A stretch of 64,000 nucleotides of DNA. Source: Flavobacterium plurextorum. GTDB lineage: Bacteria; Bacteroidota; Bacteroidia; Flavobacteriales; Flavobacteriaceae. The notes beneath the pieces are model-generated. The model was not told the DNA's origin and did not search any database. It saw only the letters and a program-made list of their open reading frames with translations. The position numbers and the translations under genes are program-made. The DNA lies in the NCBI RefSeq assembly GCF_002217395.1, contig NZ_MUHD01000021.1, positions 1 through 64,000 on the forward strand, in the 5' to 3' direction. Below are positions 1 through 64,000 of the stretch, piece by piece (within the stretch, counting starts at the first letter, position 1; each line of letters begins with the position of its first letter).

Positions 1-15
1 AAATACTTTTTTCAT
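1..15 (-). CDS. Start of a gene running off the left edge (5 codons)
   Basis: Reading leftwards, an ATG followed by codons for K-K-V-F begins at base 15. A Bacteroidota -7 box (TATCTTTG on the minus strand, bases 53-60) lies about 38 bases upstream of it, which is normal spacing. Only five residues are visible, so the product cannot be named. Confidence 0.4.
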
Positions 16-52
16 CTTACTTTATTATAAAAGGTTAATTATTAATTCGTGG

Positions 53-60
53 CAAAGATA
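53..60 (-). promoter_or_regulatory. -7 promoter box TATCTTTG
   Basis: A perfect match to the Bacteroidota -7 consensus TAnnTTTG on the minus strand. It is placed to drive the gene that starts at base 15 and leaves the window. Confidence 0.5.
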
Positions 61-360
61 TAAATTTTTTAATATGTAAAATATTTTTTTATTTTTTTTT
101 TAAAATATTTTCATTGCTCACGTTTATCTTAGTTAACAAATAATGTGCCAGAATGATAAAGTTATCTTAAATTGTTTATTTTTCTGTGCAAATTATTATT
201 TAGTGAATATTCTTTATTGAAATGAGTGGTTTTAAACCTCTTATTTATGATTTGTTTTCTTTTCTTAACGAATTTATAAGATCATAGATAAGAACATAAT
301 GTGTAAATGTGTACACAATGTAAAAATAAGAATCATAAAACGTAGAAAGAGAAAGAACGC
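61..360. other. AT-rich intergenic stretch
   Basis: About 300 bases with long A/T runs and no convincing coding frame, lying between the 3' end of the Kdo transferase gene and the promoter of the gene at the left edge. I see no RNA gene or strong hairpin in it. Confidence 0.5.
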
Positions 361-1590
361 TTATGAAATGGTTGTCATTATAGTGCTTGTTGCACCTTTG
401 TTTTCTTCAATAAATGATTTACAGATTTTGCTTTTTTCTTTAAAAAAGGCATCATCGTTTAACAAACGATCAAAAACAATCTTCAATTCGCTAAAAGTAG
501 ATACAGGAATACATCCTTTTAGTTCTACTAAAGATACAGCTTCTGCAAAATTTGCAAAATTTGGTCCTATTACAATCGGAATTCCAAATGTGGCTGGTTC
601 TAAAATATTATGAATTCCTGGATTTCCAAAACCGCCTCCTACATATGCGATTGCGGCATAACTGTAAATCTTGGTAAGAAGTCCAATAGTATCTATTATA
701 AAGACATTATAATTAGATAGATCTTTGCCTTCTTTTTCTGAATATAAAACAGTAGATTTAGTAAGGAGTGATTTTAATGCAGCAATTTGATCAGTTTTGA
801 TATTATGCGGGGCAATAATGAATTTTATATTGTCTGGTGCTTGATTGATATATTCGGCTATTAAAGCTTCATCTTTCGGCCAAGAACTGCCTATGACTAT
901 CGCAGGTTGATTGTTTTTGAAATTTTCGATATAATCAAGCTTGTTGTCTCTCTCTAAAATTGCTGCGACTCTGTCAAAACGAGTGTCGCCGGAGATAACT
1001 ACATTTTTAAAACCAATTGCTTCGATTTTTTGTTTCGAACTTTCGTTCTGAACAAAAAAGAAGGTAAAAGCTTTTAGAGCATTTCTATAAAATCCGCCGT
1101 ACCATTTAAAGAACATCTGATTGTCTCTAAAAATTCCTGAAATCAAATAGGTTGGTGTTTTACTTTTCTCCAGCTCCTTTAAATAGTTAAGCCAAAACTC
1201 ATATTTAATGAAAAAGACAAATTCAGGGTGAACGAGTTTTAGAAAGTGTTTTGCGTTGCTTTTAGAGTCTAATGGCAAATAAACGGTTGCATCGGCAACA
1301 GTATTGTTTTTACGTACCTCATATCCTGAAGGAGAAAAAAAGGTAACAATGATTTTGTGAGAAGGATATTTTTCTTTGATTTTTTCAATTACAGGAAGAC
1401 CTTGTTCGTATTCGCCAAGTGAAGCCGAGTGAAACCAAATAGTTTTGTCTGAAGGTTTTATTTTTTCTTCTAAAATTGCAAAAACGTTTTTTCGTCCCTC
1501 AACGAAAAGCTTAATTTTCGGACTAAAAAGGGCGACAATTTTCAGAAAAAAGCCCGCAATAGAAATAACTAAATTATATAGAAAAAGCAT
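361..1590 (-). CDS. waaA: 3-deoxy-D-manno-octulosonic acid (Kdo) transferase
   Basis: This enzyme transfers Kdo from CMP-Kdo to lipid A precursor at the inner face of the cytoplasmic membrane, an essential step of lipopolysaccharide core synthesis. The 409-residue length is normal. The N-terminus is a hydrophobic membrane anchor (about 1-25). The acceptor-domain motif HSASLGEYEQ (54-63) carries the catalytic Glu, GDTRFDR is near 201-207, the Rossmann-domain GSSWPKDE is at 234-241, and the donor-binding GGGFGNPGIHN...EP segment is near 317-330. The first ATG fits the family. The gene stands alone, divergent from the aminotransferase gene to its right. Mono- or bifunctionality cannot be read from sequence alone. 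Confidence 0.95.
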   Translation of the reverse strand: MLFLYNLVISIAGFFLKIVALFSPKIKLFVEGRKNVFAILEEKIKPSDKTIWFHSASLGEYEQGLPVIEKIKEKYPSHKIIVTFFSPSGYEVRKNNTVADATVYLPLDSKSNAKHFLKLVHPEFVFFIKYEFWLNYLKELEKSKTPTYLISGIFRDNQMFFKWYGGFYRNALKAFTFFFVQNESSKQKIEAIGFKNVVISGDTRFDRVAAILERDNKLDYIENFKNNQPAIVIGSSWPKDEALIAEYINQAPDNIKFIIAPHNIKTDQIAALKSLLTKSTVLYSEKEGKDLSNYNVFIIDTIGLLTKIYSYAAIAYVGGGFGNPGIHNILEPATFGIPIVIGPNFANFAEAVSLVELKGCIPVSTFSELKIVFDRLLNDDAFFKEKSKICKSFIEENKGATSTIMTTIS

Positions 1591-1657
1591 CTGTTTATTT
1601 TTGTGGCTAAATTACATTTCTTTCGACTATTTTCATGGTTTGAAGTTATTAAATAAC

Positions 1658-1665
1658 TATTTTTG
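1658..1665 (+). promoter_or_regulatory. -7 promoter box TATTTTTG
   Basis: A TAnnTTTG match with a TTTG (1639-1642) 15 bases upstream as the -33 element. It overlaps an upstream in-frame ATG-like start at 1663, so that start cannot be on the mRNA. The aminotransferase therefore starts at 1726. Confidence 0.6.
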
Positions 1666-1725
1666 TTCCTCCTTTTAGAGAATCTGATAGTAAAACAGAT
1701 CTTTAATTTTAAAAATATATTGAAA

Positions 1726-2859
1726 ATGAAAAAAATTCAAATGGTTGACTTAAAGAGTCAATATGAAAAAATAAAAACTACTGTTGATGCTTCGATTCAA
1801 GAAGTTTTAGATACTAATACTTATATAAACGGACCTTTAGTACATCAATTTCAAAAAAATCTTGAAGATTATTTAGGAGCAAAACATGTAATTCCGTGTG
1901 CAAATGGAACTGATGCTTTACAAATCGCTATGATGGGATTGGATTTAAAACCGGGAGACGAAGTTATTACTGCCGATTTTACTTTTGCAGCAACTGTTGA
2001 GGTTATTGCGCTTCTGCAATTAACACCTGTTTTGGTTGATGTTGATATGGTAAATATGAATATTGATATTGAAGCCATTAAAAAGGCAATTACACCAAAA
2101 ACGAAAGCGATTGTTCCAGTTCATTTATTTGGTCGCGCCGCAAATATGGATGCGATTATGGAAATTGCTGCTGAACATAATTTATATGTAATTGAAGATA
2201 ATGCTCAGGCTATTGGTGCTGATTATATTTCTAAATCAGGAACAAAAAGTAAAGTTGGGGTTATCGGACATGTTGCTGCGACTTCATTTTTTCCTTCTAA
2301 AAATCTTGGTTGTTATGGAGATGGAGGAGCAATTTTTACAAATGATGATAAATTAGCGCACATAATCCGCGGAATTGTAAATCACGGAATGTATGAGCGT
2401 TATCATCATGATGTTGTTGGAGTAAATTCACGTTTAGACAGTATTCAAGCTGGGGTTTTAAATGCAAAACTGCCTTTGTTGGATGAATATAATAAAGCAC
2501 GTCGTTTAGCAGCAACAAAATACAATGCAGCTTTCGCTGGAAATGCACATATTATTACGCCGGATTTTGATGCAAATGAAAACGATCACGTTTTTCATCA
2601 GTATGTATTAAGAATTTTAGATGCTGATAGAAATGCTTTGATGCAGCATTTATTAGATAAAGGAATTCCATGTGCAATTTATTATCCAATTCCGTTGCAC
2701 TCTCAAAAAGCATATGTAGATTCTCGTTATAAAGAAGAGCAATTTCCAGTTACAAATCAATTAGTAAAAGAGGTTATCGCTTTACCAATGCATACAGAAC
2801 TTGATGATGAACAAATTAAATTTATTACCGATTCTGTTTTGGAATTTTTGAATAAATAA
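1726..2859 (+). CDS. DegT/DnrJ/EryC1/StrS family PLP aminotransferase
   Basis: A PLP-dependent sugar aminotransferase-fold protein of 377 residues. Such enzymes aminate keto-sugar nucleotides for surface polysaccharides. The N-terminal MVDLKSQYEKIK, the EDNAQAIG motif (157-164) and the PLP lysine in SFFPSK (Lys192) are all present. The start is placed at 1726 because the longer frame would begin inside the promoter and adds residues foreign to the family. galE follows 42 bases downstream on the same strand, so the two are probably co-transcribed for nucleotide-sugar metabolism. The exact substrate is not readable; flavobacterial homologues are often labelled transcriptional regulator by old annotation, which I consider wrong. 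Confidence 0.9.
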   Translation: MKKIQMVDLKSQYEKIKTTVDASIQEVLDTNTYINGPLVHQFQKNLEDYLGAKHVIPCANGTDALQIAMMGLDLKPGDEVITADFTFAATVEVIALLQLTPVLVDVDMVNMNIDIEAIKKAITPKTKAIVPVHLFGRAANMDAIMEIAAEHNLYVIEDNAQAIGADYISKSGTKSKVGVIGHVAATSFFPSKNLGCYGDGGAIFTNDDKLAHIIRGIVNHGMYERYHHDVVGVNSRLDSIQAGVLNAKLPLLDEYNKARRLAATKYNAAFAGNAHIITPDFDANENDHVFHQYVLRILDADRNALMQHLLDKGIPCAIYYPIPLHSQKAYVDSRYKEEQFPVTNQLVKEVIALPMHTELDDEQIKFITDSVLEFLNK

Positions 2860-2901
2860 AATAATTAAACCAAATAAACAACAGCACAAAACAACCACAA
2901 A

Positions 2902-3915
2902 ATGAAAGTATTAGTAACAGGAGGATTAGGATTTATTGGTTCTCATACCGTAGTCGAATTGCAAAATGAAGGCTTTGAAGTTGTGATAATTGATAATCTT
3001 TCAAACTCTACCGAAGATGTTTTAAAGGGAATTACAGCAATTACAGGAAAAACGCCTTTGTTTGAAAAAATTGATTTAAGAGAAAAAAGTGCCGTTCAGG
3101 ATTTCTTTAAAAAACATAACGATGTTACTGGGGTAATTCATTTTGCAGCGTCGAAAGCAGTTGGAGAAAGTGTTGAAAATCCATTGTTGTATTATGAAAA
3201 CAACATTAACACTTTAGTTTATCTTTTACAGGAATTACAACAAAAACCAGAAGCAAGTTTTATTTTTAGTTCGTCTTGTACGGTTTACGGTCAAGCCGAA
3301 AAAATGCCAATTACAGAAGATGCTCCAGTGCAAACCGCGATGTCTCCTTATGGAAATACGAAACAAATTGGAGAGGAAATTATTTCAGATACAGCAAAAG
3401 TAACTAATATCAATGCTATTTTGCTGCGTTATTTTAATCCAGTTGGGGCACATTCTACAAATGAAATCGGAGAATTGCCAATTGGTGTTCCTCAAAATTT
3501 AGTGCCATTTATTACGCAAACTGGAATAGGAATTCGTAAGGAGTTATCCGTTTTTGGAGATGATTATCCAACACCTGATGGAACTGCCGTTCGTGATTAT
3601 ATTCATGTCGTAGATTTAGCGAAAGCGCACGTAATTGCATTACAGCGTTTGTTGAATAAAAAGAATTTGGCAAAAGTAGAAACTTTCAATTTGGGAACGG
3701 GAAAAGGAAGTTCAGTTCTAGAAGTAATTCAAAGTTTTGAAAAAGTGAGTGGTAAAAAGCTGCCTTATAAAATTATGCCGCGTCGTGAAGGTGATATTAC
3801 CGAAGCTTATGCAAATACAGATAAAGCAAATAATGTTTTAGGCTGGAAAGCTCAATTAAGTTTAGACGAAGCGATGGCAAGCGCTTGGAAATGGGAACAG
3901 AAAGTTTGTTCTTGA
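2902..3915 (+). CDS. galE: UDP-glucose 4-epimerase
   Basis: An extended short-chain dehydrogenase that interconverts UDP-glucose and UDP-galactose with bound NAD. The Rossmann motif GGLGFIGSH (7-15), the SSSCTVYG serine region (about 123-130) and the catalytic Tyr150-x3-Lys154 (YGNTK) are all visible, and the 337-residue length is typical. It follows the DegT aminotransferase by 42 bases and ends in a strong hairpin at 3951-3981. Specificity for UDP-GlcNAc/GalNAc cannot be excluded. Confidence 0.93.
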   Translation: MKVLVTGGLGFIGSHTVVELQNEGFEVVIIDNLSNSTEDVLKGITAITGKTPLFEKIDLREKSAVQDFFKKHNDVTGVIHFAASKAVGESVENPLLYYENNINTLVYLLQELQQKPEASFIFSSSCTVYGQAEKMPITEDAPVQTAMSPYGNTKQIGEEIISDTAKVTNINAILLRYFNPVGAHSTNEIGELPIGVPQNLVPFITQTGIGIRKELSVFGDDYPTPDGTAVRDYIHVVDLAKAHVIALQRLLNKKNLAKVETFNLGTGKGSSVLEVIQSFEKVSGKKLPYKIMPRREGDITEAYANTDKANNVLGWKAQLSLDEAMASAWKWEQKVCS

Positions 3916-3950
3916 TTTAGTGATCAGCCGTTAATAATTCGATATAAATA

Positions 3951-3981
3951 AAAATCCCAAATGATTATCATTTGGGATTTT
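3951..3981. terminator. Bidirectional hairpin terminator
   Basis: A 14-base perfect stem (AAAATCCCAAATGA and its complement) with a 3-base loop and T-runs on both sides. It sits between the convergent galE and fabD genes and can serve both. Confidence 0.85.
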
Positions 3982-4037
3982 TTTATATCTATAGTTTTTA
4001 ATTGATCACTAAAAAACGGATCACTGAATACTAAAAT

Positions 4038-4913
4038 TTAAGCATTAGCAGTAGCAGCTTCCTTGTCAATTTTATTAATCAAACCAGCTAATACTTTTCC
4101 TGGTCCAACCTCTGTAAACAAAGTAGCGCCGTCAGCAATCATTTGTTGTACAGATTGAGTCCATTTAACTGGAGCAGTCAATTGAATAATTAAGTTCTTT
4201 TTGATTTCGTTTGCATCAGAAACTGCATTTGCAGTTACGTTTTGATATACTGGGCAAATAGGAGTAGAGAAAGTTGTTGCTTCAATCGCAGCTGCTAATT
4301 CTTCTCTTGCAGGTTCCATCATTGGTGAATGAAATGCGCCTCCAACAGGTAAAATTAAAGCACGTTTTGCTCCTGCAGCTTTCATCGCTTCACAAGCTTT
4401 TTCAACAGCAGTAGTTTCTCCAGAAATTACTAATTGTCCTGGGCAGTTGTAATTCGCGGCAACCACGATTCCATCGATAGAAGCACAAACCTCTTCAACA
4501 ATATTATCTGCTAAACCTAAAACTGCGGCCATTGTAGATGGAGTAATTTCACAGGCTTTTTGCATAGCAAGAGCACGTTGAGAAACCAATTTTAATCCGT
4601 CTTCAAAAGATAAAGTTCCGTTGGCAACCAAAGCTGAAAATTCTCCTAAAGAATGTCCGGCAACCATTTCTGGTTTAAAATCATCTCCTAAAGTTTTAGC
4701 CAGGATAACAGAGTGCAAAAATACAGCAGGCTGTGTAACTTTAGTTTCTTTTAGTTCTTCGGCAGTGCCTTCAAACATAATATCAGTAATTCTAAAACCT
4801 AAAATTTCATTAGCTTTTTCGAATAATTCTTTGGCTAAAGCCGAGTTTTCATATAAGTCTTTGCCCATTCCTGTATACTGTGCGCCTTGACCTGGAAATA
4901 CGTATGCTTTCAT
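4038..4913 (-). CDS. fabD: Malonyl-CoA:ACP transacylase
   Basis: Loads malonyl groups onto acyl carrier protein for type II fatty-acid synthesis in the cytosol. The N-terminal FPGQGAQYTGMG, the nucleophile elbow GHSLGE (86-91, Ser88) and the catalytic His in GGAFHSPMM are present; 291 residues is normal. The start at 4913 (MKAYVFPGQG) is chosen over one 45 bases upstream because family members begin there and the promoter box at 4967-4974 leaves a leader of normal length. Confidence 0.95.
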   Translation of the reverse strand: MKAYVFPGQGAQYTGMGKDLYENSALAKELFEKANEILGFRITDIMFEGTAEELKETKVTQPAVFLHSVILAKTLGDDFKPEMVAGHSLGEFSALVANGTLSFEDGLKLVSQRALAMQKACEITPSTMAAVLGLADNIVEEVCASIDGIVVAANYNCPGQLVISGETTAVEKACEAMKAAGAKRALILPVGGAFHSPMMEPAREELAAAIEATTFSTPICPVYQNVTANAVSDANEIKKNLIIQLTAPVKWTQSVQQMIADGATLFTEVGPGKVLAGLINKIDKEAATANA

Positions 4914-4966
4914 TTGTCTAATTTGTTTTTTATTTTTTGGAATTGAAATTAGTTTCAATTGAAAGG

Positions 4967-4974
4967 CAAAAATA
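4967..4974 (-). promoter_or_regulatory. -7 promoter box for fabD (TATTTTTG)
   Basis: A consensus TAnnTTTG on the minus strand about 54 bases upstream of the chosen fabD start. Confidence 0.55.
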
Positions 4975-4982
4975 ACACTTTT

Positions 4983-5345
4983 TTATTTCGTATAATCCTT
5001 AAACATGTAAATCCATGCTAACCTCGAAAATCTTAAATTAAAAGAAGTGAGTAAAGTTATGACAACTGCTATGATTGGAATGATTCTTAAATCGAAATTT
5101 TTCTCAAAGAAAAATTGTGCAATACAATAGGTCGCGATTCCTTGAGCAACTGTTAATCCGTAGTTTACGTACATCGCACCAAAGAAATAACCAGGCTCTT
5201 TTTGAAATTTGTAATTGCAATGACTACAGTATTCATTCATTTTTGGAAGACCAAAAGTCAAAAAAATATTTTTGTCTGTAAACACTTTTCCTTTATGACA
5301 AATAGGACATTCGTTGCTTAAGATATGAGTTAATGCGCTTGACAT
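4983..5345 (-). CDS. DUF983 membrane protein with zinc-ribbon-like N-terminus
   Basis: A 120-residue protein of the DUF983 family, whose function is unknown. Two cysteine pairs, CPIC near residue 13 and CSHC near 40, suggest a small cytosolic zinc ribbon. Two hydrophobic segments follow (about 60-80 and 88-105). It has its own promoter box at 5369-5376 and lies just upstream of fabD on the same strand, so read-through into fabD is possible. Confidence 0.85.
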   Translation of the reverse strand: MSSALTHILSNECPICHKGKVFTDKNIFLTFGLPKMNEYCSHCNYKFQKEPGYFFGAMYVNYGLTVAQGIATYCIAQFFFEKNFDLRIIPIIAVVITLLTSFNLRFSRLAWIYMFKDYTK

Positions 5346-5368
5346 GATTTTGTTATTTTTTATTTATA

Positions 5369-5376
5369 CAAAGGTA
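5369..5376 (-). promoter_or_regulatory. -7 promoter box TACCTTTG
   Basis: A TAnnTTTG match on the minus strand, 24 bases upstream of the DUF983 gene start. Confidence 0.6.
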
Positions 5377-5531
5377 ATTCAGAGTATTATAAAAGGCTTT
5401 TTTATATCTTCGCTGATTATAGCACAATAAAGACATTTTTATAGCATCGCGACCTTAAACGACTTCGTAAATGAAAAAAGTGAATATACGATTGTGCATG
5501 TGATCAATAAAAAAAAACAAATTCTACATAT

Positions 5532-6395
5532 ATGAAAAAATATCCTGTTTATAGTGTTCAGAATTTTAACTGCAATGATATTCATCGCGATTTTTATGTA
5601 AATACATTTAAAGAACATCTAAAAAGCCACAGTTTTGTCGAAGAACCGCATCGTCATGATTCTTACTTAATGGTATTTTTTACAAAAGGCTCTGGATTGC
5701 ACGAAGTCGATTTTGATCAATTCGAAATAAAAAGAGGTAGTTTGTTTGTGCTGCAGCCTGGGCAAATGCATCATTGGAGTTTGTCTGAAGATGTAGAGGG
5801 TTTTGTAATTATTTTTTCTCAGGAATTGTATAATCTATATTTCGGACAAAAAAATATCAACGATTATAATTTTTACCATTCGATCCATAATCGTCCTGAA
5901 ATGGTTTTTGAAGAAAAAGAAATTCCTAGAATTCTTTCGTATTTTAATTTACTGATTCAGGAAAGTAATGAAAATGCGAAATATCAATTGGATAAAATGT
6001 TGAATTTGTTAGATTCAATTCATATTGAAATCGCTCGTAAGTACAGTGAGACCTATTCGCATCAAACACATTCGTATAATATTAAAATCAACAAGTTTGA
6101 ATCGTTATTGGAAGAATATTTTAGAACAGAAAAACTCCCGTCTTTCTATGCGGAAAAGCTAAATATTACGCTAAAACATTTAAACCGAATCTGCAATGAA
6201 ATTCTGCAGAAAACTGCCACAGAAGTGATTACAGATCGTGTGATTTTAGAAATAAAGAGAATGCTAATTGATAAACAATTAGCAGTAAATGAAGTGGCTT
6301 TTAAAGTAGGTTACGAAGATTATTCCTATTTCTCCAGATTCTTCAAAAAACAAACAGGAATGTCTCCAACAGAATTCCGAAATACAATTCGCTGA
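5532..6395 (+). CDS. AraC-family transcriptional regulator
   Basis: A 287-residue regulator with an N-terminal cupin-like sensing domain (EPHRHDSYLMVFF near 37-50, HEVDF) and a C-terminal double helix-turn-helix. The second helix-turn-helix carries the family signature VAFKVGYEDYSYFSRFFKKQTGMSPTEF in the last 40 residues. The ligand is unknown. It is convergent with the yceI gene and lies close to yceI, the ferredoxin-like and pirin genes. It could control the shared motif in the yceI and pirin promoters, but that is inference from position only. Confidence 0.9.
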   Translation: MKKYPVYSVQNFNCNDIHRDFYVNTFKEHLKSHSFVEEPHRHDSYLMVFFTKGSGLHEVDFDQFEIKRGSLFVLQPGQMHHWSLSEDVEGFVIIFSQELYNLYFGQKNINDYNFYHSIHNRPEMVFEEKEIPRILSYFNLLIQESNENAKYQLDKMLNLLDSIHIEIARKYSETYSHQTHSYNIKINKFESLLEEYFRTEKLPSFYAEKLNITLKHLNRICNEILQKTATEVITDRVILEIKRMLIDKQLAVNEVAFKVGYEDYSYFSRFFKKQTGMSPTEFRNTIR

Positions 6396-6401
6396 TTTTT
6401 T

Positions 6402-6565
6402 AGCCACGAATTACACTAATTTCCACGAATTATTATTTTCTATTTTTTTTGCCACAGATTAAAAAAGATTTTTTTTCCTGTATTGTGAGAATAAATAATC
6501 TGTGAAAATCCTTTTAATCTGTGGCAAAAAAATAATTCGTGGAAATTCGTGTAATTCTTGGCAAA
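6402..6565. repeat. Long imperfect palindromic repeat (CACGAATT / CACAGATT type)
   Basis: The left arm contains gccacgaattacactaattt and gccacagattaaaaaagat. The right arm contains their near-complements, ending in ttcgtgtaattcttggc. The whole can fold as one nested hairpin of about 160 bases. Related elements lie at 7287-7441, 14263-14405, 36278-36788 (split) and 37657-37744, always between genes. Confidence 0.8.
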
Positions 6566-6570
6566 CAAAA

Positions 6571-6602
6571 AAGCCTGCACTTCCTAAAAAAAGTGCAGGC
6601 TT
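6571..6602. terminator. Hairpin terminator between araC-type gene and yceI
   Basis: A 12-base perfect stem (AAGCCTGCACTT) with an 8-base loop, flanked by A/T runs, between convergent genes. Confidence 0.85.
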
Positions 6603-6636
6603 CTTAACCAACCAAATTAAAACGTATTATAAAGTA

Positions 6637-7170
6637 TTAAGCTTGTTTTACAAATTGTAATTCAATGTTTAATTTTACTTCTTCACCTACTAAAACACCT
6701 CCAGTTTCAAGAGCCGAATTCCAGTTTAAACCCCAATCTTTACGGTTGATTTTTCCTTCAATGTTTAAACCTACTTTTGTATTTCCCCAAGGATCAGTCA
6801 TAGTTCCGCTAAATTCTACAGGGAATTTTACAGTTTTAGAAATCCCTTTAATATCTAAATCACCAGTTAATTCATATTCTCCATCGTTTACTTTTTTGAA
6901 AGAGGAAGCTTTGAAAGCCAATTTCGGATGATTTTCGGCATCAAAGAAATCTCCGCTTCTTAAATGTCCGTCTCTGTCTGCATTTGCAGTGTCGATTGAA
7001 GCGATATCGCCAGAAAATTCAATCGCTGCATTTTCGAAATTATCTCCGTCTGAAGTAATTGTTGCATCATAAGTTCCAAATTTTCCTGAAACATTTGTAA
7101 ACATCATGTGTTTCACTTTAAAACCAATTTCTGAGTGTGTTGGGTCAATTGACCATTTTGTAGTTGCCAT
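6637..7170 (-). CDS. YceI family protein (cytosolic type, no signal peptide)
   Basis: A 177-residue YceI-type lipocalin-like barrel; the family binds isoprenoid or amphiphilic lipids. The core begins at residue 5 (WSIDPTHSEIGFKVKHMM), and the conserved RDGHLRSGDFFDAENHPKLAF and DLDIKGISKTV segments follow. Unlike the three YceI-related proteins at 59.5-63 kb it has no signal peptide. It has its own promoter with an inverted-repeat operator shared with the pirin gene. Confidence 0.93.
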   Translation of the reverse strand: MATTKWSIDPTHSEIGFKVKHMMFTNVSGKFGTYDATITSDGDNFENAAIEFSGDIASIDTANADRDGHLRSGDFFDAENHPKLAFKASSFKKVNDGEYELTGDLDIKGISKTVKFPVEFSGTMTDPWGNTKVGLNIEGKINRKDWGLNWNSALETGGVLVGEEVKLNIELQFVKQA

Positions 7171-7222
7171 AATTTTATTTTTTTAAATAATTAATTTATT
7201 TGTTTGTTTCATTTTGATAGGA

Positions 7223-7268
7223 CAAAGTTACGGTGGTAGTAAGCGTAACGCACTTAACCTAGATTAAG
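7223..7268 (-). promoter_or_regulatory. yceI promoter with CTTAA-N6-TTAAG operator
   Basis: The -7 box TAACTTTG is at 7223-7230. An inverted repeat cttaacctagattaag lies at 7253-7268, 22 bases further upstream. The pirin gene has the same arrangement with the same 22-base spacing at 8612-8657, including the intervening cggt and gca bases. This points to one regulator or sigma factor acting on both. Confidence 0.6.
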
Positions 7269-7286
7269 AAATAAAAAATGTGATGT

Positions 7287-7441
7287 TATTTGCCACTCCC
7301 GATAGCTATCGGGATTCACAGATTAAAAAGATTTTAGAAAAAATATAGCCACGAATTCACAAATTTTTTCTCAAGGATTGTAAAAAATAATTCGTGAATT
7401 CGTGGCAAAAAAAATCACTTTAATCTGTGAAATCTGTGGGA
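7287..7441. repeat. Palindromic repeat, CACGAATT / CACAGATT type
   Basis: An outer arm (ttcacagattaaaaagattt) and inner arm (gccacgaattcacaaatttt) are answered by gaattcgtggcaaaa and ttaatctgtgaaatctgtgg. A small perfect palindrome cccgatagctatcggg is embedded in the left arm. It fills the space between yceI and the ferredoxin-like gene. Confidence 0.75.
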
Positions 7442-7462
7442 AGAAAAACTAATGCTTAAAGC

Positions 7463-7693
7463 TTAGCTTTTGTTATTCATATAAAATGTCAACGCACCCG
7501 AAGGGCATTTTTTTACCGTTTCGATAATTTTTTCAGAAGTCGAAGCTTCGGCCACAATCCATGGTTTTTCTTTGGGACGAAAAACATCCGGATTGTTTTT
7601 TACGCAATTAGCAGAATGTATGCATTTTCCAGATTGCCAAACAATCGTTACTTCGCCATTTGTGTATTCTTTAATTAAGTTGTCTGGATTCAT
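7463..7693 (-). CDS. Small divergent 4Fe-4S mono-cluster protein (Fer4_19 / YjdI-like)
   Basis: A 76-residue protein with the cysteine pattern of divergent single-cluster ferredoxins: CIHSANC near residues 24-30 and KKCPSGAL near the C-terminus, with NNPDVFRP between. Such proteins are thought to carry one Fe-S cluster for electron transfer; the partner is unknown. The gene lies between yceI and pirin, reads the same way and has its own upstream space, so it is probably a separate unit of the same stress-like neighbourhood. Confidence 0.8.
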   Translation of the reverse strand: MNPDNLIKEYTNGEVTIVWQSGKCIHSANCVKNNPDVFRPKEKPWIVAEASTSEKIIETVKKCPSGALTFYMNNKS

Positions 7694-7795
7694 GATTGAA
7701 AATTTTAATAGTTAGTTTTAAGTGAATTAAGACCAATTTTCATCTAATAAAATTACGTTTTCTTTTTTATTTTTAGTAAAATTTGAACAAAAAAA

Positions 7796-7835
7796 GAAAC
7801 GATAATAAGTTGAAAATCAACTTAAATATCGTTTC
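7796..7835. terminator. Hairpin terminator after pirin gene
   Basis: Arms GAAACGATA...AAGTTGA and TCAACTT...TATCGTTTC with a short loop, followed by A/T runs. It lies directly 3' of the pirin gene on the minus strand. Confidence 0.7.
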
Positions 7836-7864
7836 TAAAAAAAATATTAATTGTAATCTTTGAA

Positions 7865-8581
7865 TTAATAGTTCATCGGAATATCCATCAATAAAAATTC
7901 AGCGTCTGTGTTTGCTTTAATGTTTAAAATGTCAGTTCCTGAAATTCCAACAGCATCACGAGTGTTTAATTCCTGACCATTGATGGTGACATTTCCTTTC
8001 AAAACAAAAGCATAAACTCCGTTACCTTCTTTTTTGATTTTATATTCTGTTGCAATTCCTGCATCAAAATTTCCCATATTAAACCAAGCATCTTGATGAA
8101 TCCAAACACCTTCATCATCTGCATTTGGAGATAAAACCTGAGCTAATTTATTGTGTCTGTCAGCAACATCTAAAGTAATTTGTTGGTAACGAGGCGTAAC
8201 ATTTCTTTTATTTGGAAACAACCAGATTTGCAATAATTTAGTCTGTTGATCTGCGTTAGGATTAAACTCACTATGCTGAATTCCAGTTCCGGCACTCATC
8301 ACCTGAATATCACCATTTTTGATGATTTCGGTATTTCCCATGCTGTCTTTATGAGCCAAATCACCTTCTAGCGGAATCGTAATGATTTCCATATTATCGT
8401 GAGGATGCGTTCCAAAACCCATTCCACCTGCAATTGTATCATCGTTCAAAACACGAAGTGCTCCAAACTGAATTCTATCTGGATTGTACCAGCTCGCAAA
8501 ACTAAAGCTGTGATAAGCGTTCAACCATCCGTGATTTGCATTTCCTCTTGTTTCTGCTTTGTGCAATACTATATTTTCCAT
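7865..8581 (-). CDS. Pirin family protein
   Basis: A 238-residue bicupin of the pirin family, Fe-dependent proteins with quercetinase or redox-sensing activity in some members. The metal-binding cupin motif is complete: GFGTHPHDNMEI supplies two His, and GTGIQHSEFN supplies His and Glu. The start at 8581 (MENIVLHKAETRGN) is preferred over one 51 bases upstream because family members begin there and the longer frame runs up to the promoter. The promoter at 8612-8657 is a near copy of the yceI promoter. Confidence 0.92.
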   Translation of the reverse strand: MENIVLHKAETRGNANHGWLNAYHSFSFASWYNPDRIQFGALRVLNDDTIAGGMGFGTHPHDNMEIITIPLEGDLAHKDSMGNTEIIKNGDIQVMSAGTGIQHSEFNPNADQQTKLLQIWLFPNKRNVTPRYQQITLDVADRHNKLAQVLSPNADDEGVWIHQDAWFNMGNFDAGIATEYKIKKEGNGVYAFVLKGNVTINGQELNTRDAVGISGTDILNIKANTDAEFLLMDIPMNY

Positions 8582-8611
8582 GATTTTGTATGTTTTGTTA
8601 ATTTTATAGTG

Positions 8612-8657
8612 CAAAGATACGGTCATGGTCAAAGAAAAGCACTTAATGTAGATTAAG
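8612..8657 (-). promoter_or_regulatory. Pirin promoter with CTTAAT-N4-ATTAAG operator
   Basis: The -7 box TATCTTTG is at 8612-8619 and the inverted repeat cttaatgtagattaag at 8642-8657, again 22 bases apart. The bases cggt, gca and the whole tagattaagaaa tail match the yceI promoter at 7223-7270. Confidence 0.6.
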
Positions 8658-8661
8658 AAAA

Positions 8662-8697
8662 GGTTCTGAGGTTCTAAGATGCTGAGATGCTAAGGTT
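8662..8697. repeat. Short ggttctaag-type repeat
   Basis: Repeated units such as ggttctgaggttctaagatg and gctgagatgctaaggt. A second member with a full hairpin is at 57330-57392. Confidence 0.6.
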
Positions 8698-8739
8698 TTT
8701 TGCTGTAATTTTTTTGAAGCAGAAATTTTGATTTTCAAA

Positions 8740-8830
8740 AGACGTGACGTCCCGCTATCCGTTGCAATCTTTTGTGTCCGCCGCGGCGGACACAAAAGGA
8801 TTTTCACTTCTATCGGGGCTATGCTAGAAG
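8740..8830 (-). repeat. GC-rich repeat family B, copy 3, with swapped central hairpin
   Basis: On the minus strand this matches the elements at 17437-17539 and 20326-20427: shared blocks cgctatcc, gttgcaa (gttacaa in relatives) and ttttcacttctatc. Its centre is a 30-base perfect palindrome at 8769-8798 (stem CTTTTGTGTCCGCCG), which differs from the central stems of the other copies. Confidence 0.6.
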
Positions 8831-8869
8831 ATTCATTTTTATAAGTCGTTGTATGTATAGCTTAAAAAG

Positions 8870-9440
8870 AAAGTAACCGCACAGTTTGACATCCTGAGGA
8901 ACGAAGGAGTGGTCTCTACAAGTAACTCGACAAAGATTGGTGTAGATTACTCTTGTAAATTTCCATCAGGATATTTGTAAAACTCTAAATCCAAGAGTTC
9001 TAATTGTGTATTTATTTTTTCATTGTTAAGTTCTTCAACTTCTCGATTTCGGAGTTTTTTAATCAAATCTTCATTGGATAGTTTTTTTGGATTAATTAAA
9101 TTAATTGCCGATTCAAGAATTTTTGCGGTTTTAAACTTTTTATTTTTCTTTAATGATTTTAATGTTTCAAAACAATTTTGACCACTTGAATTAAAAAAGT
9201 ACTGATTAAATCCTCCATTATTTACTTCCATTTCTAATTCTTCAATATTAGCTGTCGGTTTTGAAATATTAGTTTTCTCTTTGTTTGAAGTAACTTGGCC
9301 TAAGCAACTTGAAAAAGTCATTAGAAGTAAAAGGAAAATGGAGTTGAATAATTTCATTGCTTACAGTTTTGGGATTTTAATGCTTTGTCAAGCTGCTTGT
9401 GTGAATCTCTCCTCCGTCGAGATAACAAGATAGTGTTAAA
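8870..9440. repeat. Palindromic repeat family A, copy 3, split by the DUF4375 gene
   Basis: The left half at 8870-8945 (aaagtaacc...cagtttgaca...aactcgacaaagattg) and right half at about 9380-9440 (tgcttt...gtgaatctctcctccgtcga...acaagatagtg) match the two halves of the intact copies at 17058-17188 and 17279-17410. A complete gene occupies the middle. Confidence 0.65.
8947..9357 (-). CDS. DUF4375 lipoprotein
   Basis: A 136-residue protein with a lipoprotein signal peptide (hydrophobic run, then SSC lipobox at about residues 16-18). It has a DUF4375-like (DMP19-related) region, recognised by NNGGFNQYFFNSSGQNC near residues 46-62. The function of the domain is unknown; in other bacteria it occurs in scattered accessory genes. 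The gene lies between the two halves of a palindromic repeat, which suggests it arrived as cargo within that repeat. There is no operon partner. Confidence 0.75.
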   Translation of the reverse strand: MKLFNSIFLLLLMTFSSCLGQVTSNKEKTNISKPTANIEELEMEVNNGGFNQYFFNSSGQNCFETLKSLKKNKKFKTAKILESAINLINPKKLSNEDLIKKLRNREVEELNNEKINTQLELLDLEFYKYPDGNLQE

Positions 9441-9499
9441 AATTATGCTCAAGAAAAATAAGCTTTGCGATTTCGCGACTTTGCGAGATTAAAAAACAC

Positions 9500-10981
9500 T
9501 TAGCTATACTGAGAAATAAACTGCTGTACAACCGCATCCGTATTCTCGTGACGTTTTTTCTTTTCCAATTCAATTGGAGGAGAGGCTCTTTCAAGACAAT
9601 CTTTTACATCACAAGTCTCACAAGTAACACCAACAATTCTTTTAACAAGCGGTTTTCCTTCAATGAATTTGAATTTCTTTTTCATAGTCGGATTAATTAA
9701 AATTCCAACAGAGATACTTCTAATAGTATCGTGCAAAAAAGGATCTTTAGTTGCCGATGAAAAAACCAAATATTCGTTTCCGCTATGAACGTAACTCGAA
9801 ATCTGGGCATCAAAAAAGTGCGGTTTGTTTTGTTTGATGGCTTCATCTATGGTTTTTACCGAAACCCATCTTCTGCAATAATGTTCGTTGGTTTCGTTGG
9901 CGTGTGGTTCTTGCTGATTGGTAATGTGCAATTCTTTTTTAATTTGATAAACGTCTGAACCCATTTTATGAGACATTCTTAAAAAGAATAAGTTTTTGAG
10001 CTGAAAATCTTTTGGTAATAAATTCGTTAATCTTTGATAAAATGATTCTGGTGAGACTTCGAAGCTTTCAATCAACGATACGAATTCTTCCGGATTAGGT
10101 TTTTCATTAGTTAAAAAAGCATTTACTTTGTCAACAACCAATTTTCTTGGTAATAATAAAGCGCCGGCAAAATAAGAAGCATAAAAATTATTTAAAACCT
10201 GATCGAAATTTTCAAACTTAATCCAGCTGAAAGTCAATAAACGATCAGAAATTTTCAAATAGTTATAAGCGATTTCTTTAGCTAAAATAAAAGCTCTTTG
10301 TGGAGCATCAATTTCTGTTGAAAGCAATAAAGTTTTACTTTTCGGAACGTAAATCGAACGCAGATCGCCCAAAGCTTCCTGATCTGTAAAAGCAATTTCC
10401 TGAATTTTGTATTCGTATTCTTCTTTTAAAATCGCTTCTAATTCTTCTATCGTAATCTTAGAATCTAAGTTTATCTGAAACGACTTCGAAAACGCAATTA
10501 CTTTTTCTTCTAAATCTTCAAAATAATTACTGTGCGCTTCCTGATACGAACGTAAAGCGGCTAAAAAGAAACTTTCCCGACTTAAATTATAGTGTTGAGC
10601 GATTTCAATAATTGTACTGATAAAAGCATTGACTTTTGCAGGAGCATTGGCAATAATATCAATTAAATCTGCTTCCTGAATTCCGAAAAGTTCTAACGGA
10701 ATCTCTTTTAAAATTCCTGATTTTAAGATTTCGCCAATCGGAGCGAGGTTATTATCGAGTTTTAAAGACACCATTTGGTCGTAAGTCACGTCCAAATGTT
10801 CGCAGAGCAATAAAATTTTATCTGTTTTTGGATATTTTTTTCCCTTTTCAATTTCGTTTAAATACGATTTTGAAAGATTTGTCAATTTGGCTAAGCCAAA
10901 AAGTGAAAGATTTTTTTGCGTACGAACCTGCTTCAATTTTAGTCCGAAGATCAGCTTTATATAGTCTTTTTCGATATCCAT
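9500..10981 (-). CDS. ScfR/RamB-like XRE-family regulator with ImmA/IrrE-type domain
   Basis: A 493-residue regulator. Residues 15-75 form an XRE helix-turn-helix (LSLFGLAKLTNLSKSYLNEIEKG). The middle matches an ImmA/IrrE-like metallopeptidase domain, but the usual HExxH reads KEIAY (in AFILAKEIAYNYL), so it is probably inactive and used for sensing. The C-terminal DUF2083-type region has cysteines in CETCDVKDC near residue 460. Related ScfR and RamB proteins control acetate and glyoxylate-shunt genes, and this gene diverges from aceB. The palindrome at 11036-11049 in the shared promoter region is the likely operator. Confidence 0.85.
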   Translation of the reverse strand: MDIEKDYIKLIFGLKLKQVRTQKNLSLFGLAKLTNLSKSYLNEIEKGKKYPKTDKILLLCEHLDVTYDQMVSLKLDNNLAPIGEILKSGILKEIPLELFGIQEADLIDIIANAPAKVNAFISTIIEIAQHYNLSRESFFLAALRSYQEAHSNYFEDLEEKVIAFSKSFQINLDSKITIEELEAILKEEYEYKIQEIAFTDQEALGDLRSIYVPKSKTLLLSTEIDAPQRAFILAKEIAYNYLKISDRLLTFSWIKFENFDQVLNNFYASYFAGALLLPRKLVVDKVNAFLTNEKPNPEEFVSLIESFEVSPESFYQRLTNLLPKDFQLKNLFFLRMSHKMGSDVYQIKKELHITNQQEPHANETNEHYCRRWVSVKTIDEAIKQNKPHFFDAQISSYVHSGNEYLVFSSATKDPFLHDTIRSISVGILINPTMKKKFKFIEGKPLVKRIVGVTCETCDVKDCLERASPPIELEKKKRHENTDAVVQQFISQYS

Positions 10982-11035
10982 GAACCAAATATAACTAATA
11001 TAAAAATAATCGCCAAAAAATTATTTTTCATTTTT

Positions 11036-11049
11036 AGCGAACGTTCGCT
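11036..11049. promoter_or_regulatory. Perfect 14-bp palindrome AGCGAACGTTCGCT
   Basis: It sits in the scfR-aceB divergent intergenic region, just upstream of the probable aceB promoter (TTTG at 11053-11056 and TAATATTG at 11072-11079). It is the most GC-rich point of an AT-rich gap. It is a good candidate for binding of the divergent regulator; this is inference. Confidence 0.5.
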
Positions 11050-11188
11050 TGTTTTGTAAAAAACTTTTTTCTAATATTGTGGCGTAGAAATTGTTAAAGA
11101 TCAAAAAGTTATGGTTTTTATATCCTGAAACGGATGAAAGATAACGTGACGATGAGATTTTTTTCTAATAAAAAATAAAATCACAGCT

Positions 11189-12790
11189 ATGAAAAACCAA
11201 TTAGAAATTACCGAGACGGCAATGGAATTTTTAGCCGAAAAGAAGCTTCGTTATCCAAAGATCTGGACAGAAGAAGCGATTGTTTTTATAACCGAATTGC
11301 ATAGAAAATTCGAATCGCAGCGAAAATTACTGCTTTTACAACGCGATCAAAAACAAGTCGCTTTCGATCAAGGAATCATGCCTGTTTTTATTCCGGAGAC
11401 AAAAAGCGTTAGAGAAGGTAATTGGACAGCTGGCGAAATCCCAAAAGATTTATTAGACCGACGAGTGGAGATTACAGGACCAGTTGACCGTAAAATGATC
11501 ATCAATGCGTTGAACTCTGGAGCGAAAACTTTTATGGCCGATTTTGAAGACAGTACTTCACCAACCTGGCAAAATTTAATGGACGGACAAGTGAATTTAA
11601 TTGATGCCGTAAACAAGACAATTACATATACTGATTTGGTAAAGCAAAAGTCTTATCATTTAAATGAGAAAATTGCAACGCTGATTGTACGTCCAAGAGG
11701 TTTGCATTTGCCAGAAAAGCATCTTGTAATTGAGGGAAATGAAGTTTCAGGTTCTTTGGTAGATTTTGGATTGTATGTTTTTCATAATCATAAACGACTT
11801 TTAGAAAATAATTCTGGGCCGTATTTCTACATTCCGAAATTAGAACATTATCTAGAAGCACGTTGGTGGAATAATGTAATTGATTTTACTGAGGATTATT
11901 TAAAACTGAAAAGAGGAACTGTAAAAGTGACGGTTTTGATTGAAACTATTACGGCAAGTTTTCAGCTGGATGAAATTATTTACGAATTGAAAGAACATAT
12001 CGTCGGCTTGAACTGCGGGCGTTGGGATTATATCTTTTCTTATATCAAGAAATTCCGTAAGAATCCAAAATTCATTGTTCCAGATCGCGATCAAGTAAAC
12101 ATGACTTCACCTTTTATGAACGCCTATTCAAATTTGGTTATTCAAAGATGTCATAAAAGAGGGATTCATGCGATTGGCGGAATGGCAGCACAGATTCCGA
12201 TTCGAAATAATGAAGAAGCCAATGCAGTTGCTTTCGCAAAAGTCAAAACTGATAAAGAGCGTGAAGTTCGAAACGGTCACGATGGAACTTGGGTTGCGCA
12301 TCCGGACTTAGTTTCGTTGGCAAAAGAAATTTTTGATAAAGGAATGCCGACTCCGAATCAAATTCATATAAAAAGAGAACATCGAAAAATTACGGAAGAA
12401 GATTTGATTGAACCACCAATTGGAATCATCACGGAAAACGGTGTTCGAAAAAATATTAACGTTGGCGTTTTATATCTGGCTTCATGGTTAAATGGACAAG
12501 GCGCTGCAGCTTTGCATAATTTGATGGAAGATGCAGCGACAGCTGAAATTTCGAGATCTCAATTGTGGCAATGGCTTCAGAATAAAGTGCTTTTGGATAA
12601 TGGACGAAAATTAGATTTGGCTTATTATCACGAATTGGCTTTGGATGAATTCAGAAAAATAAAAGATGAATTAGGAGAGGAAAATCATGAAAAACAACAA
12701 TTTCCGCTGGCTGAAAAAGTACTGGAAAGATTAGTAGTTAATCCTGATTTCGTTGATTTCTTAACAATTCCGTGTTACAAATATTTGTAA
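11189..12790 (+). CDS. aceB: Malate synthase A
   Basis: Condenses glyoxylate with acetyl-CoA to malate, the second glyoxylate-shunt step, in the cytosol. The 533-residue length fits the A isoform. The active-site motif FMADFEDSTSPTW (115-127) and the RPRGLHLPE and GLNCGRWDYIFS segments are present. It is first of a unit with aceA, 151 bases downstream; a palindromic repeat lies between them. Control is probably through the divergent ScfR-like regulator, so expression on acetate or fatty acids is expected. Confidence 0.96.
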   Translation: MKNQLEITETAMEFLAEKKLRYPKIWTEEAIVFITELHRKFESQRKLLLLQRDQKQVAFDQGIMPVFIPETKSVREGNWTAGEIPKDLLDRRVEITGPVDRKMIINALNSGAKTFMADFEDSTSPTWQNLMDGQVNLIDAVNKTITYTDLVKQKSYHLNEKIATLIVRPRGLHLPEKHLVIEGNEVSGSLVDFGLYVFHNHKRLLENNSGPYFYIPKLEHYLEARWWNNVIDFTEDYLKLKRGTVKVTVLIETITASFQLDEIIYELKEHIVGLNCGRWDYIFSYIKKFRKNPKFIVPDRDQVNMTSPFMNAYSNLVIQRCHKRGIHAIGGMAAQIPIRNNEEANAVAFAKVKTDKEREVRNGHDGTWVAHPDLVSLAKEIFDKGMPTPNQIHIKREHRKITEEDLIEPPIGIITENGVRKNINVGVLYLASWLNGQGAAALHNLMEDAATAEISRSQLWQWLQNKVLLDNGRKLDLAYYHELALDEFRKIKDELGEENHEKQQFPLAEKVLERLVVNPDFVDFLTIPCYKYL

Positions 12791-12803
12791 AAGAATGGAT
12801 TGG

Positions 12804-12891
12804 AATTCCTGCAAGGTTTTAAAAACCTTGTAGGTATCGTGATCGTGATTACGAATACCTACAAGGTCAAAAAAAGACCTTGCAGGAAATC
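12804..12891. repeat. Double-hairpin repeat between aceB and aceA
   Basis: Two short hairpins (TGCAAGGTTTT...AACCTTG and ACAAGGTC...GACCTTGC) lie within one larger inverted repeat whose outer arms are TCCTGCAAGG and CCTTGCAGGA. The inner arms GTAGGTAT and ATACCTAC also pair. It could fold as a cruciform or as an mRNA structure between two co-directional genes. Confidence 0.75.
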
Positions 12892-12941
12892 TAAAATATC
12901 ATAAAACTATTACTTACTAACCACTTTAACTTAAACTATTT

Positions 12942-14222
12942 ATGAAAACAACAGAAGACAGAATTCAGGAATTGATTAACGATTGGATTACAAACCCAAG
13001 ATGGAAAGGTGTTGAACGTCCTTACACTGCGAGTGAAGTAGTTACACTTCAGGGTTCGTATCATATTGAGCATTCTATTGCCAAAATGGGAGCGCAAAAA
13101 TTATGGAGAAAGTTAAAAAGTCAGGATTTTGTGGCTGGTTTGGGTGCGTTGACTGGAAATCAGGCAATTCAGGAAGTTGATGCCGGTTTAGAAGCGATTT
13201 ATTTGAGCGGATGGCAGGTTGCTGCTGATGCAAATCTAGCGGGAGAAATGTATCCTGATCAATCGCTTTATCCAGTAAACAGCGTTCCGATGGTGGTAAA
13301 AAAGATCAACAACGCTTTATTGCGTGCAGATCAAATTCAGACTGTAAATAATATTGAAGATAAAAAAGATTATTTGGTTCCGATTGTGGCTGACGCAGAA
13401 GCGGGTTTTGGCGGCAACTTAAATGCTTTCGAATTAATGAAATCGATGATTGAAGCGGGAGCTTCTGGAGTTCATTTTGAAGATCAGTTGAGTTCTGCTA
13501 AAAAATGCGGACACTTAGGCGGAAAGGTTTTGGTTCCGACTCAGGAAGCGATTAATAAATTGATTGCAGCACGCTTGGCTTCAGATGTTATGGGAGTATC
13601 AACTCTAATCGTTGCGAGAACAGATGCAGATGCAGCTAATTTATTAACGAGTGATGCTGACCCAAGAGATAGAAAATTTTTAACTGGTGAAAAAACGAGT
13701 GAAGGTTTTTTCTATGTAAATAATGGAATCGAGCAGGGAATTGCAAGAGGTTTGAGTTACGCACCTTACGCTGATTTAATTTGGATGGAAACCAGTAATC
13801 CCGATTTAGAATTTGCGAGAAAGTTTGCAACGGCTATGAAAAAAGAATTCCCAGATAAAATGCTGGCGTACAATTGTTCTCCATCTTTTAATTGGGCCGC
13901 AAAATTAACGGTTGCCGAAATGGAAACGTTTAGAGAAGATTTAGCTGCAATGGGCTATAAATTTCAGTTTATTACTTTGGCAGGATTTCATGCTTTGAAC
14001 ACAAGTATGTTTGAATTGTCCAGAGCTTATAAAGAACGTGGAATGGCAGGTTATTCTGAATTGCAAGAACGTGAATTTGCTTTACAGAAAAACGGATTCA
14101 GAGCTGTAAAACATCAAGCTTTCGTAGGAACTTCTTATTTCGATGCCGTTCAAAATACCGTTATGATTGGGAAATCTTCAACGACTGCAATGAAACATTC
14201 TACAGAGGTTGAGCAATTTTAA
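12942..14222 (+). CDS. aceA: Isocitrate lyase
   Basis: Splits isocitrate to succinate and glyoxylate, the first step of the glyoxylate shunt. It has 426 residues, the usual bacterial length. The catalytic KKCGHLGGK is at 187-195, the metal-binding [10 protein letters not shown] at about 149-158, and the substrate loop YNCSPSFNW is near 307. It follows aceB and ends in a clear hairpin terminator at 14232-14262. Confidence 0.97.
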
Positions 14223-14231
14223 TTCAAAAGA

Positions 14232-14262
14232 AAAGCCAGTTCAAAGAACTGGCTTTATTTTT
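14232..14262 (+). terminator. aceA terminator
   Basis: An 11-base stem AAAGCCAGTTC / GAACTGGCTTT with a 3-base loop, followed by a T-rich run. Confidence 0.9.
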
Positions 14263-14405
14263 TCGCGACGAATTAAACAAATTTTCACTAATTAAATTGG
14301 GTTAAAAATCAAATAAAAATTAGTGCTAATTCGTGAAACTCGTGTCGTTATTTTTTTTTAAATCTTTTTTAATCTGTCAATCCGGACAGCTATCGGGAGA
14401 GGCAA
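14263..14405. repeat. Palindromic repeat, CACGAATT type
   Basis: The left arm gacgaattaaacaaattttc and right arm aattcgtgaaactcgtgtcg pair, as do tcactaatt and attagtg inside. The distal part has the related ttaatctgt and the half-palindrome ccggacagctatcggga. It fills the gap between aceA and the Crp-like gene. Confidence 0.7.
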
Positions 14406-14411
14406 AAAAAA

Positions 14412-14987
14412 TTATTTCTTTAAAAGTCTAGCTTTCATTTTGCTGAAGAACTCTGGTGTTACTCCTATAAAAGATGCGATTTGTTTTTGAGGAACTTTAT
14501 GAACCAATGTTCCATATTTTTTGCAGAATTTATCGAAACGTTCTTCGGCGGGTAAACTTAGATTATCCATTAATCTTTGTTGATTAGCGACCAATGAATT
14601 TTCAATTAGAATTCTAAAAAAGCGTTCTAGTTTTGGAATCTCAAGAAACAATTGCTCTTGGTTCTCTTTGGATAAAGAAACGACTTCTGCATCTTCTAAA
14701 ACTTCAATAAAAAGCTGTCCTGGTTTTTGTGAAAAATAACTGTACATGTCGCTCATCCACCAGCCTTCACAGGCAAATGAAAGAACGTGCTCTACAATAT
14801 TATCGTTGATGTTGAAACTTCTTAAAATTCCAGAGTTTACAAAATACGAATGTTTGCATACTTCTCCAGCACTTAGTAAAATAGTTTTGGCTTTATAAGT
14901 ATGTGTTTCTGTTTTAGACAGAAAAAGAGCTTGTTCTTCGGGTGTTAGTGAAACATGTTTAGCAATATTTTCAAGAATCAAAGCCAT
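14412..14987 (-). CDS. Crp/Fnr-family regulator
   Basis: A 191-residue protein with an N-terminal cyclic-nucleotide-binding-like beta-roll (about 20-120). A short C-terminal helix-turn-helix is seen in the last 35 residues (PQKQIASFIGVTPEFFSKMKARL). No Fnr-type iron-sulphur cysteine set is present. Bacteroidota have many such regulators and their ligand is mostly unknown. The start codon overlaps the stop of the DUF6370 gene by one base (TAATG), so it is the last gene of a four-gene operon. Confidence 0.88.
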   Translation of the reverse strand: MALILENIAKHVSLTPEEQALFLSKTETHTYKAKTILLSAGEVCKHSYFVNSGILRSFNINDNIVEHVLSFACEGWWMSDMYSYFSQKPGQLFIEVLEDAEVVSLSKENQEQLFLEIPKLERFFRILIENSLVANQQRLMDNLSLPAEERFDKFCKKYGTLVHKVPQKQIASFIGVTPEFFSKMKARLLKK

Positions 14988-15304
14988 TATTTTTCGTTTA
15001 CTAAAGTGAATGAAGTGGCCTTAAAACGATTTTTTTCGATTGTTCCTGTTACTGTTGCTTTTTTGACAGCATTGCAAAATCCATCTTGAGCGTGTGCATC
15101 ACCATGATCATCGATTTTTGTTCCGTCAACGAAATACGTTTTTCCATCAATGCGAATGGCTAGATCACAGCTTTTACCTTTCATTCCAAATTGACATTCT
15201 CCGCAGGCAGCTTCTACAACTGTTGGTTTATCAATTACTTTTTTACTTTGAGCCTGAGTTGAGATGCCAACAAATAGGAAAATCATGAATATAAGTTTTT
15301 TCAT
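14987..15304 (-). CDS. Exported DUF6370-type protein
   Basis: A 105-residue protein with a cleavable signal peptide (MKKLIFMIFLFVGISTQAQ). The mature part has cysteines in AACGECQFGMKGKSCDLAIRI and GFCNAVKK, consistent with a small disulphide- or metal-bearing periplasmic domain. DUF6370 has no known function. It lies 2 bases after purT and overlaps the Crp-like gene, so it is translated as part of that operon. Confidence 0.8.
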   Translation of the reverse strand: MKKLIFMIFLFVGISTQAQSKKVIDKPTVVEAACGECQFGMKGKSCDLAIRIDGKTYFVDGTKIDDHGDAHAQDGFCNAVKKATVTGTIEKNRFKATSFTLVNEK

Positions 15305-15306
15305 TT

Positions 15307-16467
15307 TTAAGAGTTTATAGTTATTAATTTCGCCGTTTCTTTGGCGCGTTCGGTTACATTTTCTATTGGAGTTGCTAATGAATCGTGGCTTAAAACAACT
15401 CCCATACGACGATACGGTCTTGAAGTTGGTTTTCCAAATATTCTGAAATCAGTTTTTGGTAAAGCCGCTACTTTTTCAATTCCGCTAAAAGTTGGATTTG
15501 TTGAATCTTCGGATGCTAAAATTACTGCACTTGCTCCAGCTTTTTCTAAAGTAATTTCAAAAATTGGAAGACTTAAGATTGCTCTTAAATGCAATTCAAA
15601 TTCGTTGAAGTTTTGTGTTCCTGCCAAAGTTACCATTCCAGTATCATGTGGACGGGGAGAGAGTTCTGAGAAATAAACGCCGTCGTTGGTTAAGAAAAAT
15701 TCAACGCCAAATAGTCCTGCTCCGCCAAGTGCTTCGGTAATTTTTTCGGCCATATCCTGCGCTTCGTACAAATCAGCCTCAGAAACCTGAGCCGGCTGCC
15801 AGCTTTCTTGATAATCACCGCGCTCTTGTCGATGCCCAATTGGAGCACAAAACAAAGTTGGATTTCCATTTTGAGTAATAGTTAAAAGTGTAATTTCCGA
15901 ATTGAAATCGACAAATGCTTCAACGATCACTTCAATTACATCGCCACGTGAGCCTGCAACGGCATATTGCCAGGCTTTTTCGATATCACTTTCGGTTTTT
16001 ATAGTCGATTGCCCTTTTCCTGATGAAGACATTAAAGGTTTTACCACACATGGAATTCCAACTTCCTGAACGGCTTTTTGCAATTCTTCTGCTGAAGTTG
16101 CGTATTGATATTTGGCTGTTTTTAAACCTAACTCTTTTGCTGCTAAATCGCGAATGGCTTTACGGTTCATGGTAAAGTTTGCCGCTTTCGCTGAAGGAAC
16201 AACGGTAATTCCTTGTTTTTCGTAATCATAAAAACGTTCAGTGCGAATGGCTTCTATTTCGGGAACTATAAAGTCTGGTTTATGTTTGGCTACGATTCTA
16301 TCTAAAGCTTCGCCGTCGAGCATATTGATGACTTCAAAACCATGAGCGACCTGCATGGCTGGTGCATTTTCGTAACTATCGACTGCAATTATGGTTTGTC
16401 CGATTCGTTGTGCGGCAATGACAAATTCTTTGCCTAATTCGCCTGAACCTAGGAGTAGTATTTTCAT
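15307..16467 (-). CDS. purT: Formate-dependent phosphoribosylglycinamide formyltransferase 2
   Basis: Makes formyl-GAR from GAR, formate and ATP, the folate-independent third step of purine synthesis. It has 386 residues with the ATP-grasp arrangement: an N-terminal [10 protein letters not shown] nucleotide fold (4-13), the central [17 protein letters not shown] loop (about 141-154), and the [21 protein letters not shown] metal-binding segment (about 258-278). Its start overlaps the stop of the upstream nuclease-like gene by ATGA, showing translational coupling. Confidence 0.95.
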
Positions 16468-16916
16468 TTTTTTACAATATTTAGATTCTCATCAAGGTAT
16501 AATTCAGGTTCAAATTTTGAGATGAAAGTTTTTGCAATATTTTTTGTTTTTGGTAAATCTTCTTTTGCAAATTTATAAACTGCAATTTTGTGTTTAAGAT
16601 TTGAAGAATACAATTTGCTATCTGATGTAATTAAAAGTAATAGATAATTATAATGTTCTTTGTTACCTATATGTTGATTAGTTTTTTCTGTGCTGTTGTT
16701 AATTTTTATCTGATATTTTATTTTTTTGGTTTCAAGATCAACCGCATCATATCCAATTTCTCTCTTGTTATCACATAATTTTAATGAATAAATTGTTTCG
16801 CAAATATACTCAGCTATATCTCCTAAATATCTTGAGCTATTTATAATTTGTTCTTTTCGTAATTCTTCTGTTATTTGGAAGAAATTTAAGATCAAAGATT
16901 TTTCTTTTTTATTCAT
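16464..16916 (-). CDS. Restriction-endonuclease-like fold protein (DUF6998-like)
   Basis: A 150-residue protein not recognised with certainty. [16 protein letters not shown] (about 32-47) followed by GYDAVD and YQIK (about 58-77) resembles the PD-(D/E)xK nuclease core, where Asp and the QxK lysine are catalytic. Similar small proteins (DUF6998-like) occur beside unrelated genes. It is the first gene of the purT operon, joined by an ATGA overlap. It may be a nuclease or an inactive nucleic-acid-binding relative. Its base composition is more AT-rich than purT, hinting at later arrival. Confidence 0.55.
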
Positions 16917-17057
16917 TCTGATAATTCTGAGAAGATATTTTGTAAAACTCTAGTTGAATTTATTTCCAGAGTAAAGATAAATAAAATGGAATTTATTCTC
17001 ACTTAGATCTTGGAGATTCAGTAGATTTTATTTTAGCTTAGAATATACTTTCTAGAC

Positions 17058-17188
17058 AAAGTAACCATATAGTTTGTCATTTCGAGGAACGAGAAATCTT
17101 CGCGAGAAACTCGACAAAGATTTGTGCTTTACTTTGTGGAATCCCTCGTGCGATTTCTCCTTACGTCGAAATGACAAGATTGTGGAAA
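17058..17188. repeat. Palindromic repeat family A, copy 1
   Basis: An intact element of about 130 bases, from aaagtaacc to attgtggaaa. Arms gtttgtcatttcga...gagaaatc and gatttctc...gtcgaaatgac pair into a long hairpin, with the conserved loop actcgacaaagatt...gctttactttgtgg. A second intact copy starts 221 bases further on, and a split copy surrounds the DUF4375 gene. Confidence 0.8.
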
Positions 17189-17278
17189 TAGCAGGATAAA
17201 AAAAGTTCACAAAGATTTTCTCACGCAGATTTTGCAGATTCGGCAGATTTTAATTTAAATAGTAATTCATTTTTATAT
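17189..17278. repeat. Weak cgcagatt-type repeat remnant
   Basis: The 90 bases between the two family-A copies contain cacgcagattttgcagattc and cggcagattttaa. These resemble the CACAGATT half of the other palindromic family. No gene is seen. Confidence 0.35.
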
Positions 17279-17410
17279 AAAGTAACCATGCAGTTTGTCA
17301 TTTCGACGTAAGGAGAAATCTTCGCGAGAAACTCGACAAAGATTGATGCTTTACTTTGTGGAATCCCACGTGCGATTTCTCATTCCTCGAAATGACAAGA
17401 TTGTGGAAAA
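17279..17410. repeat. Palindromic repeat family A, copy 2
   Basis: Nearly identical to copy 1 over its whole length, in the same orientation. Arms cagtttgtcatttcgacg and ctcgaaatgacaagattg pair. An open frame of about 60 codons crosses it but has no coding character. Confidence 0.8.
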
Positions 17411-17436
17411 TTATAAACGTAAAAGTTCTTGTAAAC

Positions 17437-17539
17437 CCGTTCGCGTGAGGGATAGAAGTGGAAAGCCCACAGCCTGACGAAGGAAGTGCGAGGACTTGTA
17501 ATGGATAGCCCGACCCGCCTTTTTCGGCGGGACACGCCC
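17437..17539 (+). repeat. GC-rich repeat family B, copy 1
   Basis: It starts gttcgcgtgagggatag and ends ggcgggacacgccc, with an internal hairpin acccgcctttttcggcggg. The element at 20326-20427 shares both ends and the hairpin, and a reversed relative is at 8740-8830. It lies against the terminator of the U32 gene. Confidence 0.75.
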
Positions 17540-17547
17540 AAAATAAA

Positions 17548-17579
17548 AAACCGATACTTCTTTTAAAAGTATCGGTTTG
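17548..17579. terminator. U32 gene terminator
   Basis: A 12-base stem AAACCGATACTT / AAGTATCGGTTT just 3' of the U32 gene on the minus strand. Confidence 0.85.
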
Positions 17580-17583
17580 TATG

Positions 17584-19458
17584 TTAATGAAAATGATCTT
17601 CTTCAATTTCGAATTCGGCATCTTTTTCCCAAATTTCCATTTCGCAGGGTTTGCAGTTGAATTTTAGTTTGTATTCAAGTTCGCCTTGTTTTAAAACCAA
17701 AGGTTCTTTTACCTTGACACCAACTATGTCTTTTTGGTGTATCGGACATTTTTTTAATTCGTATTTGATACAATATTTGGTTGTCATTACACGAGATTTT
17801 CCTGGATCCCATTGTAATTCGAATGCTTTTTCGATTTCGGTTACACCGTGACGTTCGTAGAATTTACGAGCAGTTTTATTCGAAACATTGTACATGAAAT
17901 CCAGTTTGGTTTCAGGATACGGATGTGACGTTTTCACCATTTGGTGCTCTTCGCGTTTGTAATTTTTCAAACGAATTTCGGTTAACTGATCGTAAACGGT
18001 TCTTCGCATTTCGTTGATTTTTGAAATAGGAAGGAACCAGTTTTGCGAAAACATAATGTTGATTTCATTGGCAGTGTAAGGCGTAAAACCTGTTTTTGCT
18101 AATTGCGTTTTAATGTTTTCTTCGATTGATTCGCCGGTTTTGGTTTGCTCTTTTGCGTGTTCTAAATTAACGATGCTTACGTTTCCGTCTTCATCGGTTG
18201 CGATTAATTCAAAACCGTTTTCAGTTTCTGTAAGTAATAAAGTGGTGCTTAATTTACGAACCGCACTGTCTTCTCTTTCTACAATTTTGATGAAAGCAGC
18301 ATCGTTATTTCTGTAGATGAAAGTTCCGTCTTTTACTTCTTTTAGAACGTTCGGGTAAATTTTACCGTTTTCGGCTTTGTTTACGTAAATTCCGTCTGCT
18401 TCATTATTTTCGTTGATGAAGCAAAGTCCGTCGCCATTGTTTAATAATTCGCCGTTTTCGATTTCGTAAGCGTTTCCAACGGTTCTGATTAATTTACCAA
18501 TATATTGACCTTTTGATTTTGGGCTTTCCCAAGAACCAATCGAGCTGTGTCTTTCATTTACAAAATAATCCGTATAACCGCGATTGAAAGTTCTGTTTAA
18601 AGAAGAATCAAAAGTATAAGTACAAGTTCCAGAAGAAGCTTTTGTGTATTTTTCACTTCCTGCACCTTCTAAATAACTGTCTAGTTTTTGACGTAAATAA
18701 GAAACGTTGTTTTTTACGTAAACGACATCTTTTAATCGGCCTTCAATTTTGAAAGAAACGATTCCGGCTTCAATTAAATTTGGAATTTGTTCTGAAATAT
18801 CTAAATCTTTTATCGAAAGCAAGTGACTGTTTTTGATTAAAGTTTCTCCGTTTCCGTCGATTAAGTTATATGGTAAACGGCAGTTTTGCGCGCAAGAACC
18901 ACGATTAGCGCTGCGTTCTCCATTGGCCACACTCATATAACAGTTTCCGCTGAAAGAAACACATAAAGCTCCGGTTACGAAAAACTCTAATTCGACATCA
19001 GCTTCGTCGTAAATGGTTTTAATTTGATGCAAGTTCAATTCACGTGCTAAAACGACACGTTTGATTCCGGCATCTTTTAAGAATTTAATTTTATCAGCAT
19101 CACGATTATTGGCTTGTGTGCTGGCGTGAAGTACGATAGGAGGTAAGTCCATTTCCATAATCGCCATATCCTGAATGATCAAGGCATCAACACCAATATC
19201 GTATAATTCCCAGATCATTGAACGACAAGTTTCTAATTCGTTATCGTACAAAATAGTATTCATAACGACAAAAACCTGAGCGTTAAATAAATGCGCATAT
19301 TGTACTAAAGCCGCAACATCTTCAATAGAATTGTTGGCGTTAGAACGCGCACCAAATTGAGGCGCACCAATATATACTGCATCGGCGCCACTGTTGATGG
19401 CTGCCATTCCTCCAATTAAATCTTTAGCAGGAGCTAATATTTCGATTTTCTTCTTCAT
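17584..19458 (-). CDS. U32-family (collagenase-like) protein, probable RNA-hydroxylation factor
   Basis: A 624-residue protein of the peptidase U32 family. E. coli relatives TrhP and RlhA are needed for hydroxylation of tRNA wobble uridine and 23S rRNA cytidine, using prephenate-derived chemistry. The N-terminal ILAPAKDLIGGMAAINSGADAVYIG (7-31) and the U32 signature around NRGSCAQNCRLPYNL (about 183-197), with its cysteines, are complete. A C-terminal extension carries more cysteines (KYCIKYELKKCP and NCKPCE), perhaps an Fe-S or zinc site. The length is closer to RlhA than to TrhP. Which RNA it serves cannot be told. A near-consensus -7 box (GACCTTTG) is at 19503-19510. Confidence 0.85.
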   Translation of the reverse strand: MKKKIEILAPAKDLIGGMAAINSGADAVYIGAPQFGARSNANNSIEDVAALVQYAHLFNAQVFVVMNTILYDNELETCRSMIWELYDIGVDALIIQDMAIMEMDLPPIVLHASTQANNRDADKIKFLKDAGIKRVVLARELNLHQIKTIYDEADVELEFFVTGALCVSFSGNCYMSVANGERSANRGSCAQNCRLPYNLIDGNGETLIKNSHLLSIKDLDISEQIPNLIEAGIVSFKIEGRLKDVVYVKNNVSYLRQKLDSYLEGAGSEKYTKASSGTCTYTFDSSLNRTFNRGYTDYFVNERHSSIGSWESPKSKGQYIGKLIRTVGNAYEIENGELLNNGDGLCFINENNEADGIYVNKAENGKIYPNVLKEVKDGTFIYRNNDAAFIKIVEREDSAVRKLSTTLLLTETENGFELIATDEDGNVSIVNLEHAKEQTKTGESIEENIKTQLAKTGFTPYTANEINIMFSQNWFLPISKINEMRRTVYDQLTEIRLKNYKREEHQMVKTSHPYPETKLDFMYNVSNKTARKFYERHGVTEIEKAFELQWDPGKSRVMTTKYCIKYELKKCPIHQKDIVGVKVKEPLVLKQGELEYKLKFNCKPCEMEIWEKDAEFEIEEDHFH

Positions 19459-19597
19459 TTCTAAAACTTTAGACTTTTGTGGTATTCCCGAAAAAAAGTG
19501 TGCAAAGGTCTTATAAAATATTTGAGTTTGCTAATGATAGAGGGATTTTTTTGAAATTGTTAACTTAATATGGAATGATGATAAATGAAGTTTTTGT

Positions 19598-20143
19598 TTA
19601 TTTAGTTGGTTCATAAATAAGCTGTACCACTCCTGATTTGAAAATATTGGTTTTAAGTAATGTTAATTCGAGTCTTTCTTTTAAATCTTCAAATAATGGT
19701 TTACCGCTTCCAAGAGCTATTGGATGAACTGATATTCTGTATGTGTCAATAAGGTTTAATTGGATAAAAGTTTTAATAAGACTTGCTCCGCCATACAGCC
19801 AAATATCACCTCCAGATTGTGCTTTAATCTCATTTACCTTTGTTGCAATATCAGAATTTATAAATGTTGCATTGCTATTTTGGTTGCTTTGACTTGAAAA
19901 AACATATTTCTTTTTTGAATGTACTCCTTTCCAAAGCATTTGTTCGGCTTTACTTGCATTTGCTTCTGGCTCGTAATTACCCCAAAAATTATAACTTACC
20001 CGCCCATAAAAAATAGTATCTATACCTGATAAAAAAGCATCAAAGTCTATCTCGTCGTCCATAATGCACCAATCGATTTCTCCATTTGGACCTTCAATAA
20101 AACCATCTAAGGTTACAGCTAAATCTAGAATTACTTTTTTCAT
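19598..20143 (-). CDS. Dihydrofolate reductase-like (RibD C-terminal domain) protein
   Basis: A 181-residue protein of the family that includes YyaP/YwjB. The typical start VILDLAVTLDGFIEGPNGEIDW (3-24), the YGRVSYNFW segment and GGDIWLYGGASLIKTFI (about 111-127, NADPH-binding) are present. The fold is a reductase one, but the substrate is unknown and it is not the biosynthetic DHFR. It is a single gene with no clear promoter. Confidence 0.88.
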   Translation of the reverse strand: MKKVILDLAVTLDGFIEGPNGEIDWCIMDDEIDFDAFLSGIDTIFYGRVSYNFWGNYEPEANASKAEQMLWKGVHSKKKYVFSSQSNQNSNATFINSDIATKVNEIKAQSGGDIWLYGGASLIKTFIQLNLIDTYRISVHPIALGSGKPLFEDLKERLELTLLKTNIFKSGVVQLIYEPTK

Positions 20144-20325
20144 AGGATACTATTTTGTCTTATTGTATTTTGATATAAAAATATGGTATTTCAATTTTTA
20201 ATAGAACATAAAAGAGGATTTAGTTTCTTCGGGAGTATTATTTCATTTTTGAAGAGTTGTAGGGACTTTAATAAAGTTTTAGAATTGGAACTTAAGTTTC
20301 TTTTTGAAAATGAATTTTCTTGTTT

Positions 20326-20427
20326 TACCGTTTGCGTGAGGGATTGAGGCGGTATCCTTTTACGGAGTGGAGCGGAATAAAAGATATAGCCGAAAGCCCG
20401 ACCCGCCTTTTTCGGTGGGACACGCCC
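20326..20427 (+). repeat. GC-rich repeat family B, copy 2
   Basis: It shares gtgagggat, agcccgacccgcctttttcg and gggacacgccc with copy 1. The middle (ggtatccttttacggagtgg...aataaaagatata) differs. The rest of the 375-base gap between the aminotransferase and reductase genes (20144-20518) shows nothing else apart from a weak hairpin near 20446-20505. Confidence 0.7.
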
Positions 20428-20518
20428 AAAATAAAGCCATAAAAAAAAACAGCTTAAAGTATAAAAGTGATGAAACTTTTGAACCTTAAGCCGTTTTTAA
20501 TAAAACTTATTTATGTTG

Positions 20519-21709
20519 TTATGCAGTCAAAGCTTCTTTGATTCTGCGTAATGCCTCTTTTAAAATATCGTCGCTTGTTGCGTAAGAGAAACGAATACAG
20601 TTTGGATTTCCGAAAGCATCTCCTGTTACAGTTGCAACGTTAGCTTCTGCTAAAAGATACATTGAAACATCGTTTGCGTCTTTAATTTCAGTTCCTTTTA
20701 ATGTTTTTCCGAAGAAAGAAGAAACGTCTGGGAAAACGTAAAAAGCTCCTTCTGGAACGTTGATTTTTACTCCTGGAATTTCTTTTAATAATCCAACAAC
20801 TAAATCTCTACGTGTGTGGAAAGCCTGAACCATGTGGTTTAATACACTTGGATCTGCGTCTACTGCTGTAATTGTAGCGCGTTGTGCTACAGAATTTGCT
20901 CCAGATGTTACTTGTCCTTGAATTTTTGTACATGCTTTTGCGATGAATTCCGGAGCTCCGATATAACCAATTCTGTATCCTGTCATTGCGAAAGCTTTTG
21001 CAACTCCGTTTACAGTGATTGTTCTTTCTAACATTCCTGGGATTGAACCGATACTGCAGAAAGTTCCAGAGAAATTAATGTGCTCATAGATTTCATCTGC
21101 AACTACGTAAATATTTGGGTGTTTTTCTAAAACTTTTGCAAGAGCTGTTAATTCTTCTCTGCTGTAAACAGATCCTGAAGGATTACAAGGAGAAGAGAAC
21201 CACATCATTTTTGTTTTTGGTGTGATAGCAGCTTCTAGTTGTTCAGGTGTAATTTTGAAATCTGTATCTACAGAAGTTGGAACTTCAACAGGAACTCCGC
21301 CTGAAAGTTTAACGATTTCGAAATATGAAACCCAATATGGTGCAGGCAAAATAACCTCGTCACCGTCGTTTAACATTACTTGTGCAATGTTGTATAAAGA
21401 TTGTTTTGCTCCTGTAGAAACTACAATTTGAGTTGGTTTGTACTCTAATCCGTTATCTCTTTTAAATTTTCTGCAGATTGCTTCTCTTAATTCAAGGTAA
21501 CCTTCTACTGGAGAGTATGTGCTATAATTTTCGTCTACTGCTTTTTTAACAGCTTCTTTAATAAAGTCAGGTGTATTAAAGTCAGGCTCACCTAAACTTA
21601 AACTGATAATGTCTTTTCCTTGTGCTTTTAATTCGCGAGCTAATGCTGCCATTGCTAATGTTTGTGAAGTCGCAAGGTTGTTGATTCTGTCTGAAAGAAT
21701 ATGGTTCAT
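20519..21709 (-). CDS. Pyridoxal-phosphate aminotransferase, aspartate aminotransferase type
   Basis: A 396-residue class I aminotransferase with the arrangement of the thermostable AspC (type Ib) group. SLGEPDFNTPDFI (37-49) binds substrate, STGAKQSLYN (about 102-111) and NPSGSVYS bind PLP, and the Schiff-base lysine is in VNGVAKAFAMTGYRIGYIG near residue 236. The probable reaction is aspartate plus 2-oxoglutarate to oxaloacetate plus glutamate; prephenate activity is possible. It stands alone. Confidence 0.92.
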   Translation of the reverse strand: MNHILSDRINNLATSQTLAMAALARELKAQGKDIISLSLGEPDFNTPDFIKEAVKKAVDENYSTYSPVEGYLELREAICRKFKRDNGLEYKPTQIVVSTGAKQSLYNIAQVMLNDGDEVILPAPYWVSYFEIVKLSGGVPVEVPTSVDTDFKITPEQLEAAITPKTKMMWFSSPCNPSGSVYSREELTALAKVLEKHPNIYVVADEIYEHINFSGTFCSIGSIPGMLERTITVNGVAKAFAMTGYRIGYIGAPEFIAKACTKIQGQVTSGANSVAQRATITAVDADPSVLNHMVQAFHTRRDLVVGLLKEIPGVKINVPEGAFYVFPDVSSFFGKTLKGTEIKDANDVSMYLLAEANVATVTGDAFGNPNCIRFSYATSDDILKEALRRIKEALTA

Positions 21710-21781
21710 TATAAAAATTTTGAATGTCCTTAATTTTCAAGGTTTAATTAAGGAAGGTTATTATTAATAGATTTTTTTAGC

Positions 21782-22879
21782 TTAAACAGATAATTCAGGT
21801 TTCATTCCTAAATCGCGTAAATGCTTAAAGTGTGCTATAATAGCGCTTCGCATTGTTTTGTATTCGTAATAAGGTAAGTTGCATTCCTTTGCTGTTTCTT
21901 TTACGATTTTTGCAATTTTACCATAATGAATGTGACTTATATTTGGAAAAATATGATGTTCGATTTGATGATTTAATCCTCCTGTGTACCAGTTAACAAT
22001 TGCATTTTTTGGAGCAAAATTTGTTGTAGTAAACAATTGGTGAATTGCCCAAGTATTGTCCATTTCTCCCAATTCATTTGGCGTTGGATTTGTAGTGTGT
22101 TCTACAACGTGAGCCAATTGAAAAACAACACTTAAGATTAATCCTGCTGTGTAATGCATTACGAAAAAGCCAAGAAGAACTTTCCACCATGTAATTCCGA
22201 TTACAATTGGTAAAACAATCCAAATTGACACGTAAATGACTTTTGTGATGATTAAAGTTGTCCAAAGAATTTTTGGGCTTTTTGGTTCACCATAAGATAA
22301 TTTTCTTTTAAGGTAGTTTCTCATTTGCTTAAAATCGGTAGTAATTGCCCAATTGAAAGTCAATAATCCATATAAGAAAACAGAATAATAATGTTGAAAA
22401 CGGTGAAAGCTATGCCATTTTGCATCTTGCGTAAAACGGATAATTCTTCCAGCATCTAAATCTTCGTCATGTCCAGGAATATTGGTATAAGTATGATGAA
22501 GCACATTATGTTGTACCTGCCAGTTGTAAACATTTCCTGCCAGTACATAAATAGTACCTCCCATAAATTTGTTGATCCAGTTTATGTTCGAATATGAACC
22601 ATGATTTCCATCGTGCATTACATTCATTCCAACACCAGCCATACCAATACCAATTACGATCGATAAAAGCAGCATTACCCAAAATGGCATATTAAGTGTA
22701 AGAATTAAAAAATACGGAGTAAGAAAAACCGCGAACAGAATAACAGCTTTTAGGTGCAGCTTCCAGTTTCCGGTCTTCTGAATGTTGTTCTCTTTAAAGT
22801 AATTGTTTACCCGAGAGTTAAGTGTTCTGAAAAACTTCAGATTGTCTTGCCTTGCAAAAGTTGGAGCAGTGTTATTCAT
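21782..22879 (-). CDS. Membrane fatty acid desaturase
   Basis: A 365-residue integral membrane di-iron desaturase. The three histidine boxes are HDGNH (89-93), HNVLHH (124-129) and HQIEHH (about 308-313); hydrophobic segments lie at about 45-85, 155-175 and 205-250. The QIEHH form is typical of acyl-lipid and acyl-CoA desaturases of the DesA3 or front-end type. It introduces a double bond in membrane acyl chains, but position is not readable. It has its own promoter (22899-22906) facing away from rsmG. Confidence 0.92.
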   Translation of the reverse strand: MNNTAPTFARQDNLKFFRTLNSRVNNYFKENNIQKTGNWKLHLKAVILFAVFLTPYFLILTLNMPFWVMLLLSIVIGIGMAGVGMNVMHDGNHGSYSNINWINKFMGGTIYVLAGNVYNWQVQHNVLHHTYTNIPGHDEDLDAGRIIRFTQDAKWHSFHRFQHYYSVFLYGLLTFNWAITTDFKQMRNYLKRKLSYGEPKSPKILWTTLIITKVIYVSIWIVLPIVIGITWWKVLLGFFVMHYTAGLILSVVFQLAHVVEHTTNPTPNELGEMDNTWAIHQLFTTTNFAPKNAIVNWYTGGLNHQIEHHIFPNISHIHYGKIAKIVKETAKECNLPYYEYKTMRSAIIAHFKHLRDLGMKPELSV

Positions 22880-22898
22880 AATTAATTTAAATAGTTTT

Positions 22899-22906
22899 CA
22901 AAGGTA
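22899..22906 (-). promoter_or_regulatory. -7 promoter box for the desaturase (TACCTTTG)
   Basis: A TAnnTTTG match 20 bases upstream of the desaturase start, divergent from the rsmG box. Confidence 0.65.
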
Positions 22907-22962
22907 ATTATTATAAATTTTCAATTTGCAAAATTGAGTTAAATATTTCAATCGTAAAGTAG

Positions 22963-22970
22963 TACTTTTG
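22963..22970 (+). promoter_or_regulatory. -7 promoter box for rsmG (TACTTTTG)
   Basis: A TAnnTTTG match 17 bases before the rsmG ATG, giving a very short leader. Confidence 0.65.
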
Positions 22971-22986
22971 TTAAAAATTTAGAGCA

Positions 22987-23616
22987 ATGGATGAGATATT
23001 GAAATATTTTCCTGATTTGACCGATCTTCAAATCGAACAATTTCAAAAATTAGACTTTTTATACCACGATTGGAATGAAAAAATCAATGTGATTTCTAGA
23101 AAAGATATTGATGCCTTATATACAAAACACATTTTGCATTCATTAGGAATTGCTAAAATAATGAAATTTGAGCCGGGAGCAACAGTTCTTGATGTTGGAA
23201 CTGGAGGTGGTTTTCCTGGAATTCCGTTGGCGATTCTTTTTCCTGAAACACGTTTTTATTTAATTGATGTAATCGCAAAGAAAATAAAAGTAGTTCAAGG
23301 TGTTGTTGATGCATTAGAATTAAAGAACGTAAAAGCGGAACAAAAGCGAGCAGAATTAGTAAAAGGTGATTTTGATTTTATTGTTAGCCGCGCCGTAACC
23401 AATATGCCAGATTTTGTTTCTTGGATAAAAGACAAAATTAAAAAGCAGCATAAACATACTTTGAAAAACGGAATTCTATACTTAAAAGGAGGAGATCTAG
23501 CCGAAGAATTAAAAGATTTTCCAAATACTACTCTGTATGACTTAGCAGAAATATTTGAAGATGAATTTTTTGAAACTAAAAAAGTGGTTCACCTGCCTTT
23601 AAAATTTAAAGCTTAG
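22987..23616 (+). CDS. rsmG: 16S rRNA (guanine527-N7)-methyltransferase
   Basis: Methylates G527 of 16S rRNA using S-adenosylmethionine. The 209 residues contain the SAM-binding VLDVGTGGGFPGIPLAILFP (about 65-84), the family's WNEKINVISRKD near residue 30 and FIVSRAV near 133. It is a single gene with its own promoter and a strong terminator at 23630-23668. Confidence 0.96.
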   Translation: MDEILKYFPDLTDLQIEQFQKLDFLYHDWNEKINVISRKDIDALYTKHILHSLGIAKIMKFEPGATVLDVGTGGGFPGIPLAILFPETRFYLIDVIAKKIKVVQGVVDALELKNVKAEQKRAELVKGDFDFIVSRAVTNMPDFVSWIKDKIKKQHKHTLKNGILYLKGGDLAEELKDFPNTTLYDLAEIFEDEFFETKKVVHLPLKFKA

Positions 23617-23629
23617 ATTAAACATGAAA

Positions 23630-23668
23630 AATAACCCGAATGAATTTTCTTTCGGGTTATTTTTTTTT
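23630..23668. terminator. Hairpin terminator after rsmG
   Basis: Stem AATAACCCGAA / TTCGGGTTATT followed by eight T. It is also positioned to stop the convergent minus-strand gene. Confidence 0.85.
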
Positions 23669-23676
23669 AAATTATA

Positions 23677-24417
23677 TTATGCTGATTTAGAGGCTTTTTT
23701 AGCAAAATTCAAAAACGGATTTGCTTTAAGATCTAGATTGTCAATAAAACTATGAATTGCATCTTCTGATGCTTCAGGACTATATTTAAATTCGGGATCA
23801 AAGAAAAATTCGCGGCATATTACAGGTTCATTAGATGAATTGTAAACCCCTTCATCAGATTCGTCTAAATCATTATAACTATAGGTGCAAGGATATAATG
23901 TGGCTAAATTTGCAATAGTATTGTTAAGCCATTTATCAAAAGTTTTCTTTTTTGGAGTAATGTGACGTGCTAATAATGTTAAGCCTAAAAGTTCGTTTTG
24001 TAAAAAATAGGATCCTTTTCTATATCTAACGTCAATCATTCTTACGTTCATCAAAGCGATCCATAATGCTCCGTCAACTGAGCCAGTTGCTGTGATTTCA
24101 AAGTTTGTATCAAATAATAAAGGTTCTGTTTGTTCTCGGTCATTAATAGAACACCAAAGAGCTTCAATTCGTTTTTGAGTGTCATTTGTTGTTTGTGTAA
24201 ATCCTGTAAAGCGCCAGTAAATCCATTCTAATAATGCAGCAGTTAGACCAATTGAGCCTTTGTGATTAATATGAGTTAACGCATTTTCCAGCTCTTGATT
24301 TTGTTCGAGAGGATCTAAAAATTTATCTATTTTCTTGCTAGTCCAAGCAAAATCAATTGAATGACCTATACTTTTTGATTCTAAAATTACTTTAGGGACA
24401 TTGTTTAAATTCCTCAT
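23677..24417 (-). CDS. Conserved-looking protein of unknown function
   Basis: A 246-residue cytosolic protein that I do not recognise. There is no signal peptide or membrane segment. It is acidic overall with several Trp-containing stretches (LLEWIYWRFTGFTQ near 63-76, GALWIALMNVRMIDVRYRKGSYF near 116-138). The C-terminus NPFLNFAKKASKSA is basic. The composition looks like a normal flavobacterial core gene. It is convergent with rsmG and has no operon partner. Confidence 0.75.
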   Translation of the reverse strand: MRNLNNVPKVILESKSIGHSIDFAWTSKKIDKFLDPLEQNQELENALTHINHKGSIGLTAALLEWIYWRFTGFTQTTNDTQKRIEALWCSINDREQTEPLLFDTNFEITATGSVDGALWIALMNVRMIDVRYRKGSYFLQNELLGLTLLARHITPKKKTFDKWLNNTIANLATLYPCTYSYNDLDESDEGVYNSSNEPVICREFFFDPEFKYSPEASEDAIHSFIDNLDLKANPFLNFAKKASKSA

Positions 24418-24710
24418 TTGACCAAAGTGTTAAATTATAATTGATGCTTAAATTATTTTAAGCAAATTTAAAAGGATGTTTTTTTGCGAAATGGTATAAG
24501 AAGTTTTTAAAACAACAAAATAAGTTTTTTAACAACTGTATGGTATTAGGAATCAATGTTATAAGAAAAGTATTACAACAAAATTGAATGAAAATGTTAA
24601 TTAAAGTAAGGCTATTTTTTATAAATTTAGTTTGGTAAAACTTGTAAGAAATTTTACTTTTTCAATTTATTATTTGGCCTTTTTAATTATCTAATTTTAA
24701 AATATTTAAG

Positions 24711-25475
24711 ATGAATAAAATACTATGCACGATTGGTTTAATGATGTTTTTTGTAGTTTCTTGCGAAAAGAAACAAACAAAAGAAACAAAAGAACCTGAA
24801 GAATTACATGAAAATGTAATGATCGAAACAGCTTCAAAATTAGTTCCGTTAAAAGAAAAAGTTCTGACCGCAGAACAACAAAAAGCTCTTACGCCCGATT
24901 TGGTTATTCAGAGTTTGAAAGAAGGAAACAAACGCTATATGAATAATGATTTAACCTTAAGAGATCATTCGGCATTGGTTCGCGATGCAGTCGAAGGGCA
25001 ATATCCAAAAGCAGTTATTCTTTCTTGTCTCGACAGCAGAATTCCGGTAGAAGATGTTTTTGATAAAGGAATTGGAGATCTTTTCGTTGGAAGAGTTGCT
25101 GGTAATTTTGTGAATGAAGATTTGTTAGGCAGCATGGAATTTGGCTGTAAAGTTTCGGGTGCAAAACTTATTTTGGTTTTAGGACATGAATCCTGCGGAG
25201 CAATAAAATCAGCGATTGACAATGTAGAATTAGGAAACATTACAGCAATGCTTGCTAAAATAAAACCAGCAGTAGCAAAATCTCAAGATTTTAAAGGAGA
25301 CAAAACGTCTAAAAATGATGAATTTGTTGATTATGTTGCAAAAACAAATGTGATTGAAACAATCGCAAATATCAAAGCAAAAAGTCCAATTTTAAAAGAA
25401 ATGGCAGATAAAGGCGAAATCAAAATCATAGGAGCTTATTATGATTTGCATTCGGGAGAAGTTATTTTTCTGTAA
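24711..25475 (+). CDS. Beta-class carbonic anhydrase, predicted lipoprotein
   Basis: Hydrates CO2 to bicarbonate using zinc. The 254 residues begin with a lipoprotein signal (lipobox ending at Cys18), followed by a Lys/Glu-rich linker (19-55). The zinc and catalytic residues are complete: CLDSR (Cys106, Asp108, Arg110) and HESCGA (His159, Cys162). Most beta-class enzymes are cytosolic, so this one probably acts at the periplasmic face of a membrane. It is a single gene with a strong terminator. Confidence 0.92.
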   Translation: MNKILCTIGLMMFFVVSCEKKQTKETKEPEELHENVMIETASKLVPLKEKVLTAEQQKALTPDLVIQSLKEGNKRYMNNDLTLRDHSALVRDAVEGQYPKAVILSCLDSRIPVEDVFDKGIGDLFVGRVAGNFVNEDLLGSMEFGCKVSGAKLILVLGHESCGAIKSAIDNVELGNITAMLAKIKPAVAKSQDFKGDKTSKNDEFVDYVAKTNVIETIANIKAKSPILKEMADKGEIKIIGAYYDLHSGEVIFL

Positions 25476-25493
25476 ATCTGAAGTAATAAAAGT

Positions 25494-25527
25494 AAAAGCC
25501 GAATCTTGAAAATGATTCGGCTTTTTT
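25494..25527. terminator. Bidirectional terminator
   Basis: A 12-base stem AAAAGCCGAATC / GATTCGGCTTTT with a T-run, between the carbonic anhydrase and the convergent response-regulator gene, whose stop it touches. Confidence 0.85.
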
Positions 25528-26225
25528 TAGATGATTGTATTTAAATGATTTAACCAGTTTTCTTTGTAGCTATTCCCAATAGGGATTTCAATAGAATGTA
25601 TTTCGATTTCATTTTTAGAATAAGAAGTCAATTTTTTTGTTTGAATAATGTAAGAACGATGAACACGAACAAAATCAGAATTTAGTAACTTTTCGAAAAC
25701 AGAGATGTTTTGTTTGATGTGATATGATTTTCTATTTTCGAGATGAATAGTAATGTAATCTTTCAAGCTTTCAATAAATAATATTTCATCCAGAATAATT
25801 TTGATATTTTTATTTCCGCTGGTTACAAAAATGTAGTTTTCGGACGTTGAATTATTTTCTTTTTTTGGAGCTTGTAATTGCCTGAATTTTTCAATTGAAA
25901 CAAAAAAACGATCAAAAGTAATAGGTTTTAAAAGGTAATCAATTACATTGAGTTCATATCCTTCCAGCGCATATTCTCTGTAAGCTGTAGTGAAAATTAC
26001 TTTTGGAGGGTTTTTCAATTTTTTCAAAAAATCATTTCCTTTTAGTAAAGGCATCTCTATATCCAAAAAAATAAGATCAACAACATTGTTTTCCAAAAAA
26101 GCATAAGCTTTCAGTGCATTTTCGAAAGAATCAATTAATTCAAAATTTTCAAAATTTGTCAAATGCGAAGCGATTAATTCTCTTGCCAAAGGTTCATCGT
26201 CAACTATAATACATTTATGTTTCAT
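25527..26225 (-). CDS. LytTR-family response regulator
   Basis: A 232-residue protein with an N-terminal receiver (phospho-acceptor Asp in LIFLDIEMPLLKG near residue 56, plus TTAYREYALEGY and DYLLKP) and a C-terminal LytTR DNA-binding domain (FVRVHRSYIIQ near residues 190-200). It follows the histidine kinase gene by 68 bases and forms a two-component pair with it. The target genes are not apparent; the closest candidate outside the pair is the SMP-30-like gene diverging from it. Confidence 0.92.
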   Translation of the reverse strand: MKHKCIIVDDEPLARELIASHLTNFENFELIDSFENALKAYAFLENNVVDLIFLDIEMPLLKGNDFLKKLKNPPKVIFTTAYREYALEGYELNVIDYLLKPITFDRFFVSIEKFRQLQAPKKENNSTSENYIFVTSGNKNIKIILDEILFIESLKDYITIHLENRKSYHIKQNISVFEKLLNSDFVRVHRSYIIQTKKLTSYSKNEIEIHSIEIPIGNSYKENWLNHLNTII

Positions 26226-26293
26226 TTTTTTTGAATTTAGTTCAGGTCACTTTTATATAACTTCTTCATTTGTGTTCTATACAACAAGCTAAA

Positions 26294-27346
26294 TTAAAGA
26301 CTAAGGTAAAGTTTTACTGTATAATGTGTTTGCGTTTCGTTAATTTCCATTTTATGCTTTTTGGGATATAGCAAATCAAGTTGTTTACGAACATTTATTA
26401 AACCTATTTTTGATTTGTCTGAAATTGCGGCAAAATCATTCTTGGGTTTTGTATTCTCAATACTAAAAATAATCTGCTGTTTTTTACTTTCTAATTTTAA
26501 CCGAATTGCAGCTTTTTCTGTTTCATTAACTACACCATGTTTAAAAGCATTTTCGATAAAAGTTAATACAATTAAAGGAGAAATTTTATTGCTTTCCTGA
26601 ATGTCTTTGGTAAATGAAATATCTAATCTGTTTTCGCTGTAGCGGAGTTTTTCCAAAGCAATATAATTCTCAATTAAAGCGATTTCTTTTTCAATAGAAA
26701 CATAATCTTCATTACATCGATACAAAACAAAGTCTAGAATTTCAGATAGTTTAGCAATTACTTCGGGTGCTTTATCGTCTTTTTTTAGTGTTAAAGTGTA
26801 TAAGTTGTTTAAGGTATTAAAAAGGAAATGAGGATTTAATTGATTTTTCAGAACCTTTAATTCCATTGATTTCTTTTCTTCTTCGAGTTTTAAAAGACGC
26901 TGTTGTTTTCTGTTGAAGCTGATAAAACCTAAAATAATAATTGGATAGGTAATAAAAGAAAACTCTCGTAGAATCAATTTTACAGAAGTTAATCTTTGAG
27001 GAATGTTCATTTTATGTCCAAGCCAATCATCAAAAAATCCTGGAAATTTTGGTTCCAAATAATAATATTTAAGGATCATCAAAAATGCAAAAACAATATA
27101 GAGCCAGCTTAAAGCAGAAACTATAAAAAGTAGGTATTTCTTTTTGTTAAGTGTCTGCGGAATAATCCAATATATTAATCCATAACCAGCGATTGCCTGC
27201 GCTAGAATCTTCCAAGTATATACAAACGTAAAATCATAAGTACTGGTGTCATTTGATTTATTTGTAATATAAAAAAACAAGAAGAAAATCCAGTATAAAC
27301 AATGAAGAGCAACTCTTTTAAAATCAATTTGTCTAATAAAATTCAT
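26294..27346 (-). CDS. LytS-type sensor histidine kinase (His_kinase family)
   Basis: A 350-residue membrane kinase with four hydrophobic segments in the first 145 residues and no periplasmic sensor of note. A coiled linker (LKLEEEKKSMELKVLKNQ) leads to the phospho-acceptor H-box NPHFLFNTLNNLY near residue 180. The N-box ENAFKHGV is near residue 263 and the G-box near 315 (KSKIGLINVRKQLDLLY). The start at 27346 is preferred to one 21 bases upstream, which would lie at the probable promoter; this is uncertain. It partners the LytTR regulator downstream. Confidence 0.88.
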   Translation of the reverse strand: MNFIRQIDFKRVALHCLYWIFFLFFYITNKSNDTSTYDFTFVYTWKILAQAIAGYGLIYWIIPQTLNKKKYLLFIVSALSWLYIVFAFLMILKYYYLEPKFPGFFDDWLGHKMNIPQRLTSVKLILREFSFITYPIIILGFISFNRKQQRLLKLEEEKKSMELKVLKNQLNPHFLFNTLNNLYTLTLKKDDKAPEVIAKLSEILDFVLYRCNEDYVSIEKEIALIENYIALEKLRYSENRLDISFTKDIQESNKISPLIVLTFIENAFKHGVVNETEKAAIRLKLESKKQQIIFSIENTKPKNDFAAISDKSKIGLINVRKQLDLLYPKKHKMEINETQTHYTVKLYLSL

Positions 27347-27650
27347 AAGATCTTTAATTGGGAGCAAGATAACAAAATATAGAAAAAAGCCTTGTTCACA
27401 AATCTGAATAATACGTTTTAGCGTTTAAAATGACAATCTGCGCATACGAACCCAACAGTTTGTCGAAAAAGGATTGTTTGAATGCTAAAAGAGGTTTTTC
27501 AGCTATGCGCAAAGTAAGATATTGGTACCGCATTTATATTCGTCAAAAAATAGAAACAATGATCAAATTTATTATTCTGTTAGTGACAATTTTAAGTAAT
27601 ACATTAAAATGAAAACCTTTTTAACCAAGAAACAAGTAAAACTAAAACAA

Positions 27651-28739
27651 ATGAAAAAAGCAATTAAAACTGCCATTGGGATTCTAATTTTATTCAATGC
27701 CTCGAATTTATTTTCACAAGCAAGCAATCAAGAAATTACATATAGTAAGACTTCGAAAGTAATAAAACCAACTTTATTTGCCGATTTGGGAGAAACCTGC
27801 CAAACGCCTGATGGAATGGCTTTGGATAAAAAAGGCAACTTGTTTTTATCTATTACAAATCCAATTACATTTGAAAAATATGGAAGTAAAATTCTAACGT
27901 TTGATAAAAATGATAAACCAGTAGTTTGGTTTGATAAATTGCCATTGCACCCAATCACAAAAAAGGTGCATCCAATGGGAATGGAGTTTGGTCCTGATGG
28001 GAATTTATACATAATGGATAATCAGTTTTTTGCTGAAAAAGAGAACTTTTCCAGATTGATTAGAGTTATTGTAAAAGACGGGAAACCTTTGAATGCTGAG
28101 GTTTTGGTAGAAGGATTTAATTTTGGAGAAGCGGTGAGATGGTCTAAAAACCGAATTTATATAACAGATGCTTTGTTTGAAAATAGAAGAGAAAGCGGAA
28201 TTTATAGTTTTTCGCTAGAGCAATTAAACGCTAAAAATATTATTTTGGATGCATCGAATAAGAAAAATTATCTCATTGCAACTTTTACATTAAAACCCGA
28301 AGTTACAAAAAGAACGATAGGAATTGACGGAATTGCTTTTGATAAAAAAGGGAATCTTTATGCAGGAAATTTTGGTGATGGCGTTATCAATAAAATCGAA
28401 TTTGAGAAAGATGGAAGAGTAAAATCAAATAAAGTTGTTTTTGATTCAGATCAATTAAAATGTTGTGATGGTTTTTTTTATGATGAAAAAAGAAACGCCA
28501 TTTTTATTGCAAATTATGAAAATAACAGCGTACATCAACTCAATTTAAACACGAACACAATTTCTTTAATTTGGGAAAATGACGATGCCGATGGTTCCGA
28601 TGGGAAATTAGATAATCCGTGTGAAACTATTATTTATAAAGGAAAATTACTGGTAGTTAATTACGATACTTTTCCCGGAGAAAAAAATAAAGAAGCAGAT
28701 GCCTTTCATACTATTTCAAGTTTTGATTTAGGCAATTAA
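27651..28739 (+). CDS. Exported SMP-30/gluconolactonase-like beta-propeller protein
   Basis: A 362-residue protein starting with a signal peptide (MKKAIKTAIGILILFNASNLFSQ), which fixes the start at 27651 rather than 42 bases upstream. Repeated blade-like motifs are seen (PDGMALDKKGNLFLS, GMEFGPDGNLYIMD, GIDGIAFDKKGNLYAGNFGDG), as in SMP-30/gluconolactonase six-blade propellers. The catalytic metal site cannot be confirmed by eye. It may hydrolyse a lactone in the periplasm or bind a ligand. It diverges from the LytS/LytTR pair and ends in a terminator. Confidence 0.82.
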   Translation: MKKAIKTAIGILILFNASNLFSQASNQEITYSKTSKVIKPTLFADLGETCQTPDGMALDKKGNLFLSITNPITFEKYGSKILTFDKNDKPVVWFDKLPLHPITKKVHPMGMEFGPDGNLYIMDNQFFAEKENFSRLIRVIVKDGKPLNAEVLVEGFNFGEAVRWSKNRIYITDALFENRRESGIYSFSLEQLNAKNIILDASNKKNYLIATFTLKPEVTKRTIGIDGIAFDKKGNLYAGNFGDGVINKIEFEKDGRVKSNKVVFDSDQLKCCDGFFYDEKRNAIFIANYENNSVHQLNLNTNTISLIWENDDADGSDGKLDNPCETIIYKGKLLVVNYDTFPGEKNKEADAFHTISSFDLGN

Positions 28740-28783
28740 AAGATCAATTTTTGTAGGTATACCCAAATTTAAAAGAAATAAAG

Positions 28784-28818
28784 AAGCCGAATCTCAATGA
28801 AAAGATTCGGCTTTTTTA
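28784..28818 (+). terminator. Hairpin terminator
   Basis: An 11-base stem AAGCCGAATCT / AGATTCGGCTT plus T-run, 45 bases after the SMP-30-like gene. A small palindrome tcccgatagctgtcggga follows at about 28848-28865, near the end of pruA. Confidence 0.85.
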
Positions 28819-28876
28819 TATGAATAAGTCACAAAATTTGAAACTTGTCCCGATAGCTGTCGGGATGAAACAAAAA

Positions 28877-30502
28877 TTAACCTAAGAAAGGATATCTGTA
28901 ATCTTCAGGAGTTACAAAAGTTTCTTTGATAGTTCTAGGAGAAGCCCAACGCAATAAGTTCAATGCAGAACCTGCTTTATCGTTAGTTCCAGAAGCTCTT
29001 GCTCCACCAAAAGGCTGCATTCCTACAACCGCTCCAGTTGGTTTATCGTTGATGTAGAAGTTACCAGCTGCATTTTGTAATTTCGTTGTAGCTACTTCAA
29101 TAGCATAACGATCTTGGCTGAAAACCGCTCCAGTTAAAGCGTACTCAGAAGTAGTATCAACTAATTCTAAAGTTTCTTCCCACTTAGCATCTTCGTAAAC
29201 ATAAATTGTGATAACTGGTCCAAATAACTCAGTTTCCATTGTAGTATATTTTGGATTTGTAGTTACAATAACCGTTGGTTCAACAAAGTATCCAACAGAT
29301 TTATCGTAATTTCCACCAACAATAATTTCAGCGTCAGCATCTTTTTTAGCTTGGTCGATATAACTTGCTAATTTATCAAAAGAACCTTCGTGGATAACTG
29401 CAGTAATAAAGTTTCCGAAATCTTCTGGAGAACCCATTTTCATTGATTTTACATCAGCAATTAATTGCTCTTTTACAGCCGGCCATAAACTTTGTGGGAT
29501 ATAAGCTCTTGAAGCAGCAGAACATTTTTGCCCTTGAAATTCAAATGCACCACGAGTAATTCCTGTAACTACTTGTTTTACGTTTGCACTTGGGTGTGCA
29601 ATGATAAAATCTTTACCACCAGTTTCTCCAACAATTCTAGGATATGTTTTGTAATTGTGAATATTTGCTCCAATTTTTGCCCAAATATCTTTAAATACGT
29701 GAGTTGAACCTGTAAAGTGAACACCTGCAAAATCGCGGCTTGCTAAAACAGTATCAGTAATCATTAAAGCATCTCCAAAAACTACATTGATAACTCCATC
29801 AGGAACTCCAGCTTCTTTGAAAACTTCAAGGATAATTTTTGTAGAGAATACTTGGCTGTCACTTGGTTTCCAAACCACAACGTTACCCATCATTGCAGCA
29901 CTTGCAGGAAGGTTTGCGGCAATAGCAGTAAAGTTAAAAGGAGTAATTGCGTAAATAAATCCTTCAAGAGGTCTATATTCTAAACGGTTCCAAACAGAAG
30001 AATCTGATTTTGGCTGATCGTTATAAATTTGAGTCATGAACTCTACGTTGTAACGTAAAAAGTCAATTAATTCACAAGAAGCATCAATTTCTGCTTGGTG
30101 AATATTTTTAGATTGACCAATCATGGTTGCAGCATTAATACGCGCTCTGTATGGTCCAGCGATTAATTCAGCAGCTTTTAAGAAAATAGCAGCACGTTGT
30201 TCCCATGCCATATTTGCCCATGCTTTTCTTGATTCAAGAGCATTTGCAATGGCGCTTTCGATATGTTGTTTTTCAGCTAAATGATATTTTCCAACGATAT
30301 GTTTGTGATCATGAGGAGCTGTAATGTTTCTAGTGTTTCCAGTTTTGATTTCTTCACTTCCAATATATAAAGGAACATCAATTTGAGAGTTCCACATTGT
30401 AGTGTAAGCCGCTTGAACAGCTGCTTTTTCTGGAGAGTTAGGTGCGTAGCCTTTTACCGGTTCGTTTACCGCTTTTGGTACATGAAAGAATCCTTTTAGC
30501 AT
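28877..30502 (-). CDS. pruA: L-glutamate gamma-semialdehyde (1-pyrroline-5-carboxylate) dehydrogenase
   Basis: Oxidises glutamate semialdehyde to glutamate with NAD, the second step of proline breakdown. The 541 residues start MLKGFFHVPKAVNEPVKGY, the form typical of Bacteroidota. The catalytic Glu is in VGETGGKDF (about 297-305) and the nucleophile Cys in QGQKCSAASRAY (about 335). The start at 30502 is favoured over one 27 bases upstream by this conserved N-terminus. The promoter box is at 30577-30584. No proline dehydrogenase is adjacent. Confidence 0.95.
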   Translation of the reverse strand: MLKGFFHVPKAVNEPVKGYAPNSPEKAAVQAAYTTMWNSQIDVPLYIGSEEIKTGNTRNITAPHDHKHIVGKYHLAEKQHIESAIANALESRKAWANMAWEQRAAIFLKAAELIAGPYRARINAATMIGQSKNIHQAEIDASCELIDFLRYNVEFMTQIYNDQPKSDSSVWNRLEYRPLEGFIYAITPFNFTAIAANLPASAAMMGNVVVWKPSDSQVFSTKIILEVFKEAGVPDGVINVVFGDALMITDTVLASRDFAGVHFTGSTHVFKDIWAKIGANIHNYKTYPRIVGETGGKDFIIAHPSANVKQVVTGITRGAFEFQGQKCSAASRAYIPQSLWPAVKEQLIADVKSMKMGSPEDFGNFITAVIHEGSFDKLASYIDQAKKDADAEIIVGGNYDKSVGYFVEPTVIVTTNPKYTTMETELFGPVITIYVYEDAKWEETLELVDTTSEYALTGAVFSQDRYAIEVATTKLQNAAGNFYINDKPTGAVVGMQPFGGARASGTNDKAGSALNLLRWASPRTIKETFVTPEDYRYPFLG

Positions 30503-30576
30503 GTTATTTAAAATTAGATAATTAGACAATTTGCAGGTTAGATGATTTGATTGTTACGAATAATCTAACGTCGCAC

Positions 30577-30584
30577 AAAAGTAC
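30577..30584 (-). promoter_or_regulatory. -7 promoter box for pruA (TACTTTTG)
   Basis: A TAnnTTTG match on the minus strand, 75 bases before the pruA start. Confidence 0.55.
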
Positions 30585-30658
30585 AAAGGATAAATTAATA
30601 ATTTGATAAATTTATGATTTAGATAACGATAAAAAGAAGATAGCTTTTAAACTATGAT

Positions 30659-31045
30659 TTAGTTTAAAGCAAAAGGAGCACACATTCTAAAAGTAGGTAC
30701 AATAACCTTGAATGTTTTTGTTGTAGTAAAATTGATCATGTTAAAATGACCTTTCATAGCGCCATATGGTGACGATAATAAACAACCTGAACTATAAGTG
30801 TGATTTTCTCCTGGTTTTAAAACTGGTTTTTTACCAATTACACCTTCACCGTCTACAACTTCCAAATCATTTAGAGAGTCGAAAATTTCCCAATGACGAG
30901 AAGTTAACTGAACAGAATCTTTACTGTGATTTTCGATTGTAACTACGTAACTAAAAGCAAAGTGAATTTTGTAGTTTTTGAAGTAAGTTCCTTCAAAACT
31001 AGTCAAAACAGATATTTTTATGCCTCTTGTAATTTGAGAAACCAT
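30659..31045 (-). CDS. apaG: ApaG domain protein
   Basis: A 128-residue single-domain ApaG protein, a fibronectin-type-III-like fold linked in enterobacteria to Co2+/Mg2+ resistance and diadenosine tetraphosphate level. The hallmark VTIENHSKDSVQLTSRHWEI (about 35-54) and GEGVIGKKPVLKPGENHTYSSGC are complete. The biochemical activity is unsettled. It has its own promoter box at 31079-31086. Confidence 0.93.
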   Translation of the reverse strand: MVSQITRGIKISVLTSFEGTYFKNYKIHFAFSYVVTIENHSKDSVQLTSRHWEIFDSLNDLEVVDGEGVIGKKPVLKPGENHTYSSGCLLSSPYGAMKGHFNMINFTTTKTFKVIVPTFRMCAPFALN

Positions 31046-31078
31046 ACTAACGTAGTAAATATGTGTATATTATATATG

Positions 31079-31086
31079 CAAATCTA
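31079..31086 (-). promoter_or_regulatory. -7 promoter box for apaG (TAGATTTG)
   Basis: A TAnnTTTG match 33 bases upstream of the apaG start. Confidence 0.55.
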
Positions 31087-31124
31087 CAAAAAAAAATCTT
31101 TTGTCCTAAAACCTTAACAATGTT

Positions 31125-32384
31125 TTAATTTACGATATTTATTGAGTTTGCATTTCCTTTTCCTATAACTCTTTGATAACGATCTATGCTTTCCTTGTAG
31201 TAAACCAAAATTGTGTATTCGTTTTCTGTTTGATAAAAATTGCCGTCAATAGCATTTTCATTATCGATGTTTCCTTTTTTATCAGCTACCGTATATTGAA
31301 AATTCGTAAAACCTTGTTTTATCATTACAGCCTTTTCATAGATACCTTTTTCAGTATTATAATCCATTTTGTATTCTGGCGATAAACTGTAATTATTAAA
31401 CATTCCAGTTATATAAATATCTTTATTAAGTCTGAAAGCAGGAGCCGAAAGCGAAAAGTAAACCCACGCATAATCGGCCTCAATATCATTATTTGATCCG
31501 TTTATGTTTTTAACCACAAAATTTCCGTTAACATCTTGATATAAAGTATAGATCTGATTGCCTCGAGCACGATTTGTGTACAAATAAGAATTATAAACAT
31601 CGTTGCTGGTTCCTACTTTTCCAACATTATTATTGGCAGCTCGAATGTCTTTGTTTTCAAAATATAAAAATTCATTCCCGCCCCAAAACTGAGTTTCAGC
31701 ATCGTATTTGTAAACAAGCTGATTTCCAATTGTATATTGTGGAGGGATATTTTTTATTGCAGTATTGAAATTTCCGTTTTGCAATAAAAGAACCTTTACA
31801 TTTTGTGTCGGCGTTTGAAAAGTAATATCATTTGAGACTATTGCAAAATCAAGATTCTGTTTGAAATCAATATTGCTTAGGTTTCGGCTTCTTTTTACTT
31901 GAGCTGCAACGGTACAATGATTTTCAAACAAAATAAACTTTCTCGCAAGTACAACTTCTTTATCTTCATTTAAAATTTTTAAAATGTAGTTTCCAGAAAT
32001 TCGCAATTGCGTAGTAAATTGATTTGGAAACCGAAGTCTATAATGCGAATATATTTGAAGTGTATTAAAAGAATTAGAATAATCAGTTATTCGCTGACCA
32101 TCAAAACCAAGTAAAAAGTCTGTTTTTGGAATGTCTGACGGAATCCAATTGTAATCGCAATGCGTAATTTCGAAGTAATAATTGGCCTCGCTTCCAAATA
32201 AATCATCAAATTGAAATTCAAATGTTGATCCTAATTCAAAAATAGGAACAACATTACTGCCATTTTGTACAAACGAAACAGTTTTGATATTATAAGGCGG
32301 ATCAATTTCTTTTTGAACATTTTGGGCTTTCGCCAAAGTGAAAATTAGAATAAAAAATAAGCTTGTATATAAAAATTTTGGCAT
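31125..32384 (-). CDS. Type IX secretion system plug protein (DUF5103)
   Basis: A 419-residue exported protein (signal peptide to about residue 20, ...FTLAKAQ) of the DUF5103 family. In Flavobacterium johnsoniae the Plug protein of this family closes one side of the large SprA translocon. The family start DPPYNIKTVSFVQ and the repeated beta-rich segments with HCDYNW and GMFNNY are visible. It acts at the outer membrane. No other T9SS gene is in the window. Confidence 0.9.
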   Translation of the reverse strand: MPKFLYTSLFFILIFTLAKAQNVQKEIDPPYNIKTVSFVQNGSNVVPIFELGSTFEFQFDDLFGSEANYYFEITHCDYNWIPSDIPKTDFLLGFDGQRITDYSNSFNTLQIYSHYRLRFPNQFTTQLRISGNYILKILNEDKEVVLARKFILFENHCTVAAQVKRSRNLSNIDFKQNLDFAIVSNDITFQTPTQNVKVLLLQNGNFNTAIKNIPPQYTIGNQLVYKYDAETQFWGGNEFLYFENKDIRAANNNVGKVGTSNDVYNSYLYTNRARGNQIYTLYQDVNGNFVVKNINGSNNDIEADYAWVYFSLSAPAFRLNKDIYITGMFNNYSLSPEYKMDYNTEKGIYEKAVMIKQGFTNFQYTVADKKGNIDNENAIDGNFYQTENEYTILVYYKESIDRYQRVIGKGNANSINIVN

Positions 32385-32458
32385 CTTATTACGTTGTAAG
32401 ATTGTAAATATAACAATTTTATGTAACGAAAAATAGACTGTTTTATTGGTTTAACGTA

Positions 32459-35359
32459 TTAAGAATTTAAAATGTACTCTAAATTAGCTTCGATTTCGTC
32501 ATTGATATAACTTTCTTCTAAAAGCGAATCAGACAGCAGTTTTTTGTTTTCCTGCAGCTTGATTATTTTTTCCTCAACCGTATTTTTCGAAATAAATCGT
32601 ATAACATTGACTTTGTTAAGCTGTCCAATTCGGTGCGCACGACCAACTCCTTGTTTTTCAGCAAAAGGATTCCACCACGGATCTAAAAATAAAACATACG
32701 AAGCTTTGGTGATATTTAATCCAACGCCGCCGGCTTTAAGTGAAATAAAAAACAACAAAGGATTTTCTTTTTCCTGGAACAGTTTTACCTGCTGCTCTCT
32801 TTTATGAGCAGGAGTTTCGCCTGTAATTTCACAATACTCTATTTTGTTCTCCTTACACCAATCAGTGTAGAAACTTAGATTCGTAACGAATGAACTAAAA
32901 ATGATCGCTTTTTGTTTTCCTTTTACTAAAGTTTCTAAATAATTTGTGACAGCGATATATTTTCCAGAATCGATTTCTGAATCCTTATCTACCATTTTCG
33001 GGTGATTACTTAATTGTCGCAGCTTCATCAACGTATTGATAATGCTGATTTTGTCAGGACTTGAACCATCAGTTTTAAGTAAAAAATTACGCGCTTTTGA
33101 TTTTTCTTTTTCGTATAATTTTTCCTGTTCAGGATCCATATTGCAGTAATAAATCTGCTCCGATAATTCAGGTAAATCTTTTAGAACCTGTTCTTTAGTT
33201 CTTCTTAGAATATAAGGCTGAACGAGGTTTTTTAGCTCAGATAAAATATTCTCATCTTGTTTTTTTTCAATTGGAATTTTAAAATTGGCTGCAAAGAAAT
33301 TATAACTGCCCAAGATATCTGGATTTATAAATTGCATCTGTGACCATAAATCGTCCAGCGAGTTTTCAATTGGAGTACCGCTCAAGGCGATTTTATGAGC
33401 CGTTTCAATTTTATTTATAGCTTTAAAAATCTTAGAATCTTTGTTTTTTATGTACTGACTTTCGTCCAAAATTAAATAACGAAAATCATACTTTTCTAAA
33501 ATTGCAATATCGCGATGAATAATGCTGTAGCTTGTAAAAATTAAATCAGTTGAGGCTAATCTGCTGGCTAATTGTTTTCTGTCATTACCCACATATTGCA
33601 TTTTTGAAAAATGCGGAGTAAATTTTCCTGATTCATTATACCAGTTAAAAACTAGTGAAGAAGGCAAAACAATTAAAGCTTTGAGCGGTTCTCTTTCTAT
33701 CGTAGTTTCATTGGCAAACAAATCAAAATTTGTGGTTTTTGTTGTAAAACCTAATTGTTCCTGTACGGCAACTAGAACGGCTAAAGTTTGCAATGTTTTT
33801 CCAAGTCCCATGTCGTCGGCAAGACAAGCGCCCAAATTAGAGTTGTGGTGACCTAAAAGCCATTTTACGCCGTCAATTTGATAAGGTCTTAAAGTTGCTT
33901 TTAGTAACTCAGAAGAGGTATATTCAGCTTTGTGAATAACTTCGTTTTTGATTTCTGTAATGGTGTCTAATGTCGCAAAATTACTTTTACGCAAAAGCAG
34001 ATTTCCATTTTCTGTTTTAGCTAATTTGGCCAGCGAGCTGTATTTACTGAACCATTCTAGCGGAATCAAAAAATAGTTTCCGTCTGGCAGTAAAAAGAGT
34101 CTCTCTTTGCTTTTTATATTGGGAATGATTTCACTAAAATTGATCGTATACGAACCAATTGTGATGATTATTTTGATGTCAAACCAGTCTCCAGCAGTTT
34201 CTTTTGAAGTTAAAACAGAATGATTTTCGGTAATAATTTCTTTACTTTCCAGTTTTAGATTTTCAATTGTAAAACCCAAACTTTCAAGGTCTTCTTTGTG
34301 ATCAATAATGAATTGAATATTGAGATAAGGATCTGGAGTTTCTATTGCAGTATTTAATCCAAATAATTCATTTTTAATTTTTATTAAACCAAGTTCAAGC
34401 AGTTTTTCTGTATATAAGGTTTCGTCAGAACTTCGTTTAAACTGAATAACTTTAGGTTCGCCTGCAGCGTTGAAATCTACAAATGAATGTGTTTTTTTTG
34501 TTTTACCTGCGTCAAATGTATAACCGTTGTAGTCAAAATAAAGGTTGAGGTAATAACAGTTTTTAAAGAAATCATAAACGGGCTGAATCGTGCAGGAAAG
34601 AATCTTGTCACGATTTTCAACTTCAAAACCAGTTGCTTCGATGTCGATTTTTTTAGCTATTTCAGGAATGAAATTCTTGAAAAAATTATCGACTAATTTA
34701 GAAGGTATTTCTATTGATTTTTTAGTTAAAAAGGGCTGTAGTTTTTTAGTGTTTAGATCTTTCAGCTGTCCTAATTTTTTATTGATAATCAGCCAGCCTG
34801 GTTCATTCAAAAGAATATCAATCTTACTGTTCATCGGTAGAAAAACAGTTTCATTTTCTTTTAAAGAAAGGGTATAAGTGATTCCTTCAGAATGTTTGTC
34901 AAACTGAATCAGCGGTTCAAAATACAGCGGATTTACATCAACTCTGGAACGATAAAAATCTTTCTCAGGTCCAATGTCAATAGACAGCGGAAATTGTTCT
35001 TTTACAATTAGATTATAAAACGAACTTAGATTAAAATTTAAATACTGACGAATGGCAAAATCAATTTTAGAATCTTTTTGTAAATCAGTAATGGTTTTTG
35101 CTGATTTTACTTTTGCGCTGAATTTTTTGAAAATGAATTCCAATTTTAAAGACTCGCAAGCGGTCAGTATTTTTTTTGTGTTAGAATCTAAGCTTTCAAA
35201 TGCGATTCCAAAACTTTCAAGTACTTCTGTGCTTGCTTTTTTGTTTAAATATTTGATTTCACTATTATTTTCAACAATATATGCTGTTGGAAGATAAGTG
35301 TTCAGGTTTTTTTCAAAACTGATGTCAAAACAAAATTGAAATGATTTTGCAGGTTCCAA
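32459..35359 (-). CDS. SNF2-family DEAD/DEAH-box helicase
   Basis: A 966-residue Swi2/Snf2 ATPase. A long N-terminal region (1-490) of unknown fold precedes the two RecA lobes. Visible motifs: I (DDMGLGKTLQ), Ia (ALIVLPSSLVFNW), II (LDESQ), III (ALSGTPIEN), IV-VI (AIIFSSFV, SLKAGGVGLN, FLDPWWNPFAEKQGVGRAHRIGQ). Bacterial members remodel protein-nucleic acid complexes or RNA polymerase, as RapA does; the target here is unknown. It is a single gene and core rather than phage-defence in context. Confidence 0.92.
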   Translation of the reverse strand: MEPAKSFQFCFDISFEKNLNTYLPTAYIVENNSEIKYLNKKASTEVLESFGIAFESLDSNTKKILTACESLKLEFIFKKFSAKVKSAKTITDLQKDSKIDFAIRQYLNFNLSSFYNLIVKEQFPLSIDIGPEKDFYRSRVDVNPLYFEPLIQFDKHSEGITYTLSLKENETVFLPMNSKIDILLNEPGWLIINKKLGQLKDLNTKKLQPFLTKKSIEIPSKLVDNFFKNFIPEIAKKIDIEATGFEVENRDKILSCTIQPVYDFFKNCYYLNLYFDYNGYTFDAGKTKKTHSFVDFNAAGEPKVIQFKRSSDETLYTEKLLELGLIKIKNELFGLNTAIETPDPYLNIQFIIDHKEDLESLGFTIENLKLESKEIITENHSVLTSKETAGDWFDIKIIITIGSYTINFSEIIPNIKSKERLFLLPDGNYFLIPLEWFSKYSSLAKLAKTENGNLLLRKSNFATLDTITEIKNEVIHKAEYTSSELLKATLRPYQIDGVKWLLGHHNSNLGACLADDMGLGKTLQTLAVLVAVQEQLGFTTKTTNFDLFANETTIEREPLKALIVLPSSLVFNWYNESGKFTPHFSKMQYVGNDRKQLASRLASTDLIFTSYSIIHRDIAILEKYDFRYLILDESQYIKNKDSKIFKAINKIETAHKIALSGTPIENSLDDLWSQMQFINPDILGSYNFFAANFKIPIEKKQDENILSELKNLVQPYILRRTKEQVLKDLPELSEQIYYCNMDPEQEKLYEKEKSKARNFLLKTDGSSPDKISIINTLMKLRQLSNHPKMVDKDSEIDSGKYIAVTNYLETLVKGKQKAIIFSSFVTNLSFYTDWCKENKIEYCEITGETPAHKREQQVKLFQEKENPLLFFISLKAGGVGLNITKASYVLFLDPWWNPFAEKQGVGRAHRIGQLNKVNVIRFISKNTVEEKIIKLQENKKLLSDSLLEESYINDEIEANLEYILNS

Positions 35360-35488
35360 GGTTTGAGATTTGGTTTGGTTGTAATTAGATAAATAGTCTA
35401 AAAATTAAAAACTTTTCAAAGTATTGCTATTTTGAAAAGTTTTTAATGAAATTTAATGACTTGTATACTGTAAAGAAATCTTTATTCT

Positions 35489-36262
35489 TTAGTTTTCTGG
35501 TTTGAAGCAAAGCGGGATAATTTCTCCTTTTGCTAAACAATATTTTTCTACCAGTTCTGGTGTAATTTTATTAGTATAATCTTCTTCAATTACAATAAAA
35601 CCAATGCTTCTTAATTTGTCGAAATAATCACGTCCGTAAATGCGAACATGATCGTATTGTCCAAAAATTCTAGCACGTTCTTTTTGATCTGTAATCGAAT
35701 CATCAGCAAATGTAACTTCACGAGATAGATCTTGTGGAATTTGAAGAATTGCCATTCCGCCAGGTTTTAAAACTCTAAATAATTCCTGCATTGCTTTTGT
35801 GTCGTCTGGAATATGTTCTAAAACGTGATTGCATAAAATCACATCGTATTCGTTGTCTTTAAAAGGTAAGTTGCAAATATCTGCTTTTACATCTGCCAAA
35901 GGCGAAAACAAATCGGTTGTTGTATAATCAAGATTTTTCTGCTTACGGAAAAGTTTATAAAAAGCTTGTTCCGGAGCAAAATGAAGTACTTTTTTTGGTG
36001 CTGTAAAAAAATCAGTTTGATCATTTAAGTACAACCAAAGCAATCGGTGTCTTTCTAGCGAAAGTGTACTTGGCGAAAGTACATTATTACGTTGTTTTCC
36101 GTATCCATAAGGCAAAAACGATTTGAAGCTTTTTCCGTCAATAGGATCAGTGAATTTAGTTCCTTTCAGCGATAAAGCTAAAATAGGACGTGCCACGTAA
36201 CTCAAACGAATTAATATAGGTCTTGGAATAGTATTTAAAACTAATTTGAAAAGTTTTTTCAC
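35489..36262 (-). CDS. SAM-dependent class I methyltransferase
   Basis: A 257-residue protein with a Methyltransf_11 core: VLHFAPEQAFYK (motif I region), DYTTTDLFSPLADVKADICNLPFKDNEYDVILCNHVLEHI, and LKPGGMAILQIP. The substrate is unknown. I place the start at a GTG (36262, MKKLFKLVLNTIPRP). The longer ATG frame to 36301 runs into a palindromic repeat (cacgaatttcacaaatt), whose translation is not protein-like. It lies downstream of the GxxExxY gene without overlap. Confidence 0.82.
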   Translation of the reverse strand: MKKLFKLVLNTIPRPILIRLSYVARPILALSLKGTKFTDPIDGKSFKSFLPYGYGKQRNNVLSPSTLSLERHRLLWLYLNDQTDFFTAPKKVLHFAPEQAFYKLFRKQKNLDYTTTDLFSPLADVKADICNLPFKDNEYDVILCNHVLEHIPDDTKAMQELFRVLKPGGMAILQIPQDLSREVTFADDSITDQKERARIFGQYDHVRIYGRDYFDKLRSIGFIVIEEDYTNKITPELVEKYCLAKGEIIPLCFKPEN

Positions 36263-36277
36263 AGTTAAATAAATTTG

Positions 36278-36788
36278 AACACGAATTTCACAAATTGACA
36301 CGGATTAATGTTGTGGTGAAATTTCACGAACTTTTAATTTGGGTTAAAGTATTATTCTTTTGTATTTAAGGCTGTCTTCGCCAAAATTGACTAACAAACC
36401 TAATTTGTTTTTTGATGCTACTAAATAATTTAAGGTCTGCTTAATTTCACTTGTTGATAAAGCTGCGATTGCTTTGAGTTCTAAAATAATTTCGTCGAAA
36501 ATAACAAAATCAGCAAAATAATAACTAGGCAATATTATGTCTTTGTACGTAATATTATATTTTAATTCACGATTATAAGGGATTTCATTTCGTTGGAATT
36601 CATATTCTAAAGCATCACCATAAACCTTTTCATTGTGTCCTTTCCCTAAAATTTTATGGACTTCCATACAGATTCCAATAATTTTATAAGACTCATCTCT
36701 TAAATATAAATCACTCATTATGCATCAACTTTTTTATTTTGTGAAATTTCGGCAAAGTATATTTCGTGCTAATTAGTGAAATCTGTGT
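36278..36788. repeat. CACGAATT-type palindromic repeat split by the GxxExxY gene
   Basis: The left arm (about 36278-36325, acacgaatttcacaaattga) and right arm (about 36737-36788, cgtgctaattagtgaaatct) are near-complements and resemble the intact elements at 6402-6565 and 37657-37744. A complete small gene lies between them. Confidence 0.6.
36344..36718 (-). CDS. GxxExxY family protein
   Basis: A 124-residue protein of the GxxExxY family, named for a motif here read as GKGHNEKVYGDALEYEF (about 25-41). The segment FADFVIFDEIILELKA (about 68-83) resembles a PD-(D/E)xK nuclease core. The family is widespread in Bacteroidota and of unknown function; a nuclease role is inference. It is bracketed by the two arms of a palindromic repeat, as the DUF4375 gene is, and has no operon partner. 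Confidence 0.88.
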   Translation of the reverse strand: MSDLYLRDESYKIIGICMEVHKILGKGHNEKVYGDALEYEFQRNEIPYNRELKYNITYKDIILPSYYFADFVIFDEIILELKAIAALSTSEIKQTLNYLVASKNKLGLLVNFGEDSLKYKRIIL

Positions 36789-37606
36789 TATAAAACAAGC
36801 GGCACTTTTCTAAATTCGTCTTCTTCATTGCTTTCGATTCCTAAAGCTTTGTAGATGTATTGAAAAGTAGATAATAATTCAGGTTTACCATCAACTAATG
36901 CCACGTCATGTTCGAAATGTGCACTGGCTTTTCCATCTGCAGTTGTAATTGTCCAGCCGTCTTTATGCTGCTTAATGTTTCTGGTTCCAAGGTTAATCAT
37001 TGGTTCAATTGCAACTACCATTCCTTCAACGAATAGTTTTCCACGACCTCGTTTTCCGTAGTTTGGCATTTCTGGTTCTTCGTGCATTTTTTGCCCAACA
37101 CCATGTCCAACCAGTTCACGAACAACTCCGTAACCATGAGCTTCTGTATATTTTTGAATCGCATTTCCAACATCTTCAACACGATTTCCTGCTTTAAATT
37201 CTCTAATTCCAACATAAAGAGATTCCTTAGTTACCTGCAAAAGTTTTTTAACTTCAGGTGCAACTTCTCCAATTTCGAAACTATAAGCGTGATCTCCGTG
37301 ATATCCATTTTTAAATGCTCCGCAATCTACCGAAATTACATCACCGCTTTTTAGAGGAGTGTTATTTGGAATTCCGTGAACAACCTGAGAATTTGGACTC
37401 ATACAAAGTGAATTAGGAAAATCATATAGTCCTAAAAAGCTTGGAACGGCACCGTGATCACGGATAAATTCTTCGGCTAATTTGTCAAGATATAATGTTG
37501 TAACTCCTTCTTTAATTTCAGAAGCAATCATTCCTAATGTTTTTGATACGATCAAAGCACTTTCGCGCATTAATTCGATTTCTTCTCTAGTTTTTTGGAT
37601 AATCAT
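36788..37606 (-). CDS. map: Type I methionine aminopeptidase
   Basis: Removes the initiator methionine from nascent proteins. The 272 residues contain all metal ligands: VDCGAFKNGYHGDHAYSF (Asp94, Asp105), GHGVGQKMHEEPEMPNYG (His, Glu) and VAIEPMI (Glu), plus substrate-binding His77. The start at 37606 is chosen because the next upstream ATG (37630) lies inside the -7 box at 37628-37635. It is apparently alone here rather than with ribosomal protein genes. Confidence 0.95.
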   Translation of the reverse strand: MIIQKTREEIELMRESALIVSKTLGMIASEIKEGVTTLYLDKLAEEFIRDHGAVPSFLGLYDFPNSLCMSPNSQVVHGIPNNTPLKSGDVISVDCGAFKNGYHGDHAYSFEIGEVAPEVKKLLQVTKESLYVGIREFKAGNRVEDVGNAIQKYTEAHGYGVVRELVGHGVGQKMHEEPEMPNYGKRGRGKLFVEGMVVAIEPMINLGTRNIKQHKDGWTITTADGKASAHFEHDVALVDGKPELLSTFQYIYKALGIESNEEDEFRKVPLVL

Positions 37607-37627
37607 ATTTTTCCCATTTTCAGTTCG

Positions 37628-37635
37628 CAAAAGTA
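37628..37635 (-). promoter_or_regulatory. -7 promoter box for map (TACTTTTG)
   Basis: A TAnnTTTG match 22 bases before the map start. It rules out a longer N-terminus. Confidence 0.65.
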
Positions 37636-37656
37636 CAATTTTATATTATTTTTTTC

Positions 37657-37744
37657 GCCACGAATTTCACGAATTATCACTAATTGTATTGTGTTTAAAA
37701 ATTCTCTCAAATTTTAATTCGTGATAATTCATGAAATTCTGGGC
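37657..37744. repeat. CACGAATT-type palindromic repeat, intact copy
   Basis: gccacgaatttcacgaatta and aattcgtgataattcatgaa pair, with gccac and gggc ends. It lies between the divergent map and DUF445 genes. Confidence 0.75.
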
Positions 37745-37805
37745 TTTTAAAAAGAAAGTTGAAAAGATCTGATGTCTCAGAAAAAAGCCATAAATTAGTA
37801 GTAAA

Positions 37806-39071
37806 ATGTCAATAATCATGGAAATTTCGACTGATCAGGATATTGCAAAAGTAAAAGCATTAAAGAAAATGAAGAGAAATGCTTTGTTGCTTTTGGGTAT
37901 TGCCGTTTTGCTGTTTGTAGTGGCAATTTATTTTAAAATCCCAATGCTTCAAGCGTTCAGCGAGGCAGCGATGGTTGGCGGAATTGCTGATTGGTTTGCA
38001 GTTGTGGCTTTGTTTCGTCATCCGCTTGGAATACCAATTTGGCATACAGCTATAATTCCGACCAAGAAAAACGAGATTGGAGAGAATCTTGGAAATTTTG
38101 TTTCGGAAGAATTTCTAAATCGTGAAAAATTAGAGATTAAATTGGAAGAATTCAATTTTGCATCAAAAGCATCAGATTGGCTTTCACAGCAGGAAAATGC
38201 AGATAAAATTGCAAATGTTGTTGCTGTAAATATTATTCCGGGAGTTTTAAGAACTATAAAAGACGAAGATGTAAAGCGGTTTATTCAGGTTCAGTTTGCA
38301 GAAAAACTAGAAGGAATTAATTTCGGAGATTGGGTGGCTTTGGCTTTAGAACCTTTACAAAAAGGAAATGTAAAAGATCAGTTATTGACGAATCTTTTGA
38401 CGGTTATGAGTGCTGAATTGACAAATAATAAAGACTTGATTCGGAAAAAAGTAAAAGCGTCAACTCCGTTTCTGAGTTTTGGTCTTGCTGATAAAAGTAT
38501 TACAGAAGGTGTTTTTAATGGATTACAAGATTTCTTGAATGAAGCAAAAAATCCAGAAAGTGCAGTACGAATTAAAATTGATGAATACGTATACAATTTT
38601 TTAGAGAAGGTCAAAAATTCTGAAGAAATGAGAGTTAAGATCAATAATATGATTTTAAGTTTTGTGGGCAAAAAAGAAGTTCAGGATTATATTAATGGGA
38701 TTTGGGATGAAATAAAGCTTTCGATTTCTAATGATTTGAAAAAAGGGGAAGATTCGTCTATTAAAAATAGTATTGCTGGATTAATTCAAAGTTTCGGAAA
38801 CGGAATAAAGGAAGATTCGCATATGATTGATAAGATCAATAATTTTATTAAAAATGATCTTTTGTCTGTTCTTTTGAATAATAAAAAAGTTATAGGCGAT
38901 TTGATTTCTTCAACCGTAAAAAGTTGGGATGGTAAAGAGGTTTCTGAAAAACTAGAATTAGAAATTGGTAAAGATCTTCAATATATCAGAATCAACGGGA
39001 CTTTAGTTGGGGGACTTATTGGTCTTGTAATTTATGCTGTCGAATGGACGTATCATTATTTTATAGTTTAA
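37806..39071 (+). CDS. DUF445 family membrane protein
   Basis: A 421-residue protein of DUF445. Two N-terminal hydrophobic segments (about 27-45 and 50-75, with the conserved EAAMVGGIADWFAVVALFRHP) precede a long helical, charged domain (about 95-385). The last 25 residues are again hydrophobic (LVGGLIGLVIYAVEWTYHYF). Function is unknown; the layout suggests a membrane-anchored helical scaffold. An alternative start 4 codons in (37818) is equally possible. Confidence 0.9.
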   Translation: MSIIMEISTDQDIAKVKALKKMKRNALLLLGIAVLLFVVAIYFKIPMLQAFSEAAMVGGIADWFAVVALFRHPLGIPIWHTAIIPTKKNEIGENLGNFVSEEFLNREKLEIKLEEFNFASKASDWLSQQENADKIANVVAVNIIPGVLRTIKDEDVKRFIQVQFAEKLEGINFGDWVALALEPLQKGNVKDQLLTNLLTVMSAELTNNKDLIRKKVKASTPFLSFGLADKSITEGVFNGLQDFLNEAKNPESAVRIKIDEYVYNFLEKVKNSEEMRVKINNMILSFVGKKEVQDYINGIWDEIKLSISNDLKKGEDSSIKNSIAGLIQSFGNGIKEDSHMIDKINNFIKNDLLSVLLNNKKVIGDLISSTVKSWDGKEVSEKLELEIGKDLQYIRINGTLVGGLIGLVIYAVEWTYHYFIV

Positions 39072-39083
39072 CCAATTATTTTA

Positions 39084-39154
39084 AACCATATAAGTGATTT
39101 TAAGTTGCTGCATTTTTGTTTTTATTTAAATGAGCTTATATCACTTATATGGTT
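39084..39154. repeat. Inverted repeat AACCATATAAGTGAT with 41-base spacer
   Basis: Perfect 15-base arms at 39084-39098 and 39140-39154 lie between the convergent DUF445 and tolC-like genes. The T-rich spacer makes it unlike a normal terminator, though it may act as one for both. Confidence 0.7.
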
Positions 39155-39163
39155 GAAGTTTTA

Positions 39164-40552
39164 TCAATCAGGATTTGCCATGATTTTGAAAAGCTCAGAA
39201 TTAGAGATATAAAAACGGTTTTCAAGTGCTATTGAAGCAAGTTTTGCACTTACTAAGTTGTTCTCACGAGTGTTAATCAAAAACAAAGAGCTTTCTCCAA
39301 ATGAGAATAAACGCTCTTCAGAATTTAACATTGTCAAGTTGTTTTCTACTAAATCTTTAGCTAGTTTTTTCTGTTTTATAAGCGAATTGATTTCTATTTT
39401 TTGAGCACTGATTTTGTTAGTCAATTGTGTTTTTTCTAATGCTAATGCAAATTCGTTTTCCTGTAGTTTGTATTTTGCTAATTTCAAACTTCCTCTTTCT
39501 TTTCGCAGAAATAAAGGAAAGTAAAATTCCAGACCAATTTTGTAATCGTCAAATTTATAATTGTCGATGTAATTTGGTTCCGATAAATAAGCATAACCAA
39601 TGTTTATTTTTGGCAGCAGCATATTTTGCTTTAGATCTTTTTCTACATTCAAGATGTCTATTTTGTTCTGCATCGCATTTAGTTTTGGATGCGTTTCTAA
39701 ACTGAAATCTTTTTGCAAAAGATCGTTTGTTTTTAGCGTTTCCTGCAATGTGCTTTCCAGCGTGCTTTCTGGTACAAGTTCATCTGAAATTTCGAGGGGA
39801 ATATTGTTGTCAAGCCACATGAAATTTGATAATTCCAGTTTTGCTTTTGCTAATTTTAATTTAGAATCTTCAAGGCTCAAAGCTCTGTTTTTTACAATAA
39901 TTCCTGCTTCAATACTGTCAATCGCAGGTTTGTCGCCTTGATTTGTCAAAGATTTAATTCCTTCCAAACGTATTTCGGCATTTTTATTATAAGTCTCATA
40001 CAGTTTCATTTCTTCAAAATTCTTTTTCCAATTGAAATAAGCAAGAGAAGCATCATATAAAACGCTGACAGCCTCAAGTTTTCGTTCAGACTCACTTAGT
40101 TTTATCTGAATTTTTGCTTTACGAACATCTGCCATTCGTTGATTAATGAATAGTCCTTGTCCAACAGGAACGCTGATTCCAAATGAAGTTAAACCTTGAT
40201 TAGGTGTTGTGTTTTCAGGATTAAGATAAACACCTTCATTGTTGTCAAATCCAGCTTTTAGCTCGATTCCGTACCAAGTTGGAATTTTAAAACTGCTGTT
40301 TAAAATAGAATAATATTCTTTGTCTTTAAACTTTTTTTGACTAAAATCTACTTCAATTTTTGGATCAAAACCACCTCTTGCCATCATTAAATTGGCTTGT
40401 GCTTTACTGATTTCTAAATTGGCATTTTTTACCAAAGGATGGTATTTTTTTACATATCCAAGAAACTCATCATAGGTGAGTTCTTTAGATATGGGCTGCT
40501 GGCTAAAAACCGTACAGCTCAAAAATAGAAAAGCTATAAGTATCCGTTTCAT
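39164..40552 (-). CDS. TolC-family outer membrane efflux/export channel
   Basis: A 462-residue protein with a signal peptide (MKRILIAFLFLSCTVFSQQ) and two long helical repeats typical of TolC-like trimers (about 25-240 and 265-450). It forms the outer-membrane duct. Its start overlaps the stop of the HlyD-type gene by one base, so it is the last gene of the TetR-ABC-HlyD-TolC operon. Confidence 0.92.
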   Translation of the reverse strand: MKRILIAFLFLSCTVFSQQPISKELTYDEFLGYVKKYHPLVKNANLEISKAQANLMMARGGFDPKIEVDFSQKKFKDKEYYSILNSSFKIPTWYGIELKAGFDNNEGVYLNPENTTPNQGLTSFGISVPVGQGLFINQRMADVRKAKIQIKLSESERKLEAVSVLYDASLAYFNWKKNFEEMKLYETYNKNAEIRLEGIKSLTNQGDKPAIDSIEAGIIVKNRALSLEDSKLKLAKAKLELSNFMWLDNNIPLEISDELVPESTLESTLQETLKTNDLLQKDFSLETHPKLNAMQNKIDILNVEKDLKQNMLLPKINIGYAYLSEPNYIDNYKFDDYKIGLEFYFPLFLRKERGSLKLAKYKLQENEFALALEKTQLTNKISAQKIEINSLIKQKKLAKDLVENNLTMLNSEERLFSFGESSLFLINTRENNLVSAKLASIALENRFYISNSELFKIMANPD

Positions 40553-41898
40553 TATTTTTTCTCTTTAGTTGCTTTTTCGCCAGTTTTGTAATAGTTAGGA
40601 GGGAAACCATTTAAAGTTCTCCAGATTTCGAACCAAATTGGCACCGTATCTAGTAAAGCAATTGTTTGTGCGCCAGAGCCAATGCTTAATTGTTTAGGCC
40701 AATGTGCTTCATCAGGATCCGGAGCAATTAAAACTCTATATTTTCCATTGCTGCTTATAAAGTTTTCTATCGCCACGACTTTTCCTCCAAAAGTTCCGTA
40801 GGATATATCCGGCCATCCTGAAAATACAATTGTTGGCCAGCCGTCAAACCAAACACGGACTTTTTCGCCTTTTTTAATCAAAGGCAGATCAATTGGGTTT
40901 ACATAAGTTTCTACAGCAAGATCATATTGAGAAGGCATTATTGTTACAATTGGAGTTCCTTCTTTGACCGTTTCGCCTAAACCTGCTTGCAAAGCGCGGT
41001 TTATGTAGCCGTCTTGTACTGCCTTAATGTAATACATACCATTTCTTAAGCTGTAATTTGTGTATTGGTTTTCAAGTTTACTTACTTGAGCCTCAGTATC
41101 AAACTTGTTGCTTAGTGTGGTAAATTGATCACTTTTTGCTTTAGCTGCTTTTTCAGCATATTCAGCAGAAATTCGGTTAACTTCAACTTTAGCGTTTATG
41201 TATTCATTTTTACTGGATAAAAACTTATTCTCCTGTGTTATGATTTTTGCATCAACATCTTGCAGTTTTAAACGTTTCTCTTCGACATCTGTAAGCGGTT
41301 TTAAACCTTCTTTGTTTAATTGAACAGATCGGTTGTATTGCGTATTTGCAATTCGAAGCTGTGTTCTTGCAGCGACAAGATCAATGCTGTCACTTTTTAT
41401 TTTTAAAAGAGATTGTCTGACTTTGTTTCTAGCTTGTTCTAGTTTTAGTCTCTTTTCATTTTCAATCGCCTGAATTTGACTAGAAAGAGTTTGCACTTTT
41501 TCATCGTATGATTCTAGAGAGTTTTTCTTAGCTTCTACCTGATTTTTGGTGTTTTCGACCAAATTAGGATCCATGTAATCCTCTTTTATTTCAGAAATAA
41601 ATAAGATAGTATCTCCCTTTTTTACAAAATCACCTTCTTGTACATACCATTTTTCAATTCGACCAGAAATAACACTCTGAATCGATTGTGGTCTTTGATT
41701 AGGCTTTAAAGTTGTTACAGATCCTGATCCAGAAACATTTTGTGTCCATGGCAGAAAAAGAGCAGTTATTCCTAGAATTGAAGTACCTATTATAATCTTA
41801 TTTAAAATTTTATAATGAGTTCTGTTGCTTAGGTTTTTTACAGTCTCGTATCGTTCAAGAGATTGCAGCTTGGTTTTATTGTCAGAAATGTTTAGCAT
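40552..41898 (-). CDS. HlyD-family periplasmic adaptor
   Basis: A 448-residue membrane-fusion protein. There is one N-terminal membrane helix (about 31-50), a lipoyl half-motif (SGRIEKWYVQEGDFVKKGDTILFI near 79-102), a very long coiled-coil hairpin (about 110-285) and the second lipoyl/beta-barrel half (IKAVQDGYINRALQAGLGETVKEGTPIV). It links the ABC protein to the TolC channel. Its start overlaps the ABC gene end by 7 bases. Confidence 0.92.
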   Translation of the reverse strand: MLNISDNKTKLQSLERYETVKNLSNRTHYKILNKIIIGTSILGITALFLPWTQNVSGSGSVTTLKPNQRPQSIQSVISGRIEKWYVQEGDFVKKGDTILFISEIKEDYMDPNLVENTKNQVEAKKNSLESYDEKVQTLSSQIQAIENEKRLKLEQARNKVRQSLLKIKSDSIDLVAARTQLRIANTQYNRSVQLNKEGLKPLTDVEEKRLKLQDVDAKIITQENKFLSSKNEYINAKVEVNRISAEYAEKAAKAKSDQFTTLSNKFDTEAQVSKLENQYTNYSLRNGMYYIKAVQDGYINRALQAGLGETVKEGTPIVTIMPSQYDLAVETYVNPIDLPLIKKGEKVRVWFDGWPTIVFSGWPDISYGTFGGKVVAIENFISSNGKYRVLIAPDPDEAHWPKQLSIGSGAQTIALLDTVPIWFEIWRTLNGFPPNYYKTGEKATKEKK

Positions 41899-43562
41899 GG
41901 CATATCGTTTTTTTGATCAAGTAGAATAAGACCGTTTTGCATTGTAATTTGTCGTGTCGATTTTGTTTTCCAATGCGGATTTTTGGATGAAACAATAATC
42001 GTCCACTTGTTTTTATCTGAAGTAATAAAATCTATAATTTCATTAGCAACACTTTCGTCCATAGTATCAGTTGGGTCTTCATAAAAAAGTATTTTTGGTT
42101 TATGAATTATACTTCGAGCTAATAATATTTTCTGTGCGTTAGAAGAGGATAGTTGTCTTCCTTCTGGATAAATATGTGTGTCTAAGCCTTTTGGCAGAAG
42201 TTTTATAAAAGAACTCAGCTGTACTCCGTCAAGCGCCCATTTTAAATCTTCAGTACTTATTGAAGGATCATTAAAAGTTATATTCTCTAAAATTGTTCCT
42301 TCAAAAGGTGTTTCATTATGAATGATATTGCCAATTTGCGAGCGATATTGTTTGATGTTTATTTTTCTAAATGTGTCATCATTTATATAAAAAGCGCCAG
42401 AACTTTGTTTTAATAAACCAGATAATAAGCGGATAAGAGTTGTTTTTCCAGAGCCATTTTCGCCTTCAATAACAATTTTTTCTCCTTGATTTATTTTTAG
42501 CGTTATAGAATCTAATGCGTTTATAGGCGAATCTGGGAATTTAAATTTTAAATTTTCAGTTTCCAAAGTGATATTAGTGTAGCAATTATCGCTTTCAGAA
42601 TCTATGTTTTCTTCTAATTCTAAATCAGTTACCTGTCCTATTTTTTCAACAGCTGTTAAGACATCATAGAAACTTTCAAGTCCAAGAATAATCTTTTCGA
42701 CAGAATTTATTACTAATAAAATAATGATTTCGGCAGCAACAAATTGACCAATATTCATTTCCTGACTTAATACAAGATATCCTCCAATAGATAATAAACT
42801 TGCAGTAATGATAATTTTGAAAAGAATCAGCTGTGTAAATTGCTTTTTGATGATGCTAAAATGTTTCTCACGATAATTAAGATAGTTTGTTACTATTTTA
42901 TTATTCTTTTGAAGTGCAAAATCATAGTTCAATTGATTTTTGAAACTGAAATTATTACGTGCCATTTCTTGCAGCCAGCCAGCCACTTTGTACTTGAATT
43001 TTGATTCTTTTAAACTCGTTTCTAGTCCAGAGTTATAGGAGAATTTGAAGATAAAATATAAGAGTAGAAACAGTAAAAGACCAAATACAATAAAATAGGG
43101 ATGATAGAGAGATAGTAATATAAGTCCAAAAATAATTTGAAGCAGTGCAGCAGAAAAATCAGTTAGCAATTTTGAAGTTCCTTTTTGAATAGTTAGCGTA
43201 TCAAAAAAACGATTTGTTAGTTCCGGCGGATAAGTACCGTATAATTCCTCAGATTTTATTTTTGGTAAACGAGCTGCAAATTCAAACGAAGCGCGAACAA
43301 ATATTTTTTGCTGTAGGTTTTCAGTAATTCGCAATTGCATAAAAGCTAAAACCCCAACAAGGGCTACTCCGGCAACCACTAGAATAATAAGTACGATCCA
43401 AGAAGCACTTACTCTGCCAGATTGTATAAAAGCTATAATTGCCTGAATTCCTAAAGGAAGTGATAAACTGATTAAACCCGCAAAAATGGCATAGAAAAAG
43501 AGTTGGTAAATGTCTTTTTTGTCTAATTCAAGTAAATTGTAAAATCGTTTTAAAGGTGTCAT
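41892..43562 (-). CDS. ABC exporter (fused TM-ATPase) with degenerate ATPase motifs
   Basis: A 556-residue half-transporter: six membrane segments in residues 15-290, then a nucleotide-binding domain. Walker A GENGSGKT (377-384) is intact. The Q-loop position has His (IIHNETPF, 423-430), the signature is LSSSN (481-485) instead of LSGGQ, Walker B ends in ED (ILFYED, 501-506) instead of DE, and the H-loop reads SSKN (535-538). No N-terminal peptidase domain is present. It may hydrolyse ATP poorly or need a partner. With the HlyD and TolC proteins it should form a type I-like export path of unknown substrate. Confidence 0.88.
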   Translation of the reverse strand: MTPLKRFYNLLELDKKDIYQLFFYAIFAGLISLSLPLGIQAIIAFIQSGRVSASWIVLIILVVAGVALVGVLAFMQLRITENLQQKIFVRASFEFAARLPKIKSEELYGTYPPELTNRFFDTLTIQKGTSKLLTDFSAALLQIIFGLILLSLYHPYFIVFGLLLFLLLYFIFKFSYNSGLETSLKESKFKYKVAGWLQEMARNNFSFKNQLNYDFALQKNNKIVTNYLNYREKHFSIIKKQFTQLILFKIIITASLLSIGGYLVLSQEMNIGQFVAAEIIILLVINSVEKIILGLESFYDVLTAVEKIGQVTDLELEENIDSESDNCYTNITLETENLKFKFPDSPINALDSITLKINQGEKIVIEGENGSGKTTLIRLLSGLLKQSSGAFYINDDTFRKINIKQYRSQIGNIIHNETPFEGTILENITFNDPSISTEDLKWALDGVQLSSFIKLLPKGLDTHIYPEGRQLSSSNAQKILLARSIIHKPKILFYEDPTDTMDESVANEIIDFITSDKNKWTIIVSSKNPHWKTKSTRQITMQNGLILLDQKNDMPC

Positions 43563-43578
43563 GTTGATTTTTTTATAG

Positions 43579-44250
43579 TTAGCGTAAAACGTTTTCTGCT
43601 AGATTAATGTAAAACTGTGTGGTTGTCACAGTTTCATTGCAATTGGTAATTGTTTTTAAATGATCTGTTAAAAAGTGCTGATGCAGGCTTCCTTCAACAA
43701 TTGTTGAAACCAGAGATTTTGCATATGGATAATCTGGATTTACCTCTTTTACAATGGCAACAATCCTATTGATAACCCGTTTGTAAATTAAGAAAAAACC
43801 TTCTTTGTTTTCCTGATCAACTTCTTTAGTATGAAGTGTTTTTGTAAATTCAGCAATTATTATCTGATTTAAAACAGCTTCGTTTATATGATCTGTCGAA
43901 ACATCATCTGTTATTTTTTCTGTAACTAATGTGATGGCTTTTCTTAGTTTTTCATTTTTATCCATAATATTCGTTGTGGTGAATACTAGTTTGTATTCAA
44001 TCCAGCTCCAATACCAAGAAGATAGATAAACTAAGAGCTTATGCTTATTTTCAAAATAACGATAAATCGAACTCTCGTTTGATCCTATTTTTTCTCCTAA
44101 TTTTTTAAATGTAAAATTATCAAAACCAATGGTATCGATAAGCAGAATACTCTGTTCAATTATTTTTTTTCCCAGCGCTGATGTTTCGGGATCTTTTACA
44201 TAGATCTTTTCGTTTACTTGGATTTTTAGATTCGATAGTATAATTTCCAT
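43579..44250 (-). CDS. TetR/AcrR-family repressor of the export operon
   Basis: A 223-residue regulator whose N-terminal helix-turn-helix is IIEQSILLIDTIGFDNFTFKKLGEKIGSNESSIYRYFENKHKLLVYL (about 28-74). The remainder is a helical ligand domain. The start at 44250 is chosen because the longer frame would run through the promoter. It is the first gene of its own target operon; the ABC gene begins 17 bases after its stop. The inverted repeat next to its -7 box is a likely self-operator. Confidence 0.88.
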   Translation of the reverse strand: MEIILSNLKIQVNEKIYVKDPETSALGKKIIEQSILLIDTIGFDNFTFKKLGEKIGSNESSIYRYFENKHKLLVYLSSWYWSWIEYKLVFTTTNIMDKNEKLRKAITLVTEKITDDVSTDHINEAVLNQIIIAEFTKTLHTKEVDQENKEGFFLIYKRVINRIVAIVKEVNPDYPYAKSLVSTIVEGSLHQHFLTDHLKTITNCNETVTTTQFYINLAENVLR

Positions 44251-44267
44251 AAAAATTATTTTAAATG

Positions 44268-44288
44268 CAAAGATAATAGTATTACTAT
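44268..44288 (-). promoter_or_regulatory. Promoter and probable TetR operator
   Basis: The -7 box TATCTTTG (minus strand, 44268-44275) is immediately followed upstream by the perfect inverted repeat ATAGTA-T-TACTAT (44276-44288). A repressor bound there would cover the promoter. Confidence 0.6.
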
Positions 44289-44323
44289 CAATAAAGAACA
44301 TTTAGCTTTTATTTTTGCAAAAA

Positions 44324-44353
44324 AAAAGCTGCTCTTGAATTAGAGCAGCTTTT
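44324..44353 (-). terminator. Hairpin next to gpmI 3' end
   Basis: A 12-base stem AAAAGCTGCTCT / AGAGCAGCTTTT, 20 bases 3' of gpmI on the minus strand, separating it from the TetR promoter. Confidence 0.85.
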
Positions 44354-44373
44354 AAAAATTATTTAAACGGAGT

Positions 44374-45891
44374 TTATAGTAATGAGTGACAGGTCATTGC
44401 ATTTGGTTGTGGTACTCCCATTAATTCTAAAATAGTTGGAGCAATATCTCCTAAAACACCATTTTGAATGTTCTTTAAATCCTTATCAACTAAAATAATC
44501 GGCACTGGATTTGTTGTGTGTGCTGTATTTGGACTTCCGTCAGGATTAATCATTGTTTCGCAATTTCCGTGATCGGCAATTACAATTGTAGTATAATTGT
44601 TTGCAAGAGCAGCTTCGATAACTTGTTTTACGCAAGCATCAACAGCCTCGCAAGCTTTGATAGCGGCGCTCATAATTCCTGTATGACCAACCATATCACC
44701 GTTTGCAAAATTCAAACAAACAAAATCTACTTCGCCTTTATTTAATTCAGGAACAAGTGCGTCTGTAAGTTCATAAGCGCTCATTTCTGGTTGTAAATCG
44801 TAAGTTGCTACTTTTGGTGAATTTCTTAAAATACGAGATTCGCCTTCAAAAGGAGTTTCTCTTCCACCAGAGAAGAAAAATGTTACGTGAGGATATTTTT
44901 CAGTTTCAGCAATACGAATTTGTTTTTTGCCTGCTTTTTCTAAAACTTCACCAAGAGTTTCGGTAATATTATCTTTGTTGTAAACCACTTTTACATTTTG
45001 GTATGTTTCGTCGTAGTTTGTAAGCGTAACATAATACAAGTTTAATTTGTGCATGTTTTGCTCGTGAAAATCTTGTTGTGAAAGCGCTTCAGTAAGTTCG
45101 CGCCCTCTGTCAGTTCTAAAATTGAAGAAAATAACAACATCACCTTCTTCAATTGTTGCAAGAGGTTTTTCGTTTTCATCTACCATAACAACAGGCTCGA
45201 TAAACTCGTCTGTTATGTTTTTTTCGTAACTCTCAAGAACGCTTGCAACTGCATTTTTTGATGGAGTTCCAACTGCGTTAACAACTAAATCGTAAGCTAA
45301 TTTTACACGTTCCCATCTTTTGTCACGATCCATTGCATAGTAACGACCAATTATCGAAGCGATTTTTACAGGAGTATCTTTAATATAATCTTCTAAATCA
45401 TGAATGTATTTAGCTCCAGATTTCGGGTCAACATCACGTCCGTCAGTAAAAGCGTGTACGTAAACTTTGTCTAAACCATATTCTTGCGAAGCATCAATTA
45501 AACCGCGCAAGTGAGAAGTGTGAGAGTGAACACCACCGTCAGAAACTAATCCTAAAAAGTGTACTTTTTTATTGTTTTCTTTAGCATAAGTAAAAGCGTC
45601 AATTAAAACCTGTTCTTTAGCAAGTGTTTTGTGGGCTACTGCTAAATTAATTTTGGCTAAATCCTGATATACAATTCTTCCAGCGCCAAGATTCATATGT
45701 CCAACTTCGCTGTTTCCCATTTGCCCTTCAGGTAAACCAACATTTAAGCCGTCAGTACGAAGTTGTGCGTTTGGGTAATCTTTATAAAGGCTGTTTATAA
45801 AAGGAACATTTGCATTGTCTATTGCAGATACTTTAGGGTCAGGAGATTTTCCCCAACCATCTAAAATCATAAGGATAACTTTTTTGTTCAT
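44374..45891 (-). CDS. gpmI: 2,3-bisphosphoglycerate-independent phosphoglycerate mutase
   Basis: Interconverts 3- and 2-phosphoglycerate in glycolysis and gluconeogenesis, using two Mn2+. The 505 residues contain the alkaline-phosphatase-superfamily motifs LMILDGWG (metal Asp), NSEVGHMNLGAGR (catalytic Ser), HAFTDGRD, FRTDRGREL and the C-terminal IVIADHGNCE. The start at 45891 follows the promoter box at 45908-45915; a longer frame would overlap that box. Confidence 0.96.
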   Translation of the reverse strand: MNKKVILMILDGWGKSPDPKVSAIDNANVPFINSLYKDYPNAQLRTDGLNVGLPEGQMGNSEVGHMNLGAGRIVYQDLAKINLAVAHKTLAKEQVLIDAFTYAKENNKKVHFLGLVSDGGVHSHTSHLRGLIDASQEYGLDKVYVHAFTDGRDVDPKSGAKYIHDLEDYIKDTPVKIASIIGRYYAMDRDKRWERVKLAYDLVVNAVGTPSKNAVASVLESYEKNITDEFIEPVVMVDENEKPLATIEEGDVVIFFNFRTDRGRELTEALSQQDFHEQNMHKLNLYYVTLTNYDETYQNVKVVYNKDNITETLGEVLEKAGKKQIRIAETEKYPHVTFFFSGGRETPFEGESRILRNSPKVATYDLQPEMSAYELTDALVPELNKGEVDFVCLNFANGDMVGHTGIMSAAIKACEAVDACVKQVIEAALANNYTTIVIADHGNCETMINPDGSPNTAHTTNPVPIILVDKDLKNIQNGVLGDIAPTILELMGVPQPNAMTCHSLL

Positions 45892-45907
45892 TACTTTTTG
45901 TTTTTTA

Positions 45908-45915
45908 CAAAGATA
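45908..45915 (-). promoter_or_regulatory. -7 promoter box for gpmI (TATCTTTG)
   Basis: A TAnnTTTG match 17 bases before the gpmI start. Confidence 0.65.
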
Positions 45916-46368
45916 AGTCATTTCTAAAATTTGCGTGAAAGCATTGTTACATTTATGTTTAATAAAATGAAGCGTATTAAAAAATAATAATTTAGTTATA
46001 GAAGCCTTTATTTTTTAAAATTAATTCACGCTAAGCTCCTTTTCTGAACTTATTTTTGACAGCATAAAAGTGTTGAAATGGTATACGGAGTTTTAAAGGG
46101 AAGATAATATTGTGATTTTTTGTAAAATATCGGTATACTTTACTTTTCTCTTTGTCAATTGTTTATGTTTTGTTTCGGAAATTATACTCCTGATTACTAA
46201 AAGAAAAGCGTTTAATTGTGTTTTCTTTAAGAATTTGCGCAGGAATCTTTGTGTTTTAGGGAGAAGTAAATATCTTACAGGAACCCCTTTTTTTATGTTA
46301 ATTATGTTAAAGTTTGAATAAAAAAGGCTTGATTTTCAGGCTTCTATTTTGACGACTGTAAATAATTT
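45916..46368. other. Intergenic stretch without a recognised gene
   Basis: About 450 bases between divergent gpmI and the L,D-transpeptidase gene. An open frame at 46112-46321 has a hydrophobic, Phe/Cys-rich translation with no coding character. I see no tRNA, riboswitch or strong hairpin. Confidence 0.5.
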
Positions 46369-46376
46369 ATATTTTT
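46369..46376 (+). promoter_or_regulatory. -7 promoter box TATTTTTG
   Basis: A TAnnTTTG match 38 bases before the transpeptidase start, with TTTTG 18 bases further upstream as the -33 element. Confidence 0.65.
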
Positions 46377-46413
46377 GCCATACCCAGATTTTTTATTAAC
46401 CTAAAGAAATTCA

Positions 46414-47139
46414 ATGATTTACAAAATTTATCCACTGCTTGTGTTTTTATTATTATCTTTTGGCGAAGATTCAAAAAACACACCCGAACTTAAGAATACA
46501 ACGAATAAAAACATTGCTAAGGTTGAAAAGAACCTTACAGTTGATGCAAAAATCGAAAGTATTTATAAAACATTAGATACTAACAATTTTAATGTTCCAG
46601 AACTTAAAACTTTTACAGAAGCTTTAAAAGGTTTTTATCTTTTAAAGGAAAGAGGGATTGTTCAAAAAAACATTTTAACATTAATTGACTTTAGTTTGTC
46701 ATCAAACACCAAACGTTTGTGGGTGATTGATATGACAACGAATAAAATTCTGTTCAATTCGTTAGTTGCACATGGTAGAAATACTGGTGAAGAATTTGCA
46801 TCGGCATTTTCAAATATAAATTCATCATTTAAAAGCAGCTTAGGGTTTTATGCTACAGGTGAAATTTACCGAGGAAAACATGGAGCTTCATTACGTTTAG
46901 ATGGTTTAGAAAGAGGTTTGAATGACAATGCTCGCGAAAGAGGAGTGGTGATGCATGGAGCTGATTATGTTTCGGAATCTTTTATTAGAGATCATAAAAG
47001 GTTAGGAAGAAGCCAAGGTTGTCCTGCTCTTCCGGTTGAATTGACAGATGAGATAATTGAAACGATAAAAGATAAATCATGTTTGTATATCTATCACCCA
47101 TCAAGAAGTTTTACGATGGAGGAGAGGCTAATTTCTTAG
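46414..47139 (+). CDS. Murein L,D-transpeptidase catalytic domain protein (YkuD_2 type)
   Basis: A 241-residue exported protein with a hydrophobic N-terminus (1-17) and a catalytic domain from about 70. The motif VVMHGADYV (His181) and GRSQGCPALP (Cys203) gives the His/Cys pair of L,D-transpeptidases in the PF13645 form. It probably forms 3-3 cross-links in, or attaches protein to, peptidoglycan in the periplasm. Its 3' end overlaps the convergent second transpeptidase gene by 12 bases. Confidence 0.88.
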   Translation: MIYKIYPLLVFLLLSFGEDSKNTPELKNTTNKNIAKVEKNLTVDAKIESIYKTLDTNNFNVPELKTFTEALKGFYLLKERGIVQKNILTLIDFSLSSNTKRLWVIDMTTNKILFNSLVAHGRNTGEEFASAFSNINSSFKSSLGFYATGEIYRGKHGASLRLDGLERGLNDNARERGVVMHGADYVSESFIRDHKRLGRSQGCPALPVELTDEIIETIKDKSCLYIYHPSRSFTMEERLIS

Positions 47140-48711
47140 TTTAGCGTACAAATCTGAATCTAGATTATAAATATCAGCTCTAAAAATGAGCTGATTTTTT
47201 TTGCTCCAAGCAGTCCAATACCATTGATATAATGCATATTTTTTAGTAATTCTTGCGCTAGTTGTTTTTTTGGAAGCAATTATAGTATCAATTTTTTCTT
47301 TTGAAAACTTTTCAGAATCATCCAGAATATGCTCTGCTAATTCCAGTGGATTTTCAACACGGATGCAGCCAGAGCTTAAGGAACGATTGTTTCTTCCAAA
47401 GTAATTTCGATGGTTTGTATCGTGCAGATAAACACTATGGCGGTTTGGGAATAAAATTTTCATTAATCCTAATGAATTATTGTATCCAGGACTTTGAATA
47501 TAACGATAGTTGTTAGGTTTGTTTTCGTTCCACGCCGTTGGTTCTACTTTATTTCCGGCAGTATCATAAATAGTAATGCTTTTATTAGCCAAATAGTTTC
47601 GATTGCGTTTCATTGCCGGAACCACATCTTCCTTTAGAATTGTTGGAGGAACGGTCCATGTCGGATTAAAAACAACTGTTTTTAGTATAGAGGTAATAAT
47701 TGGTGTTTTTCTTTTGCTTGTTCCAACAACAATATTTCTTGATAAAATAGTGTCTTGATTCTCGACAACATCTAAACTGTAATTTGGAATGTTGATAATG
47801 AAATATTCTTCGGCTAAATCAGTAGGGAACCATCTCCATCGCTCTAAATTGACAATAATTTGTTGCCTTCTTTTTTCTTTAGAATAGTTTAAAGCATTTA
47901 TAGTTCCTTGTCCTATAACTCCATCAGGAGCCAGTCCGTGTCTTTCTTGGAATTTTTTGACTGATTCAAATGTCTTTTGATTGTAAATGTTTGTAAGACT
48001 GTCTTTTCCTGACATATCATTCCAGAATAAAAGCCTTTTCTTTATGTTTATTAAAGCAGAATTTGTGTCGTTTAAAGTGATTTTTTCAAGAGATTGAATA
48101 TTTTTTATTTCGTCATCTGGAAAAGTTTTAATGATTTTCAATGCCTGTAACAGCTGCTTATAAGTTTGCGATTTTGGCTGAATGTTGTCGACAATGCTGT
48201 CTAATTTATCTTTATTAAAAGCTTTAATTAGGACATTATTTACATCAAAAGTTTTCTGATCTAAATCCCAATCAGTATATATTTTTTTAGGATCAAGTTT
48301 GCCTTTGTAAAGATGATTTAAATATTTTTCAAAGTTATAAGTCAGTAATATATCATAAGCAGCCAAGTCAGAATCGCTCAGAGAGCCGATTTTGCTTTCG
48401 AACTTTTTTAATTTAGATACTTTATAGTCTTCAGGATTTAATCCTAATTCATCTGACTTTTCTAATTGCGATAGGATATAATTTCTCTTTTTTAGATTTC
48501 CCCAAACCGTTTTGTTTTCAGAAGAGTTGTAGAATTGTTTTAAAGTTTCACTTTTAAAAGTACCAATTAGTGCAGTATCAATTTGTACTGTTCTTTCATC
48601 AGTAAGTATGATTGCTGGAGCTTTTTTTACAACAACAGGTATGATTTTAGGAGTGTCTTTTTTACAACTAATCAAACTGCATAATACTAATAAAAGGTAA
48701 AATTTTTTCAT
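47128..48711 (-). CDS. YcbB/LdtD-like L,D-transpeptidase lipoprotein
   Basis: A 527-residue protein with a lipobox (LCSLISC, Cys at about 16). A helical scaffold domain comes next, then a peptidoglycan-binding domain (TFESVKKFQERHGLAPDGVIGQGTINAL, about 248-275) and the YkuD catalytic domain. Catalysis is by HDTNHRNYFGRNNRSLSSGCIRV (Cys near 450). The layout is that of E. coli LdtD. It acts on periplasmic peptidoglycan. The GNAT gene lies 1 base upstream of its start, so the two are co-transcribed. Confidence 0.92.
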   Translation of the reverse strand: MKKFYLLLVLCSLISCKKDTPKIIPVVVKKAPAIILTDERTVQIDTALIGTFKSETLKQFYNSSENKTVWGNLKKRNYILSQLEKSDELGLNPEDYKVSKLKKFESKIGSLSDSDLAAYDILLTYNFEKYLNHLYKGKLDPKKIYTDWDLDQKTFDVNNVLIKAFNKDKLDSIVDNIQPKSQTYKQLLQALKIIKTFPDDEIKNIQSLEKITLNDTNSALINIKKRLLFWNDMSGKDSLTNIYNQKTFESVKKFQERHGLAPDGVIGQGTINALNYSKEKRRQQIIVNLERWRWFPTDLAEEYFIINIPNYSLDVVENQDTILSRNIVVGTSKRKTPIITSILKTVVFNPTWTVPPTILKEDVVPAMKRNRNYLANKSITIYDTAGNKVEPTAWNENKPNNYRYIQSPGYNNSLGLMKILFPNRHSVYLHDTNHRNYFGRNNRSLSSGCIRVENPLELAEHILDDSEKFSKEKIDTIIASKKTTSARITKKYALYQWYWTAWSKKNQLIFRADIYNLDSDLYAKLRN

Positions 48712-48712
48712 T

Positions 48713-49150
48713 CTATATTTTTTTAAACATCAAATAATGTTCTCCAACATCTTTTATTTCAAATGGTTCGCCAAGAACTTCGTAGTTCATTCTTTTGTAA
48801 AAACCTACCGCTGCGGTTCTGGCGTTAAACCAAATCAAATCAACTTTGTTTTGTTTGCAATAGTCTTCGCAATGTTTTACTAAAGCTTCTCCGAATCCTT
48901 TTTTTTGGTGATTCTCTAAAATTGCCATGCCGCGAATTTGACCCTGTAAATTTTCGGCAAATATAGGGTTGGATTGAGTGAATAATGAAATAATTCCTGT
49001 TAAATTTTCGTTTTGAAACAAGCCAAAGTGATGAGTCGTTTCTAAATCGTCTCCTTCAAAGATGCAGCTTTCTATGGGTTTTCCATTTCTTAAAACTGGT
49101 TGGCGGACAATATAGGTTTCTTTTGAGGGGATTTCTTTGATGATATTCAT
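48713..49150 (-). CDS. GNAT-family N-acetyltransferase
   Basis: A 145-residue acetyl-CoA-dependent acyltransferase-fold protein. The acetyl-CoA loop is QKKGFGEALVKHCE (about 88-101), preceded by the beta-4 strand GQIRGMAIL, and the C-terminal GFYKRMNYEVLGEPFEI is typical. The substrate is unknown. It is first gene of a unit with the LdtD-like gene. Confidence 0.88.
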   Translation of the reverse strand: MNIIKEIPSKETYIVRQPVLRNGKPIESCIFEGDDLETTHHFGLFQNENLTGIISLFTQSNPIFAENLQGQIRGMAILENHQKKGFGEALVKHCEDYCKQNKVDLIWFNARTAAVGFYKRMNYEVLGEPFEIKDVGEHYLMFKKI

Positions 49151-49266
49151 GATTTTTGAAAAATAATTGTTTTTATAACTTTTTAATTTTAAATGTGTTA
49201 TAAATAAATGTTGATTTTAGTTGATTTTTTTTGCGAAAAAGCTTGTTTTGAACTTAACTTATTTTC

Positions 49267-49274
49267 TATATTTG
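49267..49274 (+). promoter_or_regulatory. -7 promoter box of first tRNA-Gly (TATATTTG)
   Basis: A TAnnTTTG match 12 bases before the tRNA; the following cacc is also shared with the second copy. Confidence 0.65.
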
Positions 49275-49286
49275 CACCACAGTAAT

Positions 49287-49359
<73 letters not shown>

Positions 49360-49361
49360 CT

Positions 49362-49395
49362 AAAAAACCGAAATTTAATCGTTTCGGTTTTTTTA
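49362..49395 (+). terminator. Terminator after tRNA-Gly copy 1
   Basis: Stem AAAAACCGAAA / TTTCGGTTTTT with a T-run directly behind the tRNA. Confidence 0.8.
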
Positions 49396-49446
49396 CCAAA
49401 ATTAAATAATTTTTTGATTTTTATTTTTTAGAATGATTTAATTGTT

Positions 49447-49454
49447 TATATTTG
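49447..49454 (+). promoter_or_regulatory. -7 promoter box of second tRNA-Gly (TATATTTG)
   Basis: The same box at the same distance as in copy 1, so each tRNA has its own promoter and terminator. Confidence 0.65.
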
Positions 49455-49466
49455 CACCCTGTTAAT

Positions 49467-49539
<73 letters not shown>

Positions 49540-49543
49540 CTTC

Positions 49544-49576
49544 AAAAGCCTCAAACATTGTTTGAGGCTTTTTTGT
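49544..49576 (+). terminator. Terminator after tRNA-Gly copy 2
   Basis: Stem AAAAGCCTCAAAC / GTTTGAGGCTTTT with a T-run. Its sequence is unrelated to the terminator of copy 1. Confidence 0.85.
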
Positions 49577-49674
49577 TTTTAAGCTAAATGTAAATTCAAT
49601 ACTTTAAATTCCAAATCCCAATTTTATATTTATTCCTTTAGTTTTGGAATCTGGAATTTAAAATATTTAATTTT

Positions 49675-50382
49675 TTACTTTAAATTACTTAAGTCGCTTT
49701 CAGTTTCTAGTTCTGTCGGCGTTTCGTTTTGTAAAAATAAACGCGCTTGTAAACTTCCTTTTAAAGTTATTTTTTCGCCTTTTACTTCCAGCCAGCTGCC
49801 TTCTCTTAAGCCTAAAACCGGAATCGAATTAAAAGCATGAAATTCTTTTATTCTTGTTTCGCGTGTTTCACCCATGTGTTTAGAGTTTAAATCGGGATCC
49901 AAATAATGCGGATTTAGGTTGAATGGAATTAATCCTAAAGTTTGAAAACTTGGCGGATAAATAATAGGCATGTCGTTAGTTGTCTGCATAGACAGCCCGC
50001 AAATGTTGCTTCCGGCGCTTGTTCCAAGATATGGAGTTCCGTTTTTTACAGTTTCGGCAAGCAATTGCATAATGTTGTTTTTGTACAATTGCGTAACAAG
50101 TAAAAAAGTATTTCCTCCGCCTGTAAATATTCCTTCAGCATTTTTTAAGGCGCTTTCAGGACTTTCAAATTCGTGAATTCCTTGCAGTTTTATATTGATT
50201 GAAGCAAAAGCCTGTGCAGCTTTTTGCGTGTATTCGTCATGAGAAATTCCGCCTGGACGTGCATACGGAATAAATAATATGCTTTTACAGTTTTTAAAAT
50301 GTACTTGCAATGTAGGTAATAAGTATTCTAAATAGCTGCCTTCGTGTAAAGTAGAGGTGCTTGCAATGATAATGCTTTTCAT
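49675..50382 (-). CDS. pepE: Dipeptidase E (alpha-aspartyl dipeptidase)
   Basis: A 235-residue S51 serine peptidase that cleaves Asp-X dipeptides. The nucleophile is in LGTSAGSNICG (about 118-128), with the GGGNTFLL loop (about 90-97) and HYLDPDLNSKHMGETRETRI (about 158-177), which holds the catalytic His, all present. It is cytosolic, since no signal peptide is seen. It stands alone. Confidence 0.93.
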   Translation of the reverse strand: MKSIIIASTSTLHEGSYLEYLLPTLQVHFKNCKSILFIPYARPGGISHDEYTQKAAQAFASINIKLQGIHEFESPESALKNAEGIFTGGGNTFLLVTQLYKNNIMQLLAETVKNGTPYLGTSAGSNICGLSMQTTNDMPIIYPPSFQTLGLIPFNLNPHYLDPDLNSKHMGETRETRIKEFHAFNSIPVLGLREGSWLEVKGEKITLKGSLQARLFLQNETPTELETESDLSNLK

Positions 50383-50485
50383 AATTTTTAAACTCTGGTT
50401 TTGTATGTTAAAGGTATTAAAAATCTAGCTTTCTGCATGTGTTTAACTTTGGTTAATTAACATATTTTTACCAACTCATTAATAT

Positions 50486-50493
50486 TAAATTTG
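50486..50493 (+). promoter_or_regulatory. -7 promoter box TAAATTTG
   Basis: A TAnnTTTG match about 53 bases before the first gene of the four-paralogue array; the probable promoter of the whole run to 53.5 kb or beyond. Confidence 0.5.
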
Positions 50494-50545
50494 GAATACA
50501 TTAGGATATTTTTACCTTTTTAATAAAATTCTAAGATTTTTTATT

Positions 50546-51292
50546 TTGATCACAAAAGTTGTATGTTTTTTTGTTGCTGTTATGAGTCAAAATGTATGGT
50601 CTCAAAATCAAGAACGCTCTGTTTTGAATGGAAAAATCATTGCTAATACCAATGATTTAGAAGGAGTTTATGTTGTAAATGCGCAAACAGAAGCAATGAC
50701 TACTACAGATGCTTCTGGTGCTTTTTCGATTATGGCAAAAGCCGATGATACGCTTGTTTTTTCATCTATACAATTTAAAGAAAATAGAGTCTCACTGTCT
50801 GTGGCTAATTTTACAGATTTAAACTTTACGGTAAAAATGAATATGGTGATGAATCAGCTGCAGGAAGTAGTTGTAAAGAGATACGATAGAATAAATGCTG
50901 TTTCTTTAGGGATTGTTCCTGAGGGGCAAAAAAGGTATACAGTAGCCGAAAGGAAATTGCATACAGCAACGGATTTAAAAGCTCCAGGAGGTGGTTTGAC
51001 TGCAGATCCTTTAATAAATTTTCTTTCGGGCCGCACAGCAATGCTTAAAAAAGAAGTCGCTGTCGAGAAGAAAGAAGCTTTTATGAGGCTTTTAGAGAAT
51101 ATGTTTAGTATGGATCATTTTATTAATAGATTGAAAATTCCGCTTGACTATGTAAAAGGGTTTGAATATTATGCTGTAGATAATGAAAAATTTACGGCTA
51201 TTTTGAATTCGAAAAACAAAACTTCTGTTGAGTTTTTGTTAGGTGAGCTGGCAGTAAAATACAAAGAGATAATCGCGGGTGAAAACAAATAG
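50546..51292 (+). CDS. Exported SusC-N-terminus-like protein, array member 1
   Basis: A 248-residue protein whose function I do not know. A TTG start gives a signal peptide ending VWSQ; the first in-frame ATG would cut it. Residues 26-100 match a carboxypeptidase-regulatory-like beta-sandwich (GVYVVNA, TTTDASGAFSIMAK, DTLVFSSI). NQLQEVVVKRY (103-113) resembles the segment joining this domain to the plug in SusC-type receptors, but no plug or barrel follows. A charged helical tail starts SLGIVPEGQKRYTVAERKL (120-138) and SGRTAMLKKEVAVEKKE (161-177). The C-terminus FLLGELAVKYKEI recurs in members 2 and 3. Confidence 0.78.
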   Translation: MITKVVCFFVAVMSQNVWSQNQERSVLNGKIIANTNDLEGVYVVNAQTEAMTTTDASGAFSIMAKADDTLVFSSIQFKENRVSLSVANFTDLNFTVKMNMVMNQLQEVVVKRYDRINAVSLGIVPEGQKRYTVAERKLHTATDLKAPGGGLTADPLINFLSGRTAMLKKEVAVEKKEAFMRLLENMFSMDHFINRLKIPLDYVKGFEYYAVDNEKFTAILNSKNKTSVEFLLGELAVKYKEIIAGENK

Positions 51293-52040
51293 TAGTTTGC
51301 TTCTTATATTGTTTGTTCAAATAAGTTTTGGACAAGAAACGGTTTCGAAAGAAATTTCGGGGCAAATTTTAGAACCGTCTATTTCGGTTGAAGGAGTAAA
51401 TATTATTAATATCGCGACTCAGGTAACATCTGTTTCTAATGCCGATGGAAAATTTTCTATAAAAGTAAAAGAAGGAGATGTTTTAGTTTTTTCGGCTATA
51501 AATTTGGAGTCTCAAAAATACCGAATTACAAATACCGATTTTAGTTTGGCTTCGATACAAATTAAAATGAAAACAAAGCAGACAGAATTGAGTGAAGTTG
51601 TCGTGAATAAATATGCTCATATAAATGCTGTGAATCTTGGAATCGTTTCGAAAAATCAAAAGAAATATACCGCTGCTGAAAGAAAATTGGCTGTTGCCGG
51701 GGATTTTAAGCCTATTTCTCTTTTAGGATTATTAGGAGGTTCAATGCCTCTTGATCCTATTTTAAATAAAATAATTGGACGGACTAAAAACTTGAAAAAG
51801 AATATTGAAGTCGAGAAGAAGGAAGTCAGTATAGTACAACTGGGATATTTATTTGAACAGGCTTATTTTGTGGATCGTTTAGGTGTTTCTTCTGAATATG
51901 TTACAGATTTTAAATATTACCTTGTTGAGAATGAAGAAGTCGTTTCTCTTTTGAGAAGCAAAGAGAAGTCTAAGCTGGAGTTTTTAATAAACGAGCTGGC
52001 TGTAAAATACAAAGAAATAATAGCAAGTGAACTTAAGTAA
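51279..52040 (+). CDS. Exported SusC-N-terminus-like protein, array member 2
   Basis: A 253-residue paralogue of its neighbours. A GTG start overlaps member 1 by 14 bases. It has a signal peptide (LLLILFVQISFGQ), then the beta-sandwich domain with GVNIINIATQ, SNADGKFSIKVKEGDVLVFSA and LSEVVVNKYAHINA. The tail keeps LGIVSKNQKKYTAAERKL, but the SGRTAMLKK motif is changed to IGRTKNLKK. The C-terminus ends in EFLINELAVKYKEIIASE. The exported pool probably sits in the periplasm or outer membrane; partners are unknown. Confidence 0.78.
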   Translation: MKTNSSLLLILFVQISFGQETVSKEISGQILEPSISVEGVNIINIATQVTSVSNADGKFSIKVKEGDVLVFSAINLESQKYRITNTDFSLASIQIKMKTKQTELSEVVVNKYAHINAVNLGIVSKNQKKYTAAERKLAVAGDFKPISLLGLLGGSMPLDPILNKIIGRTKNLKKNIEVEKKEVSIVQLGYLFEQAYFVDRLGVSSEYVTDFKYYLVENEEVVSLLRSKEKSKLEFLINELAVKYKEIIASELK

Positions 52041-52755
52041 TACTTTATATATAATCTTTTTTATGTGCTTTGTTCAAATTTGTTTTGGGCAAAACAGCAA
52101 TGGAAAAGTAATTTTGGGGCAAATATTTGAACAATCTACTCCAATCGGCGGTGTAAATGTTATTAATAATAATACGCAGATTGCGACTGTTTCTGATGAT
52201 GATGGGCGTTTTTCAATTTCGGTAAAAGAAGGAGATGTTTTGGTGTTTTCGGCAGTAAATTTAGATCCTGTAAAACGTCGGATTACAAATGGTGATCTTA
52301 GTTTGAGTTTGCTTTCGATTAAAATGACAGCAAAAGAAATTGAATTAAAAGAAGTTGTTGTAAATGATAATTACGGTATTACGGCTGAAAATTTAGGAAT
52401 TGTACCTCATGGACAAAAAACGTATACGCCGGCAGAAAGGAAAGTTTATACGGCAACTTCAACCTCGGTGGATAAAATATTAAATGGGATTTCGGGACGG
52501 ACTGCAATGCTGAAAAAGGAGATAAGTGTTGAGAAAAAAGAGATGCTTTTTAGAAAAATAGAATATCTTTTTGATGAGAACTATTATACTGAAAGATTAA
52601 AAATCCCTATTAATGATATTAGAGGATTTCAATTATTTTGTGTAGATGATACTGAATTTGCCGTATCTTTGAATACTAAGAATAAAACAATGAGCATGTT
52701 TTTAATTACTGATTTAGCTCGTAAATATCTTATAATCCTTGAAAATGAAAAATAA
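52027..52755 (+). CDS. Exported SusC-N-terminus-like protein, array member 3
   Basis: A 242-residue paralogue, closest to member 2 in its sandwich domain (DDDGRFSISVKEGDVLVFSAVNL). A GTG start again overlaps the previous gene by exactly 14 bases. Signal peptide MCFVQICFGQ; IELKEVVVNDNYGITAENLGIVPHGQKTYTPAERKV and ISGRTAMLKKEISVEKKE are intact. The C-terminus (FLITDLARKYLIILENEK) is the most diverged of the three. Confidence 0.78.
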   Translation: MNLSNTLYIIFFMCFVQICFGQNSNGKVILGQIFEQSTPIGGVNVINNNTQIATVSDDDGRFSISVKEGDVLVFSAVNLDPVKRRITNGDLSLSLLSIKMTAKEIELKEVVVNDNYGITAENLGIVPHGQKTYTPAERKVYTATSTSVDKILNGISGRTAMLKKEISVEKKEMLFRKIEYLFDENYYTERLKIPINDIRGFQLFCVDDTEFAVSLNTKNKTMSMFLITDLARKYLIILENEK

Positions 52756-53500
52756 AATTACAATTGTTGTTATCTGCTTGTTTTGTCAAGTAATGTTTGG
52801 TCAAAATAATCCAAGAACCTCTTTGCATGGTCAGGTTGTTAATGGATCGCTTGCTATAGAAAGCGGTTATGTTATGAATGTAAATGCTAAAATTAGAACA
52901 TTTATTGGTTCTGGCGGGTTGTTTGATATTATGGCAAGACCTAAAGATACGCTGTTGTTTACTGGTTTAGCTTTTCAATCAAAGAAAATTGTTTTAACAG
53001 AGAAAGACTGTTCTCAAATTCTTTTTTCAGTGCCATTAGATTTGGTAAGTAATGAATTGAAAGAAGTTTTAGTTCGAAAAGATTTAAAAGTTAAAGCTTT
53101 TCAAGGCGGAAACTCACAGACTCTTGTCGATATGCAGTTTGAAGATGATAAGCAGTCTACAGCAAAGAATACTGTAATGTACTCTGATCAAACAATTAAA
53201 TACGGAACTGATTTCGTTAGAATATTTAAGGATGTAAAAAAACTTCTTTCTAAAAATAAAGATGTAAAAGAAGAAGTGATATCTGATATTGCTTTTGTAG
53301 AATATTCTAAAGCTAATTTTAAACCAGATTTTTATACAAAAACTTTAGGTTTGAAACAGGATGAAATTGATTTGTTTTTAATGTATTGCTCTAATGATCC
53401 TGAATCTAAAAGGCATCTTAAGCCAGAAGAAAAATTTGAATTGATCGATTTTATGATCAATAAGAATAAGGAATTTAAAAAGGTGAATTCTCCGCAGTAA
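52745..53500 (+). CDS. Exported SusC-N-terminus-like protein, array member 4 (diverged)
   Basis: A 251-residue relative with an ATG start overlapping member 3 by 11 bases; a TTG two codons earlier is possible. It has a signal peptide (VVICLFCQVMFGQ), then the same sandwich domain with weaker motifs (GSGGLFDIMARPKDTLLFTGL) and SNELKEVLVRKD. The AERKL and SGRTAMLKK segments are absent and replaced by a Lys-rich helical region. It may have a different role or partner. Its stop overlaps the DUF6702 start by one base. Confidence 0.72.
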   Translation: MKNKITIVVICLFCQVMFGQNNPRTSLHGQVVNGSLAIESGYVMNVNAKIRTFIGSGGLFDIMARPKDTLLFTGLAFQSKKIVLTEKDCSQILFSVPLDLVSNELKEVLVRKDLKVKAFQGGNSQTLVDMQFEDDKQSTAKNTVMYSDQTIKYGTDFVRIFKDVKKLLSKNKDVKEEVISDIAFVEYSKANFKPDFYTKTLGLKQDEIDLFLMYCSNDPESKRHLKPEEKFELIDFMINKNKEFKKVNSPQ

Positions 53501-54003
53501 TGAAAAAAAGGTTCGTTTATCCTTTAATAGGGATATTATTTCTTTCGCTTTCCGCTTTTGCCTTTCATAAGTTTTATGTAGGTGTTTTTCAGGTTGAATA
53601 TGCGGCAGAAAAGAAAATGATTCAGATTACATCTCGAATTTTTATTGATGATTTGAATAATGGTATGGAGAAAAAATACCATAAAAAAACATTTGTAGGC
53701 ACAGAGCGTGAAACTCCTGCAGATGCAGATCTTCTTAAAAAATACCTTTCCGAAAATTTTTCGATTAAAGTAAACGGACAGGCAAAACCAATCACTTTTT
53801 TGTCTAAAGAAGTTGAAGGAGATGTTTTGGTTTGCTATTCCAAAATAAAAGATGTTGAGAAGTTTAAGACGATCGAAATTGTAAACACAGTTTTGGTTGA
53901 TTGGAATGCAGAACAGCAGAATATTACACATGTAACTGCATTTGGAACTAAAAGGAGTGTGCTTTTTACTCCGTCTTCGAGGAAAGAATTGTTAAAATAC
54001 TAA
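53500..54003 (+). CDS. DUF6702 family exported protein
   Basis: A 167-residue protein with an N-terminal signal or anchor (about 4-24, YPLIGILFLSLSAFAFHKFYVG). A beta-rich domain follows, with the family's IQITSRIFIDDLNNGMEKKYHK and YLSENFSIKVNG segments. Function is unknown. It is joined to array member 4 by a TAATG overlap and followed, 66 bases on, by an M1 metallopeptidase, a neighbour often seen with DUF6702 in Bacteroidota. Confidence 0.85.
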   Translation: MKKRFVYPLIGILFLSLSAFAFHKFYVGVFQVEYAAEKKMIQITSRIFIDDLNNGMEKKYHKKTFVGTERETPADADLLKKYLSENFSIKVNGQAKPITFLSKEVEGDVLVCYSKIKDVEKFKTIEIVNTVLVDWNAEQQNITHVTAFGTKRSVLFTPSSRKELLKY

Positions 54004-54069
54004 TTTATAAGTTAAATAAGTATATTAATTATTATTTTCACACCCAGATATAATTACCATTAAATTTTT

Positions 54070-56307
54070 ATGAAAAAACTTTCATTATTATTAATTTTTC
54101 CTGCTATGTTAATTGCTCAGGAAAAAGGAACAGCACCAAGACAACAAGGTAAATACGATACTAATAAGTTTAGTCAGATGTACGATTTGCTGGCAACACC
54201 AAATATGTTTCGTACAGCATCTGGTGCACCTGGACCGGCATATTACCAGCAGCAGGCAGATTATAAGATTGATATTGAATTAGACGATAAAAAATCAAAA
54301 TTAAGTGGTTATGAAACAATTACTTATTCTAATAATTCGCCAGATAGTTTAGAATATTTATGGGTGCAATTAGATCAAAACCAAGCTAAAGCTAATACAC
54401 AGACTTCATTGGCTGAAGGTGAAAAAATCAATCAAGTTTTACCGCTTGAAGGTTTTTCTAATAAATATTTAAAGAAAGATTTAGAACGTGGTTTTAATAT
54501 TGAGCAGGTAAAAGATGCAAAGGGAAATCCAATGTCTTATACGATCAATGAAACTATGATGCGGATTAATCTGGTTTCACCTTTAAAACCAGGAGAGAAA
54601 ATCGTATTCTCAGTAAAATGGTGGTACAATATCAATAATTATAGAAAAGAAGGTGGACGTTCAGGTTATGAATTGTTTGAAAAAGATGGGAATAAATTAT
54701 ATGTAATTGCTCAGTTTTATCCAAGAATGGCAGTTTATAATGATGTTGAAGGATGGCAGAATATGCAGTTTTGGGGAAGCGGAGAATTTGCGCTGCCTTT
54801 TGGGAATTTTGATGTAAATATTACAGTTCCTGCAGATCACGTAATTGATGCGACTGGAGAATTAACAAATAGAAGTGAAGTTTTTACGGCAGAACAAGTT
54901 AAACGTTACGAACAGGCTCAAAAATCATTTGATAAACCTGTTGTAATTGTTACACAAGCTGAAGCTGAAGCAGCAGAAAAAGGTTTTTCTGAAAAGAAAA
55001 AAACTTGGAAATTCAGCGCTAAAAATGTTCGTGATTTCGGAATTGCATCTTCAAGAAAATTCATCTATGATGCGATGGCTGTAAAATTGAACAATAAAAT
55101 TGTAATGGCAGAGTCTGTTTATCCAAAAGAATCAAATCCGCTTTGGGGAGAAACTTCTACAATGACAGTTGCGCATACTTTAAGAAGTTATTCAGCGCAT
55201 ACTTTTGATTATCCTTACCCGAAAGCAGTATCAGTTTCTGCTGAAGATCAAGGTATGGAATATCCGATGATTTGCTGGAATTACGGGCGTCCTGATGAAA
55301 ATGGGGTGACTAGTAAAGAGGTTAAAAACGGAATGATTGGTGTGGTTATTCATGAAGTTGGGCACAACTTTTTTCCAATGATTGTAAACTCAGATGAGCG
55401 TCAATGGACTTGGATGGATGAAGGTTTAAATTCCTTTTTAGAATATTTGGCTGAGCAGGAATTAGATCCAACGTTTCCTTCAAGACGCGGACCTGCAAAA
55501 AATATTGTTCCTTACATGAGCGGCGATCAAAAGTTTTTAGAGCCAATTATGTCTAATTCTGAAACAATTCACCAGTTTGGAAATAACGCTTACGGAAAAC
55601 CTGCAACAGGTCTTAATATTTTAAGAGAAGTTGTTATGGGAAGAGAGTTGTTTGATTATGCATTTAAAACATATGCAAATAGATGGAAATTTAAACACCC
55701 GACGCCTGAGGATTTCTTTAGAACAATGGAAGATGCTTCGGCTGTAGATCTAGATTGGTTCTTTAGAGGTTGGTTTTATTCAACTGATTTCGTAGATATT
55801 GGAATTAAAGATGTTAAGCAATATTATGTTTCTGATACTCCAACGGCAGATATTAAAGATGTAAAAGTTAGAAAAGGTCGTTTTGGTTTTGAAAAAGGTC
55901 CTTTCGTATACTTAGTTTCTGGAGATAATGCGGAAGTAAATTCTTCTAAGAAAAAAGCATTAGATGTTGAAGACATTAAACCACTGGCAGATTATGTTGA
56001 TCAAACATTTACTGCTGAGGAAAAAGCAAGTATAAAATCGCCTAAATATTTTTATGAAGTTGAGTTTAATAAGCCAGGAGGTATGATTATGCCAATTCTT
56101 GTTGAAATAACTTATGAAGACGGGACAAAAGATAATTACAAATATCCTGCACAAATTTGGAGAAAAAACAATGATACAGCTAAGAAAGTGTACGCAGTTT
56201 CAAAAGCAATAAAAAGCATTCAAATAGATCCAAAATTATTAACTGCAGATATTGATGTAACTAATAATTCTTGGCCAAAAGTAGAACAAAAGTCAAAATT
56301 TGACTAA
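54070..56307 (+). CDS. M1-family metallopeptidase
   Basis: A 745-residue exported zinc aminopeptidase-like protein with a signal peptide (LLLIFPAMLIAQ). The N-terminal domain covers about 60-330. The zinc site is complete: HEVGH (about 427-431), then Glu in WMDEGLNSF 19 residues after the second His. The exopeptidase-type motif reads QGMEYPMI instead of the usual GAMEN, as in a Bacteroidota subgroup. The C-terminal part (about 600-745) is beta-rich. It probably digests peptides in the periplasm or at the cell surface, and may act on or with the products of the array upstream. A hairpin terminator follows. Confidence 0.92.
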   Translation: MKKLSLLLIFPAMLIAQEKGTAPRQQGKYDTNKFSQMYDLLATPNMFRTASGAPGPAYYQQQADYKIDIELDDKKSKLSGYETITYSNNSPDSLEYLWVQLDQNQAKANTQTSLAEGEKINQVLPLEGFSNKYLKKDLERGFNIEQVKDAKGNPMSYTINETMMRINLVSPLKPGEKIVFSVKWWYNINNYRKEGGRSGYELFEKDGNKLYVIAQFYPRMAVYNDVEGWQNMQFWGSGEFALPFGNFDVNITVPADHVIDATGELTNRSEVFTAEQVKRYEQAQKSFDKPVVIVTQAEAEAAEKGFSEKKKTWKFSAKNVRDFGIASSRKFIYDAMAVKLNNKIVMAESVYPKESNPLWGETSTMTVAHTLRSYSAHTFDYPYPKAVSVSAEDQGMEYPMICWNYGRPDENGVTSKEVKNGMIGVVIHEVGHNFFPMIVNSDERQWTWMDEGLNSFLEYLAEQELDPTFPSRRGPAKNIVPYMSGDQKFLEPIMSNSETIHQFGNNAYGKPATGLNILREVVMGRELFDYAFKTYANRWKFKHPTPEDFFRTMEDASAVDLDWFFRGWFYSTDFVDIGIKDVKQYYVSDTPTADIKDVKVRKGRFGFEKGPFVYLVSGDNAEVNSSKKKALDVEDIKPLADYVDQTFTAEEKASIKSPKYFYEVEFNKPGGMIMPILVEITYEDGTKDNYKYPAQIWRKNNDTAKKVYAVSKAIKSIQIDPKLLTADIDVTNNSWPKVEQKSKFD

Positions 56308-56317
56308 GAATAAACCT

Positions 56318-56347
56318 AAAAGACTCTGAGAAGAGTCTTTTTTTTTA
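56318..56347 (+). terminator. Hairpin terminator after M1 peptidase gene
   Basis: Stem AAAAGACTCT / AGAGTCTTTT with a 4-base loop and a long T-run. Confidence 0.9.
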
Positions 56348-56381
56348 AGGAAATTTTAAAACGGCACGCTGCAAAATTTAA

Positions 56382-56389
56382 TATCTTTG
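56382..56389 (+). promoter_or_regulatory. -7 promoter box for tatA (TATCTTTG)
   Basis: A TAnnTTTG match 21 bases before the tatA ATG. A longer frame beginning at 56387 lies inside the box and is rejected. Confidence 0.65.
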
Positions 56390-56410
56390 TGGCACACAAA
56401 AATAAAAGTT

Positions 56411-56758
56411 ATGTTTGGTATAGGAGGAGGAGAATTAATTTTCATACTGTTTATAGTATTAATGCTTTTTGGTTCTGATAAAGTGCCCGAAATTGCACGT
56501 ACTATGGGTAAGGCAATGGCTCAGTTAAAAAATGCAACCAACGATATTAAAAGCGAAATTCAAAAAGGAGCAGAGGCCAATGGTCTTGATACAAAATCTT
56601 TGACTGATATAACAGGTAATATCAATGCACAGATAAATGATGCAAAATCAAATATATTAGGAGATACTGGAAATCTGCTTGGAGATACTGCAACAGAAAT
56701 CGATAAGGTAAAAGAAGATATAGATTCAATTTCAGGACCAGTAAAACGTCAAAGGTAA
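56411..56758 (+). CDS. tatA: Twin-arginine translocase TatA/E-type subunit
   Basis: A 115-residue pore component of the Tat pathway, which exports folded proteins over the cytoplasmic membrane. One membrane helix (about 6-21) ends in the hinge GSDKVPEIARTMGKA, followed by an amphipathic helix and a polar tail. The tail is longer than in a minimal TatA, so a TatB-like role is possible. tatC is not in the window. The PAP2 gene starts 1 base after its stop. Confidence 0.9.
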   Translation: MFGIGGGELIFILFIVLMLFGSDKVPEIARTMGKAMAQLKNATNDIKSEIQKGAEANGLDTKSLTDITGNINAQINDAKSNILGDTGNLLGDTATEIDKVKEDIDSISGPVKRQR

Positions 56759-56759
56759 T

Positions 56760-57323
56760 ATGCTTGAAAAAATACAAGAATTAGATGTAAATTTATTAGT
56801 ATATCTAAACGGACTGGGTTCTGAGACTTATGATAAACTTTGGCTGATTATTACCAATCAATTGTATTGGACTCCATTATTTTTATTAATGTTTTATCTT
56901 ATTTATAAAAAAATAGGAGGGAAGCAAACCTTGTATTTATTACTTTTTATTGCAATTTTAATTGCATTTACAGATCAAACTACCAATTTATTCAAACATA
57001 CATTTCAGCGTTTACGTCCTTGTAATAATCCTGATATCAATTCGATTATTAGAGTTGTTCAGGTTAGAAAATCATTCAGTTTTTTCTCGGGACACGCAGC
57101 AAACACAATGGCAGTTGCCACTTTCTTGTATTTGGTTTTAAAACGCCATTTCAAGTATTTAGGCTTCTTGTTCTTATGGCCTTTAATTTTCGCTTACAGC
57201 CGAATTTATTTAGGATTGCATTATCCAGGTGATATTCTAACAGGATATTTCTTTGGAGCTCTCTTTGGTTTCTTAATTTATTTAGCTTACCGAAGATTAA
57301 AACCACAATATTTCCCAGGATAG
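56760..57323 (+). CDS. PAP2-family membrane phosphatase
   Basis: A 187-residue integral membrane lipid phosphatase with about five helices. The three active-site motifs are K79..RLRP (86-87), SGH (110-112) and SR-x5-H-x3-D (147-158). It probably dephosphorylates a lipid pyrophosphate, such as undecaprenyl pyrophosphate, or phosphatidic acid; which cannot be told. It directly follows tatA in the same unit. Confidence 0.93.
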   Translation: MLEKIQELDVNLLVYLNGLGSETYDKLWLIITNQLYWTPLFLLMFYLIYKKIGGKQTLYLLLFIAILIAFTDQTTNLFKHTFQRLRPCNNPDINSIIRVVQVRKSFSFFSGHAANTMAVATFLYLVLKRHFKYLGFLFLWPLIFAYSRIYLGLHYPGDILTGYFFGALFGFLIYLAYRRLKPQYFPG

Positions 57324-57329
57324 TTTTTT

Positions 57330-57392
57330 AAGGTTCTGAGTTTCTAAGATACTAAGGTTCTAAGTTTTTGTTTGAGAAAAACTTAGAACCTT
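57330..57392. repeat. ggttctaag-type repeat forming a long hairpin
   Basis: The arms AAGGTTCTAAGTTTTT (57354-57369) and AAAAACTTAGAACCTT (57377-57392) pair perfectly, so it can end transcription of both convergent genes. The left part has the related ggttctgagtttctaagat seen also at 8662-8697. Confidence 0.8.
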
Positions 57393-58116
57393 AATTATTT
57401 TGTAGAGTTGTTTTCTCGCTCCATTCTAATTCTGAAGGAAGCTCTTGTTTGCTAAATTCAATATGAATAACCCTTCTTCTTTCGTTGTTTGTGGTTTTGT
57501 TTGAAGCATGAAATAATAGTGGTTTCATTATCATAATGCCACCTTTTTCGACTTCACATATTGTTTCTTTTTCATTTTCAAAATTGAGATTTTCAATTCT
57601 TAAAATTCCTTTTGAATGTGAATTATTGATGACTTTTAAAGCGCCATTATCTTTTGTGGTTTTGTCAATATGAATTCTGATTGTGAAATTGTTTTCTAAA
57701 ATTTCTTGTGGAGGCTGAACCGCATATTGATTTTGCTTTACAGTCCAATTTTCGAAATTTTCAACATCAATCTTCTTATCTACAGAAATTGTTAAATCTT
57801 GATGATAAGCGACAAACCAATTTGATTTTTCAGGTTTGTCGAAATAAATTGATTTGGTTATGAAATATCCTTTTCCAAAATTAGATTTAATAATCTCATT
57901 TAAATTTTTATTGAAAATCAAGTCTAAAGTTTCTGGAATTTCTTTGTGAAATTGTCTGATCGCGAACAAATCTTGCGATTTTCTAAAAGTTGAAATATTA
58001 AAATCATTTTTGGTGACATTTTCAATTAATGAAATCAATTTTTCAATTTCATTAGTGGTATAAACATTGTTTATTATTGAAAAACCTTCATTGTTTATCT
58101 GATTTGAATGATTCAT
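57391..58116 (-). CDS. Phytanoyl-CoA dioxygenase (PhyH) family protein
   Basis: A 241-residue Fe(II)/2-oxoglutarate oxygenase-like protein. The iron site is visible as HQDLTI (His and Asp, about 117-119) and a distal His in LLFHASNKTTNNERRRVIHIEF (about 202), with the Arg pair for 2-oxoglutarate. The substrate is unknown. It is very AT-rich and lacks partners; it could be an accessory gene, but the evidence is weak. Confidence 0.85.
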   Translation of the reverse strand: MNHSNQINNEGFSIINNVYTTNEIEKLISLIENVTKNDFNISTFRKSQDLFAIRQFHKEIPETLDLIFNKNLNEIIKSNFGKGYFITKSIYFDKPEKSNWFVAYHQDLTISVDKKIDVENFENWTVKQNQYAVQPPQEILENNFTIRIHIDKTTKDNGALKVINNSHSKGILRIENLNFENEKETICEVEKGGIMIMKPLLFHASNKTTNNERRRVIHIEFSKQELPSELEWSEKTTLQNN

Positions 58117-58172
58117 TCTAAATAGATTAAAAATTTGAAAAGAAAAAACCTTGGATCTCAGTATTTTAAAAT

Positions 58173-58814
58173 CTACAATACTCTGCTCACTGTCAATCCG
58201 TCGCGAATTGGTAGTAAAACCGTTTCTACTCTTGGATCATTTTTTAAATGTAGATTATATTCTAAAAGCACTTTTGTACTCACATCATTCGGATGAACTG
58301 GTTCTAGTACTTTACCGCTCCATAAAACATTATCTGATAAAATAATCCCGCCTTTGTTCATTTTTGGTACGATCATTTCCCAATAATTAAGATAGTTTTC
58401 TTTGTCAGCATCAATAAAAACTAAGTCAAACTTTATATCCAAAGTCGGAATAATATCAATTGCTTCTCCTAAGTGCTGAAAAATTTGGTTTCCCCATGGA
58501 GATGCATCAAAATACTTACGCTGAAAATCGATTAATTCTTCTTTAATATCAATGGTATGCAATTGTCCGTTTTCCTGCATTCCTTCACACAAGCATAAAG
58601 CGGCATAACCCGTGTAAGTTCCAATTTCAAGAATATTAACCGGGCGGATCAATTTAGAGAGCATACTTAAAACGCGGCCTTGAAAATGACCGCTCAGCAT
58701 TCGTGGTAAAAGTATTTTCTGGTAAGTTTCTTTATTGAGTTTTGCCAGCAATTCTGGTTCGTTTTCAGAATGTTGTTCGATATAATCTTCTAGATCTTGT
58801 GATATAAAATGCAT
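58173..58814 (-). CDS. SAM-dependent O-methyltransferase (caffeoyl-CoA OMT-like)
   Basis: A 213-residue class I methyltransferase. Motif I is NILEIGTYTGYAALCLCEGM (about 74-93), then the acidic HTIDIKEE, the metal-site LVFIDADKENYLNYWE (about 149-164) and GGIILSDNVLWSG. Bacterial relatives act on catechols and hydroxylated tRNA (TrmR-like). The U32 protein in this window could supply such hydroxylated tRNA, but the link is inference. It has its own promoter box at 58839-58846. Confidence 0.92.
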   Translation of the reverse strand: MHFISQDLEDYIEQHSENEPELLAKLNKETYQKILLPRMLSGHFQGRVLSMLSKLIRPVNILEIGTYTGYAALCLCEGMQENGQLHTIDIKEELIDFQRKYFDASPWGNQIFQHLGEAIDIIPTLDIKFDLVFIDADKENYLNYWEMIVPKMNKGGIILSDNVLWSGKVLEPVHPNDVSTKVLLEYNLHLKNDPRVETVLLPIRDGLTVSRVL

Positions 58815-58838
58815 CTTGTATTTTGTTCTAATTTAAAG

Positions 58839-58846
58839 CAAAAATA
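58839..58846 (-). promoter_or_regulatory. -7 promoter box TATTTTTG
   Basis: A TAnnTTTG match on the minus strand, 24 bases before the O-methyltransferase start. Confidence 0.55.
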
Positions 58847-58878
58847 CAAAAAATATCCGCTTACAATTTTGCATAAAA

Positions 58879-58904
58879 AAACCATTCGTGTGAACGAATG
58901 GTTT
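58879..58904. terminator. Hairpin terminator
   Basis: An 11-base stem AAACCATTCGT / ACGAATGGTTT with a 4-base loop, 3' of the Lys/Ala-rich lipoprotein gene on the minus strand. Confidence 0.85.
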
Positions 58905-58927
58905 CAGTATTAATTTTGAGTTGAAAA

Positions 58928-59293
58928 TTATTTTTTCAAAGCGTCATTTACTTCTTTAGCTGTTTTTACAGTTCCGTCTTTAGCAACTTTAGCAGCATTT
59001 TCTACTTTTTCAGCACCTTTTTTAGTAGCGTCTTTTACATCGGCAGCTGTTTTTTTAGCAGCAGTTTCAACATCATCGGCTGCCTTTTTAGTGGCATCTT
59101 TTACTTCTTCGGCAGCATTTTCTGTTTTAGTAACAGCGCTGTCTTTTACTTCTTTAATATCTGTTGTTAAAGAGTCAACTTTGTTTCCAAGAGTTAATTC
59201 ATCTTCTGCAGGTTTTGGCTCTTTCTTTTCGCATGATTGCACAGCGAATGTTAATAATGCAAGTACAGCTAAAGTTAAAATTTGTTTTTTCAT
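58928..59293 (-). CDS. Lys/Ala-rich lipoprotein with helical heptad/11-mer repeats
   Basis: A 121-residue lipoprotein (lipobox VQSCEKK, Cys near 21). After a short acidic linker, residues about 52-118 repeat units such as AEEVKDATKKAADDVETA and AADVKDATKKGAEKVENA. The pattern of Ala, Lys, Asp and Val every 3-4 residues predicts a long amphipathic helix, like LEA-type or apolipoprotein-like stress proteins. Function is unknown; envelope protection is a guess from composition. Confidence 0.8.
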   Translation of the reverse strand: MKKQILTLAVLALLTFAVQSCEKKEPKPAEDELTLGNKVDSLTTDIKEVKDSAVTKTENAAEEVKDATKKAADDVETAAKKTAADVKDATKKGAEKVENAAKVAKDGTVKTAKEVNDALKK

Positions 59294-59475
59294 AATAAAT
59301 TGTCTTTTTAGGTTAAAAATTTTAAAACGTTATAAAGTGGAATAATAAAAATACAAATTTTAAAATGATTGCGCGCTTTGTAAGATTATATTTTCTTTTG
59401 AGTGCAAGACAATTCTCGTGCCAAATTTTTAAATTTTGATCAGCCGAAGCATTTTTTTTAATGACAATTGAGACT

Positions 59476-60027
59476 TTAGTTTTTATACAAACTAAAGTTT
59501 ATAACAATATCATCTTTAACTTTTATAAGTCCGGCCATTTTTACCGGAGGTTCTAATTCAAGATCAGAGAATTTTAAAGAAAGTGTGCCTTGAATTTTAT
59601 CATCAGCATTGTATAAAACAAAGTCTTTATATTTTAGTGTTTTATTAGTGATAAAAAAGTTCAGGTTGCATTTATAATTTTTGCCATTAGGCTTTATATC
59701 GGTTAGACAAACGGTACTGTTAGGGAATATTTTAGCCTTAACGGTTCCTTGCAGGTCTTTCGTCATTATTTTATTGCCGCAATCAAAGTTTGTCATTTTG
59801 ATGGCGGTATTAAAAGTATTTTTTTTGTTTGAGTTTAAGTAAACTGTATCTTTTATAGAAAAAGTATTCGAACAGTTGTACTTGCCAACAGATGATAGTC
59901 CCGTAATTTCTATTTTAATTTTGTTTATTACCAAAGTTGTATCATCTGCTAAAAAAGTGGGTTTAGCACTTCCTAAGAAAAAGAAAATTACTAAACCCAG
60001 AATTAAAAAAACGAATCTATTAAGCAT
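59476..60027 (-). CDS. Exported YceI-like protein (diverged)
   Basis: A 183-residue protein with a signal peptide or N-terminal anchor (about 5-22, FLILGLVIFFFLGSAKP). The mature part keeps a YceI-like order of strands (IEITGLSSVGKYNCSNTFSIKD, IKMTNFDCGNKIMTKDLQGTVKA, LNFFITNKTLKYKDF), but has its own Cys pair and lacks the typical YceI first strand. It is the last gene of an operon behind the barrel gene, 11 bases apart. Lipid binding is inferred from the family resemblance. Confidence 0.6.
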   Translation of the reverse strand: MLNRFVFLILGLVIFFFLGSAKPTFLADDTTLVINKIKIEITGLSSVGKYNCSNTFSIKDTVYLNSNKKNTFNTAIKMTNFDCGNKIMTKDLQGTVKAKIFPNSTVCLTDIKPNGKNYKCNLNFFITNKTLKYKDFVLYNADDKIQGTLSLKFSDLELEPPVKMAGLIKVKDDIVINFSLYKN

Positions 60028-60038
60028 TTTTTGTTATA

Positions 60039-61490
60039 TTAGAATGCAATTACGGCTTCGAATACTAGACCTTCAAATTTACCACCATAAAAGTTGTTTA
60101 GATTTCCAGTAGCAGGATCTCCTGTAAATTGTGAATAATCTTTATATTTTTGATTAACGTAGTTTAATTTTGCTAAAATGTTTTTAGTCATAAACCAACC
60201 AGCACTTGCTTCAAATTTATCTACGGTAACCTTTTTAGCATCAGCATTAGATAATTTTCCAGATACGGTATTGTATTTTCCTCCGATGTAGAATTGTTCA
60301 GTTTCTCCAAATCTGTAAATAAGTTCTGAAGCATATTGATTAGCTGTACGCTTGTCGTCAGTACCGGCTTTATCACCTCCTGAAGCTAATTCGATTGTTC
60401 CAAAGAATTCAAGTCCTTTATATTTTACAAAAGGATTAATCATGTATGTCGTAGCCCAATTTTTAAAATTAGGATTGAAAGTTGCTTCTGGAGTAGATGT
60501 TTTACTGAAACTACTAGCAACATCAGTAGTAGTTGTAGAAATAACATTACCATTTGCATCGGTCTTAGTAACGGTGTTTTTATAAGGGTTATTATTCAAT
60601 ATACCCCAATAACCAAATCCTGATCTATTAGCAGAATATATGTTTGCATTACCAAGATTTGCATTATGGTAATAAGAACCCGTTAGTCTTACTCTTAAAT
60701 CTTTATTAAGCTGTTTGTCATAACCAAGTTTAGCTAATATTGAAGGGCTGTGCGTTGTATTAGCGTTTGGTCCGGCAGGGTAAAAAACTTCTTCATTACT
60801 TTGATTTAAATTACCATTTGTAACACCTAACATGCTTACCAATCCATTTCTGTTGTAATAAACCTCCATACCCATTTCTGTAGTGAAAGAATACATAATG
60901 TTGTTTCCAACAAATGCATTTCTGATTGTATTACCATTATCAGAACCTCTGAAGTGAGCATCACCAAAATTGTTCTCCATCTGCCCAATTTTAATTGTAG
61001 TATATTTCATTACATCAGCTAAAAAGTCTTTTTTGATGAAGTCTAACTTGTCAATTTGTAAGTATCCACCTTTTACATAAGAATCATTGTGGTGTCTTGA
61101 AGCTAAATAAACATCTAAATTTACTCGTACTCCATCAAACAATTGAGCACCAATATACATATCAGCAGCAGGAAGAGTAAAATTGTTTTCATTGTTCATT
61201 AAGCGATATCCAGTAATTGATCTAACAGTAGTTCCGGTAGCCGTATTAGTCGTAGTTGTAGTGCTGGCAGGTTGATTGTTAAATGAATTTGTTGCTTGGA
61301 AATCCATATTAAAAGCACCACCAAGGTCAATACTAAGACCTTTAAATTCTCTAGTGTCTTTCTGTACGTCGAAAACATTTATACCATCTTTTCCTCTAGA
61401 AATTTGGTTTTGCATGTTTCCGAAACTTACCTGTGCATTAACAGCAAATGTGCAGACTAATGTTATTGCGAGAGTATAAATTTTCTTCAT
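60039..61490 (-). CDS. Outer-membrane beta-barrel protein of unknown function
   Basis: A 483-residue protein with a signal peptide (TLVCTFAVNAQ) and many alternating strands. Pore-like features are MYIGAQLFDGVRVNLDVYLASR, KIGQMENNFGDAHFRGSDNGN and the C-terminal strand GGKFEGLVFEAVIAF, ending in the Phe typical of barrel C-termini. It resembles porins, but I cannot name the family. It lies 5 bases after a yceI gene and 11 before the diverged yceI-like gene, so it is probably functionally linked to these lipid-binding-type proteins. Confidence 0.8.
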   Translation of the reverse strand: MKKIYTLAITLVCTFAVNAQVSFGNMQNQISRGKDGINVFDVQKDTREFKGLSIDLGGAFNMDFQATNSFNNQPASTTTTTNTATGTTVRSITGYRLMNNENNFTLPAADMYIGAQLFDGVRVNLDVYLASRHHNDSYVKGGYLQIDKLDFIKKDFLADVMKYTTIKIGQMENNFGDAHFRGSDNGNTIRNAFVGNNIMYSFTTEMGMEVYYNRNGLVSMLGVTNGNLNQSNEEVFYPAGPNANTTHSPSILAKLGYDKQLNKDLRVRLTGSYYHNANLGNANIYSANRSGFGYWGILNNNPYKNTVTKTDANGNVISTTTTDVASSFSKTSTPEATFNPNFKNWATTYMINPFVKYKGLEFFGTIELASGGDKAGTDDKRTANQYASELIYRFGETEQFYIGGKYNTVSGKLSNADAKKVTVDKFEASAGWFMTKNILAKLNYVNQKYKDYSQFTGDPATGNLNNFYGGKFEGLVFEAVIAF

Positions 61491-61495
61491 GGCGT

Positions 61496-62065
61496 TTATA
61501 AATTAAAGTTTAAATTGAATTTTATTGTTAGATCTTGTCCTGTTTTAATCGTTCCGAGCATTGCAGTTGGAGATTTCATTCCAAAATCGGCAAAAGTGAT
61601 TTTGTTCGATCCCTGCATGTTTAATCCATCTTTCGTAATAGTTGTTTTAACCGTGGTTTTATAAACTTTACTTACTCCAGCAATGGTATAAGTTCCAGTT
61701 AATTCCCAAGTTGTCTCATTTACCTTTTCTGCAGATTTTAAAACATATTTAATGTTTTTGTTTTTATCCGTTTTTAAAGTTGTATAAGCAACTTTGTCCA
61801 TGCTTTTTTTCTCACTTTTAATGCTCTCAGCTAATAGAGTTACAGACAACGCTTCAATATCTGTTAGTTTTGAATTGGCAATCGTTAAAGTTGCCGTTCC
61901 GCTTCCTGAACCTGATTTCATTTCCCAATCATGAAGTGTTGAAGTACCCGCAACAGAAAAAGTTGATTTAGGATCTAATGTGTATGATTTTTGTGCTGAA
62001 GCAAATGTGGTAACTCCAAAGAGCACAATTACAAATGCAAATAGTTTTATTTTGTTGATCTTCAT
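61496..62065 (-). CDS. Exported YceI family protein, first of barrel operon
   Basis: A 189-residue protein with a signal peptide (LFAFVIVLFGVTTFASAQ) and the YceI barrel: YTLDPKSTFSVAGTSTLHDWEM (about 28-49), the AESIKSEKKSMDKVAYTTLKTDKNKNI helix region and FADFGMKSPTAMLGTIKTGQDLTIKF. The N-terminal half differs from canonical YceI in having the TSTLHDWEM form found in Bacteroidota. It is paralogous to the protein at 62370-62933 (same TSTxHDW and KNKNIEYVLKSAEK-like segments). Confidence 0.92.
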   Translation of the reverse strand: MKINKIKLFAFVIVLFGVTTFASAQKSYTLDPKSTFSVAGTSTLHDWEMKSGSGSGTATLTIANSKLTDIEALSVTLLAESIKSEKKSMDKVAYTTLKTDKNKNIKYVLKSAEKVNETTWELTGTYTIAGVSKVYKTTVKTTITKDGLNMQGSNKITFADFGMKSPTAMLGTIKTGQDLTIKFNLNFNL

Positions 62066-62369
62066 TTTGTCATGTTTTTAGTGTAAAAAATAAGTTAATC
62101 AGTCGGCCGTTTTTCTATACTAGTATTAAGAATGTTGTTTTAACTTGTATCAAAGATCCCTTTATAAATTAGTATGAGACATGATAAAAATCATTGTTAA
62201 AATTTTATTAAATTGGTATTTAATAACTACAACGTTTTCATTTTTGGTAAAATCAATATTAATATTAAAAAAGAATTTGAATTTTTATCAAATTAGCAGA
62301 GGTTGCACTTTGATCCAATAATTTTTTCTTTATAAAGAGAGAGGCTGTTTTTATCTGGTGAAATTTGTT
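62066..62369. other. Intergenic stretch between yceI paralogues
   Basis: About 300 bases that should hold the promoter of the barrel operon. A near-consensus minus-strand -7 box (GATCTTTG, about 62151-62158) and a small palindrome atactagtat (62117-62126) are the only signals I see. Confidence 0.45.
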
Positions 62370-62933
62370 TCAGCTTAAAATAATGTTGAAAATAACAGTT
62401 AAATCTTTTCCGGTTTTTACAACTCCAAGAGCTGCTTTTGGCGGAGCCATTTCAAAATCGCTAAAAGTAATTTGGTTGGAGCCTTGCAGAATAAAAGTGC
62501 CGTTATTGGAAGTTATTTTTACTTGAGTTTGATATTCTTTGCTGACACCGGCAATAGTATAAGTTCCTGTTAGAATCCAAGTTGTTTCGTTTATTTTTTC
62601 TGCAGATTTTAAAACATATTCAATGTTCTTATTTTTCTCTGTATCTAAAGCTTCGTATGCTACTCTGTCCATACTGGTTTTACTGCTTTTTAAGCTTTCT
62701 GCCAGCAGAGAAATAGTCAAGCTGTTTATGCCGGCTAGTTTGGATTCTTTAACCGTTAAATTAGCAATACCTGTTCCTTCTGTGGATCTCATAACCCAAT
62801 CATGCACGGTAGAAGTTCCTGCAACTTCAAAAGTTGATTTTGCCTCAACTACTGAATAGGTTTTTTGTGCACTTAATTGTAATGAGATTGTTGTAAAAAT
62901 CACTGTAAATAAAATTGATTTAATTGTTTTCAT
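62370..62933 (-). CDS. Exported YceI family protein, paralogue of the operon member
   Basis: A 187-residue protein with a signal peptide (SILFTVIFTTISLQLSAQ). It aligns by eye along its length with the neighbour at 61496-62065: TFEVAGTSTVHDWVM, AESLKSSKTSMDRVAYEALDTEKNKNIEYVLKSAEK, INETTWILTGTYTIAGVSK and FSDFEMAPPKAALGVVKTGKDLTVIF. The start at 62933 gives the signal peptide directly; a longer frame adds eight residues. The two genes probably arose by tandem duplication, with 300 bases between them allowing separate control. Confidence 0.9.
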   Translation of the reverse strand: MKTIKSILFTVIFTTISLQLSAQKTYSVVEAKSTFEVAGTSTVHDWVMRSTEGTGIANLTVKESKLAGINSLTISLLAESLKSSKTSMDRVAYEALDTEKNKNIEYVLKSAEKINETTWILTGTYTIAGVSKEYQTQVKITSNNGTFILQGSNQITFSDFEMAPPKAALGVVKTGKDLTVIFNIILS

Positions 62934-63280
62934 TTTTGAGAATTTTAGGTTGATCATTTAACTTAGAAAGCTTAAAACATTTGCAGTGGTTAAAGAGTTT
63001 AATGCTTCCTTGAATTTCTTATGTCAAAATTATCAGGCATCTGTAAAAAATAGAATGATAAAAATCAGGGCAAAAGTGATATAAATTGTTATAGTAAATA
63101 ATAGGGAGGCAAATTGAACTTAATTATAGGTTCGCAGAAAAATGTTTGTAATATTAAGTGCTTGTTTATTAGTGGATTATTTGTGTTTTTAAGAATGGTG
63201 TAAAACTCTTTTTATTGTAGATGATTTTTTCGATTTAATTAAGAATGCGTTTAAAAATCAAAAAAAAGGACAAAAGTGAT
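62934..63280. other. Intergenic stretch between yceI paralogue and rlmN
   Basis: About 350 AT-rich bases between divergent genes. Apart from the rlmN promoter at its right end, I see no gene, strong hairpin or repeat. Confidence 0.45.
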
Positions 63281-63288
63281 TAACTTTG
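63281..63288 (+). promoter_or_regulatory. -7 promoter box for rlmN (TAACTTTG)
   Basis: A TAnnTTTG match ending only 4 bases before the first rlmN ATG (63293), so transcription probably starts at or just before the start codon (leaderless mRNA). Confidence 0.55.
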
Positions 63289-63292
63289 CAGC

Positions 63293-64000
63293 ATGCAAAT
63301 GGAGAAAAAAGACATACGAGCCTTATCAAAAGAGCAATTACGAGATTTTTTTGTCGCAAATAATGACAAAGCTTTTCGCGGAAATCAAGTCTATGAATGG
63401 TTATGGAGCAAAGGAGCTCATAGTTTTGAAGATATGACAAATGTTGCCAAAACAACACGATCTATGCTTGAAGACAATTTTGTAATCAATCATATTAAGG
63501 TTGATACAATGCAACGCAGTACAGATGGCACCGTAAAAAATGCCGTTAGACTTCATGACGGACTTGTTGTTGAATCTGTTTTGATTCCTACAGAAACTAG
63601 AACCACCGCTTGTGTATCTAGTCAGGTTGGCTGCAGTTTAGATTGTAATTTTTGTGCTACAGCACGATTAAAGAGAATGCGAAATCTTGAGCCGGGAGAG
63701 ATTTACGATCAAATCATGGCGATTGATAAAGAAAGTCGTTTGTATCACAATCATCCGCTTTCGAATATTGTTTTTATGGGAATGGGAGAGCCTTTAATGA
63801 ACTATAATAACGTCATTAAAGCGATAGATATGGTTACGTCGCCTGAAGGTTTAGGAATGTCTCCAAAACGTATTATGCTTTCGACATCCGGAATTCCAAA
63901 GATGATTAAAAAGATGGCTGATGATGAAGTGAAATTTAAATTAGCAGTTTCATTGCACTCGGCAATAGACGAAACCCGAGCTAAAATTATGCCTTTCAGT
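63293..64000 (+). CDS. rlmN: 23S rRNA (adenine2503-C2)-methyltransferase, 5' part
   Basis: A radical-SAM enzyme that methylates A2503 of 23S rRNA and A37 of some tRNAs. The 236 residues in the window hold the N-terminal helical domain, the cluster motif CSLDCNFC (Cys114, Cys118, Cys121) and NIVFMGMGEPLMNY (about 165-178). The SAM/substrate region (GIPKMIKKMADDEVKFKLAVSLHSA) follows. The gene is cut by the right edge. An ATG two codons later is an alternative start. Confidence 0.95.
   Translation, partial: MQMEKKDIRALSKEQLRDFFVANNDKAFRGNQVYEWLWSKGAHSFEDMTNVAKTTRSMLEDNFVINHIKVDTMQRSTDGTVKNAVRLHDGLVVESVLIPTETRTTACVSSQVGCSLDCNFCATARLKRMRNLEPGEIYDQIMAIDKESRLYHNHPLSNIVFMGMGEPLMNYNNVIKAIDMVTSPEGLGMSPKRIMLSTSGIPKMIKKMADDEVKFKLAVSLHSAIDETRAKIMPFS

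Follow-up and report, generated by a model that had tools for sequence, protein, structure and literature searches.

A probable BamP array with two linker classes, followed by a DUF6702–M1 peptidase pair, in Flavobacterium plurextorum

Four tandem genes for small exported proteins lie in the window (the whole 64,000-nt stretch of F. plurextorum DNA that was analysed), followed by genes for a DUF6702 protein and an M1 metallopeptidase. Sequence comparisons make it very likely that this run is a BamP array, with member 4 as BamP, members 1–3 as subunits of the BamP2/BamP3 type that would carry a class A linker in the BamA barrel, and DUF6702–M1 as a separate pair. The features are the following:

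50546..51292, + strand: member 1, TTG start; BamP paralogue with a class A loop
50876..51064, + strand: loop between the two domains of member 1, containing AERKL and SGRTAMLKK, from segment bounds and motif columns of the alignments
51279..52040, + strand: member 2, GTG start; extra class A paralogue
52027..52755, + strand: member 3, GTG start; class A paralogue
52745..53500, + strand: member 4, ATG start at 52745, ORF opening at 52739; BamP, class B loop
53075..53278, + strand: inter-domain loop of BamP (member 4), class B; the F. johnsoniae counterpart enters the BamA barrel (PMC12611786)
53500..54003, + strand: DUF6702, predicted exported metal-binding protein (Pfam PF20420; AF2 model)
54070..56307, + strand: exported M1 metallopeptidase (PF01433; HEVGH-X18-E read from the sequence)
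56318..56341, + strand: terminator-like hairpin 3' of M1 (10-bp stem) and adjoining T run

All six ORFs described in the earlier note are present, and both Pfam families were confirmed (DUF6702: 141.3 bits, cut-off 24; M1: 52.8 bits, cut-off 27.7). The members and DUF6702 indeed overlap as one run: from member 1 to DUF6702, successive ORFs share 14, 14, 17 and 1 bases (11 bases between members 3 and 4 if counted from the ATG of member 4), and M1 follows after a 66-base gap. Consensus scans of the locus for a promoter yielded nothing convincing.

Judged by its sequence, member 4 is the BamP subunit of the BAM complex in Flavobacterium. It scored 379.5 bits with the NCBIfam BamP model (NF053692), above the equivalog cut-off of 230, matched PDB 9n2d_E with E=2e-134, and is 83% identical over 251 columns to the F. 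johnsoniae BamP of PDB 9n2d. A carboxypeptidase-regulatory-like beta-sandwich had been proposed for all four proteins; members 1–3 pass the Pfam cut-off of CarbopepD_reg_2, whereas the Pfam scan of member 4 gave no match.

BamP was described in 2025 as a periplasmic accessory subunit of the Flavobacterium BAM complex (PMC12611786). In F. johnsoniae, its N-domain sits on POTRA 4–5 of BamA, its linker rises through the inside of the BamA barrel to exit at the lateral seam, and its C-domain connects POTRA 1 with BamD; it was concluded that the linker has to shift for client insertion and that it blocks darobactin (PMC12611786). F. johnsoniae has four BamP homologues and becomes darobactin-sensitive once all are removed; the strongest contribution comes from BamP4, to which the other homologues add (PMC12611786). 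BamP, BamP2 and BamP3 were deleted together, and BamP2 and BamP3 showed no appreciable expression on rich medium (PMC12611786). The earlier proposal of an envelope system was borne out; that the system is uncharacterised did not hold, since member 4 is BamP and members 1–3 are its homologues.

Members 1–3 scored 104.9, 93.2 and 93.4 bits with the BamP model. The matches are near full-length, but because all three lie below the cut-off of 230, the proteins were filed as BamP-family paralogues and not as BamP. Member 2 matched 9n2d_E in phmmer over residues 8–247 (E=6.1e-10). The AF2 model of member 1 (mean pLDDT 87.8, pTM 0.48) consists of a beta-sandwich, a linker and a helical C-domain, and its top PDB match in Foldseek was 9n2d_E; as this match comprised 109 columns (rmsd 15 A; TM scores 0.31/0.52), it supports mainly the N-domain. 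The order of signal peptide, CPD beta-sandwich, linker and helical C-domain was found in the model for member 1 and from alignment alone for members 2 and 3. Homology of class A proteins and BamP extends beyond the N-domain into linker and C-domain, as hhalign of class A against class B tails gave 99% and E=4e-18 over 147 columns, and 96.8% and E=2.8e-10 with other sequence sets. Counting against the assignment, member 1 and BamP are only 17% (C-domain) and 18% (linker) identical. The tail, previously described as short and charged, comprises a C-terminal domain and, before it, a linker, the part of BamP that passes through the BamA barrel. The noted likeness of the N-domain to the SusC N-terminal extension was corroborated by the second Foldseek match, 9hfj, and by the SusC model, of which members 1–3 match only about the first 90 positions with 34–43 bits; this is far under the cut-off of 368 bits, and a SusC/TonB plug and barrel are absent from these proteins of 242–253 aa. 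Taken together, members 1–3 are probably BamP paralogues of the BamP2/BamP3 kind. F. johnsoniae CI04 has the array of member 1-, member 3- and BamP-type genes, from which members 1 and 3 are most likely BamP2 and BamP3, and in the tree member 3 groups with members 1 and 2 and two CI04 paralogues.

The motifs AERKL and (S/I)GRTxxLKK were confirmed in the tails of members 1–3 (as AERKV in member 3), and the alignment of the four members placed neither in member 4. They are the mark of one loop class, A; BamP represents a second, B. Loss of the motifs in place from member 4 was rejected, because tree and locus comparison put it in a separate BamP branch, which many Flavobacteriaceae have next to the AERKL branch; both classes often occur together in one array across the family. 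In 80 named Flavobacterium loci, fetched by the tail of members 1–3 and hence bound to contain a gene of this kind, the order of member 1-, member 3- and BamP-orthologues was found in 80 of 80. This order indicates that the array is not a product of chance. A member 2-like gene occurs in 14 of the 80. Conservation of the tail, which had been predicted, was seen in 72 orthologues of member 1 and 74 of member 3 (>55% identity, 200–320 aa): mean identities to the window proteins were 74% and 84% in the loop, 82% and 83% in the C-domain, and 70% and 67% in the N-domain.

The genes of members 1–3 have kept TTG or GTG starts. An early ATG is missing from 159 of 175 class A genes, compared with 14 of 588 controls (BamP and other neighbours); the P value of 1e-126 ignores relatedness and is thus descriptive only. 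Such weak starts, together with the low expression reported for BamP2 and BamP3, could suggest that members 1–3 are decaying duplicates whose production has ceased. We regard this as highly improbable, however, because loop and C-domain are better conserved than the N-domain and all 80 of the 80 loci have orthologues of members 1 and 3 as open frames. The start codons could explain the scarcity of the extra subunits.

The loops differ sharply between the two classes, and the classes may have different functions. Members 1–3 might thus have kept the BamP fold and left BAM for another Omp85 protein such as TamL or another BamA paralogue; the F. plurextorum genome has Omp85-domain matches in five ORFs (six matches, two of which fall in frames covering the same 952 aa and were taken as one). 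This is unlikely, given that the F. johnsoniae homologues add to darobactin protection, a protection that the authors place on BamA (PMC12611786). As BamP2/BamP3-type subunits, members 1–3 would dock as BamP does and send another conserved linker, with AERKL ... GRTxxLKK, into the BamA barrel; their abundance would be held low by the weak start codons, and with the array the cell could change which plug occupies BamA.

The remaining two genes could be read as the core of a peptidase-centred envelope system, with members 1–4 as substrates, inhibitors or adaptors of M1 and DUF6702 as its partner. All genes share strand and close spacing, with DUF6702 and M1 following the array in 78 of the 80 Flavobacterium loci, and the array adjoins DUF6702 in 36 of the 37 genomes of Flavobacteriaceae that have a class A tail. 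However, array and pair are separable: two Flavobacterium loci have retained the array and lost the pair, and DUF6702–M1 also occurs without the array (for example, L154). The pair is present in 86 of 114 sampled DUF6702 genomes; in 46 of the 74 outside Flavobacteriaceae the genes lie within 3 kb, mostly divergent, and no class A or B tail profile matched beside them. The neighbourhood of DUF6702 and M1 had already been noted (PMC12537917). Since the array proteins are, in addition, BamP relatives (379.5 bits for member 4; 9n2d_E), the adaptor-for-receptors and peptidase-substrate readings of the earlier note were rejected, and the peptidase-centred system as a whole is very unlikely. The finding of tails in unrelated contexts, named beforehand as a counter-argument, was made in part, as class A relatives also stand apart from the peptidase (G154 and G174, at second loci; L145, L146 and L137). 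DUF6702 (AF2 mean pLDDT 90.0, pTM 0.79; model matches Ang-1 9gce, ZrgA and PA4063) and M1, with its HEXXH-X18-E zinc site, are probably not a BamP partner but a pair of metal-binding protein and metallopeptidase that in Flavobacteriaceae shares strand and neighbourhood with the array.

Detectable BamP homologues have been reported from Flavobacteriaceae only, and for other Bacteroidota the authors considered other mechanisms or unrecognised analogous proteins (PMC12611786). Our comparisons suggest a wider distribution of BamP relatives among these bacteria. Class A itself was rejected as a class-wide family, because its profiles matched in only a few genomes beyond Flavobacteriaceae. A first search matched two of eight genomes of the order's other family, plus G070, whose gene is nested within Flavobacteriaceae class A and looks like a transfer. 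Among 198 genomes, 15 matched: six Flavobacteriaceae, G012 of the order's other family, and eight with weak matches (best E 3.5e-6 to 5.9e-4), of which G397 and G523 matched only in ORFs >2000 aa and G549 only in one of 917 aa. G455, G080, G441, G430 and the second G497 match led to a third branch, with which, and not with class A, the order-level proteins L138 and L139 side in the tree (91/78). This branch is represented in F. plurextorum (G000:C34), which has further BamP-family genes elsewhere in its genome, and has matches in 116 of the 198 genomes of the class. As the C34-type gene occurs in nine of nine near relatives examined and the C6-type in six of nine (in one as a 112-aa frame only), either could be the F. 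johnsoniae BamP4. Tentatively, and as a serious possibility rather than the expected outcome, the third branch may be a class-wide plug of the BamA seam and the source of the unrecognised darobactin-protecting proteins; BamP-type gating would then be old and general in the class, not an invention of Flavobacteriaceae, and the array a local expansion whose loops can be exchanged. Drugs can target BAM, and darobactin resistance of F. johnsoniae has been explained by the BamP linker (PMC12611786); the sequences found here are concrete candidates for such proteins across the class, and two loop classes in one operon allow a direct comparison.

Among known systems, F. johnsoniae BamP (Fjoh_1771, PDB 9n2d/9n2e; PMC12611786) is closest. 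Member 4 is its orthologue, and members 1–3 share its three-part build but differ in their linker and in scoring under the NCBIfam cut-off. Four homologues were reported for F. johnsoniae, whereas F. plurextorum has four in the array and at least eight family members in its genome, and the CI04 array with the likely BamP2 and BamP3 lacks a counterpart of member 2. With the N-terminal extension of SusC/RagA (TIGR04056; 9hfj, 6ytc) the array proteins have the beta-sandwich N-domain and the EVVV-type strand in common; in SusC/RagA, plug and barrel follow, in the array proteins linker and helical domain instead. The DUF6702 protein belongs to the same Pfam family as the published DUF6702 metal sequesterase (PMC12537917). 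Its histidine is invariant (16 of 16 aligned rows), but here it is preceded by AFAF (AFAFHK in the window), so that the cut site decides if the mature protein begins with it.

Reading the ORFs of the window bore out, at their proposed places, the six that the earlier note had assigned to this run (coordinates on the forward strand):

50546-51292, member 1, small exported protein
51279-52040, member 2, small exported protein
52027-52755, member 3, small exported protein
52745-53500, member 4, BamP
53500-54003, DUF6702
54070-56307, M1 metallopeptidase
56318-56341, terminator-like hairpin after M1

Each of members 1-4 overlaps its neighbour, DUF6702 overlaps member 4 by one base, and 66 bases separate DUF6702 from M1. 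By the tail, that is, the linker (loop) and C-domain that follow the carboxypeptidase-regulatory-like beta-sandwich (CPD) N-domain, the closest named relatives among the matches listed are Flavobacterium oncorhynchi (97%) and Flavobacterium sp. YO12 (96%). The window also encodes two adjacent, mutually similar small exported proteins (61496-62065 and 62370-62957), which resemble YceI-type proteins.

Member 4 is BamP by the NCBIfam model (379.5 bits, cut-off 230), and the same model gives long, sub-threshold matches to members 1-3 (104.9, 93.2 and 93.4 bits). Likewise, F. johnsoniae BamP (PDB 9n2d chain E) matches member 4 with 83% identity (E=2e-134) and member 2 over residues 8-247 (E=6.1e-10). 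For member 1, AlphaFold2 gave a model (43 alignment rows; mean pLDDT 87.8, pTM 0.48) that comprises a signal helix, a beta-sandwich (25-97), a lower-confidence linker that contains AERKL and ends in GRTxxLKK, and a helical domain (154-247). Its top PDB match was 9n2d_E (E=1.6e-7, 109 columns, rmsd 15 A, TM 0.31/0.52), of which the library chain holds 146 of 249 residues; the second was a SusC N-terminal extension.

The tails of this family fall into loop types: class A, with AERKL and GRTxxLKK (members 1-3), and class B, that of BamP. Aligned as profiles, class A (members 1-3 with their Flavobacteriaceae relatives, three non-Flavobacteriaceae rows omitted) and class B (16 BamP-type rows, two L152 rows omitted) match with 99% probability (E=4e-18). 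Three groups emerge from a 73-row tree, midpoint-rooted for drawing: 22 rows make up class A (91/84), 18 class B (91/93) and 31 a third branch (100/98), beside which two order-level proteins, L138 and L139, are placed (91/78). Among members 1-3, the loops are about as similar as the N-domains or more so, with N-domain and loop identities of 30% and 52% (members 1 and 2), 31% and 57% (1 and 3), and 58% and 55% (2 and 3). Fourteen DUF6702 loci were fetched from other genera of Flavobacteriaceae: at least one BamP-family member lies near DUF6702 in 13, a member in L151 appearing to be split into two ORFs, and none was found in L154; class A and class B tree rows occur together in 9 of the 14. One class A relative (L137:6383-7210) belongs to a genome outside the class and is placed by the tree inside Flavobacteriaceae, which probably reflects horizontal transfer.

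In 395 sampled genomes of the phylum, DUF6702 is present in 114. At least 86 of these encode an M1 relative no more than 3 kb away; M1 matches were taken down to E=2.3e-142, so that misses are possibly over-counted. The pairing was found in 40/40 Flavobacteriaceae, always on the same strand; in at least 7/8 genomes of the order's other family, always divergent; and in at least 39 of the remaining 66, where 29 pairs are divergent and 10 share a strand. Of the 395 genomes, 40 have class A tails (37/41 Flavobacteriaceae, 2/8 of the other family, one other), within 6 kb of DUF6702 in 36 of the 37 Flavobacteriaceae. Thus, the DUF6702-M1 pair has a wider distribution than the array. In L150 and L151, the M1 genes are doubled in tandem after DUF6702. 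In the accessible part of PMC12537917, DUF6702 is presented as a metal sequesterase with M1 peptidases among its neighbours; the model of the window protein resembles Ang-1, ZrgA and PA4063, which fits this description, and we infer that it may bind or supply metal near the metallopeptidase.

Within Flavobacterium, we analyzed 80 named loci fetched by class A tail, the best 80 of at least 137 confirmed. The order member 1-member 3-BamP-DUF6702-M1 was observed in 63; a member-2-like gene is also present in 14 (order differing in 2), and one locus has two member-1-like genes. L119 and L123 retain members 1, 3 and BamP and lack both DUF6702 and M1. In these two loci, the flanking genes are retained on both sides, and BamP and TatA lie about 0.1 kb apart. 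In the same best 80 of at least 137 loci, ATG is absent from the first nine codons, counted from the first possible start, in 68/81 member 1, 14/14 member 2 and 77/80 member 3 genes, altogether 159/175, compared with 14/588 controls (BamP 1/80, DUF6702 0/78, M1 6/78, TatA 1/79, PAP2 0/79, pepE 3/77, GNAT 2/51, Ldt 1/66). In 65 of the 80 loci, BamP has an early ATG while every class A member lacks one. A hidden ATG start is unlikely because, in the 159 class A genes, where the first possible start precedes the CPD domain by a median of 21-24 residues (range 19-39), none has a later ATG leaving 15 residues ahead of that domain. Beyond Flavobacterium the pattern is less marked (no early ATG in 9/19 class A and 2/13 class B genes), and some ATG-less genes have a plausible later ATG. 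The coding constraint of the overlaps could underlie part of this pattern, which our literature search did not find in print, including the accessible text of PMC6847099.

The window's genome encodes at least eight family members: four in the array, three at locus G000:C6 and one at locus G000:C34. At G000:C6 (L013:6872-9097), three further BamP-type genes stand in tandem; in the tree this triplet joins BamP, a grouping flagged as possible long-branch attraction. Its N-domains are 80-89% and its C-domains 59-67% identical, the loops only 28-45%, as if the loop were diversifying. F. johnsoniae CI04 carries the array of three (member 1, member 3 and BamP orthologues), together with a single gene of the C34 type (96% identical) and a tandem pair of the C6 type (57-62% to q3). 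The gene at G000:C34 (L014:6910-7683) is a lone third-branch BamP-like gene, present in 9/9 near relatives examined, and the NCBIfam BamP match to its protein (57 bits) is confined to the N-domain.

A profile of the tail of this G000:C34 protein and of five proteins reached through class A matches 116/198 genomes of the class (63/120 genera); the third branch is not universal, since 82 of the 198 gave no match. All 30 best matches, from 30 genomes, carry a CPD domain (E <=7.1e-6), and 26 pass a simple signal-peptide rule. Aligned with the 24 non-seed tails, class A reaches 89% (E=2e-6), class B 88% (E=3e-6), and reversed and column-shuffled controls at most 3% (E >=0.015); the homology test is partly circular because five of the six seeds were themselves retrieved by searching with class A. 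Earlier profiles including seeds gave 96.8% (E=2e-10) against class A, and an earlier four-row class B profile only 55% (E=1.2e-4). Detectable BamP homologues have been stated to be restricted to Flavobacteriaceae (PMC12611786, accessible part). This holds for the class B-type tail, found in 35/395 genomes, Flavobacteriaceae in every case, and is probably untrue of the wider BamP family. The term 'BamP' does not occur in the accessible text of a paper on B. thetaiotaomicron and P. gingivalis (PMC12578637).

According to the accessible part of PMC12611786, the BamP N-domain lies on POTRA 4-5 and the C-domain between POTRA 1 and BamD, and the linker passes into the BamA barrel and exits at the lateral seam; the authors read the structure as an inhibited or inactive state, with the linker to be displaced. 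There, F. johnsoniae lacking all four BamP homologues is darobactin-sensitive, the largest effect being that of BamP4, and BamP2 and BamP3 show no appreciable expression on rich medium. Given the common architecture and tail homology, members 1-3 would act as BamP does. At the window locus, a system already known turns up in another genome, with one extra paralogue; the useful additions lie in the loop classes, in the start codons and in a third branch found across the class.
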